Of a stretch of DNA of 34,006 bases, positions 1 to 34,006 are shown piece by piece (position 1 is the stretch's first letter; every line of letters begins with the position of its first letter). Location of the stretch: positions 1 through 34,006 of the forward strand of contig JANXYC010000225.1 in NCBI GenBank assembly GCA_025350305.1, read 5' to 3'. The stretch comes from Cyclobacteriaceae bacterium (lineage in GTDB: Bacteria > Bacteroidota > Bacteroidia > Cytophagales > Cyclobacteriaceae). The notes below the pieces were generated by a model that worked only from the letters and a program-made list of their open reading frames with translations, was not told the DNA's origin and searched no databases. Made by a program: the position numbers and the translations under genes.

Positions 1-1
1 C

Positions 2-982
2 CGGTTCTTGCCCACAACACCCAGCGTAGATACTGCTATCACCCTGATTTCACCTTATTTTTGTTACCTCGCTGCAGAATATTTTCATTTCTCCGGTGTG
101 CTATCAGTGGTAAGCGCCGGTTTGTTTCTTTCCTGGAGATCAGATGAAATTTTCAATTACGCAACCCGCATACAGGCTTTCGGCGTATGGGGAACGCTCA
201 TCTTTATTCTGAACGGCGTTGTTTTTATCTTGATCGGATTGCAACTGCCCTTGATCATAAAAAACCTGGATGGTTTCACCTTGCCGGAAGCGATCACCTT
301 CGGACTTGCCATCAGTTTGCTGGTAATGGTCATCCGGATGATATGGATTTTCCCGGGAACCTACTTACCCCATCTCATTTCAAAACGGATACGCGAACGG
401 GAAAAAGTCCCTCACTGGAAAGCGGTGGTGCTGGCTGGATGGAGCGGCATGCGAGGAGTCGTTTCCCTTGCCGCCGCGCTGGCATTGCCCCTCACCCTGC
501 CCGACGGAACGGCGTTTCCATTCCGAAACATGATTTTATTTATTACGTTTTGCGTAATCCTCATGACGTTGGTAGTACAGGGACTGACGCTGCCATTGCT
601 GATCAAGCTCTTTAAGATACCCGACCCAGACAATCCGGAGGAGGAAGAGCGAAAGCTAAGGATGTACCTCTCCTATTCCGCCATTGAATTCATCGAATCA
701 AACTATGCGCAAGAGGATGCAACACGAGACGCGCTGCACCATATCAAGACGAAGTATGAGCGGCAGATGGACCACATTAACCGGCGCATGCTTACTGTCG
801 ACCTTACGCGTCACTCCGAAGAGGTGTTTGCAGAGTACAACAAACTGCAATTGCACATGATCAACTTTGAACGCAAAGAGATTAAAACCCTGCGCAGAAA
901 AAATCAGTACGGTGATGATGTCTTGCGCAAGCTGGAATACGAACTTGATCTGGAGGAAGCGGCTTTAAGGAATTTTGGATAG
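2..982 (+). CDS. Na+/H+ antiporter, CPA1 family (3' part; start lies before the window)
   Basis: The reading frame is open from the first base, so the N-terminal part of the gene lies upstream of the window. What remains is the second half of a sodium/proton exchanger membrane domain with several hydrophobic helices, followed by a hydrophilic, charged helical tail of about 120 residues. The segment SGMRGVVSLAAALALP is typical of bacterial CPA1 (NhaP/YjcE-like) exchangers, where it forms part of the ion-translocating core, and GLQLPLI is also common in this group. The family exchanges cytoplasmic Na+ for external H+ in pH and salt homeostasis. The charged tail probably sits in the cytoplasm. 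The first TTG codon at base 8 is not a credible start because the frame continues upstream of it. Family assignment is secure. Ion preference cannot be read from the fragment. Confidence 0.9.
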   Translation, partial: RFLPTTPSVDTAITLISPYFCYLAAEYFHFSGVLSVVSAGLFLSWRSDEIFNYATRIQAFGVWGTLIFILNGVVFILIGLQLPLIIKNLDGFTLPEAITFGLAISLLVMVIRMIWIFPGTYLPHLISKRIREREKVPHWKAVVLAGWSGMRGVVSLAAALALPLTLPDGTAFPFRNMILFITFCVILMTLVVQGLTLPLLIKLFKIPDPDNPEEEERKLRMYLSYSAIEFIESNYAQEDATRDALHHIKTKYERQMDHINRRMLTVDLTRHSEEVFAEYNKLQLHMINFERKEIKTLRRKNQYGDDVLRKLEYELDLEEAALRNFG

Positions 983-989
983 GGATAGG

Positions 990-1010
990 TTAGGCATTAG
1001 GCATTAGGCA
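990..1010. repeat. Three tandem copies of TTAGGCA
   Basis: TTAGGCA occurs three times in direct succession in the gap between the convergent antiporter and peptidase genes, followed by a partial copy. It looks like a simple microsatellite-type repeat with no visible coding role. Confidence 0.8.
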
Positions 1011-1068
1011 TAGGGAATCGCTCACTCATTCAAGAGCTTCAAGCACCCAGTGCCCAGTACCCACCACT

Positions 1069-2544
1069 TTACTTCTGGTAAAGCGCTTTTCCAACCTGCT
1101 CATATTTATCTCCGGCAGTCCATGATGGCACCTTTGGACCATTGGCGATCAAATAGTTGGCGTACACGAACGCACGGTAATACCTGACCAGGTACTCAAA
1201 ATCCAATGATCCTACTTCATCAGCGGGCTGATGGTAATATTTCATTATCTCGGCATCAAATGATTTTATACCCGTTGCGAAATCAATGGCAGGCACACCT
1301 TTCTTTGCGAAATTATAGTTGTCGGAACGTTCGTATAAATTTTGCTCCGGCACTGGATCACGGCCTGCTTTAAGTCCAAAGGCCTTACAGGCTTTCGCAA
1401 TATCTCCTTCGGCACTGGTACGTTCAAGTCCTATGACGGTTGCTACTGTCTTGTCATTATAGCCTGCGCCATCACAGTCAAAGTCAAATATCGTTTGACG
1501 GAGTGGTACCAATGGATGATCGGCGTACCAGGCACTCCCCAACAATCCTTTCTCCTCCCCTGTCAACGCGATGAAAATGATTGAACGCTTGGGCGGATAC
1601 TTTGTGAAGAACCGAGCCGCGGTCATCATGCCCACCGTTCCAAGCGCATTGTCGCGCGCACCGTTGTAAATTGAATCCTGATCTTTCTTTGCCCCAACAC
1701 CCACATGATCGTAATGGGCCGAAATTACGAGGTGCTCATTTTTTAGTACGCGGTCAGTCCCCTCGATCTTTCCTACCACATTCTTGGCCAACAGTGCTAC
1801 TTGCTTGCTTCCTTGAATGGAAAGAGAACCATTTATTTTCCTTTGCTCTTTGAGTTCCCGCATGCCTGCTACTTCTGTATCCTTCATCCAGAGGTGGGGA
1901 ACGGCCGGGCCCTCTGACTTAACGGCGATGCTCGAATTGGAAGCAAAATAATTTACGATGGCCGGCCAGGGAAAAGGGGTGGTGACAAAATATTCAACAA
2001 GTCCCGCCGCGCCGGCAGCCTTGAGACGACTGAATTTTTCAGCGGAAGCACTGAAAATCTGTTGAACACCTACCGCCTCCTTCGAGCCGGCGATGGAAAT
2101 AATCATTTTTCCTTTTATATCTGCCGGCACTTCAGCCACGGAGCCATACCCTACAAACACACACTCTCCACTCCATTCCAGATTGCTACCTTCCATTACT
2201 ACAAAGTGTTCCTTAAATTTTAAAACATCCAGGTTAAGTTTAAATTCAGCAGCCCCTATCGGAAAACTCTTTACAAGATCTACTTTCTGAAAATATCGTT
2301 CAGCACCGGGCAGTACGTGCAGCCCCAGTTGTTGAAAATGTGAAGCAATGTAGTTGGCGGCAATGTCAAGTTCGTGGGATCCGGTATCGCGGCCACGCAT
2401 CTCATCGGCCGCCAGGAAAGTAAGTGGTGCTTCTACATCTGAGCGCGTCACCATTTTTTCAATTTCAACCACTGGTTTTTTCTGTGAAAAAGTTGCGGAC
2501 GTACAAATCAGAGATACAGCAAAGATCAAGAAGGAGGTTTTCAT
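1069..2544 (-). CDS. Secreted M28 family metallopeptidase (aminopeptidase-like)
   Basis: The 491-residue product begins with a cleavable signal peptide (MKTSFLIFAVSLICTSATFS), so it acts outside the cytoplasm. A PA-like insert around residues 120-250 precedes the M28 zinc peptidase domain. Candidate metal ligands are H277 and D279 (SAHYDH), D298 (GARDNALG), the E330-E331 pair (TGEEKGLLGS, catalytic base plus ligand), D356 or D358 (DFDCDG) and H438 (YYHQPADE). This is the full co-catalytic two-zinc set. M28 enzymes remove N-terminal amino acids or act on dipeptides, and the substrate here is unknown. The gene is transcribed away from glnN, whose terminator lies just upstream of this start codon, so it probably has its own promoter. 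No defect is visible. Confidence 0.92.
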   Translation of the reverse strand: MKTSFLIFAVSLICTSATFSQKKPVVEIEKMVTRSDVEAPLTFLAADEMRGRDTGSHELDIAANYIASHFQQLGLHVLPGAERYFQKVDLVKSFPIGAAEFKLNLDVLKFKEHFVVMEGSNLEWSGECVFVGYGSVAEVPADIKGKMIISIAGSKEAVGVQQIFSASAEKFSRLKAAGAAGLVEYFVTTPFPWPAIVNYFASNSSIAVKSEGPAVPHLWMKDTEVAGMRELKEQRKINGSLSIQGSKQVALLAKNVVGKIEGTDRVLKNEHLVISAHYDHVGVGAKKDQDSIYNGARDNALGTVGMMTAARFFTKYPPKRSIIFIALTGEEKGLLGSAWYADHPLVPLRQTIFDFDCDGAGYNDKTVATVIGLERTSAEGDIAKACKAFGLKAGRDPVPEQNLYERSDNYNFAKKGVPAIDFATGIKSFDAEIMKYYHQPADEVGSLDFEYLVRYYRAFVYANYLIANGPKVPSWTAGDKYEQVGKALYQK

Positions 2545-2583
2545 TTTAATGTGATTGGAGAACGAAGCTAAGTTACTTTCTAA

Positions 2584-2619
2584 AAAGAAAAAAGGCGGCG
2601 CTTTTTCAGCAACCGCCTT
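2584..2619 (-). terminator. Rho-independent terminator of glnN
   Basis: On the minus strand AAGGCGG (2613-2619) pairs with CCGCCTT (2592-2598) around a 14-nt loop and runs into a T-rich tract. It lies about 20 nt after the glnN stop codon, so it should end glnN transcription before the peptidase gene. Confidence 0.8.
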
Positions 2620-2638
2620 CGGGTTTAGATGAGGGAAA

Positions 2639-4801
2639 TTATCTCAAGAATAAAATTTCGCGGTATTTTACCAATGGCCAATCTTCATCGTCCACCAGCA
2701 GTTCAAGCTTGTCGACCGCTTCACGGATTTCATCAAAGTATTTTTCCTTTACGTCATCGCAATATGAAAATGAACGTTTATGAGTATCTGTTATCTTGTT
2801 GATCCTCTTGCGTTCCTCTACCATTTGTCGCACACCATTCTTGATCGTATCGATATGACCGGAAATCTCTTTGATTGTTTGGATTACTGCTTTATTATCA
2901 ACACCCAGTCCTTTCAAGCCGTTTGCATTCTGGATCAACTTGTTTTGATAGGCGATCGCGGTTGGAATGATGTGGTTCATTGCCAGGTCACCGATCACGC
3001 GGGCTTCAATCTGCACGCGCTTAATATAGGCCTCCAGGCGGATCTCATTGCGGGCCTCCAACTCCTTGTGCGACAATACGCCGTGTCTTTCAAAGAGTTG
3101 CACAGATTCTTTGGTAAGGTATGCCTCAATCGCACGTGGCATGTTCTTGACGTTCTTCAGTCCACGTTTGGCTGCTTCCTTTACCCAATCTTCCGAATAG
3201 CCATCACCTTCAAATCGTATGGCCTTTGATTCCTTAATATACTTCCGCAGGACATTTACAATAGCCAATCTCTTTTCAGTGCCTTTATCAATTTCCTTAA
3301 GCACGGCATCATTGAATTTCTCCAATTGGTCGGCCACAATAAGATTGAGCACGGTCATTGGAATAGCACAGTTATCACTGGCACCCACGGCGCGGAATTC
3401 GAACTTGTTGCCGGTAAAGGCAAACGGCGAGGTTCGGTTGCGATCCGTTGCATCCAGGATGATCTCGGGTATCTGGTCGATGCCGAGCTTCATGTACATG
3501 TTATCACCCTTCTCGATCTTCACGTTGCCTTTCTTCTCCATCTCATCAAGTACGGCAGTCATCTGGGTGCCGATGAATACAGACATGATTGCCGGTGGTG
3601 CTTCATTTGCTCCCAGGCGAAAATCATTGGCTGCGGTCGCGATGCTGGCACGTAACAAATCAGAATATTCATGGACGGCCTTAATGGTCGTGACGAAAAA
3701 AGTGAGGAAGAGGAGGTTGTCGCGCGCGCTGCTGGAAGGCGCATACAGATTTATTCCCGAGTCGGTAATCAGCGACCAGTTATTGTGCTTTCCGCTTCCG
3801 TTCACGCCCGCGAAAGGCTTCTCGTGGAAAAGAATTTTCAGATTGTGCTTCTCTCCCACCCGACCCATCACATCCATCATCAGTTGGTTGTGGTCGTTGG
3901 CAATATTCACTTCTTCAAACAAAGGGGCCACTTCGAATTGACAGGGCGCCACTTCGTTGTGACGTGTGCGCACAGGAATTCCCAGTTTCCAGCTTTCAAG
4001 CTCAAATTCCTTCATAAAATCATAAACACGGGCGGGAATGGAACCAAAGTAGTGGTCTTCCATTTGTTGACCACGTGCGGGCGCATGTCCAAAGACGGTG
4101 CGACTGGCCATTACCAAATCAGGACGAGCCATGTACAAGGCTTCGTCCACTACAAAATATTCCTGTTCAGGGCCCAGGGAAGCCACGACGTGTTGAATAT
4201 CCTTATCGAACAACTGACAGACTTTTGTCGCCGACACATCGACCGCCTTCAGGGCTTTCAACAAGGGTGATTTTGTGTCAAGCGTCTCGCCTGTATAGGA
4301 AACAAAGACTGTAGGGATACACAGCGTTTTTCCGTACAAAAACATGGGAGATGTTGGGTCCCAGGCAGTGTAACCTCTTGCTTCAAATGTGCTGCGGATA
4401 CCGCCACTTGGAAAGGAAGATGCATCAGGTTCCTGCTGCACCAGTTCGCTGCCTTTGAAGCGTTCAATGCCGGATTGTGCATCAAAAAAAGAATCGTGTT
4501 TTTCCGCTGTTCCTCCTGTCATCGGCTGAAACCAGTGAGTAAAGTGCGAAGCTCCCTTGCTCATCGCCCACGACTTTGCTGCTGATGCCACAGCATCGGC
4601 TGTCGTCTCATCAATTTTCTCATGATTCTTAATGGCGGCAATCACTTTTTTGAATACAACAGGTGACAGGGAGGCCCGCATCTGTTCTGCCCCAAAAACA
4701 TTTTCACCAAAAAAATCAGAAACTTTAGGACTTGGAGTGGAGACCGGTACAGGATCCCGGTCATTCAATTTTTTCAATGCTTCAAAGCGCAAATAGGCCA
4801 T
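2639..4801 (-). CDS. glnN: Glutamine synthetase type III
   Basis: The 720-residue product matches the usual length of GSIII, which is far longer than GSI or GSII (about 350-470). It makes glutamine from glutamate, ammonia and ATP in the cytoplasm and is the main ammonia-assimilating enzyme in many Bacteroidota. Recognisable parts are the N-terminal SHFTHWFQPMTG segment (about 85-96), the metal and glutamate-binding GPEQEYF (210-216), NGSGKHNNWS (about 335), GANEAPPAIMS (about 400) and the nucleotide/active-site segment DRNRTSPFAFTGNKFEFR (about 455-472). A helical C-terminal region typical of GSIII follows. The gene stands alone with its own terminator. A -7 type element lies about 30 nt upstream of its start. 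The start at 4801 is the only good one. No regulatory gene such as glnK is adjacent. Confidence 0.97.
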   Translation of the reverse strand: MAYLRFEALKKLNDRDPVPVSTPSPKVSDFFGENVFGAEQMRASLSPVVFKKVIAAIKNHEKIDETTADAVASAAKSWAMSKGASHFTHWFQPMTGGTAEKHDSFFDAQSGIERFKGSELVQQEPDASSFPSGGIRSTFEARGYTAWDPTSPMFLYGKTLCIPTVFVSYTGETLDTKSPLLKALKAVDVSATKVCQLFDKDIQHVVASLGPEQEYFVVDEALYMARPDLVMASRTVFGHAPARGQQMEDHYFGSIPARVYDFMKEFELESWKLGIPVRTRHNEVAPCQFEVAPLFEEVNIANDHNQLMMDVMGRVGEKHNLKILFHEKPFAGVNGSGKHNNWSLITDSGINLYAPSSSARDNLLFLTFFVTTIKAVHEYSDLLRASIATAANDFRLGANEAPPAIMSVFIGTQMTAVLDEMEKKGNVKIEKGDNMYMKLGIDQIPEIILDATDRNRTSPFAFTGNKFEFRAVGASDNCAIPMTVLNLIVADQLEKFNDAVLKEIDKGTEKRLAIVNVLRKYIKESKAIRFEGDGYSEDWVKEAAKRGLKNVKNMPRAIEAYLTKESVQLFERHGVLSHKELEARNEIRLEAYIKRVQIEARVIGDLAMNHIIPTAIAYQNKLIQNANGLKGLGVDNKAVIQTIKEISGHIDTIKNGVRQMVEERKRINKITDTHKRSFSYCDDVKEKYFDEIREAVDKLELLVDDEDWPLVKYREILFLR

Positions 4802-4829
4802 AGTGGTTGTGGTTTTATCTAAACAGGGC

Positions 4830-4837
4830 CAAAAATA
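4830..4837 (-). promoter_or_regulatory. Predicted -7 element of glnN
   Basis: The minus strand reads TATTTTTG, an exact match to the Bacteroidota -7 consensus TAnnTTTG, about 30 nt upstream of the glnN start codon. No convincing -33 TTG lies at the usual distance, so the call rests on one box and its position. Confidence 0.4.
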
Positions 4838-4985
4838 GACGAATTTTTATTTGCGAGGGTATTTTTTCAAGTCATTTTCTAAAAAAGTAAAATAATTTCT
4901 GGCATCCGAGGTTGGAATGAATAACCCCAGGTGAGGGAATGATTTAATCCAACCGAGGGAACTATGGAGTAATCAGGCTTCGTAG

Positions 4986-5115
4986 TGTCAGCCTTCGACG
5001 AGCTCAGTCTGACACCGAGCTTCTCAAAGCCTTATCACGCTTGTCAGACTGAGCTCGTCGAAGGCTGACACCGAGCTTGTCGAAACTTGTCAGACTGAGC
5101 TTGTCGAAGGCTGAC
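4986..5115. repeat. Cluster of three 27-nt repeats, one inverted
   Basis: Copy A (4987-5013) and copy B (5043-5069) are perfect reverse complements, extending to 29 nt at 4986-5014 and 5042-5070. Copy C (5089-5115) lies in the orientation of B with one C-to-T change. The core reads CTTCGACGAGCTCAGTCTGA in copy A. Single-stranded DNA or RNA here could fold A-B or A-C into a long hairpin. The arrangement resembles REP-type dispersed repeats. No transposase is near. Confidence 0.88.
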
Positions 5116-5140
5116 AGTCGTCAGTATCCCGAAAAGTGTT

Positions 5141-5148
5141 TATTTTTG
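5141..5148 (+). promoter_or_regulatory. Predicted -7 element of the PAP2 gene
   Basis: TATTTTTG matches TAnnTTTG exactly, 11 nt before the chosen ATG at 5160. If used, the transcript would have a very short leader. It also argues against the GTG at 5136 as the start, since that codon would lie upstream of the box. Confidence 0.4.
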
Positions 5149-5159
5149 ACGGATTCGAC

Positions 5160-5795
5160 ATGAAGAAAAAATTCTGGCTCACATTTGGAGTGTTGGTAAT
5201 CGTTCTCATTGGACTTGGCTTCCTTCGCATTTCGTCATTCAAGGAGAAAGAACAAAACGTAATTGCGGCACTTCAGGCGAGTCAATCGCCATCCTCCATC
5301 CGGTTCTTTCAGGTGGTGTCCGATTCCATTAGTTTCATCAGCCTGGGAATTCCGGCGATCTTCTTAATCACAGGATTGGTAAAAAAAAATAGGGATTATG
5401 CTATGAAAGGATTGATGATCTTATTAAGTATTGCGCTGGCAGGCGCTATCAGCGCTACCATAAAAAGAACCGTTAAAGAACCGCGGCCGTATGAAGTTGA
5501 CAGTCGGATTACACAGTGGAGTGTGGGTGGGAGCAACTCATTTCCATCAGGTCACACGGCAGAGGTATCGGCAGCAGCGCTTGCATTTTCACTCATCCTA
5601 TTCCGCACACCTGTAAGCATCGTGCTGTCTTTAATCTGGGCGCTCTTAATGATGCTCTCGAGAATCGTTCTTGGTGTGCACAATTTTACGGATATACTTG
5701 GAGGATTTATGGTGGGTTGCCTCGGCCTGCTGATTATGCACACTATATTCAAACGCTACGAAAAGCACAAACAGAAAGGAAGCATCGATCCATAG
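5160..5795 (+). CDS. PAP2 superfamily membrane phosphatase
   Basis: The 211-residue integral membrane protein has about five or six hydrophobic helices. It carries the full PAP2 acid phosphatase signature: KRTVKEPRP (KX6RP), FPSGH (PSGH with the catalytic histidine) and SRIVLGVHNFTD (SRX5HX3D). Family members dephosphorylate lipid phosphates such as phosphatidic acid, phosphatidylglycerol phosphate or undecaprenyl pyrophosphate on the outer face of the inner membrane. Which substrate applies here cannot be told. I chose the ATG at 5160 because it gives a normal MKKKFW membrane start. A GTG at 5136 would add eight residues and would overlap the likely promoter. The gene appears to stand alone, followed by a palindromic repeat. 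Confidence 0.92.
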   Translation: MKKKFWLTFGVLVIVLIGLGFLRISSFKEKEQNVIAALQASQSPSSIRFFQVVSDSISFISLGIPAIFLITGLVKKNRDYAMKGLMILLSIALAGAISATIKRTVKEPRPYEVDSRITQWSVGGSNSFPSGHTAEVSAAALAFSLILFRTPVSIVLSLIWALLMMLSRIVLGVHNFTDILGGFMVGCLGLLIMHTIFKRYEKHKQKGSIDP

Positions 5796-5803
5796 TATCA
5801 TAA

Positions 5804-5891
5804 GGGCTTCTCTAAAAACTCCTTGTACCCTTCTCTTCCGGAGAAGGGTGACGGGTTGAGGCCATAAAAGACAAGGTTTTTAGAGATGCCC
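5804..5891. repeat. Nested palindromic element, copy 1 of a dispersed family
   Basis: Outer arms (5804-5826 and 5871-5891) are near-perfect reverse complements built on TCTCTAAAAAC and GTTTTTAGAGA. Inside is a perfect palindrome with ACCCTTCTC (5827-5835) and GAGAAGGGT (5841-5849) around a 5-nt loop. Related copies with the same layout occur at 31594-31674, 31727-31806 and 31885-31964. It looks like a non-autonomous miniature repeat and could also fold in RNA downstream of the PAP2 gene. Confidence 0.82.
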
Positions 5892-5931
5892 ATAATCCGT
5901 AAAATCATTTAAGGAACTGCGCTTACAGAAA

Positions 5932-6702
5932 TCAGCCTTTCCGCGTCTTTACTTCATCGTATCGCTGATCATAGTCCTGCCGCAAGGTGCCCATCCAGCG
6001 ATCCCACCACAAAAAATATAGGCCATAGTTGCCTGTGAAATATTCATGGTGTTGATTATGGTTCACCGAAGTATTGATCCACTTCCCCATCTTGCTCTGT
6101 GAGAAACCTCGGGGGTAGAGTTCAAATCCCAGGTGGCCGTACACATTGTAAATCATCATAATAAGCAGGAACAAGGCAATCGCCAGCGGATGAATGGGAA
6201 ACAAAAACGGAACGATGGCAATAATCCCAAACTCCACCACGGCCTCCAGCGGATGAAAAGCCATGGCTGCCCACGGCGAGGGATTGGTGGAAAGGTGATG
6301 GACTTTATGGAAGTATTTGAAAAGCCAGGGGTGGTGCATCAACCGGTGCGTCCAATAGAAATAAGTGTCATGAATAATCAATGTCAGTACTACGGAGAAG
6401 AAGAAATACAACAGACTGTGAGCATGAATATCTTTATAAATAAATGTGTATTTCGCGACCGGGCCGAAGAAAAACAGGTAGCCCAGCACAGCAAATATGA
6501 GTGACGTGCTCACCGAAAATAAAAATTCGCGTTGGTAATCAGAGATTGCCGGAAATTTCACCTGGATTTTTTTGAATAACCAGGCATTTTTTTTGATGTA
6601 ATAAAAAACTAGAAATGCTGCTGAAGCCAGGAGAAGGTACCGGATGAATATGATCAGCAGGATTGCGTAAAATTGATTGTCAATGCCGATAAAACCGCCC
6701 AT
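5932..6702 (-). CDS. Fatty acid hydroxylase / sterol desaturase superfamily membrane protein
   Basis: The 256-residue protein has four or more transmembrane helices. It carries the histidine clusters that hold the di-iron centre of this superfamily: HDTYFYWTHRLMHH (111-124), FHKVHH (131-136) and HNQHH (215-219). These enzymes use O2 to hydroxylate or desaturate lipids in the membrane. Bacterial members act on fatty acyl chains, carotenoids or hopanoid- and sterol-like lipids, and the substrate cannot be deduced. No lipid-synthesis genes are adjacent. The start at 6702 (MGGFIGIDNQ) gives the usual short N-terminus before the first helix. All metal-binding histidines are present, so the enzyme should be active. 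Confidence 0.88.
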   Translation of the reverse strand: MGGFIGIDNQFYAILLIIFIRYLLLASAAFLVFYYIKKNAWLFKKIQVKFPAISDYQREFLFSVSTSLIFAVLGYLFFFGPVAKYTFIYKDIHAHSLLYFFFSVVLTLIIHDTYFYWTHRLMHHPWLFKYFHKVHHLSTNPSPWAAMAFHPLEAVVEFGIIAIVPFLFPIHPLAIALFLLIMMIYNVYGHLGFELYPRGFSQSKMGKWINTSVNHNQHHEYFTGNYGLYFLWWDRWMGTLRQDYDQRYDEVKTRKG

Positions 6703-6791
6703 TAATCAAAGTTCGTTATTTTTCCGGTTTTATACCGCAAAGAATTTTTTCAAATTATTGTGCTGTGCTAAAGTCCTTGCGCATGGACTTG

Positions 6792-6829
6792 AATTGCCAC
6801 GGGTTTAAACCCGTGGACCCGTAGCAATT
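6792..6829. repeat. 20-bp perfect palindrome with flanking AATTG/CAATT arms
   Basis: CCACGGGTTT followed by its exact reverse complement occupies 6797-6816. It is enclosed by AATTG (6792-6796) and CAATT (6825-6829). It lies between the 3' end of the head-GIN gene and the hydroxylase gene, with no T-run on either strand, so it is more like a REP element than a terminator. Confidence 0.82.
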
Positions 6830-6836
6830 AATTTGT

Positions 6837-7529
6837 TCAGTTAGATCGGGTGACCGACCCACCGCTGCTTGCGTTGGTGTTGGTTTTAAGGGGATTACCA
6901 CGGTAGCGAATGCTTCCACCGCTACTGGCATGCGCATTCAATCCATTCGTTACATTAAGTTTAATGGCGCCTGCACTGCTGGCGCTGGCATCTGCAGTTT
7001 CCGCAGGCAGATTATAGGCGTTTACAACACCGGCACTGCTGGTCTCGGCGTCAATTGATTTGGCGTTGCCTTCCAGCGTAACTTCACCCGCGCTGGAAAC
7101 ACTTACTTTTAGATCGGTTACTGCCAGATTAAGTTCAATAATGGCAGCGCTACTCGCGTGAATTTCCATACGATCGGAGGTGATGGTTCCATCGGAAAAA
7201 ATATTGGACGCAGAACTCGCTGTGATCTTATCCAGACTTACATAGGTCACGTACACTTTAACAGTTCTTTTCTTTCCACCAAAGCGAAAATCACTTTTCA
7301 TGTGGATCCTTAAATAGCTACCGGTAATCTCCGTAAGCACCTCCCCCAGGTCGGTACCTGTTGTCTCCACTTTTACACTTTCCTTATCGCCTTTCTTCAA
7401 ATAGACATTAATTGCTTCCGCTGCCTTCACCCCCTTGAAAGTCCCAACACTCCTCACCTCACTTTGCTGGCCAACCACCGCTCCCCAAGCCAGGCACCCA
7501 GTCAGAATTAATACTTTCATTTTCATCAT
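6837..7529 (-). CDS. Secreted head-GIN domain protein (DUF2807)
   Basis: The 230-residue product begins with a signal peptide (MMKMKVLILTGCLAWGAVVG). The first half, with FKGVKAAEAINVYLKKGD and a predicted strand-rich stretch, and the second half with recurring SSAG, ASSGG and ASSAS turns, match the DUF2807 head-GIN domain. That domain is thought to form a short right-handed beta-helix and is abundant in Bacteroidota. The turns repeat every 18 to 25 residues through about residue 225. Its function is not established. Older annotations call it a putative auto-transporter adhesin, but no translocator domain is present, so I would not use that name. The gene is monocistronic, and the palindrome at 6797 lies just after its stop. 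Confidence 0.85.
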   Translation of the reverse strand: MMKMKVLILTGCLAWGAVVGQQSEVRSVGTFKGVKAAEAINVYLKKGDKESVKVETTGTDLGEVLTEITGSYLRIHMKSDFRFGGKKRTVKVYVTYVSLDKITASSASNIFSDGTITSDRMEIHASSAAIIELNLAVTDLKVSVSSAGEVTLEGNAKSIDAETSSAGVVNAYNLPAETADASASSAGAIKLNVTNGLNAHASSGGSIRYRGNPLKTNTNASSGGSVTRSN

Positions 7530-7682
7530 TTTAGAGATTTAATGGACAGACTGTAACGGTTTTACAAGGTTGCACAACAATTTTACCTTATTATACAAAT
7601 TTTTTGAGTGGAAGTAAGAATTCATCTTTTTTTATATAAATTTCGATGATTTCAATCAAAATTTGACGCAAAATTAAAAGCT

Positions 7683-8078
7683 ATGATCAAAGAACAAATC
7701 AATGTCTTGATTAACCTCGCTGCCAGCGACCAGAGCATAGGTGAAAAAGAAGCCAAGACCATCCACATGATCGGCAAAGCCAACGGCCTTTCGAAAGAAG
7801 AAGTGGATGTTCTGATGAAAAATCCGAAGCCCATTGGTAATCTTTCCGGTCTTACCGAAGACCAAAAATTCGAAAATCTCTATCATTTGATCCAATTAAT
7901 GAAAAGTGATGGACAAGTATTCAAAAGTGAAATTCATTTCTGCGAACATATTGCCGAAAAGCTGGGTTACAAAAAACAGGTGGTTGCTGAACTGTCCAGC
8001 AAGATTTACAGCGACCCCACCATTACAGCCGATCGCAAGTCAATGATGGCCCGAGCCCATAAATTTTTAGTGAAATAA
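7683..8078 (+). CDS. TerB-like all-helical protein
   Basis: The 131-residue protein has no signal peptide and should be cytoplasmic. It shows two helical repeats typical of the TerB fold: AASDQSIGEKEAKTI (about 13-27) and MKSDGQVFKSEIHF (about 73-86). In each, an acidic turn after a helix could bind a metal ion. TerB-fold proteins are linked to tellurite resistance and stress-related membrane or metal processes, but single-domain members like this one have no proven role, and no other ter gene is nearby. The gene has its own strong downstream terminator, so it is transcribed alone. Family membership is likely. Function is open. Confidence 0.72.
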   Translation: MIKEQINVLINLAASDQSIGEKEAKTIHMIGKANGLSKEEVDVLMKNPKPIGNLSGLTEDQKFENLYHLIQLMKSDGQVFKSEIHFCEHIAEKLGYKKQVVAELSSKIYSDPTITADRKSMMARAHKFLVK

Positions 8079-8090
8079 TTCATCTCAACT

Positions 8091-8127
8091 AAAATTGCGC
8101 TGCTATACCGGCGGCGCAATTTTTTTT
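8091..8127 (+). terminator. Rho-independent terminator of the TerB-like gene
   Basis: AAAATTGCGC (8091-8100) pairs perfectly with GCGCAATTTT (8114-8123) around a 13-nt loop. It is followed by a run of eight T on the plus strand. On the minus strand the trailing run is only TTTT, so it may also weakly end transcription of the convergent amidohydrolase gene. Confidence 0.9.
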
Positions 8128-8168
8128 ATTTCAGTTTTAGAATAAGATTCCCAAGTCGCTAATACCAC

Positions 8169-9866
8169 TCATTTCTTCTCAAATACTTTTTTACCTCCCA
8201 TCACGGTCATCACGACTTCTGTTTTCAGTAAGTCACTCGCCGGTACTTTCATGATATCCTGCGAGAAGACCGTAAAATCTGCAAGCTTTCCTGGAACGAT
8301 GGAACCTTTAAACTTTTCTTCAAACGCGCCATACGCAGCATCCAAGGTGTATGAGCGCAGCGCCTGTTCGCGTGTCATCCTTTCTGCAGGCTCATAACCG
8401 CCTTCTGGTTCGCCTTTCAATGTCATTCGTGTTACGGATGCATAAAAACTCGCCAGCGGACTGATCGGCTCAACCGGCACATCGGTTCCGTTAATTACTT
8501 TCGCACCCGTCTTTAATAGAGATTGCCACATGTAGGCGCCTTCCTTGATGCGCTTCTCCCCCAGCCGCTCGATCGCCCACGGGCGATCCGATGAAAGATG
8601 AATAGCCTGCATGGCCGCGATCACTCCCAGTTTTCCGAATCTTGGAATATCATCCGGGTGAAGATGCTGCGCATGTTCAATGCGAAAGCGATGGTCAGTC
8701 TTCGTTGGGTTTTCCTTGAAGGCAATTTCATATCGGTCGAGAATCTCATGATTGGCGCGGTCACCGATGGCATGCGAACAAACCTGGAAACCATAGATCA
8801 ATGCATCACGTGAAGTTTTCAACACCGTGTCCATGGGCAGGGTGGCCATACCATAAAATTCAGGACGATCGGTATACGGTTCCAGCAGCCAGGCACCCCG
8901 TGAACCAAGCGCTCCATCGCAGTTTAGTTTAATGGACCGGATCGTCACGCCACGTGGATCGATCTCCGGGCCTTGTCTGTACCACTCATTGATCAAATTG
9001 CGGTCGAAACCGGTGATCATCACGTACAACCGACTTTTTAATTTGCCTTCGCTTCTGAATTTTTTGAATAACGTTATATTTTCTCGTGAGGCCCCGGCAT
9101 CGTGAAAACCGGTGATGCCATTTCGAACACATGCTTCCATCGCGAGTTCTAAGGCTTTCCCGTCGCTCTCGGCTGTATTGTCTGGAATGTAGTTGCTGAT
9201 CAAACCCTGCGCACGTTCATTAAATATCCCCGTAGGATTTCCCAGCTTGTCGCGAATAATCTCGCCGCCTTCACCCAGGTTGGATTCAAGTTTTTCAATT
9301 GACAATTGATTCACGCCCGCAATTTGCATGGCCTTTGCGTTGGCAAAACCCGCGTGGCCGCTTGCGTGGCGAAGGAACACGGGATTATTCGGAGAGACCT
9401 CGCTCAACTTGTCGTGGGTCTGAAAACCTTTTACTATTTTTTCAGGCTTTGTATCCCATTTGTCCTGGTGCCATCCGCGGCCGAGGATCCATTGACCGGG
9501 TTGCGCCTTGGCTACTGCCTCTTTTACCTTTTCGACCAATTCATCATAGTTTTTGATGCTCATCAGATCGAGGTTGAGCTCATTGTAGCCGAGGCCCATG
9601 ATATGTCCATGTGACTCGATGAAGCCCGGAGTCATGGTGGCACCGGCAAGGTCAATCACTTTCGTATTTTCATTCCGGTATTTATCTGCTTCAACAAACG
9701 TTCCTACAAATAAAATTGTATCCGCTTTGACTGCAACAGCTTCAACGATGGAATTCCTATCATCCATCGTATAGATGGTGCCGCCTTTAATGATCAGATC
9801 AGCCGGCGTCTTTTTTGATTGACAACCGATGGCGATAATCAGGGCGACAAGAAAGTATTTTTTCAT
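8169..9866 (-). CDS. Amidohydrolase lipoprotein, YtcJ-like (amidohydrolase family 3)
   Basis: The product is 565 residues from the chosen start. MKKYFLVALIIAIGC is a lipoprotein signal with a lipobox ending at Cys15, so the mature protein is probably anchored to a membrane. A start seven codons upstream (9887) would put extra polar residues before the signal, so I reject it. The fold is the metal-dependent amidohydrolase TIM barrel. Visible parts are the HGH motif (86-88) that binds metal, the later histidines in SHAIGDRAN and RIEHAQH, and the catalytic-type aspartate in NGTDVPVE. YtcJ relatives hydrolyse C-N bonds in amides, and the substrate is unknown. The gene stands alone and converges with the TerB-like gene. 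Confidence 0.9.
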   Translation of the reverse strand: MKKYFLVALIIAIGCQSKKTPADLIIKGGTIYTMDDRNSIVEAVAVKADTILFVGTFVEADKYRNENTKVIDLAGATMTPGFIESHGHIMGLGYNELNLDLMSIKNYDELVEKVKEAVAKAQPGQWILGRGWHQDKWDTKPEKIVKGFQTHDKLSEVSPNNPVFLRHASGHAGFANAKAMQIAGVNQLSIEKLESNLGEGGEIIRDKLGNPTGIFNERAQGLISNYIPDNTAESDGKALELAMEACVRNGITGFHDAGASRENITLFKKFRSEGKLKSRLYVMITGFDRNLINEWYRQGPEIDPRGVTIRSIKLNCDGALGSRGAWLLEPYTDRPEFYGMATLPMDTVLKTSRDALIYGFQVCSHAIGDRANHEILDRYEIAFKENPTKTDHRFRIEHAQHLHPDDIPRFGKLGVIAAMQAIHLSSDRPWAIERLGEKRIKEGAYMWQSLLKTGAKVINGTDVPVEPISPLASFYASVTRMTLKGEPEGGYEPAERMTREQALRSYTLDAAYGAFEEKFKGSIVPGKLADFTVFSQDIMKVPASDLLKTEVVMTVMGGKKVFEKK

Positions 9867-9940
9867 AGTTGGAGTTTGGACTTCCAATTTAGCACGAAAG
9901 GTTCAATAATTATGGCTTAGGTGATGAAGCCTTTACGCAA

Positions 9941-9974
9941 TAATCTGCGATCATCTGCGATATCTGCGGGAAAC
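9941..9974. repeat. Short ATCTGCG repeat cluster
   Basis: ATCTGCG occurs three times within 30 nt, with a further TCTGCGG close downstream (about 9987), in the gap between the amidohydrolase and beta-barrel genes. A similar but diverged stretch sits at 19055-19090. Both look like remnants of a small dispersed intergenic repeat. Confidence 0.55.
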
Positions 9975-10029
9975 CTGTTTTTTTATCTCTGCGGAAAAAG
10001 TTTCAACTATCTTCGTCAAAAAAAATAGA

Positions 10030-10719
10030 ATGAAACGGTTCGTACTGCTGCTGTTTATTTTCGCCGGCACCCATGCCGCCCTTGCGCAGAATGTTGGGTT
10101 GGCCTTCTCCTACTTTATCCCGCGAAACGGAGAATTCTCAACACCCATCAGTCCATTTTCCATCCGTGGTATCGGGGTAGACATCAACCGGTTCATTGCA
10201 TTGGAGACTGGTGTTACGCTCTATCGCATGTCGGGCTTGAATGTGATCGATCTGCCGTTTGAAAGTAAATCGGCCCTGACTGGTCCCAATTTTACGCTAT
10301 TCGTTCCGGGTGAAATCGTATTTCAGATCAAAGGCAAGGGCGTCCAATTTGATATCAAGGCCGGCGGTTTTTTCTTCTATGCTTTTGATCAGCGATTGAA
10401 CTATGGAAACCTGGACCGGGCCATTGGTAAGGATCAGAAGTGGGATGTGGTGAATTCGCACTTTGCATTTGAAAACAAACCCGGGTTCGGCTACCAGGGT
10501 GGTGTGGAGTTGACCGTGGATGTGACCAGTCAGTGGGGCATTTCTCTTGAGACAAATTATTTAATGGGACAATCGAAGATACCGATGACTGGAAGTTATT
10601 CGGGCGGTATCCTCGGCGGTACGAATTCAACCGTTCAGGCGGAATACAAAGACGCCAAAGTTGATTTTACCGGCCTGGAATTTTCAATCGGCATCCTTTT
10701 CAAAACAGGCCGGAGGTAA
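10030..10719 (+). CDS. Outer-membrane beta-barrel-like protein, family not recognised
   Basis: The 229-residue product starts with a clear signal peptide (MKRFVLLLFIFAGTHAALAQ). The rest alternates hydrophobic and polar residues and is rich in Gly, Phe and Tyr, with strand-like stretches such as GVDINRFIALETGVTLYRM and WGISLETNYLMGQ. It ends in a strand (LEFSIGILFKTGRR). This pattern fits an eight- to ten-stranded outer-membrane barrel of the OMP_b-brl type common in Bacteroidota. I do not recognise a specific family and assign no function. It converges with the CapA-like gene, with only two bases between the stop codons. Confidence 0.7.
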   Translation: MKRFVLLLFIFAGTHAALAQNVGLAFSYFIPRNGEFSTPISPFSIRGIGVDINRFIALETGVTLYRMSGLNVIDLPFESKSALTGPNFTLFVPGEIVFQIKGKGVQFDIKAGGFFFYAFDQRLNYGNLDRAIGKDQKWDVVNSHFAFENKPGFGYQGGVELTVDVTSQWGISLETNYLMGQSKIPMTGSYSGGILGGTNSTVQAEYKDAKVDFTGLEFSIGILFKTGRR

Positions 10720-10721
10720 GA

Positions 10722-11837
10722 TCACCGGTCTTTTAGCAACACCGGCGGATGCGGCCGCTTTTCTTCAACGTTTTTATTCTCTCTTCTATAAAACATTCCG
10801 GAATCATCCCGGAATTGAATTCCCATCGCACGGTCTGCCTTACCAATAAAAGTTGTATCGGTTTCAAATTGCTCAATCGGCAGCAGGTAGTATGTCCTGC
10901 GAACATCATGGGCACGAAATACGGCCGCCAAGGAGTAACTCACATCTTTCATTATTACAGATGAAGTGCTGTCAGGCATCATGATTTTTTCCAAATCAAT
11001 ATGCAATAACGCCCCACCATTTTTGTAGCGATCCCATTGCGCTGAAATAAAATTTCCAAGTGAGTAGGCCACTACCTGGTCGGGATCCTTTCTCCATTCG
11101 ATCGGCTGCAGCACGTGTGGATGTGAGCCGATGACCATCTTGGTCCCATACTTAAAACAAAAATCGGCTATACGTTGCTGCCAAGGGTTTGGCATACGCG
11201 TATACTCCTCACCCCAATGCAAAAACACAATAGTCGCATCGGTATGCTGCGCTTTTGCCTTTTGTAAATCGCGTCTGATCCGGGCGGTGTCAATCGGGTT
11301 TACAATGTTGGGTGCCCTTACGGGGATACCGTTGGTGCCATAGGTGTAGTTAAGCAACGACAATCGAAAACCTTTTGCTTCCACCACCAGTGGATACTCA
11401 TTTAACCAATCAACGGTATCCTTAAAGGTACCGGTATGCAAGAAGCGGAAACTATCCAGCAAATCAAGGGTGCGTTCCAAACCCTTTCTACCGCGATCCA
11501 TGCTGTGATTGTTGGCCGTTACGAGCACATCGAACCCGGCGTCTTTTAAGGCTTCCAATAATTCATCCGGAGCGCTGAACTGAGGATAACCCGTATAGGG
11601 CGGCCCGGCCAATGTCAGTTCAAGATTGCCGATGGTGATATCAGGTGTCGATAAAATTGGTTTGATAAACTGGAAGCAAGGCTTATAATCATAACGTCCG
11701 GTTACCGGGTTGAATGCTGCTGATATCTGCGTCTGATGCTGCATGATATCACCAATGAAGAGCAGTGATAGTCTTGTTGTATCTTGAGAGCGTGCACCCG
11801 AAGTAATAAAAAACAAACCCACCAGAAATTTCTTCAT
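10722..11837 (-). CDS. CapA family protein (poly-gamma-glutamate capsule-type phosphoesterase fold)
   Basis: The 371-residue protein has a signal peptide of about 18 residues (MKKFLVGLFFITSGARS) and should act outside the inner membrane. It shows the metallophosphatase-like motifs of the PGA_cap/CapA family: FIGDIMQHQ (28-35, with D30 and H34), GNLELTL (N71, E73), ANNHSMDRG (N110, H111), LHWGEEY (H207) and GSHPHVLQP (H239, H241). In Bacillus, CapA takes part in poly-gamma-glutamate export. Orphan members such as this one, without capB or capC, have no assigned role. Its start codon overlaps the pdeM stop by four bases (ATGA), so the two genes are translationally coupled in one operon. Confidence 0.88.
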   Translation of the reverse strand: MKKFLVGLFFITSGARSQDTTRLSLLFIGDIMQHQTQISAAFNPVTGRYDYKPCFQFIKPILSTPDITIGNLELTLAGPPYTGYPQFSAPDELLEALKDAGFDVLVTANNHSMDRGRKGLERTLDLLDSFRFLHTGTFKDTVDWLNEYPLVVEAKGFRLSLLNYTYGTNGIPVRAPNIVNPIDTARIRRDLQKAKAQHTDATIVFLHWGEEYTRMPNPWQQRIADFCFKYGTKMVIGSHPHVLQPIEWRKDPDQVVAYSLGNFISAQWDRYKNGGALLHIDLEKIMMPDSTSSVIMKDVSYSLAAVFRAHDVRRTYYLLPIEQFETDTTFIGKADRAMGIQFRDDSGMFYRRENKNVEEKRPHPPVLLKDR

Positions 11838-12511
11838 CGCACAACTTTTGAAAGTCGTTCCCTGGATTCCATTACAGCCTCCAAAATTTTATTTTCAAAA
11901 ATAACATGTACCGTATCGTTCTTGCGCGGGCGAATGGGTGCAAGACCTGTAAAAGAACCAAACGCCGGAAGAATGATCTGGTTTTTGGAAAACCAAAAGC
12001 ACGGGAGCATGATCGCCTGGCGGCCTTTCCCCTGCAATCGGGCACCCGGGTGAATGTGACCTGCGATGTTGATCTTCCCTTCAGGGATTTCGGAAACATC
12101 CATGGGCTCATGCGAAAGAATCCAATTATCGATCTGTTCATGATCCATAACCTTAATTCCTTTTCGTCTGTATTGCTGTTCACTCATAATATCATGATTG
12201 CCCCTCACCAATTCAAAACTACATGCCGGAAAGTGGCGAACAACCTGTCCCACCACTTCCCACTCTTCATTGTAGTGACTGTGGAAAAGATCCCCCAGGA
12301 AAATCATCCGGGCAGGCTTCATTTTATTTATTAAATCAATCAACGTCTCCGCATTTTTTTGATTGGCCTCCGGCGGCACCGGAAGGCCGGCCTGGCGAAA
12401 GTGGCTGATCTTCCCAAAATGAAGGTCGGCGACCAACAGGGTCTTTTCCTTCCGAAGAAAGAGGGCCTTTTCCGGAAGTAATTGAATGGTGGTCAGAATT
12501 TCAGATTTCAA
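11834..12511 (-). CDS. pdeM: Ligase-associated DNA damage response endonuclease PdeM
   Basis: The 225-residue cytoplasmic protein is a calcineurin-like phosphoesterase with all metal-binding motifs: DLHFG (D29, H31), GDLFHS (D74), RGNHD (N105, H106), SHEP (H134) and GHIHPG (H152, H154). Length and the early position of the first motif match PdeM. PdeM is found in many bacteria next to an ATP-dependent DNA ligase, an MBL-fold exonuclease and a DEXH helicase, and is thought to process DNA ends in repair. The partner helicase lies 2 kb away on the same strand, with a phosphate transporter gene and a small gene between them. Ligase and exonuclease are not in the window. It is the first gene of a two-gene unit with the CapA-like gene. 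Confidence 0.88.
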   Translation of the reverse strand: MKSEILTTIQLLPEKALFLRKEKTLLVADLHFGKISHFRQAGLPVPPEANQKNAETLIDLINKMKPARMIFLGDLFHSHYNEEWEVVGQVVRHFPACSFELVRGNHDIMSEQQYRRKGIKVMDHEQIDNWILSHEPMDVSEIPEGKINIAGHIHPGARLQGKGRQAIMLPCFWFSKNQIILPAFGSFTGLAPIRPRKNDTVHVIFENKILEAVMESRERLSKVVR

Positions 12512-12713
12512 CTTTCTAAATGTACAAATCAGGCGTTATATCCCTGGTTTTACAGCAAGTTTAAGGAAACAATCCAAACGACCGCCAAAGGCAAATTAGT
12601 CCTAATCTTACCACCCAAAATTTTTAACATTGGCGTAACACAGGGCATACCAAGTCCCCCTATCTTAGCCACAAACTATGGGTTTTTTCCACCCATTAAA
12701 TAGATGAGAATCC

Positions 12714-14126
12714 ATGTTTGAATTAGAGTTATCATATTCCATTTTATTGATTATCTGCCTCATCGCGGCCTGCTCGTTTGAGTTTGTCAATGGGTTTCAC
12801 GATACCGCCAATGCAGTAGCAACTGTGATCTATACCAACTCGCTGAAACCGTGGGTGGCAGTAATCTGGTCAGGTTTCATGAATTCACTCGGGGTTTTTT
12901 ATGGCGGCATTGCCGTGGCCATGGGAATTGTGAATCTCCTGCCGGTCGAATCCCTGATTGATCAAAATATTGCCCACAGCATCGCCATGGTGGCGGCACT
13001 TTTATTGAGCGCCATTTCCTGGAACCTCCTCACCTGGTATTTAGGCATTCCCTGCTCCAGTTCACACACGTTGATTGGATCGATATTAGGTGTTGGCATT
13101 GCCTATTCGTTTTTACCGGACGCCACTTCCGCTGCGGTCAACTGGGGAAAGGCACAAGACATCGGGATTTCACTTCTGCTCTCCCCGCTTGTGGGCTTTT
13201 CACTAACAATAATCCTTATGTTCGTGCTCCGGGTGACCACCAAGGGAAGATCTTATGGAGATGATCTTTTCAAGGAACCAAAAAAGAACACACCACCCCC
13301 TCCCTGGATCAGAGGGATATTGCTACTAACATGTACAGGTGTGAGCTTTTTTCATGGGCAAAATGATGGACAGAAAGGCGTTGGGCTTATCATGTTAATT
13401 CTAATCGGAATCGTTCCCGGATATTTTGCTTTGAATACCCTGTACGATTCAAAAAAGCTTGGCGACCCGATGATGCAGATTGAAACAGTAATCAATTCTA
13501 TTGATCCGAATCCATTGTCAGAGCCAGATAGGGTCAAGCTTATGGATGCCCGGGAAATGAACAAACGCTTACAGGGTACCATCCGTACAATCAGTTCAAT
13601 TAATGACGTTCCGAAGAAAGAACGGTTTCAGGTAAGAAAAGATATTCTCGTGATGGATCGGAATCTTAATGAATTACTAAAAAAGCAAGAGGCCCGGGTC
13701 AGTGAAAAGGATAAGAATATCCTGAAAGAGAATCTGAAAAACCTTCGCAAAGTGACAGACTATTCTCCAGGCTGGGTCATTGTATTGATCTCGCTTTCCC
13801 TGGGCTGTGGTACGATGATCGGCTGGAAGCGCATTGTAAAGACCATCGGCGAGAAAATCGGCAAAGAACATTTGTCCTACGCGCAAGGGGCCAGCGCCGA
13901 ATTAGTTGCTGCCAGTACGATCGGACTCTCGAGTTACTTTGGACTACCCGTAAGCACCACCCACGTTCTGTCCTCCGGAATCGCGGGAAGCATGGTGGCC
14001 AGCAAAGGGGTAAAGAATTTACAGCCAGACATGGTACGGAATATCCTGATCGCATGGTTCCTCACCTTACCGGTGGTGATGCTGATGGCGGGAACTTTCT
14101 TTCTGATTTTCAGAAGTATTTTTTAA
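12714..14126 (+). CDS. Inorganic phosphate transporter, PiT family
   Basis: The 470-residue membrane protein carries the PiT signature GFHDTANAVATVIYTN (27-42) near its N-terminus and the matching C-terminal repeat with GLPVSTTHVLSSGIAGSM. Two blocks of helices flank a hydrophilic region of about 100 residues (roughly 245-350) that is charged and likely cytoplasmic. PiT proteins take up phosphate as a metal-phosphate complex driven by the proton or sodium gradient. No DUF47 (PhoU-like) partner gene, which often sits beside pit genes, is present. It is divergent from pdeM and interrupts the distance between pdeM and its partner helicase gene. Confidence 0.94.
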   Translation: MFELELSYSILLIICLIAACSFEFVNGFHDTANAVATVIYTNSLKPWVAVIWSGFMNSLGVFYGGIAVAMGIVNLLPVESLIDQNIAHSIAMVAALLLSAISWNLLTWYLGIPCSSSHTLIGSILGVGIAYSFLPDATSAAVNWGKAQDIGISLLLSPLVGFSLTIILMFVLRVTTKGRSYGDDLFKEPKKNTPPPPWIRGILLLTCTGVSFFHGQNDGQKGVGLIMLILIGIVPGYFALNTLYDSKKLGDPMMQIETVINSIDPNPLSEPDRVKLMDAREMNKRLQGTIRTISSINDVPKKERFQVRKDILVMDRNLNELLKKQEARVSEKDKNILKENLKNLRKVTDYSPGWVIVLISLSLGCGTMIGWKRIVKTIGEKIGKEHLSYAQGASAELVAASTIGLSSYFGLPVSTTHVLSSGIAGSMVASKGVKNLQPDMVRNILIAWFLTLPVVMLMAGTFFLIFRSIF

Positions 14127-14196
14127 TATAAATACTCATTTGCATGACACTTTGCAAATACACGCTTTTTTTGAAATACTCCCGAAAATAACAAGT

Positions 14197-14511
14197 ATGA
14201 AAAGGACAGCTATACTTCTCTATATAACTTTTCTTACATTTTCCGCGTTTTCGAAAGATGTTATTCATTTAAAAAATGGAAGGACATGTCTTGGCTTTTT
14301 CTTTGGGCTCTTCGCGATTGCCGGAACAGTCCTTGGCCGCCCACATCCGCCGCCAATAGAAGTCATCGTAGTACGGGACAAAGAAATGGTGATGAACCCG
14401 GCTTATTTGAGTTGTTACAGGAAAAGGGCAAAAGGAAAAAACATCATTTCTGCGACGATTGGATACGGAATATTCCTGGCCGTTCTTTTAGCCATACAGG
14501 CGAGTAAATAA
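14197..14511 (+). CDS. Small hypothetical membrane protein
   Basis: I do not recognise this 104-residue protein. I chose the ATG at 14197 because it gives a signal-peptide-like N-terminus (MKRTAILLYITFLTFSAFSK). An upstream in-frame ATG at 14140 would place 19 more residues before that segment. After the signal come a short VIHLKNGR stretch typical of small strand-rich envelope domains, a Gly-rich hydrophobic segment (FFFGLFAIAGTVLG), a basic linker (CYRKRAKGK) and a hydrophobic C-terminal helix. It follows the PiT gene by 70 bp on the same strand and may be cotranscribed with it. It converges with the helicase gene, with 20 bp between the stops. Confidence 0.6.
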   Translation: MKRTAILLYITFLTFSAFSKDVIHLKNGRTCLGFFFGLFAIAGTVLGRPHPPPIEVIVVRDKEMVMNPAYLSCYRKRAKGKNIISATIGYGIFLAVLLAIQASK

Positions 14512-14531
14512 TTGTTGTACAACCAAATCAA

Positions 14532-16970
14532 TCATTCTTCATACTCTAAAATCATCCTCTTCACCCTGTCTTCCAATTTTTCAGAAGTAAGTTTATCACG
14601 GGACAACCGGTCGACAATGATTGGAAATGAAAACGGTGTAGGCACAGCGGGTTCCTTAATGATGATTTTTTGTTTTTTGATTCGATCCAGCGCCCGTCGC
14701 ATCCGTGCTTCCTCGAGTTGAAAGGCCATGACTTCTTCGTACGCCTGATGAAACAGGAGGTTGGTCGAATCATACTCATGAAAGACATTAAAAAACAGTT
14801 GCGATGAAGATTGGATGTGCTTGTCGCGGATCCGTTGCCCGGGAAATCCTTTGAACACCAATCCCGCAATGGCAGCGATGTCCCGGAACTTGCGGCGCGC
14901 CATTTCAATGGAATTAATACTGGCCTGAATGTCCTTCAATAGATTGTCAATGCCTAACAAATCGGTTTCAATCGCTTCATAAATTGGTATTTCCTGATCG
15001 GAGAGCAGTTCAAAGCCATAATCATTCATCGCAATGGAAAATGTGATGGGCTTTATCCTCGAAATACGGTAGGCCACCAATGATGCAAGTCCTTCATGAA
15101 TCAACCTTCCTTCAAATGGATACATCACCACATGATGCCCTTCATCAGTTTCAAAATATTCGATAAGGAATTCATTTTTCTTCGGCAGGTGCGACCGTTC
15201 TGATTGAAGCTTTAACAAAGGTCGCAGAAAAATCATTTCTTCGTCGGTCTCAAGGCCTTCTGCCGATTCATTGATCTTCATCCGGATCATCTCACTCATC
15301 TGCGAAGACAATGGCATGCGCCCACCTTGCCAGGATGGTACACGGCCTGATTTACGTTTGCTCTTGCGCACCTGCACTTCCATGTCCTTGACACGCACAA
15401 GCTCCAGGGTCCGGCCCGCAAACCAAAAAACATCTCCAGGGGACAGCCTTGAAATAAAGCCTTCCTCAATCGAGCCCAGGTATTTTCCTGTGACATACTT
15501 CACCATCATGGAAGTATCTCCCACGATTGTTCCGATCGACAGTCGATGACGTTGCGCTATGCTCCTGCTTTCAACTTTATATATTCCTTCTTCTATTTGC
15601 ACCTTCCGGTATTCATCATAGGCCGTTAACGATGCACCTCCTGTTGTGATGAAGCGCAAAGCCCAATGCCATTCTTCCTCCGTGATCGATTGAAAACAGA
15701 ACGTTCCCTTGACCTCCTGAAATATTTCATCCTGCTTAAAGCCATCGGAGACCGCCAGCGTCACCAGATACTGAACCAACACATCAAAAGACCGGACATA
15801 CGGTTCCCGGTTTTCCAAAACATTTCTTTTCATTGCTTCACGAACAGCGGCAGCCTCGATGAGTTCCAATGAATGCGTGGGTAAGAAGTAAATCCTGCTG
15901 ACAGCGCCTGGTTGATGTCCGCTTCTTCCAGCCCGTTGAAGAAACCGCGCCACACCTTTTGGACTTCCCACCTGGATGATCGTTTCCACCGGTCGGAAGT
16001 CCACTCCCAGATCGAGGCTGGAGGTGCACACCACCGCCTTCAGTTTGCCTTCGTGCAATTGTTCTTCAACCCAGTGACGGATTTCATAGCTGATGGAGCC
16101 GTGGTGCATGGCGATCTGGCCAGAAAGTTCCGGGGCGGCGTCCAGCATTTTCTGGTACCATATCTCAGCGAATGAGCGTGTATTGGTAAAGATGAGTGTG
16201 GTCTTGCTTTTATGAACAATCTCAATAGCCTTTTTCAAAAGATGAATGCCCAGGTGGCCGGTCCACGGCATCCGCTCCAATTCATCGGGAAACACCGAGA
16301 TGATTTCCACCTTCTTTTTAATGTCGGCCTTAATGACTTTGTGAACTTTCTTTTCATAGTCGGAACCGAGTAGTACTTGCAGTGACTGCTCCATGTTTCC
16401 GATAGTGGCGGAGATACCCCAGATTTTAAGACCAGGCGCTACCGTCTTGAGGCGCGATAAAGCCAACTCCATCTGCACACCGCGTTTGGAACCCATCAGT
16501 TCATGCCATTCGTCAACAACGATTGCCTTGAGGTTTGAGAAATAATCGGCGTATGTTTTTTGAGAAAGTAAAAGATGCAGGCTCTCCGGTGTTGTGATCA
16601 GAAACTGGGGAGGCTTCTCCCGCTGCCGCGATTTTTCGACGGAACTTGTGTCGCCCGACCGGATGCCGACTTTCCAGTGAGAACCAAGACCTTCCGCCGC
16701 GTGCTTGGTGGCCTGTTGAATCTCCTTTGAGAGCGCCCTGATCGGCGCAATCCAGATCGCCTGAATTTTCTTGTCCTTGTTTTGAAGTCCTTCTAACAAA
16801 ATTGGTACAGCAAGGGAGTACGTCTTCCCGCTACCGGTGGGCGCATTGACCAGTCCGTTTTGGCCATTGAGGTAGGCTTGCCAGGTGTCCAATTGAAATT
16901 GAAATGGTGTCCAACCCATTTTGTTGAACCATTGGAGGGCTGTATGGATGGCTGGATCTATTTTTTTCAC
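14532..16970 (-). CDS. Ligase-associated DEXH-box helicase (Lhr-like superfamily 2)
   Basis: The 812-residue cytoplasmic protein has an SF2 helicase core: a Q-like FQFQLDTW segment, Walker A APTGSGKT (43-50), DEWH box (153-156), SAT (187-189), and a second RecA domain with FTNTRS, SLDLGVDF and QRAGRSGH. A C-terminal extension of about 400 residues resembles the Lhr/DEXH ligase-associated group in length and layout. These enzymes unwind DNA 3' to 5' and occur with PdeM, an MBL-fold exonuclease and an ATP-dependent ligase in a repair module. Here it is transcribed toward pdeM but separated from it by two genes on the other strand. It is divergent from the MerR-type gene, with only 65 bp between starts. 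Confidence 0.9.
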   Translation of the reverse strand: MKKIDPAIHTALQWFNKMGWTPFQFQLDTWQAYLNGQNGLVNAPTGSGKTYSLAVPILLEGLQNKDKKIQAIWIAPIRALSKEIQQATKHAAEGLGSHWKVGIRSGDTSSVEKSRQREKPPQFLITTPESLHLLLSQKTYADYFSNLKAIVVDEWHELMGSKRGVQMELALSRLKTVAPGLKIWGISATIGNMEQSLQVLLGSDYEKKVHKVIKADIKKKVEIISVFPDELERMPWTGHLGIHLLKKAIEIVHKSKTTLIFTNTRSFAEIWYQKMLDAAPELSGQIAMHHGSISYEIRHWVEEQLHEGKLKAVVCTSSLDLGVDFRPVETIIQVGSPKGVARFLQRAGRSGHQPGAVSRIYFLPTHSLELIEAAAVREAMKRNVLENREPYVRSFDVLVQYLVTLAVSDGFKQDEIFQEVKGTFCFQSITEEEWHWALRFITTGGASLTAYDEYRKVQIEEGIYKVESRSIAQRHRLSIGTIVGDTSMMVKYVTGKYLGSIEEGFISRLSPGDVFWFAGRTLELVRVKDMEVQVRKSKRKSGRVPSWQGGRMPLSSQMSEMIRMKINESAEGLETDEEMIFLRPLLKLQSERSHLPKKNEFLIEYFETDEGHHVVMYPFEGRLIHEGLASLVAYRISRIKPITFSIAMNDYGFELLSDQEIPIYEAIETDLLGIDNLLKDIQASINSIEMARRKFRDIAAIAGLVFKGFPGQRIRDKHIQSSSQLFFNVFHEYDSTNLLFHQAYEEVMAFQLEEARMRRALDRIKKQKIIIKEPAVPTPFSFPIIVDRLSRDKLTSEKLEDRVKRMILEYEE

Positions 16971-17035
16971 AAAAGATTGAACAAAACCATTTTTCTAAGG
17001 TTATTCAAGACAAAATACCTAAGCGTCCGAAAATC

Positions 17036-17932
17036 ATGGGTAAATACTCCATAAAAGAACTGGAAAAGCTCTCGGGCATTAAGGCTCATACGATACGAAT
17101 ATGGGAAAAACGATACCAGATTGTAATTCCCCAACGCACCCACACCAATATCCGCTACTATTCCGACGATGATTTAAAAAAAATTATCAACATCTCGCTT
17201 CTGAACAATAACGGAGTAAAAATATCCAAAATAGCCGACCTGACGGCAGAGGGGCTGATCAAAAAAGTAAACGAGTTAAGCGAAACAAAAAATGATGCTG
17301 ACATTCACATCGATCAACTGATCGTGGCGATGATTGACCTGGAGGAAGAAAACTTTGAAAAGATTCTGACCGGGTTGATCCGACGCTATAACTTTGAAAA
17401 GACCATAACAGACATCGTTTATCCATTCCTGGAAAAAATCGGGATCCTGTGGCAAACCGGTAACATTACTCCAGCCCAAGAGCATTTCATTTCTAACCTG
17501 ATCCGGCAAAAGATTATTGTTGCGATCGACTCACTTCCGTTGTCATCAAAGTCCAGTGCACGTGCTTTGCTTTTCCTTCCGGAGGAGGAGCTTCATGAAC
17601 TGGGTCTGTTATTTTATTACTACGTCGTGAAAAAAGCTGGTTTCCGTACCTACTACCTCGGCCAAATGGTGCCTTACAAAGACCTGATGTCCATTTGCCA
17701 AAGCCATCATCCTTCTATTCTTGTTACAGCAATTACCAGTTCGCCAGCCGGACAAACTGTTCAAGGTTTCATAAATAAGCTCTGCGCAGAAATATCGGAC
17801 TGCACCCTCCTTGCCTCCGGACTCATTCTCCGGAAAATAGCACTCAAAATCCCTCCAAACATGCATATTTTCTCCTCAATCGCTGAGCTAAAAGATCTCC
17901 TAAAAGGAACAAAACAACGATTGGAGTCTTGA
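17036..17932 (+). CDS. MerR-type regulator with CarH-like cobalamin photoreceptor domain
   Basis: The 298-residue protein has an N-terminal MerR DNA-binding domain (residues 1-70, with TIRIWEKRY in the recognition region and a RYYSDDDL wing segment). A four-helix B12-binding cap follows (about 90-165), then a Rossmann-type cobalamin domain (about 170-295). It has the Wx9EH motif of CarH (W139, E149, H150), which packs against adenosyl-B12, and ExHxxG (E185, H187, G190), whose histidine is the lower cobalt ligand. CarH proteins bind DNA as tetramers in the dark and fall apart when light breaks the Co-C bond. The residue after W139 is Gln, where Thermus CarH has His132. The downstream sigma and idi genes are the likely targets. 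Confidence 0.88.
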   Translation: MGKYSIKELEKLSGIKAHTIRIWEKRYQIVIPQRTHTNIRYYSDDDLKKIINISLLNNNGVKISKIADLTAEGLIKKVNELSETKNDADIHIDQLIVAMIDLEEENFEKILTGLIRRYNFEKTITDIVYPFLEKIGILWQTGNITPAQEHFISNLIRQKIIVAIDSLPLSSKSSARALLFLPEEELHELGLLFYYYVVKKAGFRTYYLGQMVPYKDLMSICQSHHPSILVTAITSSPAGQTVQGFINKLCAEISDCTLLASGLILRKIALKIPPNMHIFSSIAELKDLLKGTKQRLES

Positions 17933-17950
17933 TTTGCCCTTAAACAAAAC

Positions 17951-17980
17951 ATTGCACCTCGAAGTTGCCCATTACATTTG
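17951..17980 (+). promoter_or_regulatory. Predicted promoter of the sigma factor and idi unit
   Basis: TACATTTG (17973-17980) matches the Bacteroidota -7 consensus TAnnTTTG exactly. ATTG (17951-17954), 18 nt upstream, fits the -33 TTG. The start site would fall near 17985, about 30 nt before the sigma start codon. The last four bases of the -7 box are the first four of the inverted repeat at 17977-18010. Confidence 0.6.
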
Positions 17981-18010
17981 TTTAATATTTATCACAAAAT
18001 ATTAAACAAA
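17977..18010. promoter_or_regulatory. Candidate operator: 14-bp perfect inverted repeat
   Basis: TTTGTTTAATATTT (17977-17990) and AAATATTAAACAAA (17997-18010) are exact reverse complements with a 6-nt spacer. The site overlaps the -7 box and ends five bases before the sigma start codon. One more half-site, TTAAACAAA, lies upstream at 17940-17948. Position and symmetry fit an operator for the adjacent MerR/B12 regulator acting as a repressor. A role as an RNA hairpin next to the start codon is an alternative. Confidence 0.7.
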
Positions 18011-18015
18011 ATAGG

Positions 18016-18525
18016 ATGACAGCACTTGAATTCAGCCACACTATTGCGAGATTAAGGCCTGCTTTAAGAACCTTCACGTACCGATTCACTTCCGACGGTG
18101 AAGAATCCAACGACTTGGTTCAAGATACAATCCTCAAAGCCCTTATCTATCGTGACAAATTCCGGGAAAACACTAACCTGAAGGGTTGGTTGTTCACGAT
18201 CATGCGCAACACCTACATCAATAACTATCGCAAAGCACAACGCGAACGGACTTCCCACGACGATACCAAGGAGCTTTACTTTCTGAACGTAGAGGATGAG
18301 CATACATTTAATCGGCCAGAAGGAAGTGTAGAATTCAAAGAAGTTTGGCGAAATATGAATTCGATTAAAGACGAATTGTTGGTGCCCTTCAAGATGCATA
18401 CCACCGGTTATAAATATCATGAGATCGCAGAGCATCTCAAACTCCCCATCGGCACAGTGAAAAACCGGATCTTTCACGCACGAAAAGAAATCCAGAAAAA
18501 ATTGGTAGGTTATCGGCCAATTTGA
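18016..18525 (+). CDS. RNA polymerase sigma factor, sigma-70 family (ECF-like)
   Basis: The 169-residue protein has the two-domain layout of ECF sigma factors. Region 2 spans about residues 5-75 (DLVQDTILKAL and the NLKGWLFTIMRN segment). Region 4 spans about 115-165, with the helix-turn-helix GYKYHEIAEHLKLPIGTVKN. No anti-sigma gene is adjacent, unlike many ECF loci. It sits between the B12-binding MerR regulator and idi and is only 11 nt from idi, so the two form one transcript. In many Bacteroidota a MerR-like regulator and such a sigma factor precede carotenoid genes. I infer that this factor transmits a light or B12 signal, perhaps to promoters elsewhere. Confidence 0.88.
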   Translation: MTALEFSHTIARLRPALRTFTYRFTSDGEESNDLVQDTILKALIYRDKFRENTNLKGWLFTIMRNTYINNYRKAQRERTSHDDTKELYFLNVEDEHTFNRPEGSVEFKEVWRNMNSIKDELLVPFKMHTTGYKYHEIAEHLKLPIGTVKNRIFHARKEIQKKLVGYRPI

Positions 18526-18536
18526 CCTGATGCGAT

Positions 18537-19037
18537 ATGGAAGAGGTAGTACTGGTGGATGAACTTGACCAGGAGATTGGGACCATGGAAAAAATTGAAG
18601 CCCATCGCAAAGGTGCCTTGCACCGGGCATTTTCCATTTTACTTTTTAATTCAAAAGGCGAAGTACTGTTACAAAAGCGGGCTCAAACAAAATACCACAG
18701 CCCGGGACTGTGGACGAATACGTGTTGCAGTCATCCGAAGCCAGGGGAGTTAATGCAAACTGCTGTTCGCAGAAAGCTGATGCATGAAATGGGAATTGAC
18801 TTGCTACCAACCTATTCCCACAAATTTATTTACAAAATTCAACTAGGCGATCTGATCGAACATGAAGTTGATCACATTTATATCGGAAAATTTGACGGGC
18901 AGCCTGCCATCAATAAAGAAGAAGTGGAGGATTGGAAGTACATGGGTACAAAAGAAATACGGACGGATATTCTTGCAAACCCGGATCGCTATTCCCACTG
19001 GTTCAAACTCATCCTGGAGCATTTGAACACGGATTAG
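18537..19037 (+). CDS. idi: Isopentenyl-diphosphate delta-isomerase, type I
   Basis: The 166-residue Nudix-fold enzyme interconverts isopentenyl and dimethylallyl diphosphate, the building blocks of carotenoids, menaquinone and other isoprenoids. Catalytic residues are visible: C64 in NTCCSHP (equivalent to Cys67 of the E. coli enzyme), H66, and the E108/E110 pair in IEHEVD. The Nudix-like helix is GELMQTAVRRKLMHEMGI. The start at 18537 (MEEVVLVDELDQ) is the usual N-terminus. It follows the sigma gene by 11 nt. Bacteria using the MEP pathway make both isomers directly, so idi is often linked to raised isoprenoid flux such as pigment synthesis. No crt gene follows it here. Confidence 0.95.
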   Translation: MEEVVLVDELDQEIGTMEKIEAHRKGALHRAFSILLFNSKGEVLLQKRAQTKYHSPGLWTNTCCSHPKPGELMQTAVRRKLMHEMGIDLLPTYSHKFIYKIQLGDLIEHEVDHIYIGKFDGQPAINKEEVEDWKYMGTKEIRTDILANPDRYSHWFKLILEHLNTD

Positions 19038-19054
19038 ACTGAATGCCATTTGAA

Positions 19055-19090
19055 AATAATCCGTGGTAATCAGTGAAATCTGTGGCAAAT
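19055..19090. repeat. Degenerate short repeat (AATCCGTGG / AATCTGTGG)
   Basis: AATCCGTGGTAATCAGTG is followed by AAATCTGTGGCAAAT, giving a near-repeat with about 20 nt periodicity downstream of idi. It resembles the ATCTGCG cluster at 9941-9974 and is probably a decayed dispersed intergenic repeat. Confidence 0.45.
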
Positions 19091-19260
19091 ATGCAACATT
19101 GAATCTTTGGACGAAACCATTCAACACACCCGCTTCAAAAGTTGAAAGCCTTCCCGCCTATAAGGGTTTGAAGGTCAATCGTTATTTTTAATATTTTGAC
19201 GGTGATCTAATTATTCCATACCTTATTTCCAAATTGAAACTAAAGCCTAATTCAAGCAAA

Positions 19261-20094
19261 ATGAAAAGATCACTGTTAATACTTTCTTTGTTCATCGCGA
19301 CCCAATCCTTGTACGCGCAAGGGGAAGATGCAGAAGGCAGCAAAGATCATCCGATGTTTCCGAACAGGATGCCAAATTATTTAATCAGCGAATACTCCAA
19401 CAATTTTGATGCTGTGGAGTTTAACCTTGCAGTGAACGGGTCAAAAATGGTTACCAAAGAAGGTACGAAAACTGCTATTAATTACGGATTCGACAATGAC
19501 TCAGGAAAGCCAATGCCCAGCGTGTTGCAAATCCTGAGAAACTATGAAAACGCTTCAAAGAAAATCGGGGGGACTACTTTATTCTTGAATGCCACCGAAG
19601 GAATTGCTGTCTTCAAAATCGTAAAAGGGACGAAGGAAGCCTGGGTAAAAGTAGAGATGGGGGCCAACGCTGCAGTGAATTTTATACTCAGCATTGTGGA
19701 GGTGGAAGCAATGAAGCAGGAAATCACTTCCAACGATATCCTCACCGCATTGAATACAGATGGATACATTGCTTTATACATCACCTTTGATACAGGTAAA
19801 TCAGACATCCAACCTGAATCACAAGAAATAGTCAGTCAGATTGCTGAAATGTTAAAAGCAAATCCGACGCTGAAAATCAGCATTGAAGGACATACGGATG
19901 ATGCAGGGAATGCCATATCCAATAAAACTTTATCGGAGAACCGCGCCAAGGCCGTGATGAATGCGTTAATTCTGAAAGGCATTAACAAATCACTTCTGAC
20001 CGCTAAAGGATGGGGTCAGGAAAAACCAATTTCAGACAATAGATCAGAAGAGGGGCGCGCAAAGAACCGAAGGGTGGAGATTGTGAAGCAATAG
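19261..20094 (+). CDS. OmpA family outer-membrane protein
   Basis: The product is 277 residues from the ATG at 19261, chosen because it begins a clean signal peptide (MKRSLLILSLFIATQSLYAQ). An in-frame start 27 bp upstream would spoil that signal. The C-terminal 110 residues are an OmpA peptidoglycan-binding domain: ITFDTGKSDIQPES, IEGHTDDAGN, LSENRAKAVMNAL and EGRAKNRRVEIV, with the aspartate and arginine that hold diaminopimelate. The middle region (about 25-165) is not an eight-stranded barrel. It starts with SKDHPMFPNRMPN and may be a soluble domain of the DUF4892 type (tentative). The protein probably sits in the periplasm and links outer membrane and cell wall. It is monocistronic. Confidence 0.9.
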   Translation: MKRSLLILSLFIATQSLYAQGEDAEGSKDHPMFPNRMPNYLISEYSNNFDAVEFNLAVNGSKMVTKEGTKTAINYGFDNDSGKPMPSVLQILRNYENASKKIGGTTLFLNATEGIAVFKIVKGTKEAWVKVEMGANAAVNFILSIVEVEAMKQEITSNDILTALNTDGYIALYITFDTGKSDIQPESQEIVSQIAEMLKANPTLKISIEGHTDDAGNAISNKTLSENRAKAVMNALILKGINKSLLTAKGWGQEKPISDNRSEEGRAKNRRVEIVKQ

Positions 20095-20416
20095 GACAGA
20101 AAACTTATTTTATGACCAGTCTGTATGACAATGTAAGGTACACTAACAAATGATATCGGCTCCAAAAACCTGTAGGATGAAATTGACAAAGTCTGTCAAA
20201 TTCTAAACGTCAAGGCGACTGTTAATTCTGTTGCAAGCAAACTATTCTAATCCTCTTTCTACTCAGCAAGCGCCATATTTAGTAGTTCTTCAGACTTGCT
20301 TAAGAATTTCGGTATATCATTATAATTGTTTAACATAGTTAAGTATGAATTAATCATTCTATTTGCATGCTATTTGGAACGTCAAAAAAAAGCAATAAAA
20401 CCGTATACGTACTGTC
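20095..20416. other. 322-bp AT-rich gap before the two-component system
   Basis: No credible coding frame, RNA gene or terminator is visible. The DNA becomes clearly AT-rich toward the response regulator gene. A small inverted repeat TTAAC-N3-GTTAA lies near 20330-20342. The promoter of the regulator gene must be here, but I see no exact TAnnTTTG box at a suitable place. Confidence 0.5.
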
Positions 20417-21106
20417 ATGAAAATTCTCATTATTGAAGATGAAGAAGAGCTCTTAAACTCATCGAAAGAATATCTGATGTCAGAAGGCTATATCTGCGAG
20501 GAGGCTACAACATTTAAGGAGGGGATTGAAAAAATAAATCTCTATGAGTATGACTGCATCGTAGCGGACATCGGACTTCCCGACGGAAATGGATTGGACT
20601 TAGTTCAGGAACTTAAATCAAAACTATCAGAAACAGGAGTTATTATCATTTCTGCAAAAAACGCCCTGGAAGATAAAATTGCCGGATTGGATATTGGCGC
20701 CGATGATTACTTGACCAAACCATTTCATTTGTCTGAATTAAATGCCCGGGTGAAATCCATTCTCCGCCGGAGAAAATTTAGGGGCAATAAAGAAATTGTC
20801 TTCAAGGAAATTCGTGTATTCCCCGACACATTCCAAACCTTTGCAAATCAACGCCCCGTAGCGCTCACAAAGAAGGAATTTGATCTATTAATTTATTTTA
20901 TTTCCAATCAGAACAAGATTATCACGAAGGAGTCCATCGCGGAACATCTTTGGGGCGATTACATCGACACCGCGGACAGCTATGATTTTGTATATACTCA
21001 TATCAGCAATCTCCGAAAGAAATTAGTTGAACAGGGCTCGAACGACTATATACAAACTGTTTACCGGGTAGGCTACAAATTTGGCGGGGATGAAGCTCCT
21101 CGATAA
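20417..21106 (+). CDS. Response regulator, OmpR/PhoB type
   Basis: The 229-residue protein has an N-terminal receiver domain with acidic pocket E7-D8, phosphoacceptor D51 (VADIGLPDG), S79 and K101 (TKPF). A C-terminal winged helix follows, with LTKKEFDLL, NKIITKESIAEHLWG and the wing IQTVYRVGYKFG. It should bind DNA as a dimer once phosphorylated by the kinase encoded next. The two genes overlap by 17 nt, so they are coupled. The closest large cluster downstream is a TolC-RND-MFP efflux system, the likely target. Receiver and DNA-binding residues are intact. Confidence 0.95.
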   Translation: MKILIIEDEEELLNSSKEYLMSEGYICEEATTFKEGIEKINLYEYDCIVADIGLPDGNGLDLVQELKSKLSETGVIIISAKNALEDKIAGLDIGADDYLTKPFHLSELNARVKSILRRRKFRGNKEIVFKEIRVFPDTFQTFANQRPVALTKKEFDLLIYFISNQNKIITKESIAEHLWGDYIDTADSYDFVYTHISNLRKKLVEQGSNDYIQTVYRVGYKFGGDEAPR

Positions 21107-22373
21107 GACCAATCTTTATTTTCTAGGCGCTTCCTTGCTAATTGTTTGCCTGGGTGGTATCTTCTTTTTCCTCCTATTCCAGGTCATTATTGATAATGAC
21201 CTTACGGATAAATTACATGAAAGAAAGGACTACGTTGTCAAACAATTGACTCGATCAGACAGCTTGTTGCTTTTTCAGCAATACTCTGCAAATACAGTTA
21301 GCATCCTCGCTGTTAGCGGATTTTCCAATGATATTGAAGTAATCTCAGATACGACCATTTACGACAATGTTGAACTCAAATCAATCAGTTATCGCCAACT
21401 CGCTTTCCATGCTCAAATCAACGGGAACAATTACAATATCCACATCCGCAGGGCCCTGGTAGAACAAAAGGATCTAATCAAAGGCGTTGTTTTGCTGGAA
21501 GTCTTTTTATTTTTAGCTTTTGTGACAATCCTTAATGTCATAAATAATCAGCTTTCAAGAAGAATATGGAAGCCATTCTACAACATTCTCGATACGATTA
21601 GTAACTACAAGATTGACCGGGCGGAGAGTCTTAACCTCCATAGAAACTCAATCACGGAATTTAATGAATTGGCTGCTGCGATTGAAAAGATGTCAGCAAA
21701 AATCAATCAGGAATTTTCTATTCAAAAGGAATTTACGGAAAATGCTTCTCATGAAATACAAACTCCGTTGGCAATCATTAAAAATAAAATGGAGATCCTG
21801 CTTCAGTATCCTGACTTGACAGAGGAGCATTTAAGCCTGATCAAGGCAATGTACAGCGCAGCCAGCCGCTTATCGAAACTCAATGAAGCCCTCATTATCC
21901 TATCCAGAATCGAAAACCGTCAGTTTCATGCAGTCTCAGATATTTGCGTAAATGATTTGATTGACAACAGACTAGAAAGTCTCGAAGAATTAATTGGAAT
22001 GAAAAAAATAACAGTAGAGAGAAATTATACCAATAAGATTAACACCAAAATGAATCCATTTCTAGCAGATATTTTGTTTGAAAATCTGATTATAAATGCC
22101 ATCAAACATAATTATTCATCAGGGGCGATTGTGATAACAACAGAAAGTAATCACCTTAGCATAATCAACACGGGAGAAGCGCCCAAGAGCGAACCAGAGA
22201 AACTATTCCAACGTTTTGCCAAAGACAATCAGAAATCTCACTCGCTTGGCCTTGGCTTGTCGATAGTAAAAGCAATCTGCGAGACATATCTATTGCCCAT
22301 TCTATACACGTACGAAGAAAAACGTCATAAAATCTCCTTGAAACTGACAACTAAAGAATCGCTTAAGATTTGA
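21090..22373 (+). CDS. Membrane sensor histidine kinase
   Basis: The 427-residue protein starts at the ATG at 21090, inside the end of the response regulator gene. It has two transmembrane helices (about 10-32 and 131-151) enclosing a periplasmic sensor region of roughly 95 residues with no recognised fold. Then come a HisKA domain with phosphorylated H221 (SHEIQTPLAII) and an HATPase domain with N box (ENLIINAIKHN) and a G box (SLGLGLSIVKAI). It belongs to the EnvZ/CusS-like class of kinases paired with OmpR-type regulators. The stimulus is unknown. The efflux genes 230 bp downstream suggest a toxic compound, metal or envelope stress. All catalytic motifs are present. Confidence 0.94.
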   Translation: MKLLDKTNLYFLGASLLIVCLGGIFFFLLFQVIIDNDLTDKLHERKDYVVKQLTRSDSLLLFQQYSANTVSILAVSGFSNDIEVISDTTIYDNVELKSISYRQLAFHAQINGNNYNIHIRRALVEQKDLIKGVVLLEVFLFLAFVTILNVINNQLSRRIWKPFYNILDTISNYKIDRAESLNLHRNSITEFNELAAAIEKMSAKINQEFSIQKEFTENASHEIQTPLAIIKNKMEILLQYPDLTEEHLSLIKAMYSAASRLSKLNEALIILSRIENRQFHAVSDICVNDLIDNRLESLEELIGMKKITVERNYTNKINTKMNPFLADILFENLIINAIKHNYSSGAIVITTESNHLSIINTGEAPKSEPEKLFQRFAKDNQKSHSLGLGLSIVKAICETYLLPILYTYEEKRHKISLKLTTKESLKI

Positions 22374-22604
22374 CCAATACTTTCGAGCCGGAATTATAAC
22401 GTTAAATTTTCTTCCTAACGAAACAGCTGCAGATTGGTAGAACTAACTCAATATTTAAACAGCTCCAAAGCGAAAAATTCGAGTTTGACTAAATCAGATT
22501 TCTGTCTTTAGTGTAAACGCAATGCCTGGAAGCGGTAAATCTGTTTGTGTCTTCGATTCCCGATATCGCCACCTATTCACTAGTGAAATTTTAAGTCTCT
22601 GTAT

Positions 22605-24020
22605 ATGGTACATACGCGAATTGTGATCCTTATGATTTCAATTTTCTGGCATTCAGCGCTTCTGGCGCAGGATCATGTTAATAAAGAAGTATTGGGATTA
22701 AAGGAGGCCTTCAAACTGGCCAAGCAAAATTATCCTTCAATCAAGATCAAAGTGGCCCAAAAAGAAGCTACTTCTTATGAGCTTAAGGCTCTTCAAAACA
22801 ATTTCCTTCCCAACTTCATTGTTCAGGGTCAGATTCTGGATGCAACATCCAATCAGGTTCGCGGTACTTTTTTCCCCAACGAAGGAACGGCAATACCTGT
22901 TGCCGGTGGTATCAAAGTCAACGGCTATACCGACAATGCCGTTTGGACAAGTTTTGCTACCGGCTTAATCAATTGGAAATTTTTTAGTTTTGGTAAGTAT
23001 CGGGCCTCGGTTGATGCCGCGAAAGCGGGAATGTCAGTAGCGGAGGCAGACTATCAAAATGAACTATTCCAGCACGAGATCAAAGTGGGTGATGCCTACT
23101 TGCTTGGGCTGATCATGAACGATATGCTCAAGAGTCAACGGGCCAACATGACACGAGTAAAATCCCTTAAAGATGTCACGATATCTTACGCACAGTCTGG
23201 CTTAAAGCCGGGTGTTGACAGTTCCCTTGTTAATGCAGAGTACTCAAAGGCAACCTTGCAATTTTTGGAAGTACAGCGACTGGCACGTGAACAAGTCGTC
23301 TACCTAAAAGAATTGCTTGGACTTTTTGGAGATGTTAACTTCGATTTGGACACAGCGGTTTTTCTGAAACAAGTTCCCGGACAGATTGATATTTCCCGTA
23401 GTTTCACAAACAATCCTAGCCTGACATACTTCAAAAGTATTGTTGCATTAAATAGGGCCAAAATCGGTTCGATTAGAAAGAGCGAGTTGCCCTCGGTATC
23501 CTTTCTTGCTGCCGGATGGGGGCGCGGTTCTGGTATCACGGACAGGTTGAATAATAATGGCGACTTTATCTATAGTAATTCCCTTAGTTCTGGCGTTCCA
23601 TTCCGGGCCTATAACTATATGGTGGGGATCAGTACGATATGGAATATTACCACACTTTTTAAAACAGGAAATGAAGCCCGTGCCCAGCGGTCTGTAACCC
23701 GGATGGCTGAAGAACGATATAATGAAGAATCGTTAATCGTAGAGAGCGAATTGGAGCGTGCACGCCTTCGCTACCAGGCAGCGTTGGAAGTGGCCCGGCA
23801 AGCGCCGATACAGTTGACTGCCGCACAAGATGCCTACGCCCAGGCTAAAGCCCGTTATGACGCCGGGCTGAATACAATCCTGGAGTTGACTCAGACGTAT
23901 GCCATTCTCAACAGGGCTGAAGTAGATTCTTCTTTAGCAAGAGGAAACGTTTGGAGGGCCATTCTGCAATACGCAGCCGCGTCCGGTGATTTTGAATTGT
24001 TTACTAATAATTTGAATTGA
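22605..24020 (+). CDS. TolC-like outer-membrane efflux protein
   Basis: The 471-residue product has a signal peptide (about MVHTRIVILMISIFWHSALLAQ). It shows the two long alpha-helical repeats of the outer-membrane efflux protein family, with LKEAFKLAKQNYPSIKI early and QAKARYDAGLNTILELTQTY late, the typical family signature before the last helix. It should form the trimeric outer-membrane duct of the pump encoded next. The stop codon is one base before the RND start codon, so the genes are tightly coupled. Gene order is duct, pump, adaptor. Confidence 0.92.
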   Translation: MVHTRIVILMISIFWHSALLAQDHVNKEVLGLKEAFKLAKQNYPSIKIKVAQKEATSYELKALQNNFLPNFIVQGQILDATSNQVRGTFFPNEGTAIPVAGGIKVNGYTDNAVWTSFATGLINWKFFSFGKYRASVDAAKAGMSVAEADYQNELFQHEIKVGDAYLLGLIMNDMLKSQRANMTRVKSLKDVTISYAQSGLKPGVDSSLVNAEYSKATLQFLEVQRLAREQVVYLKELLGLFGDVNFDLDTAVFLKQVPGQIDISRSFTNNPSLTYFKSIVALNRAKIGSIRKSELPSVSFLAAGWGRGSGITDRLNNNGDFIYSNSLSSGVPFRAYNYMVGISTIWNITTLFKTGNEARAQRSVTRMAEERYNEESLIVESELERARLRYQAALEVARQAPIQLTAAQDAYAQAKARYDAGLNTILELTQTYAILNRAEVDSSLARGNVWRAILQYAAASGDFELFTNNLN

Positions 24021-24021
24021 A

Positions 24022-27000
24022 ATGATCTCTTCTGCGTTACGCAACCCTATTACTGTAATCGTTTCCATTGCAGGAATATTAATTTTTTCCATTCTCGCTC
24101 TCATATCAATACCAATCGATATTTTTCCTAAACTTAATTTACCAACGATTTACATTGCTCAACCGTATGGTGGAATGGATCCTCAACAAATGGAGGGGTT
24201 TATCGCCACACGCTATCAGAATCAACTTCTGTATGTGACCGGAGTAAAAGACATCGAGGTCAAAAATGTTCAGGGCCTTTGTTTGGTTAAGTGTACCTTT
24301 TATGAAGATGTTAACATGGCCCAGGTATCGGGTGAAGTGGCCAATCAGGTTAGCAGGGTGATGAGCTACATGCCTCCCGGAACCGTCCCCCCCACAGTGG
24401 TTCGTTTTGATGCTTCAAGTTTGCCCGTTGGACAGCTGGTTTTCAGCAGCAAAACGGCAAGTCTGAATGAAATGCAGGACCTGGCCTCCACTCGCATCCG
24501 GCCATTGTTTTCACAGATTCCAGGCGCCTCAGCACCGCCTCCTTTCGGCGGCAATGAGAGAACAATTGTCGTAAAAGTGGATCCGGAGCTTATGACAAGC
24601 TATGAACTTACACTGGATGATATTGTAAAGGCGGTTACTGAAAACAACCAGATTTCCCCTGCAGGTAATATGCGAATTGGAGATTACAACATCATGACAC
24701 CAAATAACACAGTCATCCGCAATGTGGAGGAGTTCCTGAACATTCCCTTAAAACTCGGAGCGGGGTCAACGGTATTCTTACATGACTTGGCTACCGTGGA
24801 AGATGCTTCTGATGTTACAGTAGGTTATGCATTGGTGAATGGAAAGCGTTCTGTCTATATCCCCGTAACCAAAACAGCTGATGCATCCACTATGAGTGTC
24901 GTCAGCGCCCTCAAAGCGAAACTTCCGGAGATGCAGGCGCTTCTGCCTGATTACATCAAATTGACGTATGAATTTGATCAATCCATTTATGTTATCAACT
25001 CGGTAAAGAGCCTCGCAATAGAGGGGATTATCGGGGCCTTACTCACGGGTCTGATGGTGCTTCTTTTTCTGGGCGACTTCCGAAGTTCTCTTGTTGTTGT
25101 TTGCACCATCCCTGTTTCAATATTGGCGGCCATATTTTTACTAAAACTTGCTGGGCAAACAATTAATATCATGACCTTATCGGGTCTGGCATTAGCCATC
25201 GGAATATTGGTTGACCAGGCAACTGTGGCCATTGAGAATATTCACCAACATCTGGAAATGGGCAAGACAAAGGCACGTGCCATTCTCGATGCATCCAAAG
25301 AAGTTTCTTTTTCCCTTTTGCTCATTACATTTTGCATCCTTGCTGTATTTGCTCCTGCCTTTCTGATGAATGGAGTGCCACGAGGTATGTTTTTACCACT
25401 TTCGCTTTCAGTAGGCTTTTCGATGCTGGCCTCATACCTGTTATCGCAGACTTTTGTACCAGTCGTTTCTAATTGGTGGATCAAAGGCCATGATCTGGTT
25501 AAAAAGCACGAACTCGAAATTCTGAATTATCTAACCAACAAAGAGGCGCAAGCCCTGGAGCACTACGAAAAGAGGCACACTGATAAAATATCAGGATTTG
25601 AAAGATTTAAGCTTCGATACCTGAGCTTGCTTGACCGTCTTATGTCTTCCAAAAAGAGGGTCATCATTTTCTATCTCCTTGCATCATTCGGTACGGTAAC
25701 CCTATGTTTTCTTATTATCGGAAAAGACTTGATGCCCAAAATAAATCACGGCAGGCAATTTCAAGTGAGGCTCGTGGGCAAAGATGGCTTGCGCATTGAG
25801 CGGACGGAAGACGCTGTCCTAAAAACTATTGAAATCATCAAAAAAATCGTCGGTGAACAAAACGTAGATATTAGTTCAGCTTTCGTGGGCATGACGCCTT
25901 CCAGTTACGGTACCAATGCGCTCTACATATTTAACAGCGGTCCACAGGAAGCAATTTTACAAGTCAATCTTAGTGAAGAATATGAAATCCGCTCTCTCGA
26001 TGAACTAAAGGACAACATTCGCCAGCATACTGCAAAAATTTTACCGGATATATCCTTGTCGTTTGAGCCGATAGAACTCACGGACAAAATAATGAGCCAG
26101 GGTGCCAATACCCCCATCGAAATAATTGTGGCCAGCAAGGATATTCATGAGGGCGCGGAATTCGCAGCGAAGATAGAACAGGAGCTAAGCAAGATTGATT
26201 TTCTTCGCGATGTGAGGATCAATCAGCCCCTAGATTATCCCATCCTAGACATTAATATTGATCGCGAACGTGCTGCGCAACTGGGCGTTTCTCCGAATGA
26301 AATCGCTAAATCATTAGTTGCCGCAACTTCCTCCAGCCGCTTTACAGCCAAAAATTTGTGGTTGGACACAGAAAAAGGATTTGCCTATCAGGTCCAGATT
26401 CAGTTACCAGAATACCAGATGAAATCGATTCAGGATATTGAAAGTATTCCTTTGGTGAAGGGGCAACTCCGCCCTGCGCTTATGGATGTCGCAACTATTA
26501 ATTCATCCACTGCTCCTGCGGAATATGATCGGATCGGGCCACGCAGAATTGTAACCGTGTCTGCCAATATTTACAAAAAAGACCTTGGCACCGCTGCCTC
26601 CGCGGTAAGAACAGCAATCCAAAAAGTAGGAAATCCCCCGCCAGGGATGGTTATTGAGATACGTGGATTAGTAAAACTCCTGGAGGAGACGCTTGCAAGT
26701 CTTCAATCAGGTTTGTTGCTCGCTATTCTTGTCATCTTTCTCCTGCTCTCGGCAAATTACCAATCTTTTAAAGTGGCGTTTGTGGTTTTGGTAACAATCC
26801 CTGCAGTATTAGCAGGTTCAATTGGGCTATTGGTTTTGACAGGTGGTACTCTTAATCTGCAATCGTACATGGGGATAATCATGTCAGTAGGTGTGTCGGT
26901 AGCAAATGCGGTTTTACTGGTTACCAATGCTGAAACGCTTCGACTCAAATACAAAGACGCCGGGAAAGCTGCCCGGGTCGCAGGGTCTGTGCGCCTGCGA

Positions 27001-27258
27001 CCTATTTTAATGACCTCCATCGCAATGATTGTTGGGATGCTTCCCATGGCCAGTGGATTGAGTGAAGGCGGAGAGCAGACGGCTCCCTTGGGCCGCGCCG
27101 TAATTGGAGGATTAACCGCTTCAACATTTGCAGCCTTATTGATATTGCCAATAGTTTTTTCCGTTGTGCAATCAAAAGCCTCCGTAAAATCTGTGTCTCT
27201 TGACCCGGATGACAGAATGAGTGAACATTTTGATAAAGTCAATTACCAGAACAATTAA
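24022..27258 (+). CDS. RND efflux permease with altered proton-relay residues
   Basis: The 1078-residue inner-membrane pump has the RND layout: TM1, a porter domain (FFGGNER-type segment near 175), helices 2-6, a second porter domain and helices 8-12. The N-terminus (IPIDIFPKLNLPTIYI) and the TM4 motif GLALAIGILVDQATVAIEN are family hallmarks. In AcrB, TM4 has D407-D408 and TM10 has K940. Here the pair is D398-Q399, and the TM10 position in GVSVANAVLL is A961. One aspartate is retained as in heavy-metal-type RND pumps, so coupling may differ from AcrB. It is part of the TolC-RND-MFP set. The substrate is unknown, with drugs, metals or lipids all possible. Confidence 0.94.
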   Translation: MISSALRNPITVIVSIAGILIFSILALISIPIDIFPKLNLPTIYIAQPYGGMDPQQMEGFIATRYQNQLLYVTGVKDIEVKNVQGLCLVKCTFYEDVNMAQVSGEVANQVSRVMSYMPPGTVPPTVVRFDASSLPVGQLVFSSKTASLNEMQDLASTRIRPLFSQIPGASAPPPFGGNERTIVVKVDPELMTSYELTLDDIVKAVTENNQISPAGNMRIGDYNIMTPNNTVIRNVEEFLNIPLKLGAGSTVFLHDLATVEDASDVTVGYALVNGKRSVYIPVTKTADASTMSVVSALKAKLPEMQALLPDYIKLTYEFDQSIYVINSVKSLAIEGIIGALLTGLMVLLFLGDFRSSLVVVCTIPVSILAAIFLLKLAGQTINIMTLSGLALAIGILVDQATVAIENIHQHLEMGKTKARAILDASKEVSFSLLLITFCILAVFAPAFLMNGVPRGMFLPLSLSVGFSMLASYLLSQTFVPVVSNWWIKGHDLVKKHELEILNYLTNKEAQALEHYEKRHTDKISGFERFKLRYLSLLDRLMSSKKRVIIFYLLASFGTVTLCFLIIGKDLMPKINHGRQFQVRLVGKDGLRIERTEDAVLKTIEIIKKIVGEQNVDISSAFVGMTPSSYGTNALYIFNSGPQEAILQVNLSEEYEIRSLDELKDNIRQHTAKILPDISLSFEPIELTDKIMSQGANTPIEIIVASKDIHEGAEFAAKIEQELSKIDFLRDVRINQPLDYPILDINIDRERAAQLGVSPNEIAKSLVAATSSSRFTAKNLWLDTEKGFAYQVQIQLPEYQMKSIQDIESIPLVKGQLRPALMDVATINSSTAPAEYDRIGPRRIVTVSANIYKKDLGTAASAVRTAIQKVGNPPPGMVIEIRGLVKLLEETLASLQSGLLLAILVIFLLLSANYQSFKVAFVVLVTIPAVLAGSIGLLVLTGGTLNLQSYMGIIMSVGVSVANAVLLVTNAETLRLKYKDAGKAARVAGSVRLRPILMTSIAMIVGMLPMASGLSEGGEQTAPLGRAVIGGLTASTFAALLILPIVFSVVQSKASVKSVSLDPDDRMSEHFDKVNYQNN

Positions 27259-27296
27259 TTGAGATCCTTCTGATTGATAAAGTACAATTCATATCT

Positions 27297-28406
27297 ATGA
27301 AAACATATTATTCTTTATTCCGATTTCTTTTGTTTTTACCCACAATCGCCATTATCGGTACATCCTGCAAACATCCGGAACCCAAAATTTCTGAAACTGA
27401 AGTTGTTTATCAAGCCTTTGTTGTACATCGGGAGAATTTAGCAACTCAACTAGTTCTGCCTGGTGAACTGGAGGGTTACTACGCGACTGGTATTGTAGCC
27501 AAGGTCAACGGTTATATAAAACGAATCCTGGTGGATATAGGAGATAAAGTTTCTCAGGGCCAACTCCTGGTAGAACTTGAGGCGCCTGAATTAATTAGCC
27601 AATTGGATGGAGCCTACTCGGAGTTGCGGGTCAAACAGGCGATGTACATGAATTCCGAAGGAAAATATGTGCGCCTGAGGCAAACGAACAAGACACCGGG
27701 CGCTGTATCACCGTATGACATGGATTTTGCCAGGACAACGGTAATTGCCGATAGCCTTTCCTTTGTTGCGTCCGAATCCAAATATCAATCGGTTAAGAGC
27801 CTCACAAACTATCTCAATATCCGGGCGCCGTTTGATGGTATTATCACCGAACGCGCGATGGCCCCAGGAGCATTCGTCGGGCCGAATGATAAAAACTCAA
27901 TGTCAATTCTCAGACTTGAAAATGAGTCCAGGCTTCGAATGCATATTGCCATTCCGGAAAAGTACCTGGCTGAGATAGAAATTGGAAAAACCGTTCTATT
28001 TTCTGTCAAAAGCTTTCCTGATAAAAATTTTGAGGGGAAGATTACCCGGCTGGCAAAAAGAGTTACCATCCAAACCAGGTCAGAAATAATAGAGGTCGAG
28101 ATAATTAACCATAAAAGTCAATTGTTACCCGGCATGTATGCCCATGCCATTATTCCAATTAAACGGCCAGAGCTATCTTTGGTGGTTCCACAATCAGCAG
28201 TGGTAACAAATATGGAGCGTAGTTTTGTCATAAAGGCCACACATGGTTCTGCTGTTTGGGTGGACGTTCAGAAAGGAGAATCACAGAATGAGAACGTAGA
28301 GGTTTTCGGCAAATTGGTACCAGGTGACACAATTCTTAACAAAGGATCAGATGAAATTAAAAATTCTGAGGCCGTAAACATTGTCCTGGTTAGCAGCAAA
28401 CACTAG
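27297..28406 (+). CDS. Periplasmic adaptor (membrane fusion) subunit of the RND pump
   Basis: The 369-residue protein has an N-terminal hydrophobic signal ending in GTSC (about residue 24), so it may be a lipoprotein, although the lipobox lacks the usual Leu at -3. The lipoyl/hairpin region starts at VAKVNGYIKRILVDIGDKVSQGQLLVELEAPEL and returns at LNIRAPFDGIITERAMAPGAFV. Beta-barrel and membrane-proximal domains follow. It bridges the pump and the TolC-like duct. It lies 38 bp after the pump gene on the same strand and should be cotranscribed with it. The helical hairpin between the lipoyl halves is of moderate length, fitting an RND adaptor. Confidence 0.92.
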   Translation: MKTYYSLFRFLLFLPTIAIIGTSCKHPEPKISETEVVYQAFVVHRENLATQLVLPGELEGYYATGIVAKVNGYIKRILVDIGDKVSQGQLLVELEAPELISQLDGAYSELRVKQAMYMNSEGKYVRLRQTNKTPGAVSPYDMDFARTTVIADSLSFVASESKYQSVKSLTNYLNIRAPFDGIITERAMAPGAFVGPNDKNSMSILRLENESRLRMHIAIPEKYLAEIEIGKTVLFSVKSFPDKNFEGKITRLAKRVTIQTRSEIIEVEIINHKSQLLPGMYAHAIIPIKRPELSLVVPQSAVVTNMERSFVIKATHGSAVWVDVQKGESQNENVEVFGKLVPGDTILNKGSDEIKNSEAVNIVLVSSKH

Positions 28407-28543
28407 TGTAGGTTAAGTTTATTTTTTCGGGATTGGATTGTGTTGCTGGCATTTTTTGAATGGTTATGTCAATAACTATGATTTACCCTGCGGGTATCTT
28501 TTCGCCCGAATTTAACGTTGCTTTGCATATTGAAAACTACACC

Positions 28544-29149
28544 ATGAAAGCACCCTTGTTTCACTCCCTGCTCAGCCAGGAGATTCAAACCTATGGGCAA
28601 ACCAGGCACTTCCCGGCCGAAACAGTCATCCAGGAGGAGCGCGGCTATATTAAGTTCGTACCAATTGTTGTCAATGGCAGCATCCGGGTATTGCGTACAG
28701 AAGAAGACGGACGTGAAATACTTTTATACTATATCACTCCTGGAGAAAGTTGTATCATGTCCTTTTTGGGCGGCATTCACCAGGAGACCAGTAAAATAAG
28801 GGCCATTGTGGAGGAGGAAGCCGAAATACTCCTGATACCCGTAGAAAAGGCAAGCGCCTGGATAAGTCAATTCCCCGAGTGGGCTGATTTTATATTTAAG
28901 CTTTATCATAAACGTTTTGAAGAATTGTTGTCCGTGGTAGACGCTATTGCTTTTAAAAAATTAGACTCCAGGCTTCTCAATCTGCTGAAACAAAAAGCTG
29001 AATTGTTTCAAACTCATGAAATAAAGGTCACTCATCAACAGTTGGCGGATGAATTAGGGTCTACCCGAGAAGTGGTGTCCCGTGTGATCAAACAGATGGA
29101 GAAAGAAGGACTTGTAAAGCTTTCAAGAAATAAAATTCACCTAATGTGA
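28544..29149 (+). CDS. Crp/Fnr family transcriptional regulator
   Basis: The protein is 201 residues from the ATG at 28544. An in-frame ATG at 28460 would add 28 residues of poorly conserved sequence. It has a cyclic-nucleotide-binding-like beta-roll (about 1-110), a dimer helix, and a C-terminal winged helix VTHQQLADELGSTREVVSRV. In the recognition helix REVVSR aligns with RETVGR of E. coli CRP (Arg180, Glu181, Arg185), which predicts GTGA/TCAC half-sites. No cluster of N-terminal cysteines is visible, so it is not an iron-sulfur Fnr. The ligand is unknown. A TGTGA-N6-TCACT site overlaps its own stop codon and precedes the next operon, its likely target. Confidence 0.93.
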   Translation: MKAPLFHSLLSQEIQTYGQTRHFPAETVIQEERGYIKFVPIVVNGSIRVLRTEEDGREILLYYITPGESCIMSFLGGIHQETSKIRAIVEEEAEILLIPVEKASAWISQFPEWADFIFKLYHKRFEELLSVVDAIAFKKLDSRLLNLLKQKAELFQTHEIKVTHQQLADELGSTREVVSRVIKQMEKEGLVKLSRNKIHLM

Positions 29150-29160
29150 CGAAAGTCACT
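29145..29160. promoter_or_regulatory. CRP-like binding site upstream of the DUF2892 operon
   Basis: TGTGACGAAAGTCACT matches the CRP consensus TGTGA-N6-TCACA at nine of ten positions and contains the perfect palindrome GTGAC-N4-GTCAC. It overlaps the stop codon of the Crp/Fnr gene. Its centre (29152.5) lies about 41 bp upstream of the start site predicted from the -7 box at 29182, the classic class II activator position. Confidence 0.75.
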
Positions 29161-29181
29161 AAATGGCGCTTTCCCATCCTG

Positions 29182-29189
29182 TAGTTTTG
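29182..29189 (+). promoter_or_regulatory. Predicted -7 element of the DUF2892-DUF6132-rhodanese operon
   Basis: TAGTTTTG matches TAnnTTTG exactly, 24 nt before the ATG at 29214. No clear -33 TTG is present at the right distance, which fits a promoter that needs an activator bound at the adjacent CRP-like site. Confidence 0.6.
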
Positions 29190-29213
29190 GTCAAATTCAA
29201 ATCAACCACTATT

Positions 29214-29432
29214 ATGAAAAAAAACATGGGTTCATCCGATCGCATTATTAGGGTGGTTTTGGCCGCTGTCGTTTTGGCGCTGTACGCCTCGAATCTGATC
29301 TCTGGCACCTTGGCTATCGTATTATTGACGCTTGGCGCTGTTTTCATTCTTACCAGCCTCGTAAGCTTTTGTCCCCTGTATCTCCCCTTTGGACTCAGTA
29401 CATTAAGAAAAAAATTCAATGCACATCATTAA
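29214..29432 (+). CDS. DUF2892 small membrane protein (YgaP-like transmembrane domain)
   Basis: The 72-residue protein begins MKKNMGSSDRIIR, the typical start of DUF2892 proteins, where a NMGxxDRxxR motif precedes two transmembrane helices. It ends in FCPLYLPFGLST, with the conserved CPLY segment after the second helix. The family is often encoded beside, or fused to, rhodanese domains, as in E. coli YgaP, and is linked to sulfur transfer. A start at 29163 would lie upstream of the promoter, so I reject it. It is the first gene of a three-gene operon ending in a rhodanese gene, and its end overlaps the next gene by 14 nt. Confidence 0.88.
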   Translation: MKKNMGSSDRIIRVVLAAVVLALYASNLISGTLAIVLLTLGAVFILTSLVSFCPLYLPFGLSTLRKKFNAHH

Positions 29433-29613
29433 GAAATACTGGCTGATAATGGCCGGGGCGGCCGCCGGGCTGGCAGGTGGATATATGTATTGGCACGAGG
29501 TCGGATGTGTGAGCGGCACATGCCCTATAACGTCCAGCCCTCTTAATTCATCCCTTTACGGAGCCTTTATGGGTGGACTGCTATTCAGTATGTTTCAAAA
29601 ACAAAAAGAATAA
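29419..29613 (+). CDS. DUF6132 small membrane protein with CVSGTC motif
   Basis: The 64-residue protein has two hydrophobic segments (about 8-24 and 45-58). Between them is YWHEVGCVSGTCPITSSP, with two cysteines spaced C-x4-C, the typical pattern of DUF6132. The function is unknown. Members in Bacteroidota lie with rhodanese and DUF2892 genes, as here. Its start overlaps the end of the DUF2892 gene by 14 nt, suggesting coupled translation. The cysteines could bind a metal or carry a persulfide (inference). Confidence 0.82.
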   Translation: MHIIKKYWLIMAGAAAGLAGGYMYWHEVGCVSGTCPITSSPLNSSLYGAFMGGLLFSMFQKQKE

Positions 29614-29647
29614 AGGATACCAATCGCTGGCAAACCAAACGATAATC

Positions 29648-29965
29648 ATGATTACAACCCTACAAAATCTTCTTGGCTTAGGTCCAAAAACAGATTATTT
29701 AGCACTGATTAACGATGGTGCTATTATTTTGGACGTAAGAACGAATAGCGAATTCGGCGGCGGCCATATCAAAGGCTCCGTGAACATCGCCGTGGATCAA
29801 TTAAAAAATAATCTTCACCGTCTGAACGACAAAAATAAACCCATCATTACTTGCTGTGCTTCCGGTATGAGAAGCGCTGCCGCCAAAAATATTCTAAAAT
29901 CCAATGGATATAGCAATGTTCACAATGGCGGCAGTTGGATCAGTTTACAATCCAAGCTCCATTAA
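29648..29965 (+). CDS. Single-domain rhodanese (sulfurtransferase-like)
   Basis: The protein is 105 residues from the ATG at 29648. An in-frame start at 29573 would overlap the DUF6132 gene, add 25 unlikely residues, and is rejected. The rhodanese domain shows LDVRTNSEFGGGHIKGSVNI (28-47) and the active-site loop CASGMR with catalytic C70. C69 precedes it, giving CC. The enzyme accepts sulfane sulfur on C70 as a persulfide and hands it on. No signal peptide is present, so it is cytoplasmic. It is the last gene of the DUF2892-DUF6132 operon under the CRP-like site, suggesting control of sulfide or persulfide stress, or of low-oxygen sulfur metabolism. Confidence 0.92.
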   Translation: MITTLQNLLGLGPKTDYLALINDGAIILDVRTNSEFGGGHIKGSVNIAVDQLKNNLHRLNDKNKPIITCCASGMRSAAAKNILKSNGYSNVHNGGSWISLQSKLH

Positions 29966-30112
29966 CCAAATCCAAGCTAGTACGAAGTAAATGTAAATTG
30001 GAATAAAGGCCAACGGAGCTCCCAAAAGGAAGCCGGGTGTTTGGTCGCAGGAGCATTGTTTACCGACGCCGATCACTGTCTAAATCAAAAGGGATGGATG
30101 CCCGGAAGTATT

Positions 30113-31435
30113 TTAAAAAGCTATCTGATATTGAAGCACCCATTCACTTTTGTGCGACATGATTTTCATGTCACTGGAGGCATAGACCGGCCGATACTGA
30201 TAATTTAATGTGAATTTGCTGTTATGACCATATTGCAACCAATTCATACCCGTATCTACTACGACCATCGGGTCCTTGAGCCTGTCGTATTGCGAATACT
30301 GGACTGCAGAATACAATTGCAATGTGCCAAACTCTCCTAGCAAATCATTTCTGAATTTGTAGCCTGCCTGCACATACAAAGAGTAGCCAGTACCAATTGC
30401 CGGGTACGCATTTCCAGGACCATTAAAGGATCCATTTTTTACACCGTTGGCAGGATTCATTGGGCCTACGTTTCGGATATATCCCTTTCCAAAATCATAG
30501 TTAAAGTATCCTCCATAGACCGACAGGGCACTGCCGGTTGCTGAATTAAGAGGCGCATCGTAAAAAAAATCAATTGCCCAAAGATTCATAGGATGATACA
30601 CGGTATCATTGGCAACGGTCTTACTCCACATGGCCCGCGCTTGCGATACAAAACCGGCACCGATGTTAAACACCCTTTTCCTGCCCAGGTAGCTTCCCAC
30701 CATTCCGGGTCCGGCATTTGACTCCTGGTCCAAAAACTGATACATGAAATATCCCTGATAGGCTTGCTTGGGGATCATCGACGAGTAACTGGAGTTGTCT
30801 GAAAGTGGGTCGATGGGAATGGAAGCAGTCTGCGTAATAAAGGGCTTGCTGGCAGAAATTCGATAATCAATCTTTCCAATTTTACCCTTCGCATAAATAC
30901 CCATCTTCCGCACGAACTGGTCGTTCGCATCATTGGTGGTTTCCTGAAAGATGGGGGGATCCAACGGGAGCAGCGAGCTTACCGCTGAATTAGCAAATCT
31001 TCCCGGACCATTCCATCCGTGCAACCCAACACCTATATTTAATTTCTTTTTCAACACTGCATATTCACCGGTGACATCATGAAAGAACGCTCCAACCTTC
31101 CGTGGCGAAAGATAGCCAATGTTGTTTTGGCCAAACTGCAAAAAGAAGAACACTCGGTCCGTTAGCTGGCCGCTCAACACAAGCCTGGTTCTCCGCAGCC
31201 CCACATCATAGGTATTGTTTTCCAATTGGCCATTGATTGTCGTGCCAGGGTTATTTTCATTATACCGCACCCATATTTGAGAGACAAAATTCAACTTGAT
31301 AAATGCTGTACTGTCAGAAGAAAGATAGGTCTTCAATCCATCCTTTAACCTGGAAGGAAACTGGGCTTCAACAATTTCTGGAACGAACAAAGCTAAAAAA
31401 AGGAAATACCCCCTTATCAATTGATTCGATTTCAT
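30113..31435 (-). CDS. Outer-membrane porin, phosphate-selective porin O/P-like
   Basis: The 440-residue product has a signal peptide (about residues 1-24, ending EIVEAQ) and then a strand-rich barrel. Typical features are an early KLNFVSQIWVRYNENNPG segment, the LRRTRLVLSGQLTDRVFFFL stretch found in Porin_O_P-type and related Bacteroidota porins, many aromatic residues at strand ends, and a terminal phenylalanine (YQIAF) as needed for outer-membrane insertion. Substrate is not deducible. It is convergent with the rhodanese operon and transcribed alone. A repeat-rich gap lies upstream of its start. Confidence 0.82.
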   Translation of the reverse strand: MKSNQLIRGYFLFLALFVPEIVEAQFPSRLKDGLKTYLSSDSTAFIKLNFVSQIWVRYNENNPGTTINGQLENNTYDVGLRRTRLVLSGQLTDRVFFFLQFGQNNIGYLSPRKVGAFFHDVTGEYAVLKKKLNIGVGLHGWNGPGRFANSAVSSLLPLDPPIFQETTNDANDQFVRKMGIYAKGKIGKIDYRISASKPFITQTASIPIDPLSDNSSYSSMIPKQAYQGYFMYQFLDQESNAGPGMVGSYLGRKRVFNIGAGFVSQARAMWSKTVANDTVYHPMNLWAIDFFYDAPLNSATGSALSVYGGYFNYDFGKGYIRNVGPMNPANGVKNGSFNGPGNAYPAIGTGYSLYVQAGYKFRNDLLGEFGTLQLYSAVQYSQYDRLKDPMVVVDTGMNWLQYGHNSKFTLNYQYRPVYASSDMKIMSHKSEWVLQYQIAF

Positions 31436-31593
31436 CCATTAACCAAAAAAGGTCATTTACAAAATTCCGGTGACATCCTATTTCAAAAGAGGGTTTTACA
31501 TACTTCGCCAATATTATCAAATTAATATTAGAATAACATTTCGGCAGGGAATTTTAACAAAACTGACTTCTGCTGCGTTTATTAAAAACTAAA

Positions 31594-31674
31594 GGCTCTC
31601 TGAAAACTCCTTGTACCTTCTATTTTAGAGAAGAGTGACGGATTGAGGTCATAAAAGGCAGGGTTTTTAGACCC
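31594..31674. repeat. Nested palindromic element, copy 2
   Basis: This stretch matches the element at 5804-5891 almost throughout, with the same outer arms (CTGAAAACTCCTTGTACC and GGGTTTTTAGACC), the same spacer (GATTGAGGTCATAAAAGG) and a decayed inner palindrome (CTTCTATTTTAGAGAAGAG). It directly abuts the tandem duplication that follows. Confidence 0.75.
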
Positions 31675-31829
31675 ACCCATCGTGGAGAAGGCTTTGATAA
31701 AAAGAATAACAGGAAATGTGTCGAAGGAAAGCTTCAAAAACTCCTCAGTTCTTCTCCTCCGGAGAAGGTGAGATGAAGCCAATGAAAAGGTGTTTTTGAA
31801 GCTTTCTGAAACCGTGTTATATGGAAGAC
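31672..31829. repeat. 158-bp tandem duplication, unit 1
   Basis: The unit begins CCCACCCATCG and contains outer arms GAAAGCTTCAAAAAC (31727-31741) and GTTTTTGAAGCTTTC (31792-31806), which are exact reverse complements. An inner TTCTCC-TCC-GGAGAA palindrome occupies 31752-31766. Unit 2 follows at once. Confidence 0.92.
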
Positions 31830-31990
31830 CCCACCCATCGTGGAAAAGGCTTTGATAAAAAGAATAACGGGAAATGTGTCGAAGGAAAGCTTCAAAAACT
31901 CCTCAGTTCTTCTCCTCCGGAGAAGGTGGGATGAGGCCAATGAAAAGGTGTTTTTGAAGCTTTCTGAAACCGTGTTAGTTATATGGAAGA
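31830..31990. repeat. 158-bp tandem duplication, unit 2
   Basis: It is nearly identical to unit 1. I count four substitutions, all A versus G, plus a 4-nt AGTT insertion near the right end. Its outer arms are at 31885-31899 and 31950-31964 and its inner palindrome is at 31910-31924. The low divergence suggests recent duplication or gene conversion. Confidence 0.92.
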
Positions 31991-32001
31991 GATGTCGCTA
32001 A

Positions 32002-32027
32002 GTTCAATTTCCCTAAAAACATTGAAC
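32002..32027. promoter_or_regulatory. Short inverted repeat upstream of the photolyase gene
   Basis: GTTCAAT (32002-32008) and ATTGAAC (32021-32027) are reverse complements spaced by 12 nt, about 95 bp upstream of the photolyase start. ATTGAACAA also occurs at 16976-16984 beside the MerR-type gene. An operator role is possible, but a 7-bp arm can occur by chance. Confidence 0.3.
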
Positions 32028-32121
32028 AACACACTAAATCTGCCAAAAAGAAGCGGAACAACGTGCTCAGGTAATAAACCCGAAAAGTAAATTGATCATT
32101 TATAATCTCGATAAAGCCAAA

Positions 32122-33417
32122 ATGGTTGTTGGACCAACCACTACCCTCTTCTGGTTCCGGCGCGACCTGCGCCTGCAAGACAATGCAGGACTTTACCAGG
32201 CGCTGAAAGAAAATGAGGAAGTCATTCCCATTTTCATTTTCGATTCGGTCATTCTCGACAAACTTGATGACCCTGTCGACCGACGAGTAGAGTTTATTCA
32301 TCAGGCTGTTGCATCGCTGAAAGATGCATTAGAAAAAACAGGAAGTACACTCCTGGTCTTTCACGGAAATCCTGTCAAAATTTTTAAACAACTGCAGCCT
32401 AAAGCAGTTTACACTAACCACGACTATGAACCCTACGCAACAAAACGAGACGGGGAAATAAAAGAAATTCTGGAAAGGAAAAGCATATCATTTAAAACAT
32501 TCAAAGATCAAGTAATTTTTGACAAGGATGAGGTTATTAAAGAAGACGGAACGCCGTACACCATCTTTACACCATACAGTAAAAAATGGAAGGCAGGGCT
32601 GAATGAATTCTCCCTAAAAAGTTATCCAGTCGAAAAATACGCTGACAATTTTAAAAAAACGGCGCCCATTTCAATCCCATCGCTTTCCAACCTTGGATTC
32701 AAAGAGACCAAACCGCGTTTTCCTGACCGCGCGATCAAACAATCTATCATTGAAAAGTATGATACGTTTCGAAACTTTCCTGGGATCGCAGGCACCTCGC
32801 GGTTGAGTGTGCACCTCCGGTTTGGCACGGTGAGCATTCGCAAGCTGGCAAGTGTCGCGGTCAAAAAAAATGAAGTATGGTTAAACGAACTCATCTGGAG
32901 GGATTTCTACCAGATGATTTTGTGGCATTTCCCCCATGTTGAAACTAAAGCCTTCAAACCGGCCTACGACCGGATCGTGTGGCGGAATGATCCAATCGAG
33001 TTTGAAGCATGGTGTGAAGGCCGCACCGGCTACCCGATCGTAGATGCGGGCATGCGTGAACTCAACGGTACTGGTTTCATGCACAACCGCGTGCGCATGA
33101 TCGTCGCCAGTTTTCTGACAAAACATTTGCTCATCGACTGGCGCTGGGGAGAAGCTTATTTTGCACAAAAGTTGCTGGATTTTGACCTCGCCGCCAACAA
33201 CGGTGGCTGGCAGTGGGCGGCTGGCTCGGGGTGTGATGCTGCTCCATACTTCCGGGTATTCAATCCCTACATTCAAACGGAAAAATTTGACCCAGAAAGA
33301 ACATATATCAAAAAATGGGTACCGGAATATGAATCAAAGAACTATCCCAGGCCCATTGTGGATCATGCTATTGCGCGGAAACGGGTGTTGACGGTATATA
33401 AGGTGGCGCTGGAATAA
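32122..33417 (+). CDS. phrB: Class I deoxyribodipyrimidine photolyase / cryptochrome
   Basis: The 431-residue protein starts at the ATG at 32122. A TTG 30 bp upstream is less likely because the N-terminal TTLFWFRRDLRLQDN should lie close to the start. The N-terminal alpha/beta antenna domain (about 1-130) is followed by the FAD domain with GTSRLSVHLRFGTVS, NELIWRDFYQM, WCEGRTGYPIVDAGMREL, HNRVRMIVASFLTKHLLIDW and NNGGWQWAAGSGCDAAPYF. Tryptophans for electron transfer and the Asn and Trp residues of the CPD pocket are present. That favours a DNA-repair photolyase, though a signalling cryptochrome cannot be excluded. The enzyme reverses UV cyclobutane dimers with blue light. It stands alone. 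Confidence 0.93.
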   Translation: MVVGPTTTLFWFRRDLRLQDNAGLYQALKENEEVIPIFIFDSVILDKLDDPVDRRVEFIHQAVASLKDALEKTGSTLLVFHGNPVKIFKQLQPKAVYTNHDYEPYATKRDGEIKEILERKSISFKTFKDQVIFDKDEVIKEDGTPYTIFTPYSKKWKAGLNEFSLKSYPVEKYADNFKKTAPISIPSLSNLGFKETKPRFPDRAIKQSIIEKYDTFRNFPGIAGTSRLSVHLRFGTVSIRKLASVAVKKNEVWLNELIWRDFYQMILWHFPHVETKAFKPAYDRIVWRNDPIEFEAWCEGRTGYPIVDAGMRELNGTGFMHNRVRMIVASFLTKHLLIDWRWGEAYFAQKLLDFDLAANNGGWQWAAGSGCDAAPYFRVFNPYIQTEKFDPERTYIKKWVPEYESKNYPRPIVDHAIARKRVLTVYKVALE

Positions 33418-33865
33418 ATGTTCTTGTATCACATCACCCATGTTCCGCTTGAAATCCCTGTTCCTCTGAAAAAACATATTATTTCGGTAATCTCAGTTCG
33501 TCCTGTGTTCAAACAAGCAGCCAAAGCCTTCTTGATTTTCTGAACAACATTTTTCAACGAACGTAGCTATCTGCAGTGTGTTGCATACAAAATCAGCCCT
33601 GAATGAGGAAAATTATCTACAAACAGTTAGATATTTAGCCGAATACGCTCGATGATTTATATCATGGGATACGCATGATCAACAACATTGAAATTCTTTG
33701 CAGTCCACGGGTTGGGAGATTTATTTTTGATCACCCGCTTTAGCAGGAGTGTTTTGCACAGGAAAATCTTAGGAGGTCTCTTACCAAGTCCGTCTATTTA
33801 ATTTTTCCGGAGAATTCAGTCGTGGCATTCTTTTTTTGATGCTCGTAAGAAAAACAATAAACAAT
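33418..33865. other. 448-bp gap before the terminal lipoprotein gene
   Basis: I see no gene, tRNA, terminator or clear repeat. A -33/-7 promoter pair lies at 33697-33729, leaving a leader of about 130 nt before the lipoprotein start codon. The leader has no structure I can identify. Confidence 0.5.
33697..33729 (+). promoter_or_regulatory. Predicted promoter of the lipoprotein gene
   Basis: TTTG (33697-33700), a 21-nt spacer and TATTTTTG (33722-33729) agree with the Bacteroidota promoter consensus TTTG ... TAnnTTTG. Its start site near 33735 would give a leader of about 130 nt. Confidence 0.5.
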
Positions 33866-34006
33866 ATGAAAACAGGAATTACGAGTTGTTGGCTAGCAAT
33901 GCTATGGATTCTATTGCTGGCGGGTTGTCGAAAAAATGAAATTGATCCATCCCGTCAAAGTCAAATTGCAAATCCCCTTACAGCCGGGGATCGCAACGTT
34001 AACAAA
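33866..34006 (+). CDS. Lipoprotein, 5' part only (cut by the window end)
   Basis: An ATG at 33866 opens a frame that runs to the last base, giving 47 residues. It begins with a hydrophobic signal and a good lipobox (WILLLAGC, Cys21), followed by a polar stretch RKNEIDPSRQSQ with no recognised domain. The protein should be exported and lipid-anchored. The rest of the gene, and hence its function, lies outside the window. Confidence 0.72.
   Translation, partial: MKTGITSCWLAMLWILLLAGCRKNEIDPSRQSQIANPLTAGDRNVNK

Follow-up and report, generated by a model that had tools for sequence, protein, structure and literature searches.

A CarH-like light-control locus of a Cyclobacteriaceae bacterium with an apparent deletion of crtI and crtB and an intact switch

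Gene content of the locus and features of the MerR protein

The window, i.e., the whole analysed stretch of 34,006 nucleotides, corresponds to contig C231; the draft genome to which it belongs measures 4.2 Mb (305 contigs, completeness 91.81, contamination 2.47). The named relatives closest to it are Cyclobacteriaceae or Cytophagales bacteria. A CarH-like MerR/B12 gene, an ECF sigma factor gene and idi form a compact unit containing no crt gene; such a unit had been described in a first-pass annotation and was confirmed at 17036-19037. The genes and the junction considered here were:

14532..16970, minus strand: Lhr-type helicase, divergent neighbour and syntenic flank in crt-keeping relatives
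17036..17932, plus strand: CarH-like MerR/B12-binding regulator, 298 aa, with W139, E149, H150, E185 and H187
18016..18525, plus strand: ECF sigma factor, 169 aa (TIGR02937, 74.1 against a cut-off of 42.9)
18515..18535, plus strand: putative deletion scar, 21 nt resembling the end of crtB, fused to the sigma end, 1 nt before the idi start
18537..19037, plus strand: idi, type I isopentenyl-diphosphate isomerase
32092..33417, plus strand: photolyase-family gene, below every NCBIfam cut-off

The C-terminal residues RPI of the sigma factor derive from the fused crtB-like tail, and idi is its own sole match in the genome at E 0.001. The photolyase, 64-73% identical to the intact copies of relatives, lies 13 kb downstream in the window, and in many relatives its orthologue is found directly behind idi or within about 7 kb. 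The gene is preceded by a two-component/RND cluster, the response regulator and kinase of which adjoin the photolyase in genome G469 too. Upstream of it (31672-31977), a 148-nt repeat with internal 19-nt inverted arms occurs twice (97% alike, 158 nt apart). The FA_hydroxylase gene at 5932-6702 was rejected as crtZ, having matched the general Pfam family only and no NCBIfam model at E 1e-20.

The MerR protein has a MerR-type N-terminal DNA-binding domain (PF13411, 58.1 bits against a cut-off of 21.6) and a four-helix cap (PF02607, 44.6 against 23). Both residue sets pointed out in the first-pass annotation, Wx9EH (W139, E149, H150) and ExHxxG (E185, G190 and the lower axial histidine H187), are present. 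The Wx9EH residues are invariant in 60/60 (window included) and 75/75 sequences, which rules out their occurrence by chance. The E and H of ExHxxG are invariant across the 60 sequences, and position 190 is G in 32 of them and S, A, T or I in the others. The exact motif tail (x41 SxV/T x22-27 GG) was not found in the window, which has A232-I-T234 and S261-G262; G262 is conserved in 59/60 sequences. The predicted fold is CarH-like (when aligned structurally with Thermus CarH, the protein is about 20% identical), and the score against the NCBIfam TransRegCarH equivalog NF052513 is 94.4 bits, below the 400-bit threshold.

Methylmalonyl-CoA mutase and IcmF-type enzymes need adenosylcobalamin. Because the genome encodes what we take, from their sequences and not from a model match, to be a methylmalonyl-CoA mutase and an IcmF-type fusion protein, the cell probably uses adenosylcobalamin. 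The MerR protein of the window, by analogy with CarH, may bind this cofactor, respond to light and act as a repressor. The protein resembles CarH of Thermus thermophilus, Bacillus megaterium and Myxococcus xanthus in the MerR N-terminus, the B12-binding C-terminus, Wx9EH, ExHxxG and the predicted fold, and, as with CarH, the operator (a candidate here) overlaps the promoter of the controlled gene. It differs in that the classic GG is SG, the NCBIfam CarH score is far under the cut-off, and the immediate target is a sigma factor plus idi, with no crt gene.

Synteny, the deletion scar and carotenoid genes in the genome

In near relatives, the same chromosomal place carries the helicase followed by MerR-sigma-crtI-crtB-idi. 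This order, behind a divergent helicase, was found in G064 of the same genus and in G019 and G078 of the same family. The nearest relative with the entire locus on one contig, G447 (locus L095), matches the window gene for gene (PiT 84%, helicase 83%, MerR 70%, idi 69%). Between sigma and idi, G447, G421 and G469 have crtI and crtB, and in the window both are absent from that place. In the helicase tree, the window falls into a clade with G447, G421 and G504 (97/97), all of which have crtB, the gene order of G504 being visible as far as the sigma gene, within which its contig stops. In the crt-bearing locus L096 (G421), the MerR match ends at residue 250 and the C-terminus appears altered.

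Across the junction in the window, sequence like the sigma gene continues to its last codons and gives way to a stretch resembling the crtB end, after which idi follows. The putative scar differs from the crtB tail of G421 at 5/21 positions, of which two could be junction filler (3/19 without these two bases), and its distance to the idi ATG (1 nt) is as in G447. The match is short and was noticed before testing; four other window 21-mers of 67,972 match one of 40 crtB tails at least as well, and L151 among these tails is plainly no true tail. In the crtB frame, the scar reads GQFDLMR, and G447 and G421 have HQFNLI and a stop codon. These differences suggest drift at the scar after crtB lost its function, of which the distance to the crtB-tail consensus (8/21) is weak proof, since it falls inside the relatives' range of 2 to 14.

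An assembly or binning artefact would arise if a crt-less minority strain had been joined in or crtI-crtB wrongly skipped, and a draft of 305 contigs with the above completeness and contamination leaves room for either. This is improbable in our estimate, given that the junction lies within a syntenic contig and near both gene ends, that the crtB-like tail has no stop codon and that lycopene cyclase is missing too.

When the draft genome (91.8% complete) was searched for crtB and crtI, as the first-pass annotation had proposed, no phytoene synthase (crtB) was found, and crtI was represented by weak N-terminal matches of at most 37.6 bits against a cut-off of 238.1. No lycopene cyclase was found in the same draft. 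The phytoene synthase search was positive in 128/148 genomes of the order and 351/390 of the family, so it finds the gene where present. The first-pass annotation had left open whether local carotenoid genes were lost or moved. Together, the synteny, the scar and the absence of crtB, lycopene cyclase and above-cut-off crtI from the draft genome support local loss, i.e., deletion of crtI and crtB from this locus in the lineage of the genome, and speak against relocation.

The other suggestion of that annotation, a sigma factor relaying the light signal to unlinked carotenoid promoters, has a precedent in Streptomyces coelicolor, for which a chain from LitR to LitS to crtE is described (PMC12705666), and unlinked crt loci do exist in other Bacteroidota. 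For the present genome it is very unlikely: no carotenoid gene that the sigma factor could drive in the LitR-LitS manner was found (no crtB, lycopene cyclase or above-cut-off crtI), though the search recovers phytoene synthase in most relatives. In the LitR-LitS system, as in the window, a B12-type MerR gene is reported beside a sigma factor gene (PMC12705666), LitS being called ECF type in a reference title; the Streptomyces sigma factor is reported to read the crtE promoter (PMC12705666), whereas no crt gene was found in the genome of the window, and the phylum differs. The crt cluster of Echinicola (Cyclobacteriaceae), described as containing merR and rpoE with crtI and crtB (PMC8683446), resembles the inferred ancestral layout; in the window, a deletion has taken out crtI and crtB. 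MliR was rejected as an already described Bacteroidota relative; its main text (PMC9478572) mentions neither cobalamin nor CarH. Overall, the locus represents a known type of system, CarH/LitR-like and equipped with an ECF sigma gene, in the form of a deletion variant. What is new is the scar, the retention of the switch and the operator candidate that these loci share.

The operator candidate in the window and across Bacteroidota

The sigma promoter of the window is spanned by an operator candidate. The -33 and -7 boxes were assigned with what we take to be the Bacteroidota promoter consensus:

17940..17948, plus strand: TTAAACAAA, right half of the relatives' distal operator, its left half unrecognisable in the window and G447
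17952..17954, plus strand: TTG, candidate -33 element of the sigma promoter, 18 nt upstream of the -7 box
17973..17980, plus strand: candidate -7 box TACATTTG (TAnnTTTG), overlapping the left operator arm
17977..18010: 34-bp palindromic operator candidate TTTGTTTAA-N16-TTAAACAAA, no mismatch

The distal operator occurs in many relatives. The element at 17977-18010 is the sole perfect operator candidate in the genome, and 0.06 sites with at most 3 mismatches are expected in the window by shuffling. At that threshold, 13 places were found genome-wide and 14 with the reversed control. The perfect match is the one at sigma; a second place, within a 235-aa stop-to-stop frame, has 2 mismatches, and the other eleven have 3. 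Six of the 12 weak sites were inspected, and five fall inside frames of at least 150 aa. A multi-site MerR regulon in this genome is unsupported, the site total being about that of the reversed control, and no second outstanding operator was found in it. In a scan of ten genomes, the totals were likewise about those of the reversed control among the matches listed. The GTTCAAT...ATTGAAC palindrome before the window photolyase has a shorter spacer and was not counted as an operator.

CarH operators are described as tandem 11-bp direct repeats (PMC8156234), whereas in the window candidate inverted arms are separated by a spacer of 16; much plasticity is reported among known CarH operators (PMC8156234, PMC9304148). 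The literature covered by the search gave no earlier description of the 34-bp site, though one may exist in papers outside it. A paper on carotenoids induced by light in Flavobacteriia offers no more than a guess at the regulator (PMC7064467).

The operator with spacing 16 was present in 40 of the 43 distinct MerR-sigma gaps (window included), with a shuffled mean of 0.15. Among alternative spacings from 8 to 24, at most 21 gaps matched (spacing 17), followed by 13 (spacing 12), and these two sets are taken to come largely from the same arms as spacing 16. A TAnnTTTG box overlaps the proximal operator in 32/42 distinct gaps, window included (21 left, 11 right), a count made without a chance control. 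In the set of named loci, which partly overlaps the 43 gaps, the operator was found in 48/62 loci with an adjacent sigma gene and in 1/18 without one. It was present in 38/45 loci with crtB in the flank and in 10/17 with an adjacent sigma gene and no crtB seen; seven of these 17 end at a contig break within 2.5 kb, so crt may follow. In L159, L180 and L186, sigma is followed by a gene for a large protein whose N-terminus is signal-like (ARVQVIHNSAD, presumably DUF4397-like), and the N16 operator lies upstream of this gene with 3, 1 and 2 mismatches, respectively. In L160, L166 to L170 and other Cyclobacterium loci, the MerR gene lies behind a crtZ-like gene, the flank has neither sigma nor crtB, and no operator was seen after MerR.

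Overall, crtB lies inside the examined flank in 45/80 named loci. Ten of 12 other Bacteroidota genomes without crtB in the examined MerR flank have it elsewhere; in Cytophaga aurantiaca, the unlinked crtB adjoins a second MerR homologue. Of ten loci from genomes with crtB outside the MerR flank, six were tested for the operator at the unlinked crtI promoter, and L218 (masked bases), L222 (crtI directly after another MerR gene), L223 (only a distant crtI homologue) and L224 (crtI cut by the contig end) were omitted. The operator was found with at most 2 mismatches in 5/6 loci, for each of which 0/300 shuffles scored as high; at L215, the remaining one, there are 5 mismatches. The presence of the operator before unlinked crtI genes connects it with the regulator in trans, and in these genomes points to direct operator control of crtI rather than, or besides, a sigma relay. 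In the unlinked crtI promoters of L216, L217, L219, L220 and L221, GAACA(A) also precedes the operator arm GTTTA by much the same interval, in several of them as GAACAA before GTTTAA; it may be an ECF -35 box.

Retained switch or recent relic

Judged from sequence, the locus combines the deletion, an intact switch and a conserved operator candidate. We consider it somewhat probable that this is the standard Bacteroidota light-control cluster minus crtI and crtB, with the CarH-like switch still driving sigma and idi. The ancestral cluster would have been CarH-like MerR - ECF sigma - crtI - crtB - idi, and a deletion removed its two pigment genes, crtI and crtB. In the dark, by analogy with CarH, adenosylcobalamin-bound MerR would sit on the palindrome at 17977-18010 and repress sigma and idi; in light, the Co-C bond would be broken, the repressor would leave the DNA, and sigma plus idi would be made. 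Without a pigment pathway, the output would be idi plus whichever other promoters the sigma factor reads. It counts against this reading that no sigma targets were identified and that the genome is a draft.

Clear decay is not apparent in MerR, sigma or idi. Of the columns at which every other sequence agrees, the window violates 1/46 (MerR), 0/38 (sigma) and 0/41 (idi), the single MerR violation comparing with a mean of 0.18. For sigma, the window has the shorter branch in 6/6 comparisons (against G447 and G421); its branch is the longer one in 2/9 comparisons for MerR (against G447, G421 and G504) and in 1/6 for idi (against G447 and G421). In a neutral simulation with 300 runs, genes with no stop and at most one violation were obtained in 18% of runs at 0.005 changes per site and 3% at 0.01; equally clean genes appeared in 1/300 runs at 0.02 and in 0/300 at 0.05 or more.

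In the genus sample of 62 genomes, with MerR counted at E 1e-20 or better, 44 have MerR and crtB, 13 neither (three of these are less than 80% complete), four crtB only and one, the window genome, MerR only. As 13 of the 14 crtB-less genomes are also without MerR, the window being the sole exception, the switch is usually not kept without crt, which suggests that in this genus it goes when the pigment genes go. The pattern favours a relic, in which the same deletion is too recent for MerR, sigma and idi to have decayed and the switch has no selected function. The simulation permits this if the divergence after the deletion was small (18% at 0.005), but yields no run this clean at 0.05 or more, and the relic is further opposed by the window sigma branch, shorter than those of G447 and G421, and by the drift suggested at the scar, which is 5/21 off the nearest crtB tail and has lost the stop in the crtB frame. 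We regard a relic left by very recent loss as possible, if rather doubtful.

Selection may still maintain the switch for some use other than carotenoids. In the widest form of this reading, put forward tentatively and with less than even confidence, the switch would have outlived the pigment genes, selection keeping MerR, sigma, idi and the operator for light control of isoprenoid supply and of a carotenoid-free sigma regulon, perhaps including the nearby photolyase; one fixed-spacing palindromic operator would be common to Bacteroidota CarH-like proteins, acting in cis at sigma and in trans at unlinked crt genes.

The known role of CarH proteins is to switch carotenoid genes. Here, the pigment genes appear to have been cut out and the switch left whole, which would separate light sensing from pigment. 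The 34-bp element provides a concrete operator candidate for CarH-like proteins of Bacteroidota, and the switch in the window may now serve another use or be a fresh evolutionary leftover.
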